Shown here in pieces: positions 1 to 57,693 of a stretch of 57,693 nucleotides of DNA. Within the stretch, counting starts at the first letter, position 1. Each line of letters opens with the position of its first letter. The stretch comes from Bacteroidales bacterium (GTDB taxonomy: Bacteria; Bacteroidota; Bacteroidia; Bacteroidales; UBA7960), in the NCBI GenBank assembly GCA_003559855.1, contig PWJZ01000076.1, positions 1 through 57,693 of the forward strand, given 5' to 3'. Both the position numbers and the translations under genes were made by a program. The notes beneath the pieces were generated by a model. The model had not been told where the DNA came from and ran no database searches. It saw nothing but the letters and a program-made list of their open reading frames with translations.

Positions 1-290
1 AGCCCGCGGGCTTCGTCATGTTCTCCCTCAAAAAGAAACTCAAGCTCTTCAGTTACAGGATCAAAAGTGTACATCTTAGGACCTTGACCGCCATACATAG
101 AGCCGATATAAATAAGTTCACCGTCATAAGCTAAACCGCAAGCATTACTGTTGACCTCATAAGTGTTTAATATAGTCCAGTCGCTCCTGGCATCAATGTG
201 ATGCCGTTGAAAACCATTTTGCAGGTTAGCAAATTGTAAATGCGTTAAAAGCATCAGGAATGCAATCAATATGATGGTATTTTTTTTCAT
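1..290 (-). CDS. Secreted protein of unknown function, N-terminal part (runs off the window)
   Basis: Read from the ATG at 288-290 toward position 1, the frame stays open to the window edge, giving about 96 residues. The start MKKNTIILIAFLMLLTHLQF is a clear signal peptide (basic start, hydrophobic core). The mature part contains ACGLAYDGELIYIGSMYGG followed by TFDPVTEELEFLFEG, which resembles one blade of a beta-propeller of the kind found in Bacteroidetes surface proteins. The rest, including any T9SS sorting domain, is missing. It lies downstream of dnaX on the same strand across a 271-base AT-rich spacer. Function is unknown; the propeller reading is inference. Confidence 0.6.
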   Translation of the reverse strand, partial: MKKNTIILIAFLMLLTHLQFANLQNGFQRHHIDARSDWTILNTYEVNSNACGLAYDGELIYIGSMYGGQGPKMYTFDPVTEELEFLFEGEHDEARG

Positions 291-561
291 AAAACAAGAG
301 TTTTGATTGTTATTGAATTGTATGGACCCGAAACAGGTTTAAGAATATTTAAAGTTATGCAAAGTATAGGAAAAAGTTAGTAAAAATTTATGTTTATATA
401 TTATTAGTTTTAAAAATCAGATATATAATCAAAGATAACAAAAATCATATTGTTATAAAATTGACATTTCAAATTTTGTAAAATATTTCAAGTATTATTT
501 TTTATGGTTTGATGTTTAACGTTCGACGGAAAAGGGGTTGTATATGTTAGTATTTATAAGA

Positions 562-2322
562 TTAATAAAAATCAAGATTCAGTTTGTCTTTTAGAATCAG
601 AAGGTCGGGGTTTTTTTCCGAAAGCAGTTTGAATTTTTCTTCGGGCAGATAAGGTTTTGGTTTTTCGCTGTCGTTGTGTTTTATTTTAGCCGAGAGAGTT
701 ATGGAATTATTTTCCAGCTTTTCCCTAAGAAAGCCGAGAATTTTGGGTTTTTTCTCATTTATTTCACTTACCTGCACCATGTTGTCTACATATACTTCAA
801 TAAGGTTATCATTACCAAGGTGAGGCTTGTTTTTTTTAAAGGCAATAAAAAGGCTATGGCTGTCATTTTTTAATTTTTCTGCCAGCTCTATCCAGTATTC
901 GAGCAAGCGATCAACGCTGATCTCTTTGTTATGATATTTTTCGTATTCGTTGTTTTGGTCAGGGTCTTCATTTACTGACGGCGGTTTTTTATCGCTTACG
1001 GGTTCATTAATTTTAAGCGGTTTTTTTAATTTCAGATTTTCAGCTGTTTTTTTTTGACCGTTGTTGATTTTTTCTTCTTCAACTTTTTGCCCTGTATCTT
1101 TTGTTTGGGGCTTATATAGTTTTTTTTCAGCTGCTTCTTTTTGTGGTTTTGCTGTTGCTGCGGATGCCGGAGCTGACCTGGGTTTAATCAGGGTTTGATT
1201 GTCATTTTCCTGTTGTGTTTGGTACTTTTTTTTTTGATAAGAAGCCATTCTCATCAAAGCCAGCTCGAGGTGCAATTTTTTGTTTGAGGTGATTTTATAT
1301 GTGGAATCGCATTTCGAGAGGGTTTCCAGGGCATTGATCAGGAAATCTTCATCGCATTTTTCGGCTTGTTCGAGGTATTTTTGTCTGATGCTTTCACTGG
1401 TTTCCAGCAGTTTAACGGTTTGAGGGTTTTTACTGACAAGCAGGTTGCGCAGGTGATGTCCGAAGCCTGTAATAAATTGAACCCCTTCAAAGCCCCTTTC
1501 GATTATTTCGTTAATCAGCAATAGAATTTCAGTAGCATTTTGTTCAATAATATGACCGGTAATTTTGAAATAGTAATCATGATCAAGAATATTCAGATTT
1601 TCGATAACGTCTTGATAAGATACTTTATTACCTGTATAGCTTACTATCTGATCGAATATTGACAATGCATCGCGTAATGCGCCGTCAGCTTTTTGTGCAA
1701 TCAGATGGAGAGCTTCCTTATCAGCATTGACATTTTCTTTTCCGGCAATATATTGAAGCTGTTTCACCATATTGTCAACCGTAATACGCTTGAAATCGAA
1801 TATCTGGCATCTTGACAAGATCGTGGGAATGATCTTGGGTTTTTCTGTTGTGGCGAGGATAAACTTGGCATAGTGGGGCGGCTCTTCAAGGGTTTTCAGA
1901 AAAGCGTTGAAAGCTTGTGCTGACAGCATGTGTACCTCATCAATGATGTAAATTTTGTACTTTCCAATTTGCGGAGGTATGCGCACCTGGTCAACCAGTG
2001 TTCTGATATCCTCGACGGAATTGTTTGAGGCAGCGTCAAGCTCATGTACATTAAAAGAACCGGATGTGTTGAATGACTGGCATGATTTACACTTATTGCA
2101 GGGTTCTACCGAATCGGTAATATTTTCACAGTTGATGGTTTTGGCGAGTATTCTGGCACAGGTGGTTTTTCCTATACCTCTTGGCCCGCAAAAAAGAAAC
2201 GACTGAGCCAAATGATTACTCTTTATTGCGTTTTTCAGAGTATTTGTGATCGACTTTTGACCAACAACCGTGTCAAAAGTAGCAGGACGGTATTTCCTGG
2301 CTGAAACTTTATAACTTTCCAT
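562..2322 (-). CDS. dnaX: DNA polymerase III subunit gamma/tau
   Basis: Clamp-loader ATPase that loads the sliding clamp; 586 residues. Visible features are the Walker A motif GPRGIGKTT (46-54), a zinc module with Cys65, Cys75, Cys78 and Cys81, and the Walker B region YIIDEVH (125-131). The conserved AAA+ core ends near residue 360. A Lys/Pro/Gln-rich linker follows, then a C-terminal tau-type domain (about 470-586). At the core-linker boundary the codons for Gln363-Lys366 contain ten consecutive A followed by G (1225-1235 on the plus strand), a likely slippage site (see findings). A -7 promoter element lies about 27 bases upstream of the ATG. The family call is certain; production of a short gamma form is inferred. 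Confidence 0.97.
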   Translation of the reverse strand: MESYKVSARKYRPATFDTVVGQKSITNTLKNAIKSNHLAQSFLFCGPRGIGKTTCARILAKTINCENITDSVEPCNKCKSCQSFNTSGSFNVHELDAASNNSVEDIRTLVDQVRIPPQIGKYKIYIIDEVHMLSAQAFNAFLKTLEEPPHYAKFILATTEKPKIIPTILSRCQIFDFKRITVDNMVKQLQYIAGKENVNADKEALHLIAQKADGALRDALSIFDQIVSYTGNKVSYQDVIENLNILDHDYYFKITGHIIEQNATEILLLINEIIERGFEGVQFITGFGHHLRNLLVSKNPQTVKLLETSESIRQKYLEQAEKCDEDFLINALETLSKCDSTYKITSNKKLHLELALMRMASYQKKKYQTQQENDNQTLIKPRSAPASAATAKPQKEAAEKKLYKPQTKDTGQKVEEEKINNGQKKTAENLKLKKPLKINEPVSDKKPPSVNEDPDQNNEYEKYHNKEISVDRLLEYWIELAEKLKNDSHSLFIAFKKNKPHLGNDNLIEVYVDNMVQVSEINEKKPKILGFLREKLENNSITLSAKIKHNDSEKPKPYLPEEKFKLLSEKNPDLLILKDKLNLDFY

Positions 2323-2348
2323 TATACGTATGAATTCAAAACAAAATA

Positions 2349-2356
2349 CAAAAATA
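2349..2356 (-). promoter_or_regulatory. Bacteroidetes -7 promoter element for dnaX
   Basis: On the minus strand this reads TATTTTTG, a perfect TAnnTTTG match, about 27 bases before the dnaX ATG. No convincing -33 TTTG was found. Pattern match only. Confidence 0.45.
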
Positions 2357-2431
2357 ACTTTCTTGCTAAGAAAGGTGAATGGTTTTAGCAGAAAGTTATC
2401 AAGAAATAAAAGTTAATAGATCTCAATTTTA

Positions 2432-2494
2432 CAGTCGGCAGTCAAGTCAACCGAATACCGAATACCGATTACCGAATGAACAATGACCAATTTA
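2432..2494. repeat. Degenerate 7-bp periodic repeat
   Basis: Nine successive heptamers without a break, for example GAATACC twice and then GATTACC. It fills the spacer between dnaX and the end of tdh. The same 7-bp periodicity recurs with other unit sequences at other spacers in this window. Confidence 0.6.
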
Positions 2495-2499
2495 CCCCA

Positions 2500-3462
2500 T
2501 TAAATAAGCCCCTTTTCATGTTTTTCCCTGATAGCTTTAAGCATATCCTGTGTCATGGCATCGAGGTCATAATCGGGTTTCCAGCCCCATTGTTCGCGGG
2601 CGGGTGTATCATCGACCGAGTTTGGCCATGAGTCGGCAATAGCCTGACGTTCATCGGGTTGATATGTCATTTCGAATTCGGGGATATACTTTTTCACGGA
2701 ATCTGCCAATTCTTTTGCACTAAAGCTCATAGCCCCAACATTAAAGTCGCAATGGTGCTTCAGCTTTGAAAAGTCGGCTTGCATAAGGTCTATGGTCGCT
2801 TTAAGGCAGTCGGGCATATACATCATTGGCAGGCGTGTATCTTCGTTGACAAAGCATGTATATTTTTTATTTTTAACAGCTTCGTAGTAAATGGCAACGG
2901 CGTAGTCGGTAGTACCGCCGCCGGGCAATGTTTCGTGGCTGATAATTCCCGGATAGCGCAATCCTCGAACATCAAGGCCGTATTTCTGGACATAATAATC
3001 GCCTAACAGCTCGCCTGAAACCTTAGTTATACCATACATTGTGGTTGGTTTCAGAATAGTTTCCTGTGGTGTGTTGTCAACCGGTGTGGAAGGGCCAAAA
3101 ACAGCTATTGAGCTTGGCACAAGCACCTGTTTCATTTTGAATTCACGCGCTATTTCAAGTACGTTGATCAACCCGTTCATGTTAACGTTCCAGGCTAAAT
3201 TAGGATTTTTTTCTCCCGTGGCAGAAAGTATAGCTGCCATGTTTATGATAATGTCAACGTTATATTTCTTGATCGTGTCTACCAGTTCTTCAACATTCAA
3301 CGCATCAACAACCTCAACGGGTCCTGTATTTGCAATTTTTTCCGATGGCCTGGTTTTCCTTATACCGGCAATAACGTTATCTCCACCATAAATTTCTCTC
3401 AATAAAAGAGTGAATTCCGAGCCGATCTGCCCGGCAGATCCTATTATTAATATTTTTTCCAT
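2500..3462 (-). CDS. tdh: L-threonine 3-dehydrogenase (SDR/epimerase-like type)
   Basis: Oxidises L-threonine with NAD+ to 2-amino-3-oxobutyrate. This is the short-chain dehydrogenase-type enzyme of Bacteroidetes and animals, not the zinc-dependent one. With the start at 3462 (MEKILIIGSAGQIGSEF) it has 320 residues, the NAD-binding G8-x-x-G11-x-x-G14 and the catalytic Tyr143/Lys147 pair in YGITK. The stretch RYPGIISHETLPGGGTTDY is the substrate-loop signature of this family. A longer frame opens at 3528 but would translate through a perfect -7 promoter element at 3508-3515, so the inner ATG is preferred. The divergent kbl gene encodes the next step of the same pathway. Confidence 0.93.
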   Translation of the reverse strand: MEKILIIGSAGQIGSEFTLLLREIYGGDNVIAGIRKTRPSEKIANTGPVEVVDALNVEELVDTIKKYNVDIIINMAAILSATGEKNPNLAWNVNMNGLINVLEIAREFKMKQVLVPSSIAVFGPSTPVDNTPQETILKPTTMYGITKVSGELLGDYYVQKYGLDVRGLRYPGIISHETLPGGGTTDYAVAIYYEAVKNKKYTCFVNEDTRLPMMYMPDCLKATIDLMQADFSKLKHHCDFNVGAMSFSAKELADSVKKYIPEFEMTYQPDERQAIADSWPNSVDDTPAREQWGWKPDYDLDAMTQDMLKAIREKHEKGLI

Positions 3463-3507
3463 TTCTGATAAGTGTTTAAAATTTAAAATATAATAAAATT
3501 TTAAGGG

Positions 3508-3515
3508 CAAAAATA
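3508..3515 (-). promoter_or_regulatory. -7 promoter element for tdh
   Basis: Minus-strand TATTTTTG matches TAnnTTTG, about 46 bases before the chosen tdh start. It supports starting tdh at 3462 rather than 3528. Confidence 0.45.
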
Positions 3516-3553
3516 AACATTTTTGCAAAACCGAAAAAATGAATAGCTGATCC

Positions 3554-3583
3554 TTTACCTGTCAGAAAAAAAATATACCTTTG
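3554..3583 (+). promoter_or_regulatory. Promoter for kbl (-33 TTTA, -7 TACCTTTG)
   Basis: TTTA at 3554-3557 and TACCTTTG at 3576-3583 are 18 bases apart. The -7 element fits the Bacteroidetes consensus. The kbl ATG is at 3662, giving a leader of about 70 bases. It diverges from the tdh promoter about 60 bases away. Confidence 0.55.
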
Positions 3584-3661
3584 CGTGAAATTTTTTTTAA
3601 GCATATCTTTTGTCCAAACATGTTAAACTAAATATATTATTAACTAAATAAAAATAAAATT

Positions 3662-4852
3662 ATGTACGGAAAAATTAAGGAGCATTTACAATCGGAGTTA
3701 AAGGGTATCCGCGAGGCGGGATTATACAAAGAAGAGCGTATCATAATCAGTCCTCAGGGTGCTGAGATAAAAATTTCGACAGGTGAGACTGTTTTGAATT
3801 TTTGTGCAAATAATTATTTGGGCTTATCTAATCATCCCGGTTTGATAGAGGCGGCAAAAGAGGGAATGGATTCTCATGGTTACGGGATGTCATCAGTACG
3901 TTTTATTTGCGGTACACAGGATCTGCATAAGACTTTGGAGAGAAAGGTATCTGAATTTTTCGGCACGGACGACACGATACTTTATGCGGCATGTTTCGAT
4001 GCCAATGGCGGTGCATTTGAACCTATTTTAACCAATGAGGATGCGATCATATCCGATTCTTTGAATCATGCTTCAATAATTGACGGTGTGCGTCTTTGCA
4101 AAGCTCACCGTTACAGGTATAATAATGCTGATATGGAAGATCTGGAGCAAAAGCTCAAGGAAGCCCAGGCTCAGAGATTTCGTGTCATTGTAACCGACGG
4201 GGTTTTTTCTATGGACGGCAATGTTGCGCCGATGGACAAGATCATTGAGCTGGCTGAAAAGTATGATGCACTTGTGATGGTTGATGAAGCTCATTCAGCC
4301 GGTGTTGTTGGTGAAACAGGCAGGGGAGTAACCGAACTATTTAATATTCGCGGTAAAGTGGATATTATTACAGGCACCCTGGGTAAAGCATTTGGAGGTG
4401 CAATAGGCGGGTTTACAACCGGCAGAAAAGAGATAATAGAAATATTGCGGCAGCGTTCACGCCCATATTTGTTCTCAAATTCACTGCCCCCTTCAGTTGC
4501 TAATGCAGGCATCAAAATGTTCGATATGATGACCGAAACTCACGAACTGCAAGATAAGCTGCACAAAAATACCGGTTATTTCATGGAAAAGATGAGGAAC
4601 GCGGGCTTCGATGTAAAACCCACACAATCGGCAATTATAGCTGTAATGCTATATGATGCCAAACTTTCGCAGGATTTCGCTGAAAAACTACTGAAAGAAG
4701 GAATTTATGTTATCGGATTCTATTACCCTGTTGTCCCAAGAGGGCAAGCAAGGATACGTGTACAGGTCTCAGCTGCGCATGAAACAGAACACCTTGATAA
4801 ATGTATTGATGCTTTCAAAAAAGTCGGAAAAGAACTTGGTGTGCTGAAATAA
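3662..4852 (+). CDS. kbl: Glycine C-acetyltransferase (2-amino-3-ketobutyrate CoA ligase)
   Basis: PLP-dependent enzyme that cleaves 2-amino-3-oxobutyrate with CoA to glycine and acetyl-CoA, the second step after tdh. It has 396 residues, the normal family length. The substrate-side signature NFCANNYLGLSNHP is at about 46-59, VMVDEAHSAGVVG at 205-217, and the Schiff-base lysine is Lys242 in GTLGKAFGGAIGG. It is the closest match among the alpha-oxoamine synthases (alternatives are KAS/BioF/HemA types); the divergent tdh gene decides the assignment. Confidence 0.95.
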   Translation: MYGKIKEHLQSELKGIREAGLYKEERIIISPQGAEIKISTGETVLNFCANNYLGLSNHPGLIEAAKEGMDSHGYGMSSVRFICGTQDLHKTLERKVSEFFGTDDTILYAACFDANGGAFEPILTNEDAIISDSLNHASIIDGVRLCKAHRYRYNNADMEDLEQKLKEAQAQRFRVIVTDGVFSMDGNVAPMDKIIELAEKYDALVMVDEAHSAGVVGETGRGVTELFNIRGKVDIITGTLGKAFGGAIGGFTTGRKEIIEILRQRSRPYLFSNSLPPSVANAGIKMFDMMTETHELQDKLHKNTGYFMEKMRNAGFDVKPTQSAIIAVMLYDAKLSQDFAEKLLKEGIYVIGFYYPVVPRGQARIRVQVSAAHETEHLDKCIDAFKKVGKELGVLK

Positions 4853-4913
4853 AACTTGAAACTCTTATAATTCTTTGTTTATAAACAGGATCATAATTGT
4901 TTTTTATAATTAC

Positions 4914-4946
4914 AAAAAGGGGATATATTGCAACATCCCCTTTTTT
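4914..4946 (+). terminator. Rho-independent terminator after kbl
   Basis: Perfect stem AAAAAGGGGAT / ATCCCCTTTTT with a 10-base loop, ending in a T run. It lies about 60 bases after the kbl stop. It is A/T-flanked on both sides, so it could also work on the other strand. Confidence 0.85.
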
Positions 4947-5040
4947 ATTATTTTTAGTTTGGGTTATTACAAAAATATAATTCAAGGTCAATTAAATGAA
5001 TTTTATTATTAATATTGCGACATCATTATAAAGAAAAACT

Positions 5041-5391
5041 GTGATAGCTGAAGAAAATAAAAGAAAGTCAAATGACGAACAAAAACTCTATTACAGCATA
5101 GGGGAGGTAGCCGATATGTTTTCGGTAAACACTTCACTGATAAGATTCTGGGAAAAAGAGTTTGATCTGATAAAACCCAAAAGAAACATAAAAGGCACAC
5201 GTTTTTTTTCGACAAAGGATGTAGAAAATTTCCATCTTATTTATAACCTTGTGAAAGAGAGGGGATACACACTACGGGGAGCGAAAGAAAAAATCAAAAA
5301 AAATCCTGAAGAAGTCTATGAAGACTTCGAAATGATAAATACTTTGAAGAAAATAAGAAAATTTCTGCTGGAAGTAAAAAAAGAACTTTGA
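5041..5391 (+). CDS. MerR family transcriptional regulator
   Basis: Small DNA-binding protein of 116 residues with a GTG start; no ATG lies nearer the domain. The MerR-type winged helix begins with YYSIGEVADMFSVNTSLIRFW (about 17-37), followed by KRNIKGTRFFSTKDVENFHLI and a basic helix (GYTLRGAKEKIKKNP). The short C-terminal helix is probably for dimerisation, and no separate ligand-binding domain is present. This compact form is common in Bacteroidetes. The target is not evident: kbl is upstream behind a terminator and the MFS gene is 340 bases downstream. Confidence 0.88.
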   Translation: MIAEENKRKSNDEQKLYYSIGEVADMFSVNTSLIRFWEKEFDLIKPKRNIKGTRFFSTKDVENFHLIYNLVKERGYTLRGAKEKIKKNPEEVYEDFEMINTLKKIRKFLLEVKKEL

Positions 5392-5519
5392 CCTTTTGCT
5401 TTTTCTCAAAGAGTTCAATAAACAAGGTATTTATAAAATTACAAATGAAAATTTATAAAAATTTGGTTTTTTTGTTAAACAAATGTTTAATTTTGCGAAA
5501 AATTATTCAATTATATTAA

Positions 5520-5631
5520 CCCAAATCCGTCATTAGAAACATAACAGATTAAAAGCCAAGCAAATATAAATTTTCTAAATTTTATTAAGTGCTGTATTTC
5601 AATGTTTTACATCTCTAATGACGGATTTGGG
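5520..5631. repeat. 18-bp perfect inverted repeat flanking 76 bases (MITE-like)
   Basis: Left arm 5520-5537 (CCCAAATCCGTCATTAGA) and right arm 5614-5631 are exact reverse complements. No coding frame lies between them. No clear target-site duplication was found; the flanks are ATTAA and AATAA. It sits in the 340-base gap between the merR-type gene and the MFS gene. It could be a small non-autonomous element or a long-loop RNA hairpin. Apart from this and the -7 element at 5676 nothing else was seen in the gap. Confidence 0.6.
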
Positions 5632-5675
5632 AATAAATAATAAGCCGTTATAACTACCTTTAAAAAATGTTTTTT

Positions 5676-5683
5676 TAAATTTG
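5676..5683 (+). promoter_or_regulatory. -7 promoter element for the MFS gene
   Basis: TAAATTTG fits TAnnTTTG perfectly, about 48 bases before the ATG at 5732. No good -33 partner was seen. Confidence 0.4.
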
Positions 5684-5731
5684 CTTTTTTTAATAAATAA
5701 ATTGATTAAAAATTAATACTAAAACAGAAAT

Positions 5732-7669
5732 ATGGTAGATGCAATAAAGAGGAGACTAAACGAATCAAGGTTTATCAGGTGGAGTGTATTGATACTGATA
5801 AGTTTTACGATGGCAACGAATTATTATTTTTATGATGCTTTGGCGCCGTTGACCGATCTTTTACGTGTAAATTTAGGTTTTTCTTCGGCTGATTACGGTT
5901 TTATCATGTCGGCTTATGCTATTCCCAATGTATTTTTGGCGATGGCTGTGATAGGAGGTATTATCCTTGACCGCGTGGGGATACGAATTACCGGTTTTTC
6001 TTTTGTTTTCCTGATGAGCCTGGGAGGAGCAATAACTGCTTACGGGGCATCGGATACTTTTCTCAGTGGTGGTTTTGGATACGCTTTTATGGATTCATTT
6101 TTGACCGCTTACTCACCTGCTTTGAAAATGATGTGCCTGGGCTTTTTTATTTTCGGGCTTGGAGCCGAAACCAGCATTATTGTACTTTCGAAAGTTGTAG
6201 TTAAGTGGTTTAAAGGCAAAGAACTTGCCCTGGCGCTTGGGCTTAACCTTTCTATCGGAAGGCTTGGAGCGGCATTAGCCCTGACACTTTCGCCAAGGTT
6301 GGTGCATCCTGAATGGACAACGGCTATATGGTTTGGAGTTTTGCTTTTATGGATAGGGCTTTTGGCTTTCATAATATATATGTTTGTTGACCGTAAGCTT
6401 GACCGTCAGATCAAGATTGATGTGAAAGACCCGGAAGATGAATTCCGCTGGTCTGACTTAAAAGATTTGGTTACCAACAGATCAGTCATTTTCATAACAC
6501 TACTTTGTGTTACTTTTTATTCTGCAGTATTTCCTTTCATAAAGTTTGCACCCGACCTGTTGATGAACAAGTTTGCAATGGCAAGGCATATTGCCGGAGA
6601 TGTAACGGCCTACCTGATGTACGGAACAATTTTACTTACTCCGTTATTCGGGTGGGTTTGCGATTACAAAGGCAAGAGTGCAACTCTTATGTACCTGGGG
6701 TCTGCACTGTTGATCATTGCACATATGATGTTTGCATTAACCCATATTAACCCCAGAATACCTATAGTTTTACTTGGTATTGCGTTTTCACTTGTACCTG
6801 CGGCAATGTGGCCGGCAGTAGCAAAAATTGTCAGGGAAAGCAAACTGGGTACAGCCTATGGGTTTATGTTCACCATACAGAATGTCGGTCTTATGGCTTT
6901 CCCTATTGTTATCGGTTTGGTGGTAGATGCTTCCAATCCTTACTACCGTACACCAGTTTATGCAGAAGAATATAAGATTGTGCAGGAGCAGCAGATGAGT
7001 TTTTCCGGAAAATACATAGATCGCAGAGACCAACCTGTTGCAAACGAAGAAATAAATGTTACTGCTGTTGTATTCAAAGATAGTTTAAGCGGTGAGATTG
7101 TCTGGAATGAAACCCATACGGTAATGACCGATGAAAAGGGCAATTATGAACTGGAAATTGGCAGAGGAGATATAATTGAAAGAGTTGATTTCTCCCAAAT
7201 TGTTGATACGATAAAATACAGGGCGAAAGTTTCAATATTCGACGGTGATGATATTGTAGAGGTTTATAATAACCAATTAATCTATGATGAGCATCTGCAT
7301 TTCGTTTCCATGATGGATAAAAAACATGAAGCGTATTTTGACGGCAGAAACAGGGGCTCTCTTAAGATTTATGATCCTGAAAATGACAAGAAGGTTTGGG
7401 AGGAACGAATAAGGTTTTATGTTGATGATGAAGGTGAATTCGATATATTACTTGGCTATGGCAGATTGCAATATGCTGATCGTGATTATTTCGGCCTGAA
7501 TTTCAGAGAACACGAAGCAGAGATCATCAAACCGCTTGATTATACTAATCCAATGCTTGTATTTGCAGCTTTGGGACTTTTCGGGCTGGTATTTGCGTTC
7601 CTTTTGAGGAGAGAGGATAAAACATCAGGATATGGGCTTGAATTGCCAAACAAGGATATGGAATCCTGA
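5732..7669 (+). CDS. MFS transporter with a large periplasmic insertion before the last helix
   Basis: Inner-membrane secondary transporter of 645 residues, against about 400-450 for a standard member. Twelve hydrophobic helices can be placed. The first is near 17-40, the eleventh is at about 373-400 and the last at 607-626. The loop after helix 2 has the family pattern GIILDRVGIR. Between helices 11 and 12 lies a soluble stretch of about 205 residues (401-606; DNA about 6932-7549), which should face the periplasm. Part of it (FSGKYIDRRDQPVANEEI, then TDEKGNYELEIG) looks like a transthyretin/carboxypeptidase-regulatory beta fold, with possibly a second copy near 540-580. The substrate is unknown. 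Frame and codon use continue through the insertion, so it is not an assembly artefact of two genes. Confidence 0.85.
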   Translation: MVDAIKRRLNESRFIRWSVLILISFTMATNYYFYDALAPLTDLLRVNLGFSSADYGFIMSAYAIPNVFLAMAVIGGIILDRVGIRITGFSFVFLMSLGGAITAYGASDTFLSGGFGYAFMDSFLTAYSPALKMMCLGFFIFGLGAETSIIVLSKVVVKWFKGKELALALGLNLSIGRLGAALALTLSPRLVHPEWTTAIWFGVLLLWIGLLAFIIYMFVDRKLDRQIKIDVKDPEDEFRWSDLKDLVTNRSVIFITLLCVTFYSAVFPFIKFAPDLLMNKFAMARHIAGDVTAYLMYGTILLTPLFGWVCDYKGKSATLMYLGSALLIIAHMMFALTHINPRIPIVLLGIAFSLVPAAMWPAVAKIVRESKLGTAYGFMFTIQNVGLMAFPIVIGLVVDASNPYYRTPVYAEEYKIVQEQQMSFSGKYIDRRDQPVANEEINVTAVVFKDSLSGEIVWNETHTVMTDEKGNYELEIGRGDIIERVDFSQIVDTIKYRAKVSIFDGDDIVEVYNNQLIYDEHLHFVSMMDKKHEAYFDGRNRGSLKIYDPENDKKVWEERIRFYVDDEGEFDILLGYGRLQYADRDYFGLNFREHEAEIIKPLDYTNPMLVFAALGLFGLVFAFLLRREDKTSGYGLELPNKDMES

Positions 7670-7805
7670 ATGGGGTTTTGAATCCATTGGGTTTATTCTG
7701 CCTTTTAAATAAGGATTTGTTCATTTGTCGAAATATGGTTTTTAAGCTTAATATGATTAATCATTAAACAGATAAATATCAGTTTAATAATAACCACATT
7801 TACCC

Positions 7806-8771
7806 ATGATTGTCGTAACCGGAGCAGCAGGTTTTATTGGCAGTTGTTTGGTTAACAAGCTGAATAACAAAGGCTTTAAGAATATAGTCATTGTTGATGA
7901 ATTTACCGATTATGTAAAAAGTAAAAACCTGGCCAATAAAGCCTTTAGTAAGAAAGTTGACCGTGAGGTGTTTTTCGAATGGTTAGATGAACACCACAAA
8001 AAGGTTAATTTTGTTTTTCACATGGGGGCGCGTACCGACACGGCAGAGTTTGATAAAGCAGTGTTTGATGAACTTAATCTCAATTATTCAAAAAGACTTT
8101 GGGAATCTTGTGTAGAATATGATCTGCCTTTGGTTTATGCCTCGTCTGCAGCCACATATGGTGATGGTAAGCTTGGATATAAAGATGACCATGATCTTGT
8201 TGAAAAGCTGAAACCCTTGAATCTTTATGGTAAATCAAAAAACGACTTTGACAAATGGGCGTTGCGACAGAAAAAAAAGCCTTACTTCTGGGCAGGGCTT
8301 AAATTTTTCAATGTTTACGGACCTAATGAATATCATAAGGGCAGAATGGCATCGGTAGTATATCATGCTTATAAGCAGATATCGGAAACCGGTAAAATAA
8401 AGTTGTTTAAATCGCATAATCCCGATTATGAAGACGGGAAACAACTTCGCGACTTCATATATGTAAAGGATGTTGTTAACGTTTGTTTTTTCCTGATGCT
8501 GCAAAAAAAATATCACGGATTGTATAATCTGGGAACGGGGAAAGCCCGTACTTTTCTTGATCTTGCAAAAGCGGTATTTCATTCGATGGGTAGTGAACCG
8601 CAAATTGAATACATAGACATTCCGGCAGATATTCGTGATAAATACCAGTATTTTACGGAAGCCGACATCACAAAATTGCGTTCTTTCGGCTACAAATTGC
8701 CTTTTTATACTCTCGAACAAGGGATTTCCGATTATGTGCAGAAATACCTTGCGGGTAAATTGTATTACTGA
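7806..8771 (+). CDS. hldD: ADP-L-glycero-D-manno-heptose 6-epimerase
   Basis: Extended SDR enzyme that converts ADP-D-glycero- to ADP-L-glycero-D-manno-heptose for the LPS inner core; 321 residues. It shows the NAD(P) motif GAAGFIG (6-12), ASSAATYGDG, the catalytic YGKSK, and the family-specific FNVYGPNEYHKGRMASVVYH and FIYVKDVVNV. HldD proteins of enterobacteria share these blocks in the same order. It stands alone, without the usual hldE/gmhA partners. It converges with the formate dehydrogenase gene. Confidence 0.93.
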   Translation: MIVVTGAAGFIGSCLVNKLNNKGFKNIVIVDEFTDYVKSKNLANKAFSKKVDREVFFEWLDEHHKKVNFVFHMGARTDTAEFDKAVFDELNLNYSKRLWESCVEYDLPLVYASSAATYGDGKLGYKDDHDLVEKLKPLNLYGKSKNDFDKWALRQKKKPYFWAGLKFFNVYGPNEYHKGRMASVVYHAYKQISETGKIKLFKSHNPDYEDGKQLRDFIYVKDVVNVCFFLMLQKKYHGLYNLGTGKARTFLDLAKAVFHSMGSEPQIEYIDIPADIRDKYQYFTEADITKLRSFGYKLPFYTLEQGISDYVQKYLAGKLYY

Positions 8772-8830
8772 AACTCCTGAACTTTATACAAGAAGTGTTC
8801 GGGAGGATTGATCCTACAAATTATAAATAA

Positions 8831-11503
8831 TTACCCTTTCTCTATCATTACCGCGCAAACTTTCAGTTCCGGTATTTTTGCCACGGGGTCGAGAGCCGGG
8901 TTGGTAAGGACATTTGTCGGGCTTTCAAAAAAGTGAAAACTCATAGCTACAGTGCCCGCAGGAGATTTATTAGTGATCTTTGCTACCGCGTCAACATTAC
9001 CGCGTCTTGAAGTTACGCATACTTTATCGCCGTCATTTACTCCGATAGTTTTGGCATCAACGGGATTTATCTCAACGAGTTCTCTTTCATTCAATTGATT
9101 CAGTCCATCCACCCTTCTTGTCATTGTTCCCGTATGATAGTGATACAGGCTTCTTTCGGTTGTAAGTATAAGCGGGTATTGTTTGTCGGGAAGCTCAGCC
9201 GGTGGCCTATATTTTAACGGGAAAAACTTGGCTTTGCTGCTTGCGGTAGGAAATACATCTTTGTGTAAAACAGGTGTGCCTTTATGCTTTTCATCATTAA
9301 CGGGCCATTGCAAGCCTTCCTTTTCTATTCTTTTATAAGAAATTCCTTTGTATGACGGGGTAAGCAATGCAACTTCATTAAAAATTTCTTCGGAATTTTT
9401 AAAATCAAAACCCTTCCGGTTCATTTTTTTTGCTATCTGACATGTTATCCACCAGTCGGGCTGAGAATTTCCAACAGGATTAATTGCCTTGCGAATACGC
9501 TGAACACGCCTTTCGGTATTGGTAAAGGTGCCGTCTTTCTCGGCAAAACTTGCAGCAGGTAAAACAACATCCGCCAAACGGGCTGTTTCCGAAAGAAAAA
9601 TATCCTGGGCTACAAAAAAGTCTAATTTTTGCAGTGATTTGCGTACATGATTTGCGTCAGGTTCGCTCAACAGGGAATTTTCGCCAATCAAATACAAGGC
9701 TTTTATTTTCTTATTGTAGGCTGAATTTACAATTTCTGTCAGCGTTAACCCCGGGGTATCGCTTAATTTACAATTCCATGCTTTTTCAAACTTTTGCTTT
9801 GCTTTCGGGTCTGCGACTTTTTGATAACCCGGGTAGACAACAGGTAAAGCACCCATATCGCATGCTCCCTGAACATTGTTTTGTCCGCGTAAAGGATTAA
9901 CTCCTGATGAAAGCTTGCCAATGTTTCCGGTAAGTAAAGCAAGGTTGCTTATTGCCAAAACGTTATCCGTGCCATGTGTATGTTGAGTAATGCCCATTGC
10001 ATATAGAATAGATGCAGGACTGTTGCTTGCATAAATCTCAGCTGCTGCCTCGATTTGCTTAGCAGGAACCCCGGTGATCTTTTCAACATAATCCAATCCA
10101 AACTCCTTCAAAGACCTTTTAAAAGCGTCAAAATTTTCAGATCGTTTTTCTATGAATGATTCATCAATAAGGTTTTTATCCACAATTACCCTGCAGATTC
10201 CCATAAGCAGGGCAACATCAGTTCCGGTTTTATGCTGCAGCCAAATATCGGCAAATTTGCACAAGTCTATTTTTCGCGGATTGGCAACAATTATTTTTGC
10301 TCCGTTCCATTTTGCTTCTTTTACTTTTAATCCTATGATCGGATGGCTTTCTGTTGTGTTTGATCCGATTGCAAAAATAGAAGCTGCATCACTGATCTCT
10401 TTTATGGAGTTGGTCATGGCTCCGCTACCTATACTTTGAGCCAGACCGGCTACCGATGGTGCATGACAAAGACGCGCGCAATGATCAATATGATTGGAAC
10501 CCATAACTGCCCGGGTAAACTTTTGAATGACGTAATTTTCCTCATTAGTGCATCTTGCTGATGAAAAGGTGGCAAATTCATGGCTTTTGTATTTCGAAAA
10601 ATTTTTGGCAATAAGCTCTAAGGCTTCATCCCAGCCTGATTCGACAAATTTGCCTGCCTTTTTGATAAGAGGGGTTTTCAGGCGCTCGTCATGGTTTATC
10701 CATTCGTAGCCGAAACGGCCTTTTACACATAATCTTCCTTTATTTACCGGGCTTTCGTAATCTCCTTCAATGCTGACGATTTTTTCACCCCTGACACCAA
10801 GATTTATTCCGCATCCAACTCCGCAATATGGGCATATTGTTTTTACTGTACGGGAAGGTCTTTGCATGTTTTTCGGGATTAATGCCCCTACCGGACATCT
10901 TACGACACATTCGCCGCACGACTCACAGACAGATTCCTTAATAGGCTTATTCAAAAATGTACAAACCAAAGTATCGAAACCACTGTAACCGTATTGCAAA
11001 GCATCAACCCCCTGAATTTCATTGCAGGTTCTTATACAGATACCGCATAATATGCATTTGTTATGATCAAGATTGAAGAAGGGATTTGAAGTATCTACCG
11101 GAATCAAAGGCCTGTTCTTTCTCATCTGTTCTATGCGGGTTTCATTTGTCCCGATATAAGAAGTTACTTCCTGAAGTTGACAGTTTGTGTTTTTCATGCA
11201 ATTAGTACAATCCTGTGTATGATTGACATGGAGTAGCTCCAGGGTCATTTGCCTGATAAAATTGATCTCGGGGTTATCTGTAATGACGGTCATTCCCTCT
11301 TCAACTTTTATCTTACACGCAATTACCTGTACCTTTCTGTTGTTGATCTCAACCAAACACAACCTGCAAGAACCTGATGGTATTAAATCCTTGTGATGAC
11401 ATAAGTTAGGGATATAAACATTGTTTTCGAGTGCCGCCTCCAAAACAGTTAATGAATCATCAACTTTTAGTTTTATTCCGTCTATTGTTATATTAACTTT
11501 CAT
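8831..11503 (-). CDS. fdhA: NAD-linked formate dehydrogenase, molybdopterin (alpha) subunit
   Basis: Oxidises formate to CO2 (or the reverse) at a Mo/W-bis-MGD centre; 890 residues. Cluster ligands are visible in order: [2Fe-2S] Cys35/46/49/63; a NuoG-like His95-Cys99-Cys102-Cys108 cluster; two ferredoxin clusters (Cys150/153/156/160 and Cys193/196/199/203); and the catalytic-domain [4Fe-4S] starting CPYCGVGCG (Cys224, 227, 231). The Mo ligand is Cys346 in ARLCHAPSVAGL, a cysteine rather than selenocysteine. The NuoG-like N-terminus means that it docks to the NuoF/NuoE-like proteins encoded just upstream, making a soluble NAD-coupled complex. Ferredoxin-bifurcating use is possible but unproven. 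The domains show no [FeFe]-hydrogenase H-cluster. Confidence 0.93.
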   Translation of the reverse strand: MKVNITIDGIKLKVDDSLTVLEAALENNVYIPNLCHHKDLIPSGSCRLCLVEINNRKVQVIACKIKVEEGMTVITDNPEINFIRQMTLELLHVNHTQDCTNCMKNTNCQLQEVTSYIGTNETRIEQMRKNRPLIPVDTSNPFFNLDHNKCILCGICIRTCNEIQGVDALQYGYSGFDTLVCTFLNKPIKESVCESCGECVVRCPVGALIPKNMQRPSRTVKTICPYCGVGCGINLGVRGEKIVSIEGDYESPVNKGRLCVKGRFGYEWINHDERLKTPLIKKAGKFVESGWDEALELIAKNFSKYKSHEFATFSSARCTNEENYVIQKFTRAVMGSNHIDHCARLCHAPSVAGLAQSIGSGAMTNSIKEISDAASIFAIGSNTTESHPIIGLKVKEAKWNGAKIIVANPRKIDLCKFADIWLQHKTGTDVALLMGICRVIVDKNLIDESFIEKRSENFDAFKRSLKEFGLDYVEKITGVPAKQIEAAAEIYASNSPASILYAMGITQHTHGTDNVLAISNLALLTGNIGKLSSGVNPLRGQNNVQGACDMGALPVVYPGYQKVADPKAKQKFEKAWNCKLSDTPGLTLTEIVNSAYNKKIKALYLIGENSLLSEPDANHVRKSLQKLDFFVAQDIFLSETARLADVVLPAASFAEKDGTFTNTERRVQRIRKAINPVGNSQPDWWITCQIAKKMNRKGFDFKNSEEIFNEVALLTPSYKGISYKRIEKEGLQWPVNDEKHKGTPVLHKDVFPTASSKAKFFPLKYRPPAELPDKQYPLILTTERSLYHYHTGTMTRRVDGLNQLNERELVEINPVDAKTIGVNDGDKVCVTSRRGNVDAVAKITNKSPAGTVAMSFHFFESPTNVLTNPALDPVAKIPELKVCAVMIEKG

Positions 11504-11506
11504 CTG

Positions 11507-11645
11507 TTAGAAATTAGAAATTAGAAATTAGATTTTTTTTATTAATTATCTTCAACTAAAAGCAACATTCGTTTATCAGTTTCTTCCTGAGCAATAATAA
11601 TCAGAATTTAGAAAATATTTCTGCTTTCTAATTTCTAAATTCTAA
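11507..11645. repeat. Two heptamer arrays that can pair, in the nuoF-fdhA intercistronic gap
   Basis: TTAGAAA-type heptamers at about 11507-11530 face complementary TTTCTAA-type units at about 11618-11645. The second block overlaps the end of the NuoF-like gene, including its TAG stop. In the transcript they could form a long stem just before the fdhA start codon. Confidence 0.5.
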
Positions 11646-13449
11646 TTTTTTCCCCTGCGTAAGATTCTATTGCACTGATTTTTGGCGGGCACTTTTCGAA
11701 GCAAATGCCACACCTGGTACATTTATGCTGTATAATTTTATGGGGTTTTTTTGCTTCTCCTTCAATTGCATTTTCAGGGCAATTTGTAAAGCAAAGATGG
11801 CAGCCTGTGCATTTCTCAGGGTTGATATAGAAAGAGATTAAAGCTTTACATTTTTTTGCCCGGCATAATTTGTCATTAATATGCTCTTCGTATTCCTGTC
11901 TGAAATATTTGATAGTTGTGATTATGGGATTTGGAGCTGTTTGTCCCAGTCCGCAGAGCGAACCTGCTTTAATGCTTATGGCTAAATCCATTAACAGGTC
12001 CATATCTTCCGGTTTCCCTTTTCCTTCAACAATATCGTTGAGAATATCAAGCATTTGTTTTGTTCCTAGCCTGCATGGTGAACAATATCCGCAGGATTCT
12101 TTTTGTGTAAAGTCGAGAAAGTATTTTGACACGTCGACCATGCAGGTTGATTCGTCCATAACAACCATGCCGCCTGAGCCCATCATTGCCCCGGCTTCTT
12201 TTAAGGAGTCAAAGTCAACCGGCAGATCAAGCAAACTTTCCGGCAGACATCCGCCTGAGGGGCCGCCGATCTGTATTTCTTTAAATTTTTTATTATCTGT
12301 TGTTCCGCCTCCTATTCCATATATAATTTCACGTAAGGTCATTCCCATAGGTACTTCTACAAGTCCGCAATTTGCCACTTCGCCCGTTAATGAAAAAATT
12401 GCGGTTCCTTTGCTATTATCGGTGCCCATCTTTGTAAACCATTCTACACCGTTATTTATAATGTTAGGAATTGAGGCATATGTTTTAACATTATTGAGCA
12501 GGGTAGGTTTTCCCCATAATCCCGATTCTGCCGGGAAAGGCGGTCTGTGTCTTGGAGCTCCTCTTTTGCCTTCAATTGATGCTATTAAAGCGGTTTCTTC
12601 CCCACAAACAAATGCGCCCGCACCCTGAAATATTTCCAGGTCAAAATCTTTGTTGCTATCGAAAATGTTCTTACCTAAAAATCCTTTTTTTTGTGCCTGG
12701 TCAAGTGCAATTTTAAGCCTTTTTACCGCAAGCGGATATTCCGCTCTTACATAAATAAAGCCTTTTTTGGCTCCAATGGTAGTTGCGGCAATTATTATAC
12801 CTTCTATTACCGAATGAGGGTCTCCTTCAAATACCGACCTGTCCTGGAACGAGCCGGGGTCTCCCTCATCCCCGTTACAAATAATATATTTTTCATCTGC
12901 TTTTGCGTTATAGCAAAACCTCCATTTAAGCCCTGTATGAAAACCCGCACCCCCAAGCCCCCTTAAAGAAGAACCATTAATCATATTTAAGACTTTTTCA
13001 GGGGTCATTTCTTTGAGTGCTTTTTCTATTGCCCGGTATCCGCCTTTCTCAATATATTCGTTGATATCTTCCGGGTTTACATGTCCGCAATTGCGTAATA
13101 TTACACGGTTTTGTTTTTTATAAAATTGTATGTCTTTATAGTGAGGTATTTTTCCCCCGGTTTTGGGTTCATGATAAAAAAGGCGTTCGACAGGTTTATT
13201 GTTTTCAATATGAGAATTGATGATCTCTTTAACATCTTCTGTTTTTGTCCTGCTGTATAATATTCCATCGGGTTCTGTAATAACCAAAGGCCCTTCCTGG
13301 CAAAATCCATGACAACCGGTAGGTTTGACATTTATTTTTTTGTTTTTTGTTTCTTGCTTAAGCGCATCTAATATTTTGTCTGCTTTTGCAGAAACACAAC
13401 CTGTTCCGCAACAAACAAGTATTTCACGTGATTTATTGCTTTTATTCAT
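11635..13449 (-). CDS. NuoF/HndC-like NADH-oxidising flavoprotein of the formate dehydrogenase
   Basis: Diaphorase subunit that passes electrons between NAD(H), FMN and Fe-S clusters; 604 residues. An N-terminal thioredoxin-like [2Fe-2S] domain has Cys13/18/46/50. It is followed by the FMN/NAD-binding core (GLGGAGFHTGLKW, GDEGDPGSFQDR), the SLBB part and the N3-type cluster CGYCSPCRLGT. Two C-terminal ferredoxin clusters follow (CTGCHLCFTNCP, CTRCGICFEKCP). This layout is the same as HndC/HydB in bifurcating hydrogenases and related formate dehydrogenases. It overlaps the upstream NuoE-like gene by 8 bases and precedes fdhA by 131 bases. It ends with TAG, showing that TAG is used as a real stop here. 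Confidence 0.92.
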   Translation of the reverse strand: MNKSNKSREILVCCGTGCVSAKADKILDALKQETKNKKINVKPTGCHGFCQEGPLVITEPDGILYSRTKTEDVKEIINSHIENNKPVERLFYHEPKTGGKIPHYKDIQFYKKQNRVILRNCGHVNPEDINEYIEKGGYRAIEKALKEMTPEKVLNMINGSSLRGLGGAGFHTGLKWRFCYNAKADEKYIICNGDEGDPGSFQDRSVFEGDPHSVIEGIIIAATTIGAKKGFIYVRAEYPLAVKRLKIALDQAQKKGFLGKNIFDSNKDFDLEIFQGAGAFVCGEETALIASIEGKRGAPRHRPPFPAESGLWGKPTLLNNVKTYASIPNIINNGVEWFTKMGTDNSKGTAIFSLTGEVANCGLVEVPMGMTLREIIYGIGGGTTDNKKFKEIQIGGPSGGCLPESLLDLPVDFDSLKEAGAMMGSGGMVVMDESTCMVDVSKYFLDFTQKESCGYCSPCRLGTKQMLDILNDIVEGKGKPEDMDLLMDLAISIKAGSLCGLGQTAPNPIITTIKYFRQEYEEHINDKLCRAKKCKALISFYINPEKCTGCHLCFTNCPENAIEGEAKKPHKIIQHKCTRCGICFEKCPPKISAIESYAGEKIRI

Positions 13450-13912
13450 TGGTTTTTTCCTCCGCTTTTTTTCTTTTGAAAATCTTTTCTATTGATTTGG
13501 CATTTAACCGCCCGTGTACTTCACTGTTAATTGTAATACAAGGCGCTAAGGCGCAACAACCTATACATGCAACACTTTCCAGTGTATATTGCATATCAGC
13601 GCTTGTTTCGCCATCTTCTATGCCAACCTGGCGAGATATTTCGTCTAATACTTTCTCAGCACCTTTTACATGGCAAGCGGTACCTTTGCAAACCATTATC
13701 ATGTTTTTGCCAACAGGTGTAAACCTGAATTGTGCATAAAATGAAGCCACTCCAAACACTGTGCTTTCGGGCACGTTAAGAAATTCAGCCGCATAAAGCA
13801 TGGCATCGCCGGGCAAATAACCCAGCTCTTCCTGTATTTGCTGAAGAGCAGGTATAAGCTCATTGCTTTTACCCTGGAAGGATGATAAAATTTTATTTAA
13901 TTCTTTTTCCAT
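13442..13912 (-). CDS. NuoE-like [2Fe-2S] thioredoxin-fold subunit
   Basis: Small electron-transfer subunit of the NAD-linked formate dehydrogenase; 156 residues. A helical N-terminal bundle is followed by a thioredoxin-like [2Fe-2S] domain with Cys75, Cys80, Cys116 and Cys120, the canonical C-x4-C / C-x3-C spacing of NuoE/HndA. It is first in the three-gene minus-strand operon and overlaps the next gene by 8 bases, so translation is probably coupled. A perfect -7 promoter element lies about 60 bases upstream. Confidence 0.93.
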   Translation of the reverse strand: MEKELNKILSSFQGKSNELIPALQQIQEELGYLPGDAMLYAAEFLNVPESTVFGVASFYAQFRFTPVGKNMIMVCKGTACHVKGAEKVLDEISRQVGIEDGETSADMQYTLESVACIGCCALAPCITINSEVHGRLNAKSIEKIFKRKKAEEKTNE

Positions 13913-13971
13913 TTTTGAGTTTAATTAAAAAAGTACATTTCTACTCAGGCATTATAAAAAAAATTTAACCA

Positions 13972-13979
13972 CAAAGATA
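13972..13979 (-). promoter_or_regulatory. -7 promoter element for the formate dehydrogenase operon
   Basis: Minus-strand TATCTTTG, a perfect TAnnTTTG match, about 60 bases before the NuoE-like ATG. The -33 element is weak. Confidence 0.45.
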
Positions 13980-14108
13980 TTCCATCATATAAAATTCTTT
14001 AGATTCTGGTTCGAACTTTTAAGAACAAAACAAGGTGAGGAACATCTTTGTGCTTATATTGTTATTATCTCATTTTTTAGTTTTAATGCTAATTGTGTAA
14101 ATGTTTGG

Positions 14109-14147
14109 TTATGTGAAAATTGAAAATAGTTTTCCATTTTCACATAA
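14109..14147 (-). terminator. Strong hairpin between folD and the formate dehydrogenase operon
   Basis: Arms TTATGTGAAAAT / ATTTTCACATAA are perfect. Pairing extends inward to 17 of 18 positions around a TAG loop. There is no clear T run on either strand. It lies about 190 bases after folD, so it may stop folD transcripts or act as another RNA structure. Confidence 0.45.
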
Positions 14148-14338
14148 CTTATTATATCGACGCTAATATAATGCTAAGTTTTATAAATTAGCCTAAATAT
14201 ATTATCTATGTGGTAAAAGAGTTATTTTTGACTTTTTACAGTGGATTCATACTTTATGTTAAATAATTATTCCATAGAGTAGATCTTTGATCCACAACAT
14301 TATAGCAAACACAGATTTATTATCATAATCAAAGCTTG

Positions 14339-15220
14339 TTACCGGTAAATTTCTTTTTTTGAGGCCAGCAGCGTATTCTTTAATAATGATACTATTGTCA
14401 TCGGGCCTACTCCACCCGGCACCGGTGTGATATAACTGCATTTAGGTGAAACTTCATCAAATTTCACATCACCTTTTAGTTTCCATCCCGACTTTGTTTT
14501 GTCGGATTTTACCCGTGTAGTACCGACATCAATCACAACAGCACCTTCACCTACCATGTCGGCGGTAAGGAATTCGGGAGAACCGAGAGCAGCAATAAGT
14601 ATATCGGCATTGGCACATACTTCATTAAGATTCTTTGTGCGGCTATGGCATACCGTAACCGTTGCATTGGCAGTAGGTGTTTTCTGAGATAAAAGAATAC
14701 TCAGAGGCCTGCCGACAATATTACTTCTGCCTACTATAACGCAATTCTGCCCTGATGTGTTGATTTTATACCTTTCCAATAATATCATTATACCGGCAGG
14801 GGTTGCCGACACAAAAGCAGGCAAACCAATTACCATACGACCTACATTAACAGGATGAAATCCGTCAACATCCTTGCTCGGGCGAATTGCTTCAATAACT
14901 TTTTGCTCCGAAATATGATCAGGTAGGGGCAACTGAACAATGAAGCCGTCCAGGTCTTTATCATTGTTTAATTCATCAACTTTAGCCAAAAGTTCTTCTT
15001 CAGTAACATCTTCCTCAAACCTTACGAGGGTTGATTTAAATCCCACTTCTTCACAAGCTTTTACTTTATGTGCAACATAAGTTTCGCTTGCACCATCGTG
15101 GCCTACCAATACCGCCGCCAGATGGGGTGTTTTCCCGCCGGAAGCTTTTATTGAATTTGCTTCTTCAGCAATTTCCTTCTTCATTTCTGCTGCAACTTTT
15201 TTACCTTCTATTAGTTCCAT
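14339..15220 (-). CDS. folD: Methylenetetrahydrofolate dehydrogenase / methenyl-THF cyclohydrolase
   Basis: Bifunctional enzyme interconverting 5,10-methylene-THF, methenyl-THF and 10-formyl-THF; 293 residues, the usual length. The active-site Tyr48/Lys52 pair is in [14 protein letters not shown]. The NADP-binding loop [18 protein letters not shown] and the C-terminal [10 protein letters not shown] are intact. It lies next to fhs on the same strand, with a 258-base spacer holding a 14-bp inverted repeat, so the two make a folate C1 pair beside formate dehydrogenase. Confidence 0.97.
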
Positions 15221-15374
15221 AATTTTAGATTTTTAGTTTTTTATTAATTTTTTTGAATGAACCTGTTCTAAATAGTGTTTTGTGCCAAAGATTACTGCCA
15301 CAGATTACACACATTTACACAGATTTTTTATAAGTATTTTAATTCCAACAACTTATAATCCAGGTTATTTTGTG

Positions 15375-15440
15375 TTTACCCCGTTGGATGTTTTCTTTTT
15401 CAACTTATTCTTTTTTTATGAGATTGTCCAACGGGGTAAA
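15375..15440. repeat. 14-bp perfect inverted repeat with a 38-base loop
   Basis: TTTACCCCGTTGGA at 15375-15388 is the exact reverse complement of 15427-15440, followed by a T-rich stretch on the plus strand. It lies between fhs and folD. The loop is long for a classical terminator. Confidence 0.55.
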
Positions 15441-15478
15441 TCTTTTTTACTTTTCAGAGCGAACTCTTGAATTTCAAT

Positions 15479-17254
15479 TTAAAACAATCCTTTTACCTTG
15501 CCTGTTTCGACATCAACATCAATTTTTCTGAAAGCGGGGTCAGAGCCTGTTCCGGGCATCAGTTTAATTTCACCGGCAATTGGTACGACAAATCCTGCTC
15601 CCTGGAATATTGCAATATCCCTGATGGGGAGTGTCCAGCCTTTGGGCCTTCCTTTTAATTCAGGCTTATGAGTCAGGCTTAAATGGGTTTTTACCATACA
15701 GGTTCCCAGCTTTTTAAGTTCAGGATCTTCATCTATCATCTTAATTTTTGCTTCTGCATCGGGTGTATAGGATACGCCGTCGGCGCCATAAACTTCCGTG
15801 GCAATTCTTGAAATTCTTTCTTTTAAAGGTGTATTGAGTTCATAAAGGAATTTGAAATCGGGTTTATCATTACACGCTTCTATTACCATATTAGCAAGTT
15901 CAATAGCTCCTTCGCCGCCTGATTCCCAGTGTTTGCTGAGCGCCACCCTTGCTCCTGCTTCTTCGGCAGCTTTACGAACAACGTCAACTTCTTCATCAGC
16001 ATCTGTATAGAAATGATTTATACAAACAACAGGGGAGATACCGCTTTTTTTCACCGTTTCGATATGAGCAATCAGGTTTGGCAATCCTTTTTCAACGAGT
16101 TCTACGTTACTATCGGTATATTCTTTATCGAGGGCTTTGCCGGGAACTACTTTCGGGCCTCCGCCGTGCATCTTTAAAGCCCTGATAGTAGCCACTATAA
16201 CAGAACAGTTGGGAGTAAGCCCGCTGAATCTGCATTTCAGGTTCCAGAATTTTTCAAATCCGATATCTGCTCCAAATCCGCTTTCCGTCACATGATAATC
16301 GGCAAGTTTCAAGCCAACAAGGTCGGCAATGATAGAAGACTGCCCGATAGCAATATTGGCAAAAGGTCCGGCATGAACCAACACAGGCTGACCTTCAAGG
16401 GTCTGCATAAGAGTCGGATTAATGGCTTTAGCCATAAGTGCAGTCATGGCACCGTCAACTTCAATATCCCCGGCTGTTATGGGTCTGGCGTTTTTTGACT
16501 TGTCATAACCAACAACGATCTTAGACATGCGTTCTCTCATATCTTTAAGGCTTGTTGAAACAGACAGGATAGCCATGATTTCGGAAGATACGGTAATCTG
16601 AAAACCTGTTTTCAGCATAAAACCATCCATTTTGCCGCCAATACCTATTATAATTTCACGTAATGCCTGTGCACAAAAATCAATCGCCCATCCAAAAGCT
16701 AAATTACGCGGATTGATATTCAACCTTTTTAAATTTCTTTTTGCCAAAAATTCGTCCGAATAGTTAAATTCATGCTGCAGACGGCTGGTTACGGCTACCA
16801 TTGCAAGATTATGAGCATTTGTAATAGCATCAATATCACCGGTAAGCCCTAAACTAAATTCTGTTAATGGAATACATTGTGCGAGACCCCCGCCGGCAGC
16901 CGAACCCTTGATGTTAAATGTCGGACCACCCGAGGGCTGCCTTATGGCACCAATTACCTTTTTATTTAATTTACCAAGCCCCTGAACCAATCCCATAGAA
17001 GTTGTCGATTTCCCTTCACCCAAAGGAGTAGGCGTAATTGCCGTTACTTCAACATATTTCCCGTTTGGCTTGTCCTTAAGACGGTTAAGGATCTTGATGA
17101 AATCAAGCTTTCCAATATAATGCCCGTAAGGTAACAGCTCCATCTTTTCTATGCCCATCTCCTCGGCAAGCTCATATACTGTTTTCATGTGTTCTTCGGC
17201 AGCCTCAGCAATCTGCCAGTCTTGCATTTTTGTTGGATCTAATTTGTTTTTCAT
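15479..17254 (-). CDS. fhs: Formate-tetrahydrofolate ligase
   Basis: ATP-dependent enzyme joining formate to THF to give 10-formyl-THF; 591 residues, somewhat longer than the usual 555-560 because of an N-terminal extension of about 25 residues. The P-loop is in [11 protein letters not shown] (74-84). Other family blocks are [33 protein letters not shown] and [12 protein letters not shown]. With formate dehydrogenase and folD it can move C1 units between CO2/formate and methylene-THF, in either direction. A good promoter lies upstream at 17418-17447. Confidence 0.97.
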
Positions 17255-17417
17255 GTCTTAACTCCTTGAATTTTTTTGGTTTCCGTTTTTATTAATAATG
17301 TTATTGAATTTGCCGCTTGTGGAATATTAAAAAAGTTACATCTGTCCTGAAAAAATATTATTAGTGATAAAAAAACAAAAATTTACCATAATAAGTGATA
17401 AATATTTATGTTTTTGC

Positions 17418-17447
17418 CAAATATAATAATTTAGGTTTATTAACAAA
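17418..17447 (-). promoter_or_regulatory. Promoter for fhs (-33 TTTG, -7 TATATTTG)
   Basis: On the minus strand TTTG (17447-17444) and TATATTTG (17425-17418) are 18 bases apart. Both elements match the Bacteroidetes consensus. The predicted leader is about 155 bases. Confidence 0.6.
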
Positions 17448-17554
17448 TAAAATTATTATTAGAATTAAACAACAAATATAAACATTCGCAGATAAATCGA
17501 AAAAAGTAAATAAAAAACTAACGTTTTTAATACCTGCCACATAAACGGTTTTTT

Positions 17555-17562
17555 TAATTTTG
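17555..17562 (+). promoter_or_regulatory. -7 promoter element for the His-rich protein / TonB receptor genes
   Basis: TAATTTTG fits TAnnTTTG perfectly. It lies about 185 bases before the ATG at 17748. The -33 region is weak. Confidence 0.4.
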
Positions 17563-17747
17563 CATTGTAAAAAGAGGTTTGTTGTGTTTTTATGTTTCAC
17601 GGGTTTTAAATCCGGCCCGAAAGGTATCAGAATTTATTTCGAACTTTAAACAGGATTATAGTACCAATATTATTTTAGTTTTTCATCAACTAATTGCTGA
17701 ACAAATTTTAGCGAATATTTTTGAATTATCAGCGTTAAATAAAAATA

Positions 17748-18236
17748 ATGAAAATAATAAATAATATATCCGCAACATTACTTGCCTGTTTTTTTCTCTT
17801 GTCAAACAACGGGATCAGCCTGATACTGCATCACTGTTTTACATGTGATACTACCGATTACTATGTTTCTTTATTTACCGCTAAAATTGAACATTCTCAT
17901 CATGATGATGACCATTCATTTCATGGTTCCTGCCATAATGATACTAATGGAGACGTTCATGAAGATCATCATGCTCATGGTTGCGGCATTTTTGCCGGTG
18001 ATAATGAAGGTTGTGAAACCAGATTTCAATATTTGAAAAATGAATATGAACTACTTCTGAAAAACCTTTCAGTCAGGCTTTTGCAGCTGGTGTCTTTACC
18101 CATTGACATATCAACGGATGATCTTTGTTGCAGTGAGTGTATAGCCGGCAAGATAATACAAGACTACATAGAACCTCCTCCAAGACTGGTATCAAAAACT
18201 TTTATCATTTTTGCGAATCAACTCAAGATTTGCTGA
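17748..18236 (+). CDS. Small exported His-rich protein, HYC_CC_PP-like
   Basis: 162 residues with an N-terminal hydrophobic signal (about 8-27). His-His-Cys at 28-30, Cys-Cys at 127-128 and Pro-Pro-Pro at 143-145 match the three landmarks of the Bacteroidetes family named HYC_CC_PP. Residues 49-78 add a very His/Asp-rich loop with Cys62 and Cys79, an evident metal-binding segment. It is 91 bases upstream of the TonB receptor on the same strand, and the receptor also has a His-rich N-terminus. A periplasmic metal-binding role for copper, zinc or a similar ion is inferred; the metal is not known. Confidence 0.72.
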   Translation: MKIINNISATLLACFFLLSNNGISLILHHCFTCDTTDYYVSLFTAKIEHSHHDDDHSFHGSCHNDTNGDVHEDHHAHGCGIFAGDNEGCETRFQYLKNEYELLLKNLSVRLLQLVSLPIDISTDDLCCSECIAGKIIQDYIEPPPRLVSKTFIIFANQLKIC

Positions 18237-18327
18237 GTTTTCTTCTTTTTTTCGTTACGAACTTTGTTTTAACATAGTGTTTGTAGCACATATCTGGTAA
18301 TTTATTCTAAACAAAAAAGAAGAAAAA

Positions 18328-20583
18328 ATGAATTCAACAATAAAAAACATAGTTGTATTTTTTATAGCATTTATTGCCGTTGCCAATAATCTTAATGCGC
18401 AGCAACATTCTCACCTTGACCATGCTCATGTCAGGGGGGTTGTTTATGAACGGCCGGCAACAGATGGAAAGCAGGAGCTTGTTCCGCTTGCGGGAGCCAG
18501 TGTGTATTGGCTCGGTACTTCTTCAGGTACAGCTACCGATACTGCAGGTAACTTTGATATTCATCCATATAACCTGCCTCATAAGCTTGTTATCAGTTTT
18601 GTGGGTTTTAAAAGCGACACGGTTATTGTAGAAAATGTTGATGACTTTATTGAAGTTGTACTTTATTCAACAGGTGATCTTGATGAGGTTGTTGTTACTG
18701 CCCGTGAAGCCGGCGCACATGTTTCGGGTTTTGAACCCATACATACAGAGGTTATCACTTCTGCCGAACTCCGCCGTGCGGCATGCTGTAATATATCCGA
18801 AGCTTTTGAGACCAGCGCCGCAATTGATGTGGAATATACCGATGCCGTTTCAGGTGCACAACAGATATTGTTGTTAGGGCTTGCCGGTATTTATAGTCAG
18901 TTGCTGAGCGAAAACTTTCCAATGATCAGAGGACTGGGACAACCCTTCGGATTAACCTATGTGCCCGGACCATGGATGGAATCAATCTATATCTCCAAAG
19001 GCGCTTCCTCAGTCATTAACGGGTATGAATCTATTACAGGTCAAATAAATGTGGAGCTGAAAAAACCAGAAACCAGCGAAAAACTATTTTGTAACCTATA
19101 CGTGAATGATCTCGGAAAACTGGAAGGAAACCTTAACAGCTCCGTTGATATTACCGACAATTTCAGGACTATGGTTTTGCTGCATGGCGAATATTTTAAT
19201 AACCCGGTTGATCATAACAGCAATTCATTCGCCGACCATCCTCTTGTACAGAAGATCAATCTGATGAACAGGTACCGGTATGACATTCCGGACATCATGG
19301 AATCGCAATTTGGCATAAGGGTCATGAAAGAAGACAGAAGCGGCGGACAGGTCGACTATCTTAATGGTGGTATAAACTCAATAGATCATAGTTATGGCTT
19401 TAACAACTATACCACGCGTTATGATTTATTTGCCAAGCCGGGGTTTTTTCTTCCGAATCAGCCTCATGGAAGCATAGGTACGATTTTGGTGTTTTCACAT
19501 CATAACCATGAATCATATTATGGGTTAAATGAATACGACGGTAGGCAAAACACCTTTTATGCCAATATTATCTATGAAAACATAATAGGTACCACTGATC
19601 ATAAGATAAACGGAGGCTTCAGTTATCTTTTTGATGATTACGATGAAACCTTAAATGATTCTGTTTTTGCAAGACGTGAATCGGTACCCGGTGTTTTTGC
19701 GCAATATACATATAGTAATCTTGAAAAACTTACTGCTATTGCAGGGATCAGGGCTGATTTTCATAATATTTATAATACTTTCATAACACCAAGGCTCCAT
19801 CTGAGATATGATTTTACAGGCAGCACAACAATACGGGCATCTGCCGGTAAAGGCTACAGGGTGCCGAATATTATAGCAGATAATACCGGTCTGCTGGTCA
19901 GTTCAAGAATTATCCATGTTCTTGAAGATATAAAACCTGAAGAAGCATGGAATTATGGCGCTACACTGACACAAAAATTTCATCTCTTTGGTAATGAGGC
20001 ATCATTGAGCGTGGAATATTTCAGAACAGATTTTGTAAATCAGCTTATCGTTGATATTGATACTGATCCTTTTAAAGCTTTGTTCTACAATCTGGAAGGC
20101 AGATCATATTCCAACAGCTATCAGGCTGAGTTCTCGTTTGAGCCTCTGTCGGGATTTGAAGTGACGGCAGCCTATCGTCATAGCGATGTAAAAAAGACCA
20201 TAAGTGGCGATCTTATCCGTAAACCGTTTGTCAATTTGTACAGGGGGCTGTTAACCGGGTCTTATGCCACTAAAAACAATAAATGGCAAATCGACCTTAC
20301 AGCCCAGTTCAACGGTCCAGGCAGAATACCAAACCTTGATGACAACCCTGAAGCCTTTGATTTTCCTGATGAATCGCCTTTTTACACTATACTTCTCGGG
20401 CAGGTAACATACAGGTTTAATCGTTTTGATATATACTTAGGGGGTGAAAACCTGACGGATTACAAACAATCAAACCCCATTATTGCCTCACATGATCCGT
20501 TCAGTGAAAACTTTGACGGTTCAATGATCTGGGGGCCGGTGTCGGGAAGGATGTTTTACCTCGGATTAAGATATGAACTATGA
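18328..20583 (+). CDS. TonB-dependent outer-membrane receptor, probably for a metal
   Basis: 751 residues: signal peptide (about 1-24), a His-containing mature start (QQHSHLDHAHV), a carboxypeptidase-regulatory-like domain (about 33-110, with TDTAGNFDIHP), then plug and 22-strand barrel regions. The plug has ELRRAACCNISEAFE, MIRGLGQPFG and SSVINGYESITGQINVELKK, which mark the receptor subfamily usually found next to HYC_CC_PP proteins and heavy-metal carriers. No SusD gene follows, so a glycan substrate is unlikely. The metal specificity is inferred from the neighbour and the His/Cys-rich segments. Confidence 0.85.
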   Translation: MNSTIKNIVVFFIAFIAVANNLNAQQHSHLDHAHVRGVVYERPATDGKQELVPLAGASVYWLGTSSGTATDTAGNFDIHPYNLPHKLVISFVGFKSDTVIVENVDDFIEVVLYSTGDLDEVVVTAREAGAHVSGFEPIHTEVITSAELRRAACCNISEAFETSAAIDVEYTDAVSGAQQILLLGLAGIYSQLLSENFPMIRGLGQPFGLTYVPGPWMESIYISKGASSVINGYESITGQINVELKKPETSEKLFCNLYVNDLGKLEGNLNSSVDITDNFRTMVLLHGEYFNNPVDHNSNSFADHPLVQKINLMNRYRYDIPDIMESQFGIRVMKEDRSGGQVDYLNGGINSIDHSYGFNNYTTRYDLFAKPGFFLPNQPHGSIGTILVFSHHNHESYYGLNEYDGRQNTFYANIIYENIIGTTDHKINGGFSYLFDDYDETLNDSVFARRESVPGVFAQYTYSNLEKLTAIAGIRADFHNIYNTFITPRLHLRYDFTGSTTIRASAGKGYRVPNIIADNTGLLVSSRIIHVLEDIKPEEAWNYGATLTQKFHLFGNEASLSVEYFRTDFVNQLIVDIDTDPFKALFYNLEGRSYSNSYQAEFSFEPLSGFEVTAAYRHSDVKKTISGDLIRKPFVNLYRGLLTGSYATKNNKWQIDLTAQFNGPGRIPNLDDNPEAFDFPDESPFYTILLGQVTYRFNRFDIYLGGENLTDYKQSNPIIASHDPFSENFDGSMIWGPVSGRMFYLGLRYEL

Positions 20584-20683
20584 ATCGTAAAAGGGTTATA
20601 CCCTATTTAAAACATATAATTGTTTTATTGCTGATTAGGATATTGGCTTGTGTTTATTACAGAAGAATGATCAAAACAGAGGA

Positions 20684-20727
20684 GGTTTCATCCGGTCTGT
20701 TTATTAAAATTTTAAACGGATGAAACC
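20684..20727 (+). terminator. Inverted repeat after the TonB receptor gene
   Basis: GGTTTCATCCG at 20684-20694 pairs perfectly with 20717-20727, and the loop allows further T/A pairs. It is about 100 bases after the receptor stop. There is no strong T run, so terminator function is only likely. Confidence 0.45.
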
Positions 20728-20735
20728 CGTAAAAT

Positions 20736-20775
20736 AAAAAGACTTCCAAAGTTGTCAAAAACTTTGGAAGTCTTT
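20736..20775 (-). terminator. Terminator after the first C25 peptidase gene (bidirectional)
   Basis: Stem GACTTCCAAAGTT / AACTTTGGAAGTC with a GTCAAA loop, flanked by A and T runs. It lies 12 bases after the minus-strand stop codon and could also act on the plus strand, stopping the TonB receptor transcript. Confidence 0.85.
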
Positions 20776-20787
20776 CGGTCTTATTGT

Positions 20788-23700
20788 TTAACGGACGATC
20801 TGAACACGTTTGGTTTTTATACTGTTGGTAGTGTGAACCTGCATAAAATATACTCCCTTGCTTATGTTGCTTACATTAATTTCATAGCGTGGTGCATCAA
20901 CAGTTATATTTTTGATTACCTGTCCACTAATGTTTATTAATCTTATTTGTTCGATCATTTCGCCGGATACAACGGTAAATTTGTCGCGTGCCGGATTGGG
21001 AAATACCGATAGTTTTGCTTTATCAGGCATATCAGCGTGGGTTTCGACTATCACTACTTCTATATCAACATCGCTTTCTACCGCAACCTCATCCCCTGCT
21101 GTTATAAATCCTTCCTTTTCAACCATGTATTCATACGTTCCGGCTTTTACATTTTCAATAACATATTCGCCCGGATCGTAGGTTTCACCATCGAAGGTGA
21201 TGACGGCATTTTCAATTTCGTTACCTTCTTTATCCATAATTTCAAAGGTCACAGTATAAATCTTTATCATTGTAACATCTACGGTAATATCATCATCAAC
21301 CATAATCTCATCTTCAATGGTACTGAAACCCTCTTTTTCCACCATGTATTCATATTCTCCTTCCTCTACATCTTCAATCACATATTCACCCGGATCGTAA
21401 GTTTCGCCATCGAAAGTGATAATGGCATTTTCAATATCATTGCCTTCTTCATCCATGATTGCAAATGTAACGACATGTGCTTTTATCATTGTAACGTCAA
21501 CGGTAATGTCCTTATCAACGGTAATTTCATCTTCAACCGTAAAGAACCCGTCTTTTTCCACTGTATATTCATATGTTCCCTCTTCCACATCTTCAATCAC
21601 ATATTCACCCGGATCGTAAGTTTCGCCATCGAAAGTAATAATGGCATTTTCAATATCATTGCCTTCTTCATCCATGATTGCAAATGTAACGACATGTGTT
21701 TTTATCATTGTAACGCCAACGGTAATGTCCTTATCAACGGTAATTTCATCTTCAACCGTAAAGAACCCGTCTTTTTCCACTGTATATTCATATGTTCCCT
21801 CTTCCAAATCTTCAATCACATATTCACCCGGATCGTAAGTTTCGCCATCGAAAGTGATAATGGCATTTTCAATATCGTTGCCATCTTCATCTTCAATTTC
21901 AAAGGTAACGGTATATCCTGCATAAATTTCAATATTATCATTAATATAGGTTGCTTTATTAAAACCGGTAATAGCGAGTGTCATAATTCCTGCATCTTTG
22001 AGTGGTTCATCGAAGATGATTTCTGCTGTGCCGTTTTCGGCAACGGCTGTACCAAGAATTATTACTTCATCATTTTCGTCGAATATTGTTAGCGCTGCAG
22101 TTGCTCCATCGTCAATAGATGTTACCGTGAATGACTGGTCGCCTGTTGAAGCTTCGGGCGGGTGTTCCGGTTCAAAAGGTGTCGGCACGTCGGTTCTTAC
22201 CATAAGTGTCGGGTCACCGAACAACACCCATGTTTCATGGGTTCGGATACCCTGACCACCATATTGAGGTATCATAAACATACTGCCATTTGTGGATACT
22301 CCTCCGTATGTTCTTTTTATCGTGCTGCCATGTGCAATGCTTTCTTCCGTAAGGATGCTTACCATTTCGTCCTGTCCGCACATAGGTGGTTGCCATGGCT
22401 GGTTAATGGTGGATCCCATAAAACCGATGGCACCTGTGGGTTCACCACCGTGTGTTGCACGCAGCCAGGATTCTGCAAAACAAAATTTACCGACAAAATC
22501 ACCATTTACACAGGCTACCGAGACGATATATGGCATTTTGCCTATGTTGGTAAGCTGATTCACATGATAAATACTATAGTTGGCAACACTCCATCCGCTG
22601 ACAGAACCGTGGTTGCAAAAGTTAATGGTAGAGACACCGTTATTGATATGCCCTGAAATTATTGCGGCGGAAGTGCTGTATCCGGGCCCGTCATAACAGC
22701 TGTGAACTTCGTCGTAAGTAAAGTTAAGCAGGGTATCCCTGATAAAGTTCATGTGCTGAATGTCGGATTCCCCATGGTGCCCCATACCGGCGCCTTCATT
22801 GCGTGCAATACCCAGGCCTGTATTTACCCATGTATCGGTCTCGTCAAGGTCTCTTTCATATTCTATCATGCGTTGTACCTGTGTTTCGACATGAGCAACG
22901 GTTTCAGCGGAAAAACGACCGACGAAGATATCGTTATACATTCCTGACAGTATCGCGTAAGCATTGTCAGAATAATCGCCGTAAGAGCCTATTCCCGCAG
23001 GTATTTGATTTGGTGCATCACCAATAAGAAGCAAGTAAGCAAAATCTTCGTTTTCATTGTAGTATTCCTCTACATAATTTTTGATTTCCCCAAATGTGTT
23101 TCCTGCTTCCGACCTGGGCACTATCTCGGTTTTTCTGCCGACAGTTCGCTTCCAGTCAACAAAAGGCTTCATTGGTTCCATAAAATCGTCGTAGCAGATT
23201 ATCAGCAGGCTGCCTTCTTCGCCTTCAAGCATCGGGTAGCTTCTTTCGGCAGCTTCCATGTTAAGGAAGAAACGTTCATAGATCCTTCCGAATTCAGGCT
23301 CTACAACAATCTCGTCGCGTCTGCGTATCAGGGGATCTTCACCCATCTTTCCCGTGGAGGTAACCTCAACCTCTATGTCGGTATATACCCTGAGGATATT
23401 GCTCACGGGGTTGTAATGAAACGTGAAGATCGTAACGGTTTGACCGCGGAAATCCCTCATGATGAAGGGCTCTTCAAGCTGTGCGAGTTTGCCCGGCCAG
23501 AAAGCATCTTTCTCGTAAACCTCACCGTAGGTAAAGGGTACGTCATCAGGATTAATGCTCCTGTCGAAATGCCCCTTCGAAGGCGCTACCTCAATGCCGG
23601 TAAATTCCCTGTATTCATAGCCGGTAACGTTTACTTCCATATCATCCATATCGGGAATTATAATGGTTGTAACCAGTTTTGCCAGGTCAGGTTTGCCTTT

Positions 23701-23949
23701 TTCCATTATTCGCACACCTTCCCCCACGGTTATCACCATCTGGGTTCCGCGCGGGGTTTCCAAAGGTGTTTCCTTGTACCCATCAAGCGAGAATTGAATC
23801 TGTGTTTGCTCTATGTCGCTCTGAACAAGCTTTACATCTGCAGGAGCCTGCTCGTGGCCGTTAATACCTGCCCAGTTGTACCGGGCACCGGCGGTGAAAA
23901 AAAACATCCCCGCCATAAAAAAAATTAGTAAATAAACAGTTCGTTTCAT
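20788..23949 (-). CDS. Secreted gingipain-like C25 cysteine peptidase with four tandem repeats and T9SS sorting domain
   Basis: 1053 residues. Signal peptide (1-21), long propeptide, then the caspase-like C25 domain. His447 (FCNHGSVSGW) and Cys480 (VACVNGDF) form the catalytic pair, 33 residues apart as in gingipain R. After a beta-rich Ig-like stretch come four tandem 73-residue repeats (DNA about 21034-21909), then a type A T9SS C-terminal signal (LSVFPNPARDKF to KGVYFMQVHTTN). It should be exported through the T9SS core encoded downstream. The repeats make it unlike PorU, the C25-family T9SS sortase. Substrate is unknown. A second, longer paralogue lies 400 bases upstream. Confidence 0.92.
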   Translation of the reverse strand: MKRTVYLLIFFMAGMFFFTAGARYNWAGINGHEQAPADVKLVQSDIEQTQIQFSLDGYKETPLETPRGTQMVITVGEGVRIMEKGKPDLAKLVTTIIIPDMDDMEVNVTGYEYREFTGIEVAPSKGHFDRSINPDDVPFTYGEVYEKDAFWPGKLAQLEEPFIMRDFRGQTVTIFTFHYNPVSNILRVYTDIEVEVTSTGKMGEDPLIRRRDEIVVEPEFGRIYERFFLNMEAAERSYPMLEGEEGSLLIICYDDFMEPMKPFVDWKRTVGRKTEIVPRSEAGNTFGEIKNYVEEYYNENEDFAYLLLIGDAPNQIPAGIGSYGDYSDNAYAILSGMYNDIFVGRFSAETVAHVETQVQRMIEYERDLDETDTWVNTGLGIARNEGAGMGHHGESDIQHMNFIRDTLLNFTYDEVHSCYDGPGYSTSAAIISGHINNGVSTINFCNHGSVSGWSVANYSIYHVNQLTNIGKMPYIVSVACVNGDFVGKFCFAESWLRATHGGEPTGAIGFMGSTINQPWQPPMCGQDEMVSILTEESIAHGSTIKRTYGGVSTNGSMFMIPQYGGQGIRTHETWVLFGDPTLMVRTDVPTPFEPEHPPEASTGDQSFTVTSIDDGATAALTIFDENDEVIILGTAVAENGTAEIIFDEPLKDAGIMTLAITGFNKATYINDNIEIYAGYTVTFEIEDEDGNDIENAIITFDGETYDPGEYVIEDLEEGTYEYTVEKDGFFTVEDEITVDKDITVGVTMIKTHVVTFAIMDEEGNDIENAIITFDGETYDPGEYVIEDVEEGTYEYTVEKDGFFTVEDEITVDKDITVDVTMIKAHVVTFAIMDEEGNDIENAIITFDGETYDPGEYVIEDVEEGEYEYMVEKEGFSTIEDEIMVDDDITVDVTMIKIYTVTFEIMDKEGNEIENAVITFDGETYDPGEYVIENVKAGTYEYMVEKEGFITAGDEVAVESDVDIEVVIVETHADMPDKAKLSVFPNPARDKFTVVSGEMIEQIRLINISGQVIKNITVDAPRYEINVSNISKGVYFMQVHTTNSIKTKRVQIVR
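21034..21909 (-). repeat. Four 219-bp in-frame tandem repeats
   Basis: The marker CCGGATCGTA recurs at 21171, 21390, 21609 and 21828, exactly 219 bases apart. Each unit encodes a small domain with TFDGETYDPGEYVIE. Two neighbouring central units differ at only a few bases; the outer ones are more diverged. Confidence 0.9.
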
Positions 23950-24349
23950 AATTTGACTTTTTTGATTCGTAATTAAATTCTATAAAAAGATAAGTGCTTT
24001 TTAAAAAAGCACTCACTTCTTTTTAATATTATAAGGTAACTTTAAAGCTGGAATAAGCTTGAAATAATTATTGATTATAATATTATAACTTTAAGGAACA
24101 TTATTTATAATGCGAAGTTAATAAATTTAGTTAAAAAAAAGGATTTTTTTTATTTAAATCATTTAAAATGATCATTCTGGTAATAGTTTTGAGCTGAAAA
24201 TTTCCGGCAATTACTGATGGTATTTTTTGTGTATTGCCAATGTATTTTTTGCAAATGATATTGTTTTTAGCTTTTCATGATATCATTTTTGTCAGCAACT
24301 TCGTATTTTATTTATAATTCGCTTTTTTTGAAGATCCTGGTCCCGTTTT
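23950..24349. other. Spacer between the two C25 peptidase genes
   Basis: 400 AT-rich bases without a supported gene. Only the hairpin at 23993-24013 stands out. No TAnnTTTG promoter was found, so the downstream peptidase may be read from an unrecognised promoter or from the upstream gene. Confidence 0.5.
23993..24013 (-). terminator. Hairpin with T run in the leader of the C25 peptidase gene
   Basis: AGTGCTTTTT / AAAAAGCACT is a perfect palindromic stem. On the minus strand it is followed by ATCTTTTTAT. It sits about 45-65 bases before the ATG at 23949, so it could end the upstream transcript or attenuate this gene. Confidence 0.5.
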
Positions 24350-27300
24350 TCAGCGTATGATCTGCACACGCTTAGTAATGAGGCTTTTGGCGGTTTGAAT
24401 TTGAATAAAGTATATTCCTTCGGGGAGGTTATTTACATTTATTACCGGGTTTGGTATATCAACGGCTTTGTTTTTTAGGACATGCCCGCTTATATCGGTT
24501 AATTTTATTATTTTTATCACTTCGTCTGATAAAATGGTAAACTTATTACGGGCAGGGTTGGGGTATATTGATATTTCTTCCCGCACAAGTATATCAATGT
24601 ATGTGTCTGTTTTCATCACTACCTTTAAAACAATATCACTTTCTACCGTAACCTGTTCTCCGGTATAGAAAAATCCTTCTTTTTGCACTTTGTAATCGTA
24701 TATTCCGGCTTGTATGTTTTCAATTACATACTTACCCGGATCATGTTCAACACCATCGAAAGTAATAACGGCTCCGTTTATTTCGTTACCTTCTTCATTT
24801 TCAATTTGAAAGATAATAGTGTACATGGCTTTCATCATTGTGACTTTAACGATAGTGTCATTATTTACCATAACCGTCCCTTCAACAGGGAAGAACCCGC
24901 CTTTTTTCACTTTATATTCACCGGCTCCTTTTTCTACATCTTTAATCACGTATTCGCCGGGGTCATATTCAATATCATTGAAAATAATTACGGCGTTGTT
25001 CAAATCATTTTTGTTTACATCGACAATATTGAAAGTAACGGTAAAAGTTTCGTTTTGCAATAGAACTTCCTGAGTTTTATCATTTTTAATAAGAACATCA
25101 TCTTCTAGGGCTACATAGCCTTCTTTTTCAGCCTTGTAAAGATAAATGCCGGATGGCAGGCTAAAGCTTGTATTTCCCTGTTTATTTGTATATTTGGTCT
25201 TAGATCCTATGGTTAAGGAAACATTTTCCAGCAAATTTTTCTGGTTATTTTTCACTACAAAATTTACGGTATTAGTTTTGCTGGCTTCGGTTGAAAAAGT
25301 CAGCCACAGGTTAGGTCTGATGTCTGATGTACCAATGAGTGGTGGAATATTATGTCCGTTACTATATCCGTAAGCTACCATTTCATTATTTACTTGCGTG
25401 CAGGCAACTTCATAATAATTTTGAGTCGTATTGGTCATTCGTCCCCAAATTATTTCCACAAGCAAGTTGTTTTCACCGTAATATTCAAAAGGTTTTTGCA
25501 GTTTCCAGCTTACCTGGCCTTCTTCAATGGGCATTTCATAGATATCGGCTGCATACACCATTTTTGCATTACCGGTATTGAGAAAACCGTTCAATTTATC
25601 CTCTGTGGTATGCATCATTCTCATCACGAAATTAGGGAGTTTATTGTTTGTGCCTGAGGCATTAGTTATTTCAAAAGCAATTTCGTGTATTAATTTTTTG
25701 TCGTGGTTGAGTTCACCGGCGAGGTAGAGCATTTGGCTCCTGTTAGCCCTGTAATAATTATAGAAAGGATATTCGCCGGAAGGTTCGTTGCCATTACCGA
25801 TTACAATTTCAGGCATTTGGCCTATTACGAGGGTTTGCTCGGATTCAAAGAGATTTCCGTCTTTAATACTGAAAACGATATCCAGTGTAGTTCCTTCCGG
25901 TGCAGAGGGATGCGCTTTGACGGTATATGCAGCTTCTATATATTCGCCGGCAGGTACTGTATCGTGTTCAATGATATTGTTTACCAAAGTGAGGTAAGGG
26001 CTACCGGCATATAATTCGCTTACCGGTGCCACAGCCGGTGCACCACCGGTATTGGTATGTTTTGCCATGATAAGTGCCGTTTCTCCCGGATCAAGTTTCT
26101 CATTGTTATTTCCGTGTTTTGAATCATCAACATAAAATTTGCCAATAGTAAATTGCGGCGAATATATTTTAATTGAAAAATTAGATTCCCATTCATTATT
26201 CATGGCATCGGTAATAATAAGCGTGAACGGTACATCATGATTGTCGGGGATTTCTTTATCAACTTCAAATGAGAAAGCGCTTTCCATCATTAATGATTTG
26301 TTTTTATTGATATTTCCCCAGGTGTGCTGATTGTCAATGATTGTCAAATACCCGCATACGGTGGTGATTTTTGCTTCTATGTCTATAGCATATTCCAGAC
26401 CTATGTTTTTTAGGCTTACGTCAAGTTTTATGAATTCTCCGTAATCGGCCTGGTTGTTGTTGTTGCCTTGCGAGTCATCGATTTTGTAGTAGTCTAAGAT
26501 CACATATGGTTCTGTCTGTGATACGACGGGTATTTCTTTTATGTACGGTATATATTGTGGTTTTGTGACGGCAATGGTTACGGTTCCACTATCGGTGACT
26601 GGCGAAACAGGTATATCAATTATGCCTGATTTACCAACAAGTGCAGCTCCGTGTAAAGTTCCATTTTTGGATATACCCACATATGAGCCCGGTTTGGCGC
26701 TGACGGTAAAATGATCGTAACCGGCGGGTAAACCGTTCATATGTTCAACCGTATTTTCATAACCTTCAGTCAGATATATAAAGGTTGACGGGTCACCAAA
26801 AGTATGATAACCTTCCCAGTACCATTGAACATTTGAATGTGCGGGATAACCTTGCTGGTGTGCTTCGGTAATGGCCAGGTTGCCGACAAATTTTGCGGAA
26901 GCTATTGCTCGGTAATCAGATACGAAAGGAGCATCATAGGCTCCAAGCGTTGTTTCAGCCGTATCAGGTACATATCCGTTATTATTTCCCTGTATGGGAA
27001 AGGCGCCTACAGCCCAGTAGAAATCTTCAAACCAATGTGTGTTTGGAGCTGAACCAATATATGCTACCGCACCTCTTTCCTCGGCTCGTAACCAGGCTTC
27101 CCCGACACATTCAGGATGACTGAACAAGCCACTTTGACAGCAGTTGCCAATAGCCAGTGGATATTTGCCCTTGTTGGTCATGTTGTGGATGTCGCTGACG
27201 GTAAGTGAAGGATCGGACCAACCTGTAGAGGTACAGTGTGCAGTATAGTTTATCATACTGACGGATATCCTTTCTTCGTCATAACAACCCGAATAGTTGT

Positions 27301-28606
27301 CAAGGTAGGTATTTACGTTGTTAAAACCATTTGCCAGGTTGAAATAATTTTCGGTACCGTAGAATATCGTGGGCTGTCCGACGGCTTTATTCCAGTTATT
27401 GTTGTCTGCTCCTGCTATAAGGGTAACGTCGTTGAGGAAAGAAGGATCATCGAAATCATATTTCTGGTAATACATAATCTTGTAGAGCTGGTTATGCAGT
27501 TCCTGCATGTTTCTTGCAGATAAACGCCCGGTGTACATATCCGGAAAATAGTCGCCGTCAACGGAAGCATAGTACAGATCTGTTACTTGCCCTGATTTAA
27601 CACCTGTAGCTGATGCGGGAAGCTTGTTATTGTCGCCGACCAGAATAACAAATGTAGGGGCAGGACTCTCGGGAGTGGCGGTATGGTATTGCGCATGAAT
27701 GAAACTTTGAATCGCGGCAGGTGTGTTGCCAATTTCATCAGTATAGGCTTCTATGACCTTAAATCCCTGGATCGTTTTCCATTCAATGAACGGTTGCAGG
27801 GTTTCTTTGAAAACGGGATGGGAAACGATCACCATTTTTAAGGGATATTTGGTCAGATCGGGATAATCATTGAAAATGTCTCTTGAATCAAAGGGATTGA
27901 TAACCCGGTTGTATACCACATCAAAATAGGGAGAATAAGTTGAAGCTTTGATATAGCCTGTAAGTTTTTCGTCGGATCCAGTATATTGTATATCTAATTC
28001 TATATTGTTGTACACTGTAATGATTCCTTCCGTGGGATTGTATTGAACCGGTGCAACAGTAAGACGTCCAAGGCGTTGACCTCTCATAACACCCAGTACT
28101 TCGACAGATGCAAGCTCCGGTTTAATAAAACCGGGTTTGCTGTAATACTCGGACTGATATCTGAATGGCACATCACCGGCGTCCTGGTCTTTACGCAGGG
28201 AGGGTTGTACCGGCATTAACGGGTTTTCAATTCCGAAATCTGAAAGACGGTATTTTTCGGTAGTATAGCTTATTACTCTTACATTGACTTCCGCACCGAA
28301 AGGAATTTCAATAAGCCTTTTGGAAGCAGGAAGACCAGGCGTACCCAAATCACCTGTGCTATAACCTCCGGGCATTATAAGTTCGGTGAATGTCCCTTCG
28401 CAGGTCTCTACGTTAATGAAATTAAGACCCTCAAATGTAAATGTAATTCGTGTTGTCTCAAAATTGTTTATTGTTACATCTGAAAGACTAACTGATGGCT
28501 CAAAATTAACAGAAGGTGGACGGGCCGATAACTGACTGAATAATAATAAAGGGAAAAAGATAACAACAGATTTATTCAAAATGGTTTTTAGTAAATTCCC
28601 TTTCAT
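24350..28606 (-). CDS. Secreted gingipain-like C25 cysteine peptidase, large paralogue with T9SS sorting domain
   Basis: 1418 residues. An N-terminal signal (about 8-28) and propeptide precede the C25 domain. His457 (NYTAHCTSTGW) and Cys490 (GNCCQSGLF) again lie 33 residues apart; Cys489 is adjacent. Long beta-sandwich regions follow. Near the C-terminus come two clear copies and one weaker copy of the same repeat domain as in the neighbouring peptidase (YDPGEYVIKDVEKG, HDPGKYVIENIQAG). It ends in a T9SS sorting domain (ISIYPNPARNKF to EGIYFIQIQTAKS). Export by T9SS and extracellular protein breakdown are inferred. The pair probably arose by duplication, with later divergence of the middle part. 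Confidence 0.92.
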   Translation of the reverse strand: MKGNLLKTILNKSVVIFFPLLLFSQLSARPPSVNFEPSVSLSDVTINNFETTRITFTFEGLNFINVETCEGTFTELIMPGGYSTGDLGTPGLPASKRLIEIPFGAEVNVRVISYTTEKYRLSDFGIENPLMPVQPSLRKDQDAGDVPFRYQSEYYSKPGFIKPELASVEVLGVMRGQRLGRLTVAPVQYNPTEGIITVYNNIELDIQYTGSDEKLTGYIKASTYSPYFDVVYNRVINPFDSRDIFNDYPDLTKYPLKMVIVSHPVFKETLQPFIEWKTIQGFKVIEAYTDEIGNTPAAIQSFIHAQYHTATPESPAPTFVILVGDNNKLPASATGVKSGQVTDLYYASVDGDYFPDMYTGRLSARNMQELHNQLYKIMYYQKYDFDDPSFLNDVTLIAGADNNNWNKAVGQPTIFYGTENYFNLANGFNNVNTYLDNYSGCYDEERISVSMINYTAHCTSTGWSDPSLTVSDIHNMTNKGKYPLAIGNCCQSGLFSHPECVGEAWLRAEERGAVAYIGSAPNTHWFEDFYWAVGAFPIQGNNNGYVPDTAETTLGAYDAPFVSDYRAIASAKFVGNLAITEAHQQGYPAHSNVQWYWEGYHTFGDPSTFIYLTEGYENTVEHMNGLPAGYDHFTVSAKPGSYVGISKNGTLHGAALVGKSGIIDIPVSPVTDSGTVTIAVTKPQYIPYIKEIPVVSQTEPYVILDYYKIDDSQGNNNNQADYGEFIKLDVSLKNIGLEYAIDIEAKITTVCGYLTIIDNQHTWGNINKNKSLMMESAFSFEVDKEIPDNHDVPFTLIITDAMNNEWESNFSIKIYSPQFTIGKFYVDDSKHGNNNEKLDPGETALIMAKHTNTGGAPAVAPVSELYAGSPYLTLVNNIIEHDTVPAGEYIEAAYTVKAHPSAPEGTTLDIVFSIKDGNLFESEQTLVIGQMPEIVIGNGNEPSGEYPFYNYYRANRSQMLYLAGELNHDKKLIHEIAFEITNASGTNNKLPNFVMRMMHTTEDKLNGFLNTGNAKMVYAADIYEMPIEEGQVSWKLQKPFEYYGENNLLVEIIWGRMTNTTQNYYEVACTQVNNEMVAYGYSNGHNIPPLIGTSDIRPNLWLTFSTEASKTNTVNFVVKNNQKNLLENVSLTIGSKTKYTNKQGNTSFSLPSGIYLYKAEKEGYVALEDDVLIKNDKTQEVLLQNETFTVTFNIVDVNKNDLNNAVIIFNDIEYDPGEYVIKDVEKGAGEYKVKKGGFFPVEGTVMVNNDTIVKVTMMKAMYTIIFQIENEEGNEINGAVITFDGVEHDPGKYVIENIQAGIYDYKVQKEGFFYTGEQVTVESDIVLKVVMKTDTYIDILVREEISIYPNPARNKFTILSDEVIKIIKLTDISGHVLKNKAVDIPNPVINVNNLPEGIYFIQIQTAKSLITKRVQIIR

Positions 28607-28993
28607 TTTGATAGTGGAAGTTTATGTTTTTTATATGCTTGAAGAAATATCTTGTTGTTTAAGCTGTAAAATATTTTAAGGTTGAAGGGTTTATTTGTTG
28701 GCTAAGTTAAAAAAAATTGCAATAGTATCTTAAAAAAACTAACAATATTTTTTTAAAAACCGGAAATTGTTGAGTTTTTAACGTCAGGCAATTATGTAAT
28801 TATTTGATAATAAAAGGTATATGTTTAAAAAAATTTACCGGAAAACAGGTTTTGATCTCAGTGGTTTAATTAACAATACCATTTTTGATGATACAAAGAG
28901 GCAAATAATTATGATAATTTTCAATTTTTGAGCCTGTTTGATCAGTTATGGTTTTTTAGTAAAAGGCAAATTGTTTTGCTTATGATTTTCGGT
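28607..28993. other. AT-rich spacer, nothing recognised
   Basis: 387 bases between two minus-strand genes. No coding frame, promoter of the TAnnTTTG type or strong inverted repeat was seen. Confidence 0.5.
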
Positions 28994-30223
28994 TTATTCG
29001 GGTCGGATGTTTTCAATCATGACGAACAGTCTTCTCAGGGGTAAAATAACTGATAGTAACCCTATTACAATAACAGTAAGGAATATATATACAAAATCAG
29101 CATATCGCATATCAACGGGGTATGCATCTATTATGTAAGTGCCTGCAGCCTGAATGGTAACAAGGTCGAAATTTATTTGCAGGAAGCAGACCAGCCATCC
29201 AAGGAACAGTCCTGTGATGGCTCCGGTGGTGCTGATCAGCATCCCTTCTGCAAAGAAAATTTTTCTGATAAGTTCTTTTCTGGCTCCCATACTCCATAAT
29301 ACAGATATATCTTTCTTTTTTTCTATTACCAGCATGGTTAGAGATCCGATCACATTAAAAGTTGCTATTATCAGGATAAAAGTCAGTATGAGAAAAATAG
29401 CAAACTTTTCGGTTCTCATAACTTTATAGAGGAATTCCTGTTGCTGCAGTCGGTTTTTGACTTCATACTTTTCACCTGCCAGATGTGTGATTTGCCGTTG
29501 AACCCTGTTTGCATTATAACCTGGTTCAACGGCCAGTGCAATTGCAGACACACGGTTATCAGATTCAAGAAGGTAATTCATCAGTTTTATAGGTGCAAAC
29601 ACGTATTCCATATCATATTCGGATTGTATTCCGAATATTCCGGAGGCGTAGTTTGAGCTTGCATTGAATGCCTGTGCCGGGTGCATGGTTACTGCGGGTC
29701 CTCTGCGCGGCACATATATTGTTAGGGGATTAAGGTAATCATGTATATTGGCATTGAGCACGTGGGCAACACCCTGACCAAGAACAAGGTATTTGCCGTC
29801 GCCATGGGTCAGGATAAACTCACCATCAATCATCATGGTATCTACGCCGGTTACTTTTGTGTAATTCTCATCAATACCACGCATACTGACAAGATGCTGA
29901 CGGTCCCTGTAAGTAAGAAGAGCAGTTTCTTCAAGTACTTTGCTGTAATGCGCAACCCCGGGAATGTTTTTAAGGTCTTCCACGGGAAACTCCTCTATAT
30001 TGAATGTTTTCCCGTGTTTTAAGGTTATTTCAATATCAGGGTTGAAAGCATTGAATAACCCCAGGATCAATTTTTCAAAACCATTAAAGACCGAAAGCAC
30101 TATTACCAGAGCCATAGTACCTACAGCAACACCCGCGATCGAAACCAACGTGATAATGTTAATGGCATTATGCGATTTTTTCGCCAGCAAATATCTTTTC
30201 GCTATGAACAGAATCAATTTCAA
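28994..30223 (-). CDS. LolC/LolE-like lipoprotein-release ABC transporter permease
   Basis: Inner-membrane permease of the MacB/FtsX superfamily, 409 residues. One N-terminal helix (about 18-45, INIITLVSIAGVAVGTMALVIVL) is followed by a periplasmic domain of about 220 residues. Three C-terminal helices follow, with the motif KKDISVLWSMGA at the cytoplasmic coupling loop. This layout fits LolC/E, which pulls lipoproteins from the inner membrane for transfer to the outer membrane. The ATPase partner (LolD) is not in the window. The T9SS lipoprotein GldK and the Ig-like lipoprotein are possible clients, by inference. Confidence 0.85.
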   Translation of the reverse strand: MKLILFIAKRYLLAKKSHNAINIITLVSIAGVAVGTMALVIVLSVFNGFEKLILGLFNAFNPDIEITLKHGKTFNIEEFPVEDLKNIPGVAHYSKVLEETALLTYRDRQHLVSMRGIDENYTKVTGVDTMMIDGEFILTHGDGKYLVLGQGVAHVLNANIHDYLNPLTIYVPRRGPAVTMHPAQAFNASSNYASGIFGIQSEYDMEYVFAPIKLMNYLLESDNRVSAIALAVEPGYNANRVQRQITHLAGEKYEVKNRLQQQEFLYKVMRTEKFAIFLILTFILIIATFNVIGSLTMLVIEKKKDISVLWSMGARKELIRKIFFAEGMLISTTGAITGLFLGWLVCFLQINFDLVTIQAAGTYIIDAYPVDMRYADFVYIFLTVIVIGLLSVILPLRRLFVMIENIRPE

Positions 30224-30352
30224 TTTTTTCTTGGTATTAAATTAGTTGTCATAAGATGTCTTTCGCAGATATTGCGCTTTGGATGATCTTATAAAAACGG
30301 AAATTTACAAAAAAATATCCAACTGAGTAAAATTGTGTAATAATGATGATTT

Positions 30353-31162
30353 TTATTTATAAGCCTTAACAATCAATCCTGTACCTTTTTTGTTTTTAAT
30401 TTTTGTGTCTGCAAAATTCAGTAATAAACAAAAAGGCATTACAATCATATAATAAAAAAACAGAAACAGCAATATCCATTTGCATTTTGCCATGAGCAAG
30501 GGATATTTTATTGATAAACGCCATGCTATGCTCCCGTATTTTCCATATGTATAATAAATATCAATGTTTTTAAACCCCGCTTCAGTAAGCTTGCTTGATA
30601 TGTCTTCCGGGGTGTATCCGTTTCTTACATGTTCGTCAACAAAAGAATTTCGGCCTTTATTGACCGGGTTGCAACCGGATGAATCCGCGGGTGTGCTGAT
30701 CAGAAGCATACCATTTTCTTTCAGGGAATCATAAAAATTGCGCAGTACAAGCTTGTCGTTTTCGATATGCTCCATTACATCTATTGATAATATCAGGTCA
30801 TATTTATTATGATTAATGTATGATGTAAGGTCTGCTACCACTGGTGAAACATTTTTAAGCCCGGTTTTATTAAAAAAAGTCTTACATTTATTTATTTCAT
30901 CACTATTAACATCAACACTGACAATATTCCATTGCGGATTTTTTTTTGCAATATAATATGAGTATTGCCCGAAACCACAGCCGGCATCAAGTATTGATAC
31001 ATTTATGCTGTTTTTATATTTTTTGCGGAATTTACGTAATTCTTTATGAATGTGCCATGTTCGAAGAAGCAAAATGTTCAGTAAGCGGTAGAAAACTTTT
31101 CTCATAAACGGTGATGAGCCGAAAAATTTTCCTAATCGCTTTTTAACCGGATCATAATGCAT
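30353..31162 (-). CDS. Class I SAM-dependent methyltransferase with C-terminal membrane segment
   Basis: 269 residues. Motif I (SILDAGCGFGQYSYYIA, about 54-70) binds SAM, and the DLILSIDVMEHIEND stretch is typical of type 11/23 methyltransferases. Near the C-terminus a hydrophobic segment (about 228-250, WILLFLFFYYMIVMPFCLLL) suggests membrane attachment, which could mean a lipid or quinone-like substrate. The substrate cannot be deduced. It starts 10 bases after rbfA ends, so they are co-transcribed. Confidence 0.82.
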   Translation of the reverse strand: MHYDPVKKRLGKFFGSSPFMRKVFYRLLNILLLRTWHIHKELRKFRKKYKNSINVSILDAGCGFGQYSYYIAKKNPQWNIVSVDVNSDEINKCKTFFNKTGLKNVSPVVADLTSYINHNKYDLILSIDVMEHIENDKLVLRNFYDSLKENGMLLISTPADSSGCNPVNKGRNSFVDEHVRNGYTPEDISSKLTEAGFKNIDIYYTYGKYGSIAWRLSIKYPLLMAKCKWILLFLFFYYMIVMPFCLLLNFADTKIKNKKGTGLIVKAYK

Positions 31163-31172
31163 ATGCGGGGTA

Positions 31173-31508
31173 TTATTTTTTCAACAGTCTTTCGATATTT
31201 TCAATGTAATCCAGGCTGTCGTCAATAAAAAATCGGAGTTCAGGTATGGCTTTAAGCTGGTTTTTTATTCTCATTGCCAGAAGCCTTCTTATCTCTTTTG
31301 CCGAAGATTCAACTATTTTAAGTATATTTTGAGGGTCTTTGCCATAAATGCTCAAATATACTTTTGCAATGGAAAGATCCCGGGTAATATTTACTTTGGT
31401 AACAGTTATCATTGCTCCGGCAAACATGGTCTGTGTGTTTCGCTGGAATATTTCACCCAGATCTTTTTGAATGAGCCTTGCTACTTTGTTTTGTCTGGTA
31501 GTTTCCAT
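31173..31508 (-). CDS. rbfA: Ribosome-binding factor A
   Basis: Small KH-fold factor for 16S rRNA maturation and 30S assembly; 111 residues. The family landmarks are RQNKVARLIQKDLGEIF at the N-terminus, the central VTKVNITRDLSIAKVYLSI, and a C-terminal RIKNQLKAIPELRFFIDDSLDY. The start is an ATG directly after a perfect -7 element, so the transcript may be nearly leaderless. It is first in a pair with a methyltransferase gene. Confidence 0.95.
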   Translation of the reverse strand: METTRQNKVARLIQKDLGEIFQRNTQTMFAGAMITVTKVNITRDLSIAKVYLSIYGKDPQNILKIVESSAKEIRRLLAMRIKNQLKAIPELRFFIDDSLDYIENIERLLKK

Positions 31509-31513
31509 ATTTG

Positions 31514-31521
31514 CAAAGATA
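31514..31521 (-). promoter_or_regulatory. -7 promoter element almost touching the rbfA start codon
   Basis: Minus-strand TATCTTTG, perfect TAnnTTTG, with only five bases between it and the rbfA ATG. Transcription would begin at or near the start codon. Confidence 0.5.
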
Positions 31522-31573
31522 TAATAAAAATGCAGAATGTTTTAACCCGATTGATTCATAAACTTTAATTGAG

Positions 31574-31658
31574 AGTAACAGGTAACGAGTAATCCCGAAG
31601 GGTCGGGATTTCGCTTTCGCTCAACGGATAACGAGTGGTGAGAGGTAATCGGTTATAA
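31574..31658. repeat. Heptamer-periodic spacer containing dispersed 55-bp hairpin element, copy 1
   Basis: AGTAACA-type heptamers (31574-31594) and ACGAGTG-type heptamers (31624-31658) flank a non-heptamer core. The core has the hairpin AATCCCGAAGGGTCGGGATT (31591-31610). Positions 31585-31639 recur in reverse orientation at 57598-57652 with one mismatch. Together with the blocks at 31698 and 31774 it fills most of the 450-base gap between rbfA and the fumarase gene, where no gene was found. Confidence 0.7.
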
Positions 31659-31697
31659 GGTGTGTTTATAGCAAATAGAAAATACGGGTATAAAATG

Positions 31698-31732
31698 TTG
31701 ACTATTGACTGTTGACTGCCGACTGGAGACTG
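31698..31732. repeat. Five TTGACTG-type heptamers in tandem
   Basis: Five consecutive 7-base units ending GACTA or GACTG. Only the first two or three bases of the unit vary. Noncoding. Confidence 0.65.
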
Positions 31733-31773
31733 CCTTTTTGGGATTTACTCACATTGTATTTGATTTTATTTTT

Positions 31774-31826
31774 GTTCGTGATCTGACTCTGCTCGGCAGG
31801 GATTTGGGATTTTGAACTTGGGATTT
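31774..31826. repeat. Dispersed 39-bp repeat, copy 1, running into GGGATTT heptamers
   Basis: 31774-31812 matches 56290-56328 at 36 of 39 positions in the same orientation, with the shared core GCTCGGCAGGGATTTGGGAT. From about 31799 the sequence continues as GGGATTT-type heptamers. Confidence 0.65.
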
Positions 31827-31958
31827 TAAGTATGTGAGTTTCAGCTGATTTTTATTATTGTACGGTTATTTTTGACTTCTTTTTTGGACAATCAATTTTT
31901 TTAATTATTTTTATCATCTTTAAGTTAAAACTATTAATAAATAAAAAAGATATTCATT

Positions 31959-33578
31959 ATGCCAACATCAGAATTTAATTACCAGGATCCCTTTCCTTTG
32001 GGGAAAGATACGACGGAATACTATTTACTTACAAAAGATCATGTTAAGGTTTCTGAATTTGATGGTCAGCGGGTATTAAAAGTTGACGGCGAGGGTCTTA
32101 CAAAGATTGCCGTGGCTGCTATGCGCGACAGTGCTTTTATGTTACGTACCGGGCATATCAGGCAGCTTGCTGCGATTCTCAAAGATCCTGATGCCAGCGA
32201 AAATGATAAGTATGTAGCTTTAACTATGTTACGTAACGCTGAGATATCGGCAAAAGGTGTATTGCCTTTTTGCCAGGATACAGGTACGGCAACGGTCATT
32301 GCTAAAAAGGGACAGCAGGTTTGGACCGGTGGAGGTGATGAAAAGGCTCTTTCTTCAGGTATTTACAAAACCTATACCGAAGAGAACCTGAGATACTCTC
32401 AAACTATTCCTCTCGACATGTATAAGGAAAAAAATTCAGGCACTAACCTTCCTGCTCAAATTGACATATATGCGACGGATGGTGATGAATACAACTTTTT
32501 ATTTATAGCCAAAGGGGGAGGGTCGGCAAATAAAACAGCTCTTTATCAGCAAACGAAAGCATTGCTCAATCCCGAAAAGCTTGAAAGCTTTTTGATAGAA
32601 AAGCTTAAGTTGCTTGGTACTGCGGCTTGTCCACCCTATCATGTGGCATTTGTTATTGGAGGAACATCGGCTGAGGCATGTCTGAAAGCTGTTAAATTAG
32701 CTTCAACAAAGTATTTGGATAATTTGCCTGACACAGGTAATGAGGGAGGTCAGGCATTTCGTGACAAGAACCTTGAGAAAAAGATCTTGGATGCTGCCTA
32801 TAAGCTTGGTATAGGTGCGCAGTTTGGGGGCAAATATTTTGCTCTTGATATCAGGATAATTCGTATGCCGCGTCATGGCGCTTCATGTCCGGTTGGCATG
32901 GGCGTTTCATGTGCCGCAGACAGAAACATTAAGGCAAAGATCAACAAGCATGGTATTTGGATCGAAAAGCTTGAGGATAACCCGGGGCGTTTTATTCCTG
33001 AAGAATATCGTAAAGCTGATGTCGGAGGTGCTGTCAATATTGATCTTAACCGTTCTATGAAAGATGTTTTGGCCGAATTGACAAAACATCCCGTCGGCAC
33101 AAGATTATCGCTTAATGGAACTATCATAGTGGGTCGTGATATTGCCCACGCCAAGCTAAAAGAACGTTTGGACAAAGGAGAGGGTCTTCCACAGTATATC
33201 AAGGATCATCCGATATATTATGCCGGGCCTGCAAAAACACCTGAAGGCATGGCTTCCGGTTCTTTCGGACCCACAACTGCCGGCAGGATGGACTCATATG
33301 TTGACCTCTTTCAGCAGCACGGCGGCAGCCTTGTAATGATAGCTAAAGGCAACAGGAGCCAGGATGTAACCGATGCTTGCAAAAAATATGGCGGCTTCTA
33401 CCTTGGCAGCATTGGAGGCCCTGCAGCTATACTCGCACAGGAGAATATCAAAAAAGTTGAACTGATCGAATACCCCGAACTGGTAATGGAAGCAATCTAC
33501 AGAATTGAAGTGGAAGATTTTCCAGCTTTTATGTTGGTCGATGATAAAGGAAATGATTTCTACAGAATGAAAGGGTGA
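31959..33578 (+). CDS. Fumarate hydratase, class I (Fe-S)
   Basis: Interconverts fumarate and malate using an oxygen-sensitive [4Fe-4S] cluster; 539 residues in one chain that joins the alpha- and beta-type domains, as in FumA/FumB. Likely cluster cysteines lie in [18 protein letters not shown] and [12 protein letters not shown]. The substrate-binding [18 protein letters not shown] and the C-terminal [16 protein letters not shown] blocks are present. In an anaerobic Bacteroidetes it would normally run toward fumarate for succinate/propionate formation, which fits the methylmalonyl-CoA epimerase gene later in the window. Confidence 0.95.
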
Positions 33579-33607
33579 TAGTTAAAATAACTTGTTCATT
33601 ATATAAA

Positions 33608-33671
33608 AAAATTGTTGCTTGCAGCACTCATAAACCAATCTTTATGCAATTGTACTACAAGCAACAATTTT
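33608..33671. terminator. 14-bp inverted repeat between the convergent fumarase and gldN genes
   Basis: AAAATTGTTGCTTG (33608-33621) is the exact reverse complement of 33658-33671, with a 36-base loop. Position between convergent genes suggests a shared terminator, though the loop is long. Confidence 0.5.
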
Positions 33672-33724
33672 ATTTAGTATGCTTTTACATGTCGGTCAGG
33701 TTGTGATAAAAATTAAATAACAAT

Positions 33725-34564
33725 TTAATATTCCCAAAGGTCGTGCTCAAAGTTTCTTATATTGTCTTTTAATTCTTTGGCTTCCAACAGGGCATCCAGG
33801 CCGGTATAGTATTCTTCGATGGTCCTGTCGTAAACGTTTGATTCTTTGTATATATAGCTGTTAAACATTCGTCGCAGGAACATATCGTAGAATGAAACTC
33901 TGTGTGCATCGTTATGGCGGTTAAATACTTCTTCATTAACCAGCAGGTCAAAGGTTTCGGGAAAATATATCCAGAAAATAGGTTCAAAACCTATGAATTC
34001 TCCTGTTTCAACGTCATGTCTTTCCCTTAACGGGCATATACCGATAGTCCTGACGTCCAACACCGATCTTTTGGAATCGAAGAACCAGTCTTCCTTTATA
34101 TGAAATCTTGTAACGGATGTTGGGTCGAACGGTACCGTATATGTTGTATCTCTGCCATCCTCCAGGGTCAGGGTTACTTCACGTTCGAGGTGATTAATCA
34201 CCTGTTCAGGTGTAAGGGGCTGACTGAAGTCATCAACGTGCCCGTCATATGCTGTAATTCTTCCTTCCGTTACGGCGTCGTAGAGAACCTGGGTAAGGCT
34301 TTTTCTTCTTCCTACCGGTTCGGTGGGGAAATACAATGTTTGATTTATTTTTTCACGCATATCAATTCGCTGCCATACACGTTTGGAAAACAATATATCG
34401 GCTTCCCTGACATATGGCAACGGGACAGGATCTTTATATTCAATGGCCAATTTATCATAAAACCCGTCACGTGGCGGACCTTCCATGGGTTGAGCGTTAA
34501 CCATGGGAAAGATCAATGTTAACAATAATACTCCACAGAACAATGAAAGAAATATTTTTTTCAT
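33725..34564 (-). CDS. gldN: Type IX secretion / gliding protein GldN
   Basis: Periplasmic component that forms outer-membrane-linked rings with GldK; 279 residues. The signal peptide (1-24, ending VNAQ) is followed by the family region DGFYDKLAIEYKDPVPLPYVREADI and the block FKED-like FHIKEDWFFDSKRSVLDVRTIGI. It is last in the minus-strand order porP, gldK, gldL, gldM, gldN, the standard T9SS core order. A spacer of 103 bases with a 16-bp tandem repeat separates it from gldM. Confidence 0.95.
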   Translation of the reverse strand: MKKIFLSLFCGVLLLTLIFPMVNAQPMEGPPRDGFYDKLAIEYKDPVPLPYVREADILFSKRVWQRIDMREKINQTLYFPTEPVGRRKSLTQVLYDAVTEGRITAYDGHVDDFSQPLTPEQVINHLEREVTLTLEDGRDTTYTVPFDPTSVTRFHIKEDWFFDSKRSVLDVRTIGICPLRERHDVETGEFIGFEPIFWIYFPETFDLLVNEEVFNRHNDAHRVSFYDMFLRRMFNSYIYKESNVYDRTIEEYYTGLDALLEAKELKDNIRNFEHDLWEY

Positions 34565-34604
34565 AACATAATTATTTTGTTTTCCAAATTGTGATAACCT
34601 TTAC

Positions 34605-34636
34605 TTTACTTGTTATCTTTTTTACTTGTTATCTTT
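34605..34636. repeat. 16-bp perfect tandem duplication between gldM and gldN
   Basis: TTTACTTGTTATCTTT occurs twice back to back (34605-34620 and 34621-34636) in the short gldM-gldN spacer. It may come from replication slippage. Confidence 0.7.
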
Positions 34637-34667
34637 TTTAACTATAAGTTTAAGTTATTTTTTCAAT

Positions 34668-36254
34668 TTATCTTACTCTGACGCTGATAGGTGAAAGTCT
34701 TCTGACAACTCCATCAGCAGCTGGTTCTGTTACTATATCTGTAAAAACCACCCTGGTTCCTCTTGGCAGTCTTTCGATTCTATCGATCATATCGGAGCTT
34801 AGTCTGCTTCCGGTTGCCGACCTTTCCCAGACGAGGCCGGAAATGGTTGTATACATTGTAAAAGAAGCAACCCGGAAATCCATGTCAAAGTCAAAATCAT
34901 CCGGCACAGATGCAGCTATTCTTGGGTTAATGACTATAGCCTGCCTGTCGACATCACCTTCCCGCTGTCCTGCTATAGTTGGTATTGGGTCGGGTATTGT
35001 TCTTATTCTGAATGTCGGAGTACCCATAGAACGTGTTGTACCACCAACTATTGCCGAAACATTTATTCTTGCTTCGCTTATATCTCCGGGTACCCTGACG
35101 GTGTAGGTTCCGCGTCCCCTTGGGGTTATAGATCCGCGGGGTGCAATAGATGCACGTATGTTTTCATGAGGTATCCCTGGAACCGAAATTGAAACGGGAT
35201 TGTCAACACCAGCATAAAATACGTTCATTGCATCAGCCGAAACAGTTACTGACGGTCTTTGAACCACATATTGCCCTTCAAAGGGATATTCCTGGACTAT
35301 ACCTGCAGGAGAGGTGACTTTAACGACCCCGCTATATGAGGATGTGCCTTCTCTCGTAGCCGGGAGCTGTAATTTTCCGATACCATCTTCAGTAGGTATT
35401 TCACGATCGCCTATCAAAATTGTCGGTTGTTGCCTTGAGTCGTACGCAGCAACAAACACATCTGCCTGGTATTGATCGCCCAGCATAACTATTTCGCTTT
35501 GCGGCACGACTCTTGCGCCGATTTGGTCGAACCGGAAGTCGCCCTCGGTAATAGCAGAATAAAGTATTTGTATAACATCAAATTCGGCATTACGTACTTC
35601 CGTAATCAGTCTGCTGAGATTGGTAGCTACGGCTACAGGGACGACACGATTAAACATTGCCTGTTGCCAGTTAATTTCATCGCCGCCTTCTGAATAAAAA
35701 GGTCCTTCTGTGTCAAGCCCAAGCTGTAGGAATTCTAAATGTTCGGGGTCAAGCTGATCCTTAATCTCTTTTTTATATTCTTCTAACATTGTACGAAGCT
35801 TATATGCTCTGGTACCTTCTGTTCCGTCTTCAGCAGCAGGATTGACCTTGCCTTCCCTCATCCAGAACCTGGTTGGCCTGCTGTAGTTGTCTTTATTTTG
35901 CAATTCCATCAGGTTAAGAGTGTAAGCTTTTTCTAAGTCTATACGGTCGGCTTCTGCTATCGTTTCGGCTCTGAGCCTTCGTATCGTATCTACTAATCGG
36001 TCTGAAAGTTCCTTGACATAAAAAGCCCGGTCATAATAAGGATATACCAATTCTTCGGAAATGGCTTTTTGCTTTCGGAAATCGTCATAAACCATATCAA
36101 CTTTTCGCGAAAAGTTTACATTAGTTTCAGCTAGCCCATCGTCAACATGAACAAACGAATTAAGTACCGATACGTCGACGTTGAGGGCCATTAATGTAAT
36201 AAAGACAAGGTACATTAGCTTGACCAGTTTCTGACGGTTGGTTTCTTTAGCCAT
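34668..36254 (-). CDS. gldM: Type IX secretion / gliding protein GldM
   Basis: Inner-membrane protein with a large periplasmic part that forms the T9SS motor with GldL and transmits proton-motive energy; 528 residues. A single N-terminal helix (about 9-34, LVKLMYLVFITLMALNVDVS) carries the conserved pattern of the family. Four periplasmic domains follow, including YSGVVKVTSPAG and the C-terminal region near SPISVRV. The length agrees with GldM/PorM. It lies between gldL and gldN, 47 bases after gldL. Confidence 0.95.
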   Translation of the reverse strand: MAKETNRQKLVKLMYLVFITLMALNVDVSVLNSFVHVDDGLAETNVNFSRKVDMVYDDFRKQKAISEELVYPYYDRAFYVKELSDRLVDTIRRLRAETIAEADRIDLEKAYTLNLMELQNKDNYSRPTRFWMREGKVNPAAEDGTEGTRAYKLRTMLEEYKKEIKDQLDPEHLEFLQLGLDTEGPFYSEGGDEINWQQAMFNRVVPVAVATNLSRLITEVRNAEFDVIQILYSAITEGDFRFDQIGARVVPQSEIVMLGDQYQADVFVAAYDSRQQPTILIGDREIPTEDGIGKLQLPATREGTSSYSGVVKVTSPAGIVQEYPFEGQYVVQRPSVTVSADAMNVFYAGVDNPVSISVPGIPHENIRASIAPRGSITPRGRGTYTVRVPGDISEARINVSAIVGGTTRSMGTPTFRIRTIPDPIPTIAGQREGDVDRQAIVINPRIAASVPDDFDFDMDFRVASFTMYTTISGLVWERSATGSRLSSDMIDRIERLPRGTRVVFTDIVTEPAADGVVRRLSPISVRVR

Positions 36255-36301
36255 AGGTTAGGTTTTTGGTAACTTTAAAAAAATTAAGTTTTTATATTTA
36301 T

Positions 36302-37372
36302 TTATTTATTCAGATTGATGTTCATAGCTGACAGCATGTTGCCGTAAATGTTATTTAAAGCGCTTATATTGCTTGTCAGTTTATCCATTTCTTCTCTGTA
36401 TTTTTTAGTATCTTCTGCAGAGTTATTGATATTTTCAATAAGTGTTCCCATAGTTTCCTGAAGTTTGCTGCTATGCTGGTACTGTTCGTTTGATGACTGA
36501 AGTTGTAATTCATAGACAGCGTTGAGGGCTGAGAGATTTTCGACAGTTTCCTTCAGTTGATTGCTGAAATCTTGCCCGCCTTCACTTGATTTTTGCAAAG
36601 CATCCACTGTTTTTGTCAAAGATTCGGTACTGCTTGCATAAACTTCTGCCAGTTTATTAGTATGCCCTGTTATATTCTTCAGGCTTTCGTTATATTCCTT
36701 GGTAGTGTCAAGGTTCTCTTTTGCTGTTTCAGAGGTTTTCTTGTACGAGTCACTTATTTGGTTGACTGATTGCACTGCACTTTGCAAACTGTTGGCGTAC
36801 TCTTCACTGAGACTCAAATCGTGTTTAAGGTATTCGGCAGTGCTTTTATATGATTCGCTGAGTTCCAGCACCGATTGAGAAGCTGCTTCCATATTTTGAA
36901 TATAGTTATTTGTTGCTATGGCAGCGTTTGAGATATCGGCGAGTTTTTGTGTATTTTCACTCAGGTTTCTCAGTCCTTGCCCCAGATTTTCAATCAACTC
37001 CGGACCAATATCAGCTTCTTCGAGTAATTTATCCAGGTTACTCGACAGTGTTATGCTTTGTGCTGTTACTGGTGCTGCGGCAACATCGCTAGATGCTCTC
37101 AGCGACTTTCTTTTTTCTCTTTCTGCTTCATCAAGATCATCAAGGCCTGCCAGTTCGGGATAAACCAGTGACCAGTCAGGCTCTGAATGGACAGGTTCGA
37201 ATGCCGACATAAAAAATATGAAAGCCTCGGTACCGATGCCAACAACAAGCATAATATCTGCTCCCGGATAGTGCTGTATCTTAAATAGTGCACCTAAAAG
37301 TACAACGGATGCTCCAAATCCGTATAATTTTATCATCCAGCTCTTAAAGGTTTTTGTGTGGGTGAATTTCAT
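36302..37372 (-). CDS. gldL: Type IX secretion motor protein GldL, with long coiled-coil tail
   Basis: Inner-membrane partner of GldM; 356 residues. Two N-terminal helices (about 15-30 and 38-58, with KIQHYPGADIMLVVGIGTEA between and in them) form the motor part, where a conserved Glu sits in the second helix. From about residue 105 to the end the chain is helical with many Asn/Ser/Thr/Glu heptads, a cytoplasmic coiled coil. The Flavobacterium johnsoniae protein is shorter, at about 215 residues; long forms occur in Bacteroidales (PorL). Confidence 0.94.
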   Translation of the reverse strand: MKFTHTKTFKSWMIKLYGFGASVVLLGALFKIQHYPGADIMLVVGIGTEAFIFFMSAFEPVHSEPDWSLVYPELAGLDDLDEAEREKRKSLRASSDVAAAPVTAQSITLSSNLDKLLEEADIGPELIENLGQGLRNLSENTQKLADISNAAIATNNYIQNMEAASQSVLELSESYKSTAEYLKHDLSLSEEYANSLQSAVQSVNQISDSYKKTSETAKENLDTTKEYNESLKNITGHTNKLAEVYASSTESLTKTVDALQKSSEGGQDFSNQLKETVENLSALNAVYELQLQSSNEQYQHSSKLQETMGTLIENINNSAEDTKKYREEMDKLTSNISALNNIYGNMLSAMNINLNK

Positions 37373-37450
37373 AGTTATTTAGAGTTTAAGGTTTAATTTT
37401 GTTTGTTTTACTGTTTTTAATATATATTGGCTTTTTTATAACGTACAAAT

Positions 37451-38323
37451 TTAATAAATATTTGATGTTCCAGCACCTGTAGCCCGCTCTCTTCCCATAT
37501 GTGTTTGAACGGTGCGAAAACCGATATAGGATTTTGCTGTATCCTGGTATTCGTAGGTTCTTGTGCTTACTTGCAGGTAATGAGCCACATCTTTCCATGA
37601 ACCGCCTCTTATCACCTTTCTTTTAAGCGTTGGAGGATCGTCTTCCTCTGCTTCATAATGATAGTCCATATTCATATCATGTCCAAATATATAAAACGAT
37701 TCATCGTAAGCATTTCGTGTCCATTCTGAAACATTTCCTGCCATATCGTACAGACCGAAGTCGTTGGGCGGGTAATGAGCAACTATGACTGTTTGAAATC
37801 CTCCGTCTGATACATAGTCTCCACGCATAGGCTTGAAGTTGGCCAGAAAGCATCCGTCAATATTTCTGGTATATGGTCCGCCCCATGGGTATGGGTTGAG
37901 TTCACGACCGCCTCTTGCGGCATATTCCCACTCTGCTTCCGTAGGCAGACGGAAATCCATCGCAAATGGTTGCCCGCGACCTTCCAGATAATTGTTAAGG
38001 TATTGAGTTCTCCATACTGCAAATGCCCGAGCCTGTAGCCAGTTGACACCTACAACGGGATAATGGTCAAAGGTCGGATGCCAGAAGTACATCTTGGTCA
38101 TTGGCTCATTATATGCATAAGTGAAATCATGAATCCAGCTAAGGGTGTCAGGATATATATGCGTTTCCCATTCCCTCACGAATTCCTGCCTGGGTGTATC
38201 ACGTTCGCCTCTCCTTGCAGCCCTGTTTAAATCTATTATATGATAACGATAAATAAGTTTTCTCGTATCAATCTCCCTGCGGCGGAAAAATCTTTCATGT
38301 TCTGGCAAATATAATTCTGACAA
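37451..38323 (-). CDS. gldK: GldK, C-terminal part, cut off from the N-terminal part by an in-frame amber codon
   Basis: The frame is open from just after the TAG at 38348-38350 down to 37451, giving about 298 residues; the marked start is a TTG at 38321-38323 preceded by a purine-rich stretch. It contains the formylglycine-enzyme-like fold: FRLPTEAEWEYAARGG, YPWGGPYTRNIDGCFLANF, LYDMAGNVSEW, VIRGGSWKD and SYIGFRTV. These blocks follow the same order as in Flavobacterium GldK. It is in the same reading frame as the upstream part. Without readthrough it could be made only from a weak internal start, and would then lack the lipoprotein signal. Confidence 0.85.
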   Translation of the reverse strand: MSELYLPEHERFFRRREIDTRKLIYRYHIIDLNRAARRGERDTPRQEFVREWETHIYPDTLSWIHDFTYAYNEPMTKMYFWHPTFDHYPVVGVNWLQARAFAVWRTQYLNNYLEGRGQPFAMDFRLPTEAEWEYAARGGRELNPYPWGGPYTRNIDGCFLANFKPMRGDYVSDGGFQTVIVAHYPPNDFGLYDMAGNVSEWTRNAYDESFYIFGHDMNMDYHYEAEEDDPPTLKRKVIRGGSWKDVAHYLQVSTRTYEYQDTAKSYIGFRTVQTHMGRERATGAGTSNIY

Positions 38324-38347
38324 TTGTTCTCTTTCCTCTTCACCGTC

Positions 38348-38749
38348 CTATCTGATCCTGGGCCTCCAGTTGAGCAACGGCGGCTCCAGATCCATGCCAT
38401 ATTCATCCATCAATATCAGATAATCTTCATCAATTTCACCTAACAGCATTCTGGCTAAAGAGTCCCTGACCCAATAAACAAACTGACGGTATTGGTTATT
38501 GGTTATCTCTGTTTCATCCATATAAAATGATGACACTGAAACCCTTTTTGAAATGGCATTGTGTGTATATGCTACATCTTCATCTGATGGTCCCATCAAA
38601 AAGCTTCCCATTGGGATGTATACCATTCCCGGTGATTGAACTTCATGGAAAGTTGGTCTGTCTACCACGCCGACTAAATGACCTCGGTGCCTGCGTTCAC
38701 AACCGGCCAATAAAACAATGATCAATGAGAATAAAACTAATTTTTTCAT
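38348..38749 (-). CDS. gldK: GldK, N-terminal part with lipoprotein signal, ending at an in-frame amber codon
   Basis: GldK is an outer-membrane lipoprotein of the T9SS core ring with GldN. This piece has 133 residues. It begins with a lipobox (LVLFSLIIVLLAGC, Cys17). The start of the formylglycine-enzyme-like domain follows (GMVYIPMGSFLMGPSDEDV, SFYMDETEITNNQYRQFV). It stops at TAG (38350-38348) after NWRPRIR, and the same frame continues with DGEEEREQLSELYLPEHERF. The two pieces joined give about 432 residues, close to normal GldK length. A nonsense mutation, readthrough or a base error in the sequence are the options. Confidence 0.88.
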   Translation of the reverse strand: MKKLVLFSLIIVLLAGCERRHRGHLVGVVDRPTFHEVQSPGMVYIPMGSFLMGPSDEDVAYTHNAISKRVSVSSFYMDETEITNNQYRQFVYWVRDSLARMLLGEIDEDYLILMDEYGMDLEPPLLNWRPRIR

Positions 38750-38898
38750 GATTAATTTATAATTTATTTATAACCACTTTTTTCAAAAAATAATATCGTT
38801 AGTAATGAGCTTTAAATTTTTTAACGATAAATTATTTATATTGTTACATTGTATGCCAATATTTTTCATATCGTGGTTGTCAATATTTTATTTTATAC

Positions 38899-39855
38899 TT
38901 ACAAAAACCTTGTTGTTCTGTGAGGTCTTGGTATGCGTTCTATTTCAAGGTCGAAGCAATATTGCAGCAATATTTCATGACTTCCGTAGCTTCGTCCGTG
39001 ACGACCTATCAAAGAAGTAGTTATATCATAAGAATAACCTATACTTATCTGGTCGATATTCAGCCCTAAAAAGACAGCAACTGCATCATCATGACGGTAG
39101 CTCAATCCTCCCCACACTCTTTGGTTGTAGGTGACCAGTGTATTGAAATCCATCTGTATTGAATTAATATCCGTTTTTAACAATACCGATGGACTTACAA
39201 CGAAAGACGGGTTATTTGGCCAAGGGAAACTCATTCCTCCAGTCAAATAAGCATGTCTTTTAAGTTCATACACGGCATCTCCCTGGCCGATTTCCCGGCT
39301 GCTTTCCAACATCTGAGCAAAGGATAATCCTGCCCACCAGTAATCCGATTTGTAAAAAGCTCCAAAACCCAGATCAATAAACATTGCCGATTCATCACTG
39401 GCACCCGTAAGAGCCGGGTCACCTTCATTTATTGGCCTGAATTGTTCGAAATCAATGGTCTTGTCAAGAAATCCTGCCTGAAAACCAATTCCAAAATCCC
39501 CAAAACCAATTGGTGTGCTAAAAGCATAACCGAACTTTATGCCCAGGTTTGTTTCAAATCCCAATTGATCCTGTAAAAAACCAGCCGATACCCCTCCTCG
39601 TAAAACAGGTATCGGCGCATCAATATTAAGACTGTATGTTTGAGGGTGTACCCGTGTATCCTCATCATCACGAAATCCTATCCACTGTTGCCTGACAAGT
39701 GCTGTAGCACATATTGCATTTCGCAAACCTGCATAGCCGGGATTGAAACCCATAATGTTAAACATATTGTGGCTGAATTGTACATCTTGTTGTGACCATA
39801 CAGGGTGAAACAAGAAAAATATACAAAACAAAAAAGGAATACTTTTTTTTAACAT
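38899..39855 (-). CDS. PorP/SprF family type IX secretion outer-membrane protein
   Basis: 318 residues with a signal peptide (1-21, ending VWSQQ), then a predicted 14-strand beta-barrel. Family blocks are FSHNMFNIMGFNPGYAGLR near the N-terminus and ISIGYSYDITTSLIGRHGRS with ILLQYCF near the C-terminus. Members anchor or partner T9SS components and adhesins at the outer membrane. It is first in the minus-strand cluster leading into gldKLMN, as in porPKLMN of Porphyromonas, which supports the PorP reading. Confidence 0.92.
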   Translation of the reverse strand: MLKKSIPFLFCIFFLFHPVWSQQDVQFSHNMFNIMGFNPGYAGLRNAICATALVRQQWIGFRDDEDTRVHPQTYSLNIDAPIPVLRGGVSAGFLQDQLGFETNLGIKFGYAFSTPIGFGDFGIGFQAGFLDKTIDFEQFRPINEGDPALTGASDESAMFIDLGFGAFYKSDYWWAGLSFAQMLESSREIGQGDAVYELKRHAYLTGGMSFPWPNNPSFVVSPSVLLKTDINSIQMDFNTLVTYNQRVWGGLSYRHDDAVAVFLGLNIDQISIGYSYDITTSLIGRHGRSYGSHEILLQYCFDLEIERIPRPHRTTRFL

Positions 39856-39960
39856 CCTTGTCTTTATTTGACGGTTAAGATAAAATTATTCAGGGGGAAA
39901 CAAAATCGTTTACCAAACAGCCAAAAATATTAATGGTTAATATGTATTTTTTAAAGAGTG

Positions 39961-39987
39961 TAAAGATACAATAATTTTTTTTTACCA
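39961..39987 (-). promoter_or_regulatory. Likely promoter for the porP-gldKLMN operon
   Basis: On the minus strand TATCTTTA (39968-39961) differs from TAnnTTTG at the last base. TTGG (39987-39984) lies at about the right -33 distance. The leader would be about 100 bases. Confidence 0.35.
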
Positions 39988-40074
39988 ATAATGAGTTGTT
40001 GTTTTTTTTGATACCAAGCCTTCAAAGAACATTTGAATTTTTAAAAAAATTTTGAATTACAATGTAACCACATT

Positions 40075-40101
40075 ATAAACCAAATAAACCAAATAAACCA
40101 A
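40075..40101. repeat. Three perfect 9-bp tandem units
   Basis: ATAAACCAA is repeated three times without change in the spacer between the T9SS operon and queG. Noncoding. Confidence 0.75.
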
Positions 40102-40337
40102 GCAAAAATATATTGGTTCAAAGTAAATTTTATCCGTAATTATACTGTTTATTGCCCACATATTTTTGCTGATAATGTATTTTCCTGTATTTAATGGATT
40201 TTGTATGGTGCAGCAGGGAACAAGCAATTATTTGCAGAGTATAAGGGGACAATTTTGAACTGATTTTGAAAAGTAATAATATATGTATTTATAATCAGAT
40301 GATAGTTTTTTATGATCATGTGATAATTTTTGATCTG

Positions 40338-41288
40338 TTATTTTCGGCATATTTGAATGTTGTTTTTAAGCTTTTCGTATTTAATGCGTGTCATTACCGA
40401 ATTCGTATTCTTAATATATGATATATATTTTTCTTTGCTCAGGTTTTCCCATTGTTTATTGGTGAGATCAAGAATTTTTTTGTTGATGCCGAAAAGGTTT
40501 TTGTTTTCCGGCCTGGCAAAACGGTTCCACGGGCATATATCCTGGCAAATATCACATCCGAAAACCCAGTTGAATAAATTATGACCTGCATTTTCATCGA
40601 TATGATCTTTCATTTCAATATTAAGGTAAGAGATACATTTTTGTGCATTTACGAAACCTTCTTTGCTGATAGCTCCTGACGGGCAAATCTCAATACAGAG
40701 TGTGCAATTACCGCAGCGGTTTTTCTGAAACGGTTTGTCATATTCCAATTCAATATCAATTATTAATTCACATAAAAATACGAAGCTGCCATATTGCGGG
40801 ATGATCAGGCAGCCGTTTTTTCCTATCCATCCAAGACCTGCCTTTTGTGCCCATGATTTTTCCATAACAGGTGCCGAATCTACAAATGCTCGTCCGTTAA
40901 CATTACCCGATTGTTCATATATATGGTCAAGCAGATGCAATAGCTTTTCTTTCAGAACCAAATGATAATCTTTTCCATAGGCGTATTTTGATATCCTGTA
41001 TTTAGTTTCGGGGTTTTGCTTTTTTGCCGGGTAATAATTAACGGCTAACGATATAACTGATCTGGCATTATCAAGAAGCAATGATGGGTTGAACCGTAAT
41101 GACAGATTTTTGTTAAGATAGCCCATTTTGCCGTGGCATTTCATTGAAAGCCATTTTTCATACCTGTGTTTTTCTGTTGTAAGTTTTGTGGCAGGAGCTA
41201 TTCCACAAAAATCAAATCCAAGTTTTTTGGCTGTTTTTTTTATTATGTTCGTATTGATCTTATTATTAGACGATTTTTGGGTTCTCAT
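40338..41288 (-). CDS. queG: Epoxyqueuosine reductase
   Basis: Cobalamin- and Fe-S-dependent enzyme that performs the last step of queuosine synthesis in tRNA; 316 residues. The N-terminal region has the family block KKLGFDFCGIAPATKL. Two [4Fe-4S] sites are visible (CGNCTLCIEICPSGAI and CDICQDICPWNRF), as is the SWAQKAGLGWIGKNGCLI block. It begins 30 bases after ruvB ends, and is probably in the same transcript, although the functions are unrelated. Confidence 0.94.
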   Translation of the reverse strand: MRTQKSSNNKINTNIIKKTAKKLGFDFCGIAPATKLTTEKHRYEKWLSMKCHGKMGYLNKNLSLRFNPSLLLDNARSVISLAVNYYPAKKQNPETKYRISKYAYGKDYHLVLKEKLLHLLDHIYEQSGNVNGRAFVDSAPVMEKSWAQKAGLGWIGKNGCLIIPQYGSFVFLCELIIDIELEYDKPFQKNRCGNCTLCIEICPSGAISKEGFVNAQKCISYLNIEMKDHIDENAGHNLFNWVFGCDICQDICPWNRFARPENKNLFGINKKILDLTNKQWENLSKEKYISYIKNTNSVMTRIKYEKLKNNIQICRK

Positions 41289-41318
41289 AGTAATAATATA
41301 ATTCTATGTTCAGGAATA

Positions 41319-42344
41319 TCAGTCGAAGAGTGATTTTTGTGACGGATGTTTAGTTTTTCCCAGGTGTTTATAAGCATTTTCGGTTGCTTCACGCCCGCGT
41401 TGTGTCCTTTGCAGATAGCCTTCCTGTATGAGGAAGGGTTCGTAAACTTCTTCTATGGTTCCGGGGTCTTCTCCCACAGCGGTAGATATGGTATTAAGTC
41501 CGACCGGCCCTCCTTTGAACTTTTCAATAATGGTGTTGAGTATTTTGTTATCCATTTCGTCGAGTCCGTGTTTGTCGACGTTTAAAGCATTCAGCGCAAA
41601 GAGTGTTATTTCAAGGTCAATTTTTCCTTTGTTTTTCACCTGTGCAAAATCACGTACTCTTCTGAGCAAAGCATTGGCTATTCGGGGTGTGCCCCGGCTG
41701 CGTTGTGAGATCTCTTTTGCGGCTTCGTCGTTGATGTCGACCTTGAGAATTGAAGCTGACCTGATGACAATTTTTTTCAGTAAGCCGGCATCGTAGTAAT
41801 TAAGTCTTGATGTTATGCCAAAGCGTGCGCGAAGGGGTGATGTCAGAAGCCCTGAGCGTGTCGTCGCCCCAATTAAGGTAAACGGATTTAGTTTTATTTC
41901 TATGCTTCTGGCGTTTGGCCCGCTTTCTATCATTATGTCGATACGGTAATCTTCCATTGCCGAATATAGATATTCTTCTATCACAGGGCTTAACCGGTGT
42001 ATTTCATCTATAAACAAAACATCGCTGGCTTCCAGGTTGGTAAGTAATCCGGCAAGGTCGCCGGGTTTGTCAAGAACCGGCCCTGATGTGTGTTTAATGG
42101 TTACACCCATTTCATTGGCAATGATATGTGCAAGCGTTGTCTTGCCCAGCCCCGGAGGCCCGTGAAGTAAAACGTGGTCAAGTGCCTCGTCACGCTGCCG
42201 GGCTGCCTCAACAAACACACGAAGATTGTCAACTACCTGCTTCTGACCAGTAAAACTGACAAATGTGTCAGGTCGTAAAGCCTTCTCAAACTCTTTCTCT
42301 TCAAAAGTGAGATTTGCAGCCGTGGAATCAAGGTTCTTATTCAT
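41319..42344 (-). CDS. ruvB: Holliday junction branch-migration helicase RuvB
   Basis: AAA+ motor that drives branch migration with RuvA; 341 residues, normal length. Walker A is [12 protein letters not shown] (about 65-76), Walker B is [10 protein letters not shown], and sensor 1 lies in [21 protein letters not shown]. The C-terminal winged-helix domain ends with [13 protein letters not shown]. The start ATG lies directly upstream of the [21 protein letters not shown] region. ruvA and ruvC are not in the window. Confidence 0.98.
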
Positions 42345-42457
42345 ATCAGAAATATTCTATTGATTCTGCTAAATTAATAAAACCTTATGAACTATTTTTA
42401 TGTTGTTGCTTTTTGAAATCTTGTTTTTTGGCAAAATTTTAAAAATAAACTGAGTAA

Positions 42458-42506
42458 TATTCGAATATCGAACAACGATTTACGATTTGAGATTTACCAA
42501 GTGATA
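42458..42506. repeat. Degenerate 7-bp periodic repeat upstream of ruvB
   Basis: Seven successive 7-base units, the clearest ending in TCGA, ACGA or GAGA (for example TATTCGA, ATATCGA). It sits in the 279-base gap between ruvB and the M16 peptidase gene. Confidence 0.5.
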
Positions 42507-42519
42507 ATTGGTTTCGCCG

Positions 42520-42557
42520 GGCTCCACTAAGTTCAGGTTAATGCAATTAGTGGAGCC
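42520..42557. terminator. 11-bp perfect inverted repeat after the M16 peptidase gene
   Basis: GGCTCCACTAA (42520-42530) pairs exactly with 42547-42557 around a 16-base loop, about 65 bases past the peptidase stop on the minus strand. No T run follows, so it is a hairpin of uncertain function. Confidence 0.45.
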
Positions 42558-42623
42558 AAATAAACATTTCTAATATCCCGCTTGCGGCTTTTTTTTAGGC
42601 TTGTCCCGAAAAAACATGGTAAC

Positions 42624-45548
42624 TTAATATCCAAAAATATCTTCAAGGGTCAGGTAGTACACTTTACCATATTTTTCAAGGCCTTCAATGTCAATCTCAT
42701 CTTTTTTACCCAAAACCAGTATATTGTAGTTATTATCCTTAACATATTGTTGCTGGAATTCTAACAGATCGTCGAAGGTCATGGTTTTAACCTGATTAAA
42801 GATAGTTTCCCTGACATCATGGTCTCTTTCCATTTTGCGGGCGTTCTCATAGTTGAAAAGCACGCTTGTTCCGGTAACTCTTGTGCTGCGAATACGTTCG
42901 AGTATAGTTTCTTTTGATACATCAAAGCTATAAGTTGAATGTGGCATATTATTAAGCAGGTCACTCATTCCTTCCATTGCTTCGGGCAATTTGTCATTTT
43001 GTGTTGCTATATAAGTGCGTATGAAATGGCTCCGGTCAGGACGCGATGGAGTGGTATATCCTGCAAAAGCGGCATATGCCAATCCTTTGGCTTCACGCAG
43101 TTCCTGAAAGATAATTGAAGACATCCCGCTGCCAAAATATGTATTGAACATATGAATGGATGGTATCTTTTGTTCATTATATTTGACCGGCTCTGAAATC
43201 ATTATTATCTCAACCTGGGTCATATCATAATCGACAACAAAGACAAGAGTTTCATCACTGTCAAGTTTTGGAAAAACTTCCTCTTCAGGTAATGCGACAG
43301 GTTTTTCAGGAACTTTGTGATATGTTCTTAAGAGATATGTTAATACCTCTGGTTGATGTGTGCCATAATACAGAATACGATGCGGATATGAATTTAAATT
43401 ATGGATACTTTCGATCAACTCAACACTCGTAACCTCCATTAATTCTTCCCCCGGCAATATATTGGTAAAAGGGTTATGATTGCCATATATCCCGTAATTG
43501 AACATGGCTCTCCACAAAATCATGTTTTTATTTAATTTTTGATCCTCACGACTGCGCAATATATCTCTTTTAAGATTGTCAAGGGCTTGTTCGTTGGGTT
43601 GGGCATCTGAAAGAAGGCTTTCAAAAAGTTGCAGACCTTTTTCAATGTTATCTTTTAAACCGGTCAGATAAACGTATACCTGGTCTTCTGAGCTGAAAAC
43701 ATTGAATGAACAGCCTGTTTTATACAATTCCTGCCTTATTTGCTCCGGCGAAAATTTGCTGGTTCCCAGATATTCAAGGTAGTTGATAGCCATCTCCAGC
43801 CTGGGGTCGTGGTTTGTTCCCATGTCAAAAACATAATAAAGAGTGAAAATATCGGAAATTGTATTTTCAGTATAGTAAACCGGTATATGTTCATTAAATC
43901 TTATCTTGGTGATATCTCTTTCGTAGTCTAGGAACACCGGTTCTACAGGTTCGGTTTCGATATTCATCACTTCTTTATAAAATTCACTTTTAGCATCTCT
44001 GTTAAGGACAACGGGGGTTATTTGTGGTTTTTCGACTTTGATCACGGAATCGTCGGTGCCTGTTCTTTTATAAACCACAGCATAATTATTGCCGTAGTAT
44101 TCATTTGCAAAGTCTATTATGTCTTGTTTTGTGATCTTTTCGTATCGTTCAAATGCAGCCAGTACGTCTTTCCATGGTATGTCATTGATAAAGCTATTCA
44201 ATAACATTCTGAATCTTCCGCTGTTACTTTCAAACAAACGGACACGTGTGAGCTGCAGGTCGTTGATAGCAGCTTCAATAAGCCAATCGGGGAATTCACC
44301 TTTTTTAACCAGTTCAATTTGTTTGAGCAGTAAATTTCCGACCTCTTCGAGCGATTGGTCCTGTTTTGGTCTGCCGTATAGAGAATGTGTGCTGTAATTT
44401 TTTTTAGCATAAACGGATGAGCTTCCTCCCAGGATTTTCTGTGCCTGGTTTAAGTTAAGGTCTATCAGCCCGGCTGTACGGTTATATAAAATTTTATTGG
44501 TTATTGCGAGAAGGTCTGCTTCAGGAGTTCCTGTACCGGGCAATCTGAACCCTATTCTGACAAATTCGGCATCCGGTCCTAAAACTTCAACCTCAATGGG
44601 TTCGGTGATCACCATTTCCTTTTCCGGCTTATATTCGTCCAATTCAGCCGGCCTGAAATTACCGAAGTGCTTATCGATTTTTTTGATTACCTTTTCCGGG
44701 TCAAAATCGCCCGACATAATAAGAGCCATGTTGTTGGGAACGTATCTTTCATTATAGTAATGCCGTATATTTCTCAGAGAAGGGTCTTTGAGGTGTTCCT
44801 GCGAACCAAGTATGGTCTGTGTTCCATAAGTATGATGGGGGTATAAAGCAAGCATCAGTGCTTCACTTGCTTTTCTGGCATCGCGGTCGAGACTCATGTT
44901 TTTCTCTTCATAAACTACTTCAAGTTCAGTGTGAAATAACCTGAATATAGGGTTTCTGAATCTTTCAGCTTCAATTAAAAGCCACTGTTCTATTTGGTTT
45001 GAAGGTATATCGTTTATGTAAACGGTTTGTTCAACTCCTGTAAAAGCATTCGTTCCGCGTGCACCCATCGAACTGAGCATACGGTTATATTCATTTGGTA
45101 TCGCATATTTCGAAGCTTCATAAGATACTGAGTCAATAATTTCATAAATTGCTGCACGCTCTTGATCATCAGTAAGAGACCGGTGTATCTCGTAAAGGCT
45201 GTCGATCTGTTCTAGATAAAATTTTTCCTTTTCCCAGTTAAGAGTGCCAAAACGGTCAGTGCCTTTAAACATCAGATGTTCAAGATAGTGAGAAAGTCCG
45301 GTGTCGTCCGGGGGATCATGCTTGCCTCCTGTACGAACGGCAATGGCCGTTTGAATGCGTGGCTCCAGTTCATTTACTGTTAAATATACTTTCAATCCGT
45401 TTTCAAGCTCGTAAATGTATGTATCTAAAGGATCTCCGGCAACAGTTTCAAGTTGATAAACAGTGTTTGCTGTGGTTGGAATTCCAATAAATATAGCGAA
45501 ACAACAGATCAAAAAGGATTTGACGATTTTTAGCATTGATTGATTCAT
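42624..45548 (-). CDS. Exported M16 family zinc metallopeptidase
   Basis: Pitrilysin/insulinase-family protein of 974 residues with a signal peptide (about 8-28). The inverted zinc motif HxxEH is His87-Tyr-Leu-Glu90-His91, and the distal glutamate is expected in the helix after it. The chain has two M16 halves: the catalytic one (about 40-480) and a second, inactive one (about 540-950). This two-halved periplasmic form usually degrades peptides. It is not clearly part of an operon. In a proteolytic organism it could process peptides released by the C25 enzymes; that link is inferred. Confidence 0.93.
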   Translation of the reverse strand: MNQSMLKIVKSFLICCFAIFIGIPTTANTVYQLETVAGDPLDTYIYELENGLKVYLTVNELEPRIQTAIAVRTGGKHDPPDDTGLSHYLEHLMFKGTDRFGTLNWEKEKFYLEQIDSLYEIHRSLTDDQERAAIYEIIDSVSYEASKYAIPNEYNRMLSSMGARGTNAFTGVEQTVYINDIPSNQIEQWLLIEAERFRNPIFRLFHTELEVVYEEKNMSLDRDARKASEALMLALYPHHTYGTQTILGSQEHLKDPSLRNIRHYYNERYVPNNMALIMSGDFDPEKVIKKIDKHFGNFRPAELDEYKPEKEMVITEPIEVEVLGPDAEFVRIGFRLPGTGTPEADLLAITNKILYNRTAGLIDLNLNQAQKILGGSSSVYAKKNYSTHSLYGRPKQDQSLEEVGNLLLKQIELVKKGEFPDWLIEAAINDLQLTRVRLFESNSGRFRMLLNSFINDIPWKDVLAAFERYEKITKQDIIDFANEYYGNNYAVVYKRTGTDDSVIKVEKPQITPVVLNRDAKSEFYKEVMNIETEPVEPVFLDYERDITKIRFNEHIPVYYTENTISDIFTLYYVFDMGTNHDPRLEMAINYLEYLGTSKFSPEQIRQELYKTGCSFNVFSSEDQVYVYLTGLKDNIEKGLQLFESLLSDAQPNEQALDNLKRDILRSREDQKLNKNMILWRAMFNYGIYGNHNPFTNILPGEELMEVTSVELIESIHNLNSYPHRILYYGTHQPEVLTYLLRTYHKVPEKPVALPEEEVFPKLDSDETLVFVVDYDMTQVEIIMISEPVKYNEQKIPSIHMFNTYFGSGMSSIIFQELREAKGLAYAAFAGYTTPSRPDRSHFIRTYIATQNDKLPEAMEGMSDLLNNMPHSTYSFDVSKETILERIRSTRVTGTSVLFNYENARKMERDHDVRETIFNQVKTMTFDDLLEFQQQYVKDNNYNILVLGKKDEIDIEGLEKYGKVYYLTLEDIFGY

Positions 45549-45789
45549 AATAATAAGGTTTTAGGTAAATGTTAATTTATGATGAAAAAAATGATTTAAT
45601 TTAAATTTATAATTCATTTTCAAAATTTTAACCCTACACCGTGAAATGCAACATTATATTAAAAAGAGATAAAATTTTTAATATTTTTTTTGAAAACTTT
45701 TATAAAATCAATCCGGAATTTTGTAATTTTCCATCAAATATAATAATATTAATATAAAACTTTAAAAAAGTTAAATTCAAGTCTGCAAA

Positions 45790-46800
45790 ATGATCCGACA
45801 AATAGAGAAAATGGATATCGAAGAACTTGTTGAATGTATATTTGGAATAAAGGATTTTCATGATTTTGAAAAAGTTTCTCTTGCTGTTTTTAATTACCAA
45901 TATCACAATTGCCCTGTTTACAAACAGTTTTGTGATATATTGCATCGTATTCCCGGTAATGTTCAAAACCTTGAGGATATACCCTTTATTCCTGCAGATT
46001 TTTTTCGTAACCATAGAATAATGTGTGTATCCGGAAAGCCGGAATTGTGCTTTCACAGCAGTACAACTACATCGGCTGTTGCTTCAAAACATTATATAAA
46101 ATATTCAGGAATATATAATGAAAGTATTGCCAGGTGTTTCCGGCTTTTTTACGGTGATCCTTCCGGGTATTGTATACTGGCGTTGTTGCCGGGTTATGCG
46201 GAAAGAGCTAATTCGTCACTGGTATATATGATCGACAGGCTGATGCAAAGCAGTGGCCATAAAGACAACGGGTTTTACCTGCACGATTATAAAGCATTGA
46301 AAGAAAGGCTTGAAAGTTTGATAACCCGGGGAGAAAAAATATTATTAACAGGTGTGAGTTATGCATTGCTGGATTTTGCCGGGAAATACCCTTTACAGCT
46401 GAAAAATGCTGTTGTTATGGAAACAGGCGGTATGAAAGGTATGAGAGAAGAGATAATACGTGAAGAACTTCACGATAAACTTATATGTGCTTTCGGTGTG
46501 GAAAAAATTGACTCGGAATATGGTATGACGGAGCTCTTGTCTCAGGCTTATGCTTTAAATAACGGTATATTCGAAACACCACCCTGGATGAGGGTGGTCT
46601 TTAAAGATATTAACGATCCTTTTTCCGATGTTGTGCCAGGGCGTACTGGTGTTATTAATGTTATTGATCTTGCAAATGTGTTTTCATGCTCTTTTATAGC
46701 CACACATGATCTGGGAAAACAAAATCCGGATACTACCTTTAAAGTATTAGGACGTATGGACAATAGTGAAATGAGGGGATGTAATCTTATGGTCGTTTAA
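45790..46800 (+). CDS. LuxE/PaaK-like acyl-activating enzyme
   Basis: 336 residues, resembling acyl-protein synthetase LuxE, which adenylates a fatty acid and transfers it. The Ser/Thr-rich loop CFHSSTTTSAVASKHY (about 87-102) is the phosphate-binding loop of the ANL family, EYGMTELLSQAY is the conserved adenylate-binding block, and TFKVLGRMDNSEMRGCNLMV is the C-terminal hinge region. No LuxC/LuxD or acyl carrier protein gene is nearby. The substrate is unknown. It is divergent from the M16 peptidase gene and appears to be a single-gene transcript. Confidence 0.82.
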   Translation: MIRQIEKMDIEELVECIFGIKDFHDFEKVSLAVFNYQYHNCPVYKQFCDILHRIPGNVQNLEDIPFIPADFFRNHRIMCVSGKPELCFHSSTTTSAVASKHYIKYSGIYNESIARCFRLFYGDPSGYCILALLPGYAERANSSLVYMIDRLMQSSGHKDNGFYLHDYKALKERLESLITRGEKILLTGVSYALLDFAGKYPLQLKNAVVMETGGMKGMREEIIREELHDKLICAFGVEKIDSEYGMTELLSQAYALNNGIFETPPWMRVVFKDINDPFSDVVPGRTGVINVIDLANVFSCSFIATHDLGKQNPDTTFKVLGRMDNSEMRGCNLMVV

Positions 46801-46877
46801 AGGATAAAATAATATTTCCCGTTAATTCATCCCTTTGGAGAATTTTAAGAAAAGGAAGTTCTTAATAACGTAATATG

Positions 46878-47438
46878 TCAGGATATTAATAGCGGCAGGA
46901 GGTTTGCTATTCCAATTGCAATAAGGAATATGCCGCCGACAGCCCCGGCTCTTTTTCCAAAAAGCAGCCCTAGCTTTTGCCCTGTATGAATACCGATAAA
47001 TGTAATTATAAAAACAACTACTGTTAAAATGATAGCTGTTAAGCCTAACCGGTAATTTAAAAACGGTATGCTGGTACCTGCGATCAGTGCATCTATACTG
47101 GTAGCGACGGATAAACTTAAAATCACCCCGGTCTTATTGATGTCAAAAGCTTTTGTAAGAGGATTTGATCTGATGCTGGTGACAATCATTTTTAATCCCA
47201 CAAAACTCAATATTAAAAAAGCAATCCAGTGATCTATATTTTTCACCAGTGATTCGATGGTTCCTCCCAGGTAAAACCCTGCAATGATCATTATACAATG
47301 TGCCATTGCAAATGAAAATGCGACTTTAAGCTTTGTGCCTGGTTGCAACGTTTCGGGAGCCATGCCATTTATGATGGAAACGCCAAAACAATCCATTGAC
47401 AGGCCGAGTGAAAGGATCAAAATAGTAATTAGTTCCAA
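46878..47438 (-). CDS. mntP: Manganese efflux pump MntP
   Basis: Small inner-membrane exporter, 186 residues with six hydrophobic helices. The two repeat halves contain the family motifs LSLGLSMDCFGVSI (Asp16) and SVATSIDALIAGTSIP, whose acidic residues bind Mn2+. The length is typical. No manganese (yybP-ykoY) riboswitch pattern was seen in the leader. It faces the LuxE-like gene convergently. Confidence 0.92.
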   Translation of the reverse strand: MELITILILSLGLSMDCFGVSIINGMAPETLQPGTKLKVAFSFAMAHCIMIIAGFYLGGTIESLVKNIDHWIAFLILSFVGLKMIVTSIRSNPLTKAFDINKTGVILSLSVATSIDALIAGTSIPFLNYRLGLTAIILTVVVFIITFIGIHTGQKLGLLFGKRAGAVGGIFLIAIGIANLLPLLIS

Positions 47439-47598
47439 TTTTTATTTCTTTATAATATTTGCGACCGGATCCGATTTTTTCCCGGCATTTGGCAGTAAAG
47501 TTACGAATAAAAAGCAAACCGGTGTTTAGCGGTTTACTAATAATTTCAATACCGTTAATACCTGCAAACATCATATGGTCTTGTTGGCAGGTAAGTAG

Positions 47599-47622
47599 CC
47601 GGTTTTAAAATTGTAAAACCGG
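47599..47622 (-). terminator. Hairpin just after tnaA
   Basis: CCGGTTTTA / TAAAACCGG with a six-base loop, a few bases past the tnaA stop on the minus strand. No T run follows. Confidence 0.4.
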
Positions 47623-47627
47623 GATCG

Positions 47628-49004
47628 TTATAATTTTTCGAGCTCTATGGTAAAATGCCTCATGATAGGCGCTTCCTTTATGATCTTATATCCGGTGGTT
47701 ATTTCATTACGTCTGTTGTATATATTAGCCATGCAGGCTGCAACATAGTCCATGTGATTGTAGGTATATACCCTTCTCGGTATTGCCAGACGTAACAGTT
47801 CCAGCTTGGGGTATCTGTTTTCCCTGGTTTGGGGGTTACGGTCGGCTAAAAGTGTTCCTATTTCCACTCCCCTCACGCCTCCTTCTTTGTATAGTTCAAC
47901 GGCAAGTGTTTGTGCCTGAAACTGCTGTTTTGGAAGTTTTGGCAGAAAGCGTTTGGCGTCAACAAAAACAGCATGCCCCCCAGTGGGTTCCTGGATCGGA
48001 ATATTATAATACTTGAGCTTATCACCCAGATATGCTACCTGTCTGATTCGTGATTCAAGGTATTGAAAATCAGTTCCCTCCCAAAGACCCTGTGCAAGCG
48101 CAGCCATATCCCTTCCCGACATGCCTCCATAAGTCAGATAACCTTCAAACATGATGTTGAAAACACTCGCCTTGTCAAAAATTTCTTTATCCCGCAAGGC
48201 TATAAAACCACCTATATTAACTATGGCATCTTTCTTGCAACTCATGGTTGCCCCGTCGGCATAAGAAAACATTCCCCTTACAATATCCCTGATGCCAACG
48301 TTCATGTATTCTTCCTCCCTGGTTTTTATGAAAAAAGCGTTCTCAGCAAATCTTGCAGCATCAAAAAATAACCTTATACCGTATTTTTTGCACAAAGCTG
48401 ACACTTCTTTTATATTTTTCATCGATACAGGCTGGCCACCGGAAGTATTGCACGTTATTGTAATGATGCAAAGCGGTATCTTTTCCTTCGGATACTTTTT
48501 AAAGACTTTTTCCAGTTTTTTTAAATCTAAATTTCCCTTGAAAGGGTAAAATCCTGATGTATCAAATGCTTCGTCTATTGTGCAATCGATTGCTGCAGCT
48601 TTACGAAACTCAATATGGCCTTTGGTTGTGTCAAAATGTGAGTTGCCGGGAATTACATCACCCTCTTTTATTAATGCGGAAAACAAAACGTTTTCGGCTG
48701 CTCTGCCCTGGTGTGTTGGCAAAAAATATGGCATACCCAGCAACTCTTTTACCGTGTCCGATAATTTGAAATATGATCTTGATCCGGCATAACTCTCATC
48801 ACCTTTCATGATCTCAGCCCATTGCTCATCGCTCATTGCACCGGTACCACTGTCAGTCAAAAGATCTATAAAAACATGATCACTGCGAAGCTTGAAAAGA
48901 TTGTATCCTGATTCCTTGATCCACTTTTCACGCTCAGCACAAGTGCCTTGACGAATCGATTCGGTTGTTTTTATCTTATAGGGTTCGGTATATGGCAATT
49001 CCAT
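47628..49004 (-). CDS. tnaA: Tryptophanase
   Basis: PLP lyase splitting tryptophan to indole, pyruvate and ammonia; 458 residues from the chosen ATG (MELPYTEPYKIK). The PLP lysine is Lys258 in MSCKKDA. THQGRAAENV and FDAARFAENAFFIK are shared with tyrosine phenol-lyase. Two points favour tryptophanase: GHSHFDTT-type context with Asp125, and RGVEIGTLLADRNP near the end, where the lyase for tyrosine carries a key Arg instead of Ile. The frame stays open 40 codons further upstream to 49124, but that part is unlike any family member. No TnaC-like leader peptide was recognised. Confidence 0.9.
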   Translation of the reverse strand: MELPYTEPYKIKTTESIRQGTCAEREKWIKESGYNLFKLRSDHVFIDLLTDSGTGAMSDEQWAEIMKGDESYAGSRSYFKLSDTVKELLGMPYFLPTHQGRAAENVLFSALIKEGDVIPGNSHFDTTKGHIEFRKAAAIDCTIDEAFDTSGFYPFKGNLDLKKLEKVFKKYPKEKIPLCIITITCNTSGGQPVSMKNIKEVSALCKKYGIRLFFDAARFAENAFFIKTREEEYMNVGIRDIVRGMFSYADGATMSCKKDAIVNIGGFIALRDKEIFDKASVFNIMFEGYLTYGGMSGRDMAALAQGLWEGTDFQYLESRIRQVAYLGDKLKYYNIPIQEPTGGHAVFVDAKRFLPKLPKQQFQAQTLAVELYKEGGVRGVEIGTLLADRNPQTRENRYPKLELLRLAIPRRVYTYNHMDYVAACMANIYNRRNEITTGYKIIKEAPIMRHFTIELEKL

Positions 49005-49327
49005 GATAATTGTTTTTTTATTAATGTTATCATTTATGATGAAAAAAATATATATCGGTAAACAGAGAAAGCTAAAAAAGATATGAATCTCTGCGTTTGA
49101 TGTTAATATACAGGAAGTTGGCAAAACTTAACAAATAACAGATCATTTCCATTGAAAGTTTATTGGTTGAAATCCACAGGCGAATATATAATTTTCTTTT
49201 TTAACTATTCCAATTTTTTTACGCCAATAAAAAAATGATTCGGTTTTTTTGGTGGTATAATATAAAATTATTAGTAATTTGGGGCTTTAAAAAATTACCG
49301 GTAAAACATAGTAGTAACAAAAAACCA

Positions 49328-50134
49328 ATGGAAGATTCAAATACCAACTATGCATTGATTACGGGGGCAAGCAGGGGCTTGGGTAAAGCTTTGGCTTTTG
49401 AGCTTGCAGGCAGAAAAGTTAATGTCTTATTGGTTGCTTTACCTAATGAAGGTTTAAGTTATTTATGCAAGCAGATTAAAGATGAGTTTGGTGTTGATTC
49501 TGATTATCTGGAGGCGGATCTGACAAAAAGGGAGGATATATTTAGGATAAAAGGCTGGGTGACGGAGAAATATTATAAAGTAAATATTTTGATAAATAAT
49601 GCCGGAGTTGGCGGTACTATGGCGTTTAAAGAGTCAAGTATTGATTATTTGGAAAACATAATTGATCTAAATATCAGGGCACTGGTTTTATTAATACATC
49701 AGCTGCTTCCAGAGCTAAAGAGACATGATAATGCTTATATTCTAAATGTTTCGAGCATGTTATCATTTAGCCCGATTGGGTATAAAACTATATATCCTGC
49801 ATCCAAGTCTTTTATCTATTATTGTTCCAGGGGATTGAATGAGGAGTTGAAGAAAAGCGGTATTTCAGTGAGTGTTTTACATCCCGGGCCTATGAAAACC
49901 AACGCTGATGTCAGGAAACGGATCGGAAGGCAGGGTTTATTTGGAAAGATGGGATTGCTTTCTGTTGAAAAGGTTGCAATCATAGCCGTTAGTAAAATGT
50001 TTAAACGTAAACCGGTTATTGTTCCGGGATTTGGCAATTATATCAATTGGTTTTTTCTAAAAGTCTTTCCTGACTCAATTAAAGTATCGGTATTGTCGAA
50101 AAAAGTACTACGAGAAACTAAAACACAGCAATAA
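49328..50134 (+). CDS. Short-chain dehydrogenase/reductase
   Basis: Classical SDR, 268 residues from the ATG at 49328. It has the cofactor motif TGASRGLG, the structural NNAG, and a catalytic Ser-Tyr-Lys set in NVSSMLSF and YPASK. The frame is open back to an ATG at 49235, adding 31 residues rich in aromatic and basic residues that are not family-like, so the inner start is preferred. It ends 14 bases before the epimerase-like gene, so the pair is an operon. Substrate is unknown; lipid or polyketide-type reduction is possible. Confidence 0.85.
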   Translation: MEDSNTNYALITGASRGLGKALAFELAGRKVNVLLVALPNEGLSYLCKQIKDEFGVDSDYLEADLTKREDIFRIKGWVTEKYYKVNILINNAGVGGTMAFKESSIDYLENIIDLNIRALVLLIHQLLPELKRHDNAYILNVSSMLSFSPIGYKTIYPASKSFIYYCSRGLNEELKKSGISVSVLHPGPMKTNADVRKRIGRQGLFGKMGLLSVEKVAIIAVSKMFKRKPVIVPGFGNYINWFFLKVFPDSIKVSVLSKKVLRETKTQQ

Positions 50135-50148
50135 CAAGGCAAGGTATT

Positions 50149-51132
50149 ATGAAGGTATTGGTTACCGGAGCAAATGGACTGCTTGCATCCAACATAGTAT
50201 TTGAACTTATACAAAGGAAGGTTGCTGTCAGAGGGATGGTTCGCAAGACCAGCAATTTATTTTCCTTAAAGGATATTGAATTTGAAAAGTTTTATGGTGA
50301 CATAACCGACATTCATGACATTGAACGGGCAGTTAAAGGTTGTGATATAATAATTCATGCTGCAGCTGATACTAGCCAGTACCATCGTTCTTTGGAGGAT
50401 TATTTGCCGGTTAATGTTCATGCAACTGAAAATATTATGCAGGTTGCCGTGAAAAACAATGTTAAAAGAGTTGTTTATGTTAGCTCTGCCAATACTTTCG
50501 GGCACGGAAGCATTGAAAATCCGGGTACAGAAAATTTACCGCCCAGGTTTCCTTTTACACGGTCATATTATGCTATCAGCAAGCAATTGGCCCAGCATGC
50601 CGTATTGAAATATGCCGGACATTCCGGAACGGAAGTGATAGTTGTAAACCCTGCCTTTATGATCGGTCCTCGCGATGCTAAACCGAGTTCAGGTAAACTG
50701 GTGTTGCTGGGCTATAAGAGAAAAATAATACCGGTTCCGCCGGGAGGCAAAAACTTTGTACATGTCGCAAATGTTGCCATGGCGGTATGCAATGCAATAG
50801 ACAAAGGAAAAAATGGTGAATGTTACCTGCTGGCAGGCGAAAATATGAGCTATTATGAGTTCTTCAAAATTATAGAACAGGTCACAGGAAAAAAAAAGAT
50901 ATTTGTAAAGATACCGTCACAGGCTTTTATCGTAACAGGCTACATCGGCAGCTTTTTTGCAAAGATGGGCTTTAATAATCCCTTTAATAAAATTAATACA
51001 AAAATAATGTGCATAAAAAATTTCTATTCCGCCCGTAAAGCCCTAGCGGAGCTTGATATGCCTCATACACCGGTAAGCATGGCTGTTAAAGATTGCCTGA
51101 AATGGTTTAAGAAAAATGGTTATGTAAATTAA
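50149..51132 (+). CDS. NAD-dependent epimerase/dehydratase family protein
   Basis: Extended SDR, 327 residues. The NAD(P) loop GANGLLASNIVFEL at 7-20 has an unusual Leu-Ala in place of the more common Phe-Ile. VYVSSANTFGHGS and the catalytic YYAISK follow. The 3-beta-HSD-like block FVHVANVAMAV and a hydrophobic C-terminal part (about 260-275) resemble dihydroflavonol reductase/sterol-type enzymes. It is co-transcribed with the preceding SDR. The substrate cannot be told from sequence. Confidence 0.85.
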   Translation: MKVLVTGANGLLASNIVFELIQRKVAVRGMVRKTSNLFSLKDIEFEKFYGDITDIHDIERAVKGCDIIIHAAADTSQYHRSLEDYLPVNVHATENIMQVAVKNNVKRVVYVSSANTFGHGSIENPGTENLPPRFPFTRSYYAISKQLAQHAVLKYAGHSGTEVIVVNPAFMIGPRDAKPSSGKLVLLGYKRKIIPVPPGGKNFVHVANVAMAVCNAIDKGKNGECYLLAGENMSYYEFFKIIEQVTGKKKIFVKIPSQAFIVTGYIGSFFAKMGFNNPFNKINTKIMCIKNFYSARKALAELDMPHTPVSMAVKDCLKWFKKNGYVN

Positions 51133-51226
51133 AGTAAAAAGGTTAGTAACAAAACTTTCCGATTCAAAAAAATAAAAAACCGGAACGTGGAGAAATCCCT
51201 GCAAAAGAACCGGAGTCAGGGTACAA

Positions 51227-51892
51227 TCAAAAATTCAGGTAATTCATCAGTTGTTTATATCTTTCATTGATCATATCATCATAATTGCTCTCTTCCGAAA
51301 AAGTGGCGGTGACAATATAATCAAAACGATTAAAGGTCTGCAGGATAGGGGATACATCAATTTTATTAACTTTTATCGTTACCTCAAATTTGGTGCTGTC
51401 TTTAAATGAAGTAATATAGCTGCTCAGGATCTTCGCATCGTTTGATTCTACAATTCTGGAAATTTCACTCAATGAATAGTCAATATTGTTAACCTGAATA
51501 ACTATTATTCCACCCGGCTGGTCAACAGAGGTTATTTTGGCCATTTTTTCCGCCAAACTCAAAAGAGTAATACAACCAAGATAATTATTGTCTTCGTCAA
51601 GTACGGGTATGAGCGTGAGTTTTTGGTCAGCAATGAGTTTTATAGCATCGTAAAAATGCTGGTTGTACATCAAATAGGGCCTGATAAGTGATAATTTGTG
51701 ATTTCCGAGAGGTTCGTCAGGCTCGTTGAGGTCATATATATCTGTATCGGATATAAGACCCAGGAAATTTTTATTGTTTACAATAGGAAGATGTGATACC
51801 CTTAAATCTTCCATCCAGTTTAATGCAGTAACTGCCGTGTCGGATGTTCGAAGCGGGATCGCAGAGTCGGTTATAAGATCTTTTACAGGCAT
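51227..51892 (-). CDS. CBS-domain protein with ACT-like C-terminus
   Basis: 221 residues, cytoplasmic. Two CBS motifs are visible: residues about 1-60 (VTALNWMEDLRVSHLPIVN, GLISDTDIYDL) and about 70-125 (DAIKLIADQKLTLIPVLDE, YLGCITLLSLA). A C-terminal part (about 128-200, GGIIVIQVNNIDYSLSEISR) looks like an ACT-type regulatory fold. CBS pairs usually bind adenine nucleotides. No enzyme domain is attached, and it stands alone. Role unknown. Confidence 0.85.
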   Translation of the reverse strand: MPVKDLITDSAIPLRTSDTAVTALNWMEDLRVSHLPIVNNKNFLGLISDTDIYDLNEPDEPLGNHKLSLIRPYLMYNQHFYDAIKLIADQKLTLIPVLDEDNNYLGCITLLSLAEKMAKITSVDQPGGIIVIQVNNIDYSLSEISRIVESNDAKILSSYITSFKDSTKFEVTIKVNKIDVSPILQTFNRFDYIVTATFSEESNYDDMINERYKQLMNYLNF

Positions 51893-52247
51893 GGTTGAAA
51901 AAATTATCTATGTTATTTTGTGATGGTGAAATTATAAAATTTTAATGATATATAAAATTTTTAATTGCACTTTTTTAATGTAATTGATCGAAATAATCAT
52001 TACGGTAACTTGTCCGAATTTGAACAATAACTATTCGTTAATGAACATTTTTCGGGAACAGATCCTTGAGATAAATTACAATTATCTGAAAATGAGTTTA
52101 AAATATTTCTGGCATAAATTTTGTAGTTTATTTAATGAAGTTTTTTCCCTCTGCAACCATGAGCGTGAAAAAGCAATTAGTTCATCAGATAACAATTCTT
52201 CAATAGTTTTAGTTTTGGTTAAGCAAGGCTCACGGTTAGAAATTTTT
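51893..52247. other. Spacer between the CBS protein and rlmN genes
   Basis: 355 bases. A 91-codon open frame on the plus strand has no recognisable features and was not called. Apart from the hairpin overlapping the rlmN end, nothing was recognised. Confidence 0.5.
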
Positions 52248-52262
52248 TTACTGCCGTGAGCC
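52227..52262. terminator. Inverted repeat spanning the rlmN stop codon
   Basis: GGCTCACGG (52227-52235) and CCGTGAGCC (52254-52262) are exact complements. The rlmN stop codon lies in the loop. On the plus strand a T run follows; on the minus strand it would fold around the end of rlmN. Confidence 0.5.
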
Positions 52263-53306
52263 TGTTTTTATTGCCAATTGCCCGCACGCTGCATCCACGT
52301 CATTTCCCCTGCTTTTACGTATGTTTACAATAAGGTTGAATTTTTCAAGTGTTTTGATAAACTTTTCGGTTTTTTCTTTTGATGGTTTTCTGAAAGGCGC
52401 ATTTTCTACTTTGTTGTATTCAATAATATTTATCTTGACGGGAAAATTTTTGCAATATTGTGCCAGCGCATGTGCATCAGCCGGCGAATCATTGAAATTG
52501 TCGATCAACAAATATTCTATGGTTATACGATTGTTGGTCGCTTTGTAAAATAATTTAAGTGAATCAGCCAGATCGTCAAGATTGTTCTTGCGGTTTACAG
52601 GCATTAAAAGGTTTCTTTTTTTATTATCCGCTGTATGCAAAGATACCGCCAGGTTAAACTTCACTTTTTTCTTTGCCAGTTTAATGATGCCGTCAGTAAT
52701 TCCTGCCGTTGAAAGCGTTATTCGCGACGGCGACATTGCCAGGGCGTTTTTGTGTGTTACCATATTAATGGCTCTTGTTACATTATCATAATTTGATAGT
52801 GGTTCGCCCATACCCATAAAAACTATATTTGTCAAACCTGTTTTATATTGTTTGTATGAGAGATCGCGGAGTAAAACAACCTGGTCAAATATTTCAGGAT
52901 ATTCCATGTTCCTTTTAAATCCCATCTTTGCAGTAGCACAAAATCGGCACCCGTACGTACAGCCCACCTGTGAAGAAATGCAAGCTGTTACGCGATCGTT
53001 GTCAGGTATCAGTACACTCTCAACCATCAGCTTATCATGAAGAATAAAAATAGCCTTAATGGTTGTGTCATGGCTGATCTTTATATCGTTAATCAATGCC
53101 TGATTTATAAAAAATTTTTCGGTAAGTAAATTACGTTCCGAAACAGAAAGATTGGTCATTTTATCAAAATCCAAAACATGCTTTTTCCATAACCATTCCC
53201 AAACCTGTTTTCCTTTGAATGGTTCCGAACCCGAGGTTTCAAAAAAACCAATTAATTGCTCCTCTGTTAATGTACGGATATCTTGTTTTTGAGTTTTGTA
53301 TTGCAT
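52248..53306 (-). CDS. rlmN: 23S rRNA (adenine2503-C2)/tRNA methyltransferase RlmN
   Basis: Radical-SAM methylase acting on A2503 of 23S rRNA and on some tRNAs; 352 residues from the ATG at 53306. The cluster motif C-x3-C-x2-C is CTYGCRFC, followed by ATAKMGFKRN. GMGEPLSNYDNV and LAVSLHTAD are family blocks, and the second catalytic Cys is in DVDAACGQLA. The frame is open to 53357, but the extra 17 codons run through heptamer-periodic spacer sequence, so the inner ATG is chosen. Confidence 0.96.
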   Translation of the reverse strand: MQYKTQKQDIRTLTEEQLIGFFETSGSEPFKGKQVWEWLWKKHVLDFDKMTNLSVSERNLLTEKFFINQALINDIKISHDTTIKAIFILHDKLMVESVLIPDNDRVTACISSQVGCTYGCRFCATAKMGFKRNMEYPEIFDQVVLLRDLSYKQYKTGLTNIVFMGMGEPLSNYDNVTRAINMVTHKNALAMSPSRITLSTAGITDGIIKLAKKKVKFNLAVSLHTADNKKRNLLMPVNRKNNLDDLADSLKLFYKATNNRITIEYLLIDNFNDSPADAHALAQYCKNFPVKINIIEYNKVENAPFRKPSKEKTEKFIKTLEKFNLIVNIRKSRGNDVDAACGQLAIKTGSRQ

Positions 53307-53325
53307 AAGTGCAAAGGTAATAGTA

Positions 53326-53346
53326 AGTAACAAGTGACGGATGACA
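53326..53346. repeat. Degenerate heptamers just upstream of rlmN
   Basis: AGTAACA, AGTGACG and GATGACA stand in line, the same unit type as at 31574. Short and noncoding. Confidence 0.45.
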
Positions 53347-53436
53347 GGCAAGTGCATGTAACTTGCTGCCTCACACTGATGTTATTTATCAGGGTTTGTA
53401 ATTTGTTTAAAGATTTAACGGCAATAGTTGTTACTT

Positions 53437-53467
53437 TTTACAAATGCAAAAAATAAAATTAAATTTG
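53437..53467 (+). promoter_or_regulatory. Promoter for the polysaccharide deacetylase gene
   Basis: TTTA (53437-53440) and TAAATTTG (53460-53467) are 19 bases apart. The ATG follows 19 bases after the -7 element, leaving a short leader. Confidence 0.55.
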
Positions 53468-53486
53468 TTTCAGATTAAATTTAGTT

Positions 53487-54110
53487 ATGACAAGAATAAA
53501 ACCTCCACCTCTTTTGCCAATATTAACTTCAGGCTATTTAACCTGGAAAGTAAAAACCTATGAAAAAAAGATATTCCTCACTTTTGATGACGGACCAACA
53601 CCGGGAGTTACCGATAATATTTTAGATTTGTTGGACAGGTATGATGTAAAAGCTACTTTTTTTTGTGTTGGCAAAAGAGCTTCTCAATTTCCCGTGCTTT
53701 ATCAACAACAAATTAATAGAGGTCATGATGCCGGTAATCATAGTTTCAGCCATTTGGATGGTTGGAGAACGAATTCGGATAAATACATTGCTGATATTCG
53801 CAGGGCTGATAATATTATTAAGAGCAGGTTGTTCAGGCCGCCATACGGAAGAATAACACCCCGGCAGGCGATCAAGCTGCATAATAATTACAGGATAATC
53901 ATGTGGAGTCTGCTGGCAGGTGATTTTGATGAAAATACAGATAAACAAAGTTGTTTATACAATGTACTGAATTATACAAAACCGGGTTCAATTGTGGTTT
54001 TTCATGACTCCGAAAGGCCGGCAGAAAAATGTTTGTACGTATTACCACGTTTTTTGGAGTACTTCCTTGAAAAGGATTTCGAATTCGGAACGTTAAAGAG
54101 CATACAATAA
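53487..54110 (+). CDS. NodB-type polysaccharide deacetylase family protein
   Basis: 207 residues, carbohydrate esterase family 4 fold. Motif 1 is LTFDDGPTPG (catalytic base and metal Asp), motif 2 is HSFSHLDGW (the two metal His), and motif 3 is FRPPYGR. The late catalytic His is in VVFHDSE. No clear signal peptide is present; the N-terminus (PPPLLPILTSGYLTWKV) may be a weak membrane anchor. Peptidoglycan or another N-acetylated polymer is the likely substrate. It precedes the Ig-like lipoprotein gene, which has its own promoter element. Confidence 0.9.
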   Translation: MTRIKPPPLLPILTSGYLTWKVKTYEKKIFLTFDDGPTPGVTDNILDLLDRYDVKATFFCVGKRASQFPVLYQQQINRGHDAGNHSFSHLDGWRTNSDKYIADIRRADNIIKSRLFRPPYGRITPRQAIKLHNNYRIIMWSLLAGDFDENTDKQSCLYNVLNYTKPGSIVVFHDSERPAEKCLYVLPRFLEYFLEKDFEFGTLKSIQ

Positions 54111-54138
54111 TGTTGTAAGGCCTAAGTTAAAATAGTAG

Positions 54139-54146
54139 TATTTTTG
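54139..54146 (+). promoter_or_regulatory. -7 promoter element for the Ig-like lipoprotein gene
   Basis: TATTTTTG, perfect TAnnTTTG, about 26 bases before the ATG at 54172. Confidence 0.45.
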
Positions 54147-54171
54147 CAGATTCACTTGTGTTCTTCTTTGA

Positions 54172-55998
54172 ATGGTAAAAATTGTTGTTTTGCGGTCGAA
54201 TATGCATAGATTCAGGGAAATAGTAAAACGTTTTCGTGCGGTTGTATTGTTTGCATCGGTGGTTTGCGTTGCCGGCTGTGCCAATGTTGTCGCTCCGCAT
54301 GGAGGACCTAAAGACGAGGATCCTCCTGAAGTCATCAGAAGTACCCCGCCTAATTATTCGACACACTATGACGGTTCGGATGTCAGGATATTCTTTAATG
54401 AGTACGTCAGGCTGCACAATTTGCATCAAAAAATGCTTGTTTCGCCACCCTTAAAAACAATGCCCGAAGTACGAATAAGAGGCAGGTCAATAATTATGAG
54501 TATTGATGAAGAGCTTGAAGAAAATACTACGTATAACTTTTTCTTTGGTGATGCAATACAGGATATAACCGAACATAATCCTATACCTAATTTTCAGTTT
54601 GTCGTATCTACCGGTGATTATGTGGATTCGCTTTCGGTAAGGGGAGAAGTGATTAATGCTTTTGATCTTAAACCGGCAGAAGGTGTTTATGTGATGATGT
54701 ATGACAATATTTACGACTCGGTACCCTACAAGGAATTGCCGGTATATATTTCAAGGACCGATAAGAAGGGAAGATTTGAGATCAATAACATGCGAAAGAA
54801 TGAATATATGATGTTTGCACTTAAAGATTTGAATTATAATTATATATATGATCAGCCTGACGAAAAGATAGCTTTCCTTGATTCGCTGGTTGTGCCCGAA
54901 TATGTGTTTCCTGAAGAAGAACCCGAAAATGATGAGGAAATAACCGCTGATGAACAGCAAGATGCAGAAGCTGATATGCAGGACGATGAAGATGACGTCT
55001 TAAAAGAAGAAAATGACTTGACGGATGAATACAGAAAAAAAGAAACTGCCTTTTATAAATTGCGAATGTTTAAAGAGGAAGATACAGTACAACGCATTTC
55101 AGCAGTAAGATATGCCGAACCGGGAAAATTGACCATTGAGTTTAGAATACCGTTCGATTCTGTTTATGTTGAAGAATACATGAACCCTTTTGACAGAGAC
55201 CATGAATGGAAAATAAGGGAGTTCTCTAAAAACAGAGATTCTCTGTTTATATGGCTTAATAACGTTGACAGAGATTCACTTTATCTTAAAGTGTGGGATG
55301 GTGATAATTTAATTGACACAGTGAAAAGGTCGCTGAGAGTGCGTGAAGATCGCCGGGTAAGAAGCGTTGAACCTCAACTGACCTTAACTTCAAATCACAG
55401 GGCAGGCAGACCTTTTAACTATTTTGATAGATTTGAGCTAACAACCAACAACCCTGTTAAAACTTTGGATACGACAAAAATAGAAATATTCATGAACGAT
55501 TCAATACCGGTAGAAAGCGTCTGGAAGTCTTTCGGGAAAGCTAACAGAAGATTTAAGTTTGATATGGAACTGGAGCAAGAAACCGAATATAAATTTATAA
55601 TACCCGATAGTACTTTTACAGATATTTTTGGATTTGCAAATAGTGATACATTGAGAGCTTCTTTTACAACTTCTAATTATGAAAGTTACGGTATAATTAT
55701 GCTTAACGTAACTTTACCTATCGAAGAAGAAAACTACATCCTTCAACTATTGGACAGACAGGATAAAATCCTCAAAGAAAAATTTATAAATAACAGCGGC
55801 GAATATCTGTTTCAACATTTATCTCCAGGTGATTACCGGTTTAAAGTGATACACGATAAAAATAATAGCGGCATATGGAATACGGGTAATTATCTTAGAG
55901 GGATTCAACCCGAGCCGGTTTATATTATTGACGAGAAAGTTAGTGTCAGGCAAAACTGGGAACACGAAGTGATATGGGATATAACCCGGCAGCCGTGA
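54172..55998 (+). CDS. Ig-like (Big_5) domain lipoprotein
   Basis: 608 residues. A lipobox VCVAGC (Cys about 36) follows a basic start and hydrophobic stretch. The mature part begins GGPKDEDPPEVIRSTPPNYS, the common opening of a Bacteroidetes lipoprotein family with a Big_5 Ig-like domain (to about residue 145). A beta-rich middle, a very acidic linker (about 243-285, EEEPENDEEITADEQ), and further beta domains follow. Residues near the end (HLSPGDYRFKVIHDKNNSGIW) resemble a carboxypeptidase-regulatory fold. The start could also be the ATG at 54202. Function is not known; cell-envelope location is clear. Confidence 0.85.
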   Translation: MVKIVVLRSNMHRFREIVKRFRAVVLFASVVCVAGCANVVAPHGGPKDEDPPEVIRSTPPNYSTHYDGSDVRIFFNEYVRLHNLHQKMLVSPPLKTMPEVRIRGRSIIMSIDEELEENTTYNFFFGDAIQDITEHNPIPNFQFVVSTGDYVDSLSVRGEVINAFDLKPAEGVYVMMYDNIYDSVPYKELPVYISRTDKKGRFEINNMRKNEYMMFALKDLNYNYIYDQPDEKIAFLDSLVVPEYVFPEEEPENDEEITADEQQDAEADMQDDEDDVLKEENDLTDEYRKKETAFYKLRMFKEEDTVQRISAVRYAEPGKLTIEFRIPFDSVYVEEYMNPFDRDHEWKIREFSKNRDSLFIWLNNVDRDSLYLKVWDGDNLIDTVKRSLRVREDRRVRSVEPQLTLTSNHRAGRPFNYFDRFELTTNNPVKTLDTTKIEIFMNDSIPVESVWKSFGKANRRFKFDMELEQETEYKFIIPDSTFTDIFGFANSDTLRASFTTSNYESYGIIMLNVTLPIEEENYILQLLDRQDKILKEKFINNSGEYLFQHLSPGDYRFKVIHDKNNSGIWNTGNYLRGIQPEPVYIIDEKVSVRQNWEHEVIWDITRQP

Positions 55999-56020
55999 CG
56001 TTTTGGTTTATTGTTTGCAA

Positions 56021-56048
56021 AAATCCCAAATTTAAAATCCCAAACCTT
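56021..56048. repeat. Four heptamers of AAATCCC type
   Basis: AAATCCC, AAATTTA, AAATCCC and AAACCTT in tandem, the complement of the GGGATTT units at 31799. Noncoding. Confidence 0.55.
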
Positions 56049-56289
56049 GCACCATGTTTTGCGAGCAAAAGGAATTCAAATAAATTAAACCTCAATCAGA
56101 TAACTAAAAAGAACTTGTTTTTTTTGTTACACAGTGTTACACAATCTAGACTGAAATTTTAAATTTATTAACACTACTGTTCGATTAAATTTTTTTAAGC
56201 CTTCAGAATCTCAATATTAATACATTATTCTGTTAAAGTTGACAGTATTGGAGGTAATATTTACTTTTATTATATTTAATTCTATTTGT

Positions 56290-56328
56290 GTTCGTGATCT
56301 TGCTCCGCTCGGCAGGGATTTGGGATTT
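56290..56328. repeat. Dispersed 39-bp repeat, copy 2
   Basis: 36 of 39 bases match 31774-31812 in the same orientation. Both copies are in spacers, and both run into GGGATTT-type sequence. Confidence 0.65.
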
Positions 56329-56426
56329 AATAAAATGGAAAATCTTTTAGGGCTTGAGTTTTAAAAAAGTTTATTTTTGAGTCAAAATTTTTTATAAACC
56401 GGTTAAATCATAAAGTCTTTATAATA

Positions 56427-56834
56427 ATGAAAACAACTCATGTTGAGCACATAGGGATAGCTGTAAACAATCTTGAAGAGTCGGTAAAATTTTATGAAGA
56501 TGTTTTGGGTTTGCAATGTTATGGTATAGAAGAAGTAAAAGATCAAAAAGTACGGACGGCTTTTTTTCGTGTTGGTCAGACTAAGGTAGAGTTGCTTGAA
56601 TCAACAGACCCTGAAGGACCTATTGGGAAGTTCATTGAGAAGCGAGGCCAGGGTGTTCATCACCTGGCTTTTGCAACTGAAAATCTGGAAAGCACACTTG
56701 AAGATCTTGAAAAAAAAGGAATACAACTTATAGACAAAGAACCACGTAAAGGAGCCGAAGGGCTTGATATTGCTTTTTTACATCCAAAATCTACAGGAGG
56801 AGTTCTTATTGAGCTATGTGAAAATAAAGGTTAG
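56427..56834 (+). CDS. mce: Methylmalonyl-CoA epimerase
   Basis: Vicinal-oxygen-chelate enzyme interconverting (R)- and (S)-methylmalonyl-CoA on the succinate-propionate route; 135 residues, normal size. Metal ligands are expected at His8 (VEHIGIAV), in GVHHLAFA and in LIELCE. Catalytic glutamates lie in VELLEST and at the C-terminal Glu. Alternatives within the VOC family (glyoxalase I) are less likely because of the block DPEGPIGKFIEKRGQGVHHLAF. The methylmalonyl-CoA mutase genes are not in the window. It ends with TAG. Confidence 0.92.
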   Translation: MKTTHVEHIGIAVNNLEESVKFYEDVLGLQCYGIEEVKDQKVRTAFFRVGQTKVELLESTDPEGPIGKFIEKRGQGVHHLAFATENLESTLEDLEKKGIQLIDKEPRKGAEGLDIAFLHPKSTGGVLIELCENKG

Positions 56835-56881
56835 GAGTTTTATGAACAGGTTTCGGTGAATGCGGATTCCGTAGAAATGAT

Positions 56882-57367
56882 TCATATATTAAATCTGTTA
56901 TCGCTCTTTTTATCCGCTAATTTGCCTATATTCTTTTCCAGCCAGCCTATTTTGCTCTCTTCTTCAGAATTGAATTGTGCAACATAGGGTTTTATATCCA
57001 AAAGTGGTGTGCCGTCGACAATGTCAACATTTTTGATATGAAGAATATTTTTTTCAATTTTTTCAAGTTTTACTACAGATATGCCAATTGAGTTTGGCCT
57101 GCTGGAGGCACGTGTGGCAAATACGCCCCTTGAGGTTTCATCCATATAAGGTATTACCGTCAGTGAAAACTCTTTTGACAAGTGAAAATGATATATCAGT
57201 ATAATGTGAGAGAAACCGTCAAGGCTTTTCAATCCTTCAACATATTCATCAAACAGCTCAACTTTTCCTTCAATATCTTTGCCTCCCGTCGGCTGAATTG
57301 GCATGGCTTTGGGTTCTTTGAAAGGGGAGTGGATTATTCCGATTGGAGTGAAGGTCATATTTTTCAT
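56882..57367 (-). CDS. trmO: tRNA (N6-threonylcarbamoyladenosine37-N6)-methyltransferase TrmO
   Basis: SAM-dependent methylase acting on t6A37 of some tRNAs; 161 residues, the short form lacking the C-terminal domain of the E. coli protein. Family blocks are PIGIIHSPFKEPKAMPIQP and GVFATRASSRPNSIGISVVKL. IVDGTPLLDIKPYV closes the beta-barrel fold. It is convergent with mce, which ends 47 bases away. Confidence 0.92.
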   Translation of the reverse strand: MKNMTFTPIGIIHSPFKEPKAMPIQPTGGKDIEGKVELFDEYVEGLKSLDGFSHIILIYHFHLSKEFSLTVIPYMDETSRGVFATRASSRPNSIGISVVKLEKIEKNILHIKNVDIVDGTPLLDIKPYVAQFNSEEESKIGWLEKNIGKLADKKSDNRFNI

Positions 57368-57597
57368 AAAATGTATTTTTAATAGAACAATGATGACGCT
57401 GATTTACCTTGTGGAATAGAATATAAATTCAAATCATATAACCAAAATAAACAGTATTCCACAGGGTGAACAGCTTTATAAGGATTTCTTTGTAATCTGC
57501 TTCTGTTTTTCAAGTTTATCATTTGATTGATTTCAATTATATGCATGCCGTCTGGTATTTTTAGTTAATACTCTAAGCCTTATAAAATAAAGTTTTA

Positions 57598-57667
57598 ACC
57601 ACTCGTTAACCGTTGAGCGAAAGCGAAATCCCGACCCTTCGGGATTACTCGTCACACGTTACTTATT
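57598..57667. repeat. Dispersed 55-bp hairpin element, copy 2 (reverse orientation), plus heptamers
   Basis: 57598-57652 is the reverse complement of 31585-31639 with one mismatch. Heptamers (ACTCGTC, ACACGTT, ACTTATT) continue to 57667. It lies in the terminal 326-base stretch (57368-57693), in which no gene was recognised. Confidence 0.7.
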
Positions 57668-57693
57668 TATTCTTCCAGATGACCTTGCAAAAA

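Follow-up and report, generated by a model that had tools for sequence, protein, structure and literature searches.

An MFSD1-like transporter of a Bacteroidales bacterium with two tandem beta-domains in the loop between TM11 and TM12

An MFS transporter encoded in the window, i.e., the whole stretch of 57,693 nucleotides analyzed here, was found to combine an MFSD1-like core with an insert of two tandem beta-domains in front of its last membrane helix (5732 to 7669, plus strand; 645 amino acids according to the ORF list and translation). The relationship to MFSD1, the conservation of the substrate site, the linkage to dipeptidase genes, the two-repeat nature of the insert, its insertion point, and its replaceability were established by computation. 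By analogy to GLMP or the PepT proteins, we consider it on balance probable that the protein imports dipeptides and carries, in cis, an accessory module that would serve as a shield or for docking. In the openly licensed PMC literature, we recognized no paper on a bacterial MFSD1 or on this insertion.

Architecture of the transporter

A sequence search against all PDB chains returned only one match at an E value of ≤1, namely, chain A of 8r8q (MFSD1; residues 16 to 401, E = 9.2e-44), with 34% identity (122 of 362 aligned residues). The core of the window transporter is thus MFSD1-like. The earlier note had correctly described an MFS core but missed both this likeness and the fact that, in animals, GLMP docks at the loop that is interrupted here. 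Among the best 50 structural matches listed for the full model, 8r8q was absent. MFS_1 (PF07690; residues 24 to 391, E = 2.3e-29) was the sole Pfam family above the cutoff, so that the PTR2 family did not reach it, and no significant family was seen in the remainder of the protein. Together with the PDB match and the helices of the model, it delimits TM1 to TM11 (residues 1 to 401; 5732 to 6934, like all features below on the plus strand). TM12 (residues 605 to 632; 7544 to 7627) was assigned from the model and follows a short loop in insert-free relatives. The insert between TM11 and TM12 (residues 404 to 602; 6941 to 7537) was delimited by loop lengths, models, and hydropathy and charge.

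From 50 aligned sequences that were hand-picked among the fetched loci (38 with the insert and 12 without), AlphaFold2 modeled the full protein with a pLDDT of 89.3 and a pTM of 0.87, with the end of TM11 at residue 401, strands throughout residues 406 to 599, and TM12 at residues 605 to 632. Modeled by itself, the insert reached a pLDDT of 96.4 and a pTM of 0.88. An extra membrane helix in the insert can be discounted, since its top 19-residue hydropathy is only 0.67. Lysine and arginine residues number 24 in the assumed cytoplasmic loops versus 5 in the assumed periplasmic loops (insert not counted), and the insert is therefore placed on the periplasmic side. Both the model and the charge bias agree with a 12-TM MFS fold with cytoplasmic ends, as in MFSD1. 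The earlier note had proposed a 12-helix MFS core broken before its last helix by a soluble, beta-rich, and, by topology, periplasmic stretch at 6932 to 7549. This picture was borne out, with the span correct to within 4 residues at either end, and the structure prediction suggested there as a check yielded a confidently modeled soluble domain and no additional membrane helices.

Close relatives without the insert align in frame to residues 1 to 403 and then to residues 603 to 641, and their TM11-TM12 loop comprises about 22 residues versus 207 in the window protein. Loop lengths are bimodal in the set of 92 rows used for tree building, from which 8 rows (truncated or with insertions elsewhere) had been dropped beforehand: the loop exceeds 150 amino acids in 42 rows, measures 14 to 68 amino acids in 48, and is intermediate in 2. 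The loop of 68 amino acids in this set belongs to a gene cut by a contig end (L097).

Substrate site and linkage to dipeptidase genes

In lysosomes, MFSD1 and its subunit GLMP act as a uniporter for dipeptides (PMC11252000), an activity shown only in 2024 (PMC11252000, PMC10990142), and its residues D60, E150, and R181 were termed critical after mutation (PMC11252000). For comparison, a site of 14 MFSD1 residues was used (Y56, Y59, D60, E150, Q176, R181, Y276, F280, Y365, W373, Q393, Q396, N397, and L400), consisting of the 13 on the list in PMC11252000 plus D60. The window protein is identical at 11 of the 14 (P = 6e-4, given 122/362 overall), and Q176, Y365, and Q393 are replaced by N, F, and F, respectively. 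Across the 50 aligned sequences, 56 of the 386 positions in the core are invariant, and these comprise 9 of the 14 site positions, including D35, E146, and R177 (P = 1.8e-5). The TM1 residues Y31, Y34, and D35 (MFSD1 Y56, Y59, and D60; 5822 to 5836) were mapped by alignment, and Y31 as well as D35 is unchanged in all 50 sequences. By alignment and conservation, E146 (MFSD1 E150; 6167 to 6169) and R177 (MFSD1 R181; 6260 to 6262) are proposed to contact the N terminus and the C terminus of the dipeptide, respectively. Position 172 (MFSD1 Q176) is variable among relatives.

Genes for a beta-Ala-His dipeptidase (TIGR01893) lie close to MFSD1-like genes in a number of genomes. The matches listed allowed a comparison in 86 genomes: the two genes are no more than 700 bp apart in 18 of them (16 with both genes on the same strand) and no more than 6 kb apart in 22, with a chance expectation of about 0.2 genomes within 1.5 kb according to a rough length calculation. 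The 86 genomes are those shared by the 150 listed matches each of the MFSD1-like and the dipeptidase searches, both of which covered one set of 295 genomes from the order. A dipeptidase gene (625 bits to TIGR01893) also adjoins an insert-bearing tandem pair (L125) and is found near another insert-bearing gene (L094). In all of the 18 dipeptidase-linked loci that were fetched (17 of the 18 above plus one further, insert-bearing locus, G077), residues E146, R177, Y263, F267, F352, W360, F380, Q383, N384, and L387 are kept. The beta-module is present in one of them (G077), and the TM11-TM12 loop measures 14 to 21 amino acids in 11 loci, 68 in 2, and 120 to 123 in 4. This genomic context supports dipeptides as the substrate, although the reading is weakened because most dipeptidase-linked genes lack the module and because the dipeptidase gene of the window genome itself, at G000:C20, is not adjacent to the transporter gene.

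Position 35 is D in 13 of these 18 loci and E or Y in 5, which speaks against full substrate identity in that subgroup, hinting at altered substrate choice or coupling there. The equivalent of MFSD1 D60 is Tyr in L182, L183, and L185 (568 to 572 amino acids) and Glu in L180 and L181. MFS substrates can change within families, and the window protein could be MFSD1-like by descent while carrying an amino-acid derivative or another small anion. We regard this as unlikely. It would agree with the variability of position 172 and with the IorA and GcvP genes near close loci, which are consistent with several related substrates, but the nine invariant site positions and the dipeptidase linkage argue against it.

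In close relatives, IorA and GcvP are encoded downstream of the transporter. Upstream of it in the window (2500 to 4852) lie what we take, from the translation, to be genes for a threonine dehydrogenase-like protein and a 2-amino-3-ketobutyrate CoA ligase-like protein, which together with IorA and GcvP in the relatives would suit amino-acid fermentation. As a dipeptide importer, the carrier would act as an inner-membrane facilitator that presumably moves dipeptides from the periplasm to the cytoplasm, where cytoplasmic dipeptidases would pull the flux inward.

Origin and distribution of the insert

Comparison with hhalign divided the insert into repeat 1 (residues 404 to 515; 6941 to 7276) and repeat 2, a diverged tandem copy (residues 516 to 602; 7277 to 7537). 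The insert is a tandem duplication, because the profiles of the two repeats match at 98.7% (E = 1.6e-16); the duplication is visible by profiles only, as BLAST of the window's repeat 1 against its repeat 2 gave no match. In secreted proteins of this order, namely, FISUMP, fiber, and related proteins, the N-terminal domain is homologous to repeat 1 (hhalign, 98.4%, E = 5.3e-15) and also matched repeat 2, at 91% (E = 1.1e-6). Control values were 0.2 to 0.3% for reversed alignments and 0.1% when these domains were compared with the MFS core. Seven proteins entered this comparison: Fib_succ_major is present in five, YadA-head plus S74 in one, and FlgD_ig in one. The family NF053851 (Bdello_MAT_N) matched near the N terminus of the read frame in all seven. 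NF053851 was also matched by 27 of 38 inserts at an E value of ≤0.01. For the window insert, the match (26.8 bits, E = 3.8e-6, positions 13 to 76 of 162) lies below the curated cutoff of 60 bits, so the insert is a relative of this family and not a member. The insert was thus recruited from a secreted-protein domain family, with the origin of repeat 1 traced by computation. FISUMP and Bdellovibrio MAT-type proteins share the homology of their N-terminal domain with repeat 1 but are themselves secreted or located at the surface and lack an MFS core. The earlier note had rightly seen a beta-rich soluble insert of a kind that many secreted proteins of Bacteroidota contain, to which the homology of repeat 1 to the N-terminal domain of FISUMP and S74/YadA-type fibers conforms, but not that a domain of such proteins is present as a tandem duplication. 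A second copy of a repeat-1-like domain occurs in the window's genome (G000:C97:44083-44289, in an ORF of 181 amino acids).

The same note had likened the insert to transthyretin/carboxypeptidase-regulatory folds, an assignment that was rejected at the sequence level. The TTR-52 family reached 13.1 bits against a cutoff of 24.9, the window insert had no Pfam match at an E value of ≤0.01, and CarbopepD_reg_2 matched only 1 of the 38 members (E = 0.0087). Foldseek with the insert model likewise gave no match at an E value of ≤0.001 in PDB or BFVD. The top VIA-align match was an FMN-binding split barrel (Z = 6.3, rmsd of 3.3 over 95 residues, insert residues 85 to 182), and a further one was macroglobulin domain 4 of complement C5 (Z = 4.7, rmsd of 3.5 over 78 residues spanning insert residues 11 to 202). 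We give the fold no name because both matches are below the level that the tool calls common. From the VIA-align ranges alone, one may guess that each domain is completed by the final strand of the other repeat. PHROGs yielded only a family labeled unknown (0.028). Nearly invariant positions in the insert are few, mostly Gly, Pro, Trp, and Glu, and are read as structural.

The full two-repeat insert was found at 17 places in 16 of the 295 order genomes, not counting a further gene that is truncated at a contig end. Misassembly, a possibility that the earlier note had considered, is excluded because the insert recurs across these genomes, one of which (G234) is a single contig of 4.8 Mb; the architecture also occurs in MAGs of several projects. 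An assembly or annotation artifact is accordingly so improbable as to be negligible. In a phylum sample of 296 genomes, 55 had a match, with the full insert only in the window's own genome and partial matches in the other 54.

Mean identity to the window in 37 insert-bearing relatives is 36% for repeat 1, 41% for repeat 2, and 76% for the core; judged from these values, the core changes far more slowly than the module. The two-repeat module is in frame in 38 of 38 aligned relatives, down to about 16 to 20% identity, and profile comparison found the inserts of different clades to be homologous over their full length (99.1 to 100%). Insert-bearing genes do not form one clade on the tree of core columns (p-AU = 7.7e-49, 54-row subset). 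The clade tests used 54 to 55 of the 92 rows, leaving out distant outgroups and near-identical rows, and the 55-row test had the same outcome when repeated on 54 rows without the contig-end gene L097, which had been scored as insert-free. On a quick tree of all 92 rows, the insert must have been gained or lost 7 times, and well-supported branches force no fewer than 4 of these changes.

Insert-bearing and insert-free copies lie side by side in several genomes (L121, L122, L124, and L093), and the insert-free genes of L041/L042 and L037 share gene neighborhoods with insert-bearing genes. In a tree of two neighboring proteins (27 rows), L041/L042 and L037 nest in two different insert-bearing groups, whereas the transporter tree groups all three with other insert-free genes. 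Due to this discord, the two forms are taken to have replaced each other in place, either because different members of a tandem pair were lost in different lineages or through exchange.

Other MFSD1-like genes (L180 to L185, L128, and L129) carry different insertions of 68 to about 140 amino acids in the same TM11-TM12 loop, some of them helical-looking and several beside a dipeptidase gene. The loop is thus a repeated insertion site. If it simply tolerates insertions, the module might have accreted neutrally, without a selected function. Such an origin would be compatible with the insertions of other kinds in relatives (68 amino acids in 2 and 120 to 123 in 4 of the 18 dipeptidase-linked loci, besides L128 and L129), the fast divergence of the module, and the lack of a single insert-bearing clade. 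It nevertheless appears quite improbable, as the module has stayed in frame in all 38 relatives despite this divergence and its homology between clades extends from end to end.

Some MFSD1-like paralogues were seen to have a TM7-TM8 loop that is longer by about 70 residues (L123:4783-6438, L125:6559-8346, L126:4051-5988, and L127:159-2381). Judged by eye, these residues possibly form two more membrane helices, which would make the proteins 14-TM carriers. Those in L123 and L125 adjoin another MFSD1-like gene.

Possible role of the insert

GLMP has a luminal domain that is a beta-sandwich and a TM helix next to the C-domain of MFSD1, and its Arg292 lies within hydrogen-bonding distance of MFSD1 Tyr416 (PMC11252000). 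A change of Arg292 alone still rescued MFSD1, while a change of Asp256 abolished rescue (PMC11252000). By extrapolation, Tyr416 corresponds to about residue 403 of the window protein, two residues past the aligned block (MFSD1 414 = window 401). This position adjoins the start of the insert, so the module starts where the animal partner docks. MFSD1 resembles the window protein in its sequence, its dipeptide site, its 12-TM MFS fold, and in that the lumen is the equivalent of the periplasm, but its chain of 506 residues has no room for a 200-residue insertion between TM11 and TM12, and it relies on GLMP as a separate subunit. Likewise, both GLMP and the insert provide an extracytoplasmic beta-module, that of GLMP beside the C-domain and in contact with Tyr416, but GLMP is a separate one-TM protein, whereas the insert consists of two tandem repeats fused in cis. 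Comparison of the insert with GLMP/NCU-G1 gave no Pfam match at an E value of ≤1 and no GLMP chain by profile at an E value of ≤10, and GLMP was not among the structural matches listed for the insert model. The GLMP family PF15065 was found in 0 of 20 genomes of relatives, yet also in 0 of 14 control genomes.

In PepT1 and PepT2, the extracellular domain is located in the TM9-TM10 loop. The insertion site thus differs between POT/PTR2 proteins and the window protein, with its insert between TM11 and TM12. The two tandem Ig-like domains of PepT1/PepT2 are dispensable for the transport kinetics of PepT2 and bind trypsin, and in 2015 the proteins were called the first MFS transporters in which a folded domain interrupts the core (PMC4597091). 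The window protein adds to this rare class. It resembles PepT1/PepT2, where the two domains are beta-sandwiches, in having two tandem beta-domains within a putative MFS peptide transporter, but PepT1/PepT2 belong to the POT family, and no homology of their Ig-like domains to the insert is claimed.

A cis-acting accessory role is favored because of these parallels to GLMP and PepT1/PepT2. The two tandem beta-domains in the TM11-TM12 loop would act as a periplasmic accessory module, presumably situated next to the C-terminal helix bundle on its periplasmic side, like GLMP on MFSD1. It would shield, stabilize, or dock the carrier rather than form part of the substrate path. The low identity of the module and the occurrence of insert-free genes at the same locus argue against a role in the transport step; the rapid divergence could reflect a partner-specific or a neutral role. 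For GLMP, the two papers of 2024 assign a role in guarding MFSD1 against degradation (PMC11252000, PMC10990142), and one group concluded that it has this protective function and that transport does not require it (PMC10990142).

Alternatively, the module might bind a periplasmic protease or peptidase and so concentrate dipeptides at the carrier. We rate this, too, as rather unlikely, even though the tandem domains of PepT1/PepT2 with trypsin are the closest functional parallel and repeat 1 is in the domain family of adhesive fiber proteins, for the N-domain of which binding to an element of the cell surface has been suggested (PMC10769870). Conservation of the module is poor, and we saw no conserved neighboring gene for a secreted peptidase specific to insert-bearing genes; an M23 endopeptidase gene lies near many loci but also near the insert-free L037, L041, and L042. 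The chances are lower still that the module fixes the carrier in the envelope by contacting an outer-membrane protein, a lipoprotein, or peptidoglycan. The earlier note had pointed in this direction, besides suggesting that the domain could capture substrate, and the domain family of fiber and secreted proteins would fit, but the flanks compared contain no co-conserved partner gene, and the few nearly invariant positions are read as structural.

The charge of the window insert is -16.7, and 36 of 38 inserts are negative. An acidic funnel for cationic dipeptides was not supported as a general mechanism, since six FISUMP/fiber relatives are equally or more acidic per residue and two of the five inserts of L099 to L103 are positive.

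A bolder, tentative proposal is that MFS dipeptide carriers have gained an extracytoplasmic beta-module independently at least three times, i.e., as GLMP in trans, in PepT1/PepT2, and here as a cis-fused tandem module of the fiber type that would do the job of GLMP at the loop at which GLMP docks. If true, lineages swapping forms with and without the module at one locus would represent a natural deletion series for accessory-subunit function, which animals allow only in trans and which would become open to study in bacteria. For asking how the luminal module of GLMP protects MFSD1, and what modules of this sort do, the bacterial single-chain forms with and without the module offer tractable test proteins.

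Two further observations were made on neighboring genes. A conserved SPOR-domain lipoprotein of about 160 amino acids is encoded directly upstream of insert-free MFSD1-like genes (L035, L038 to L040, L046 to L049, L123, and others; 11 members, e.g., L039:5308-5802). It was rejected as a separate accessory gene of insert-free loci, its SPOR domain not being a beta-module of the insert kind. In the window itself, an ORF of 1,053 amino acids (20791 to 23949) has -0.118 charges per residue and is the most acidic of the 31 window ORFs of at least 200 amino acids.
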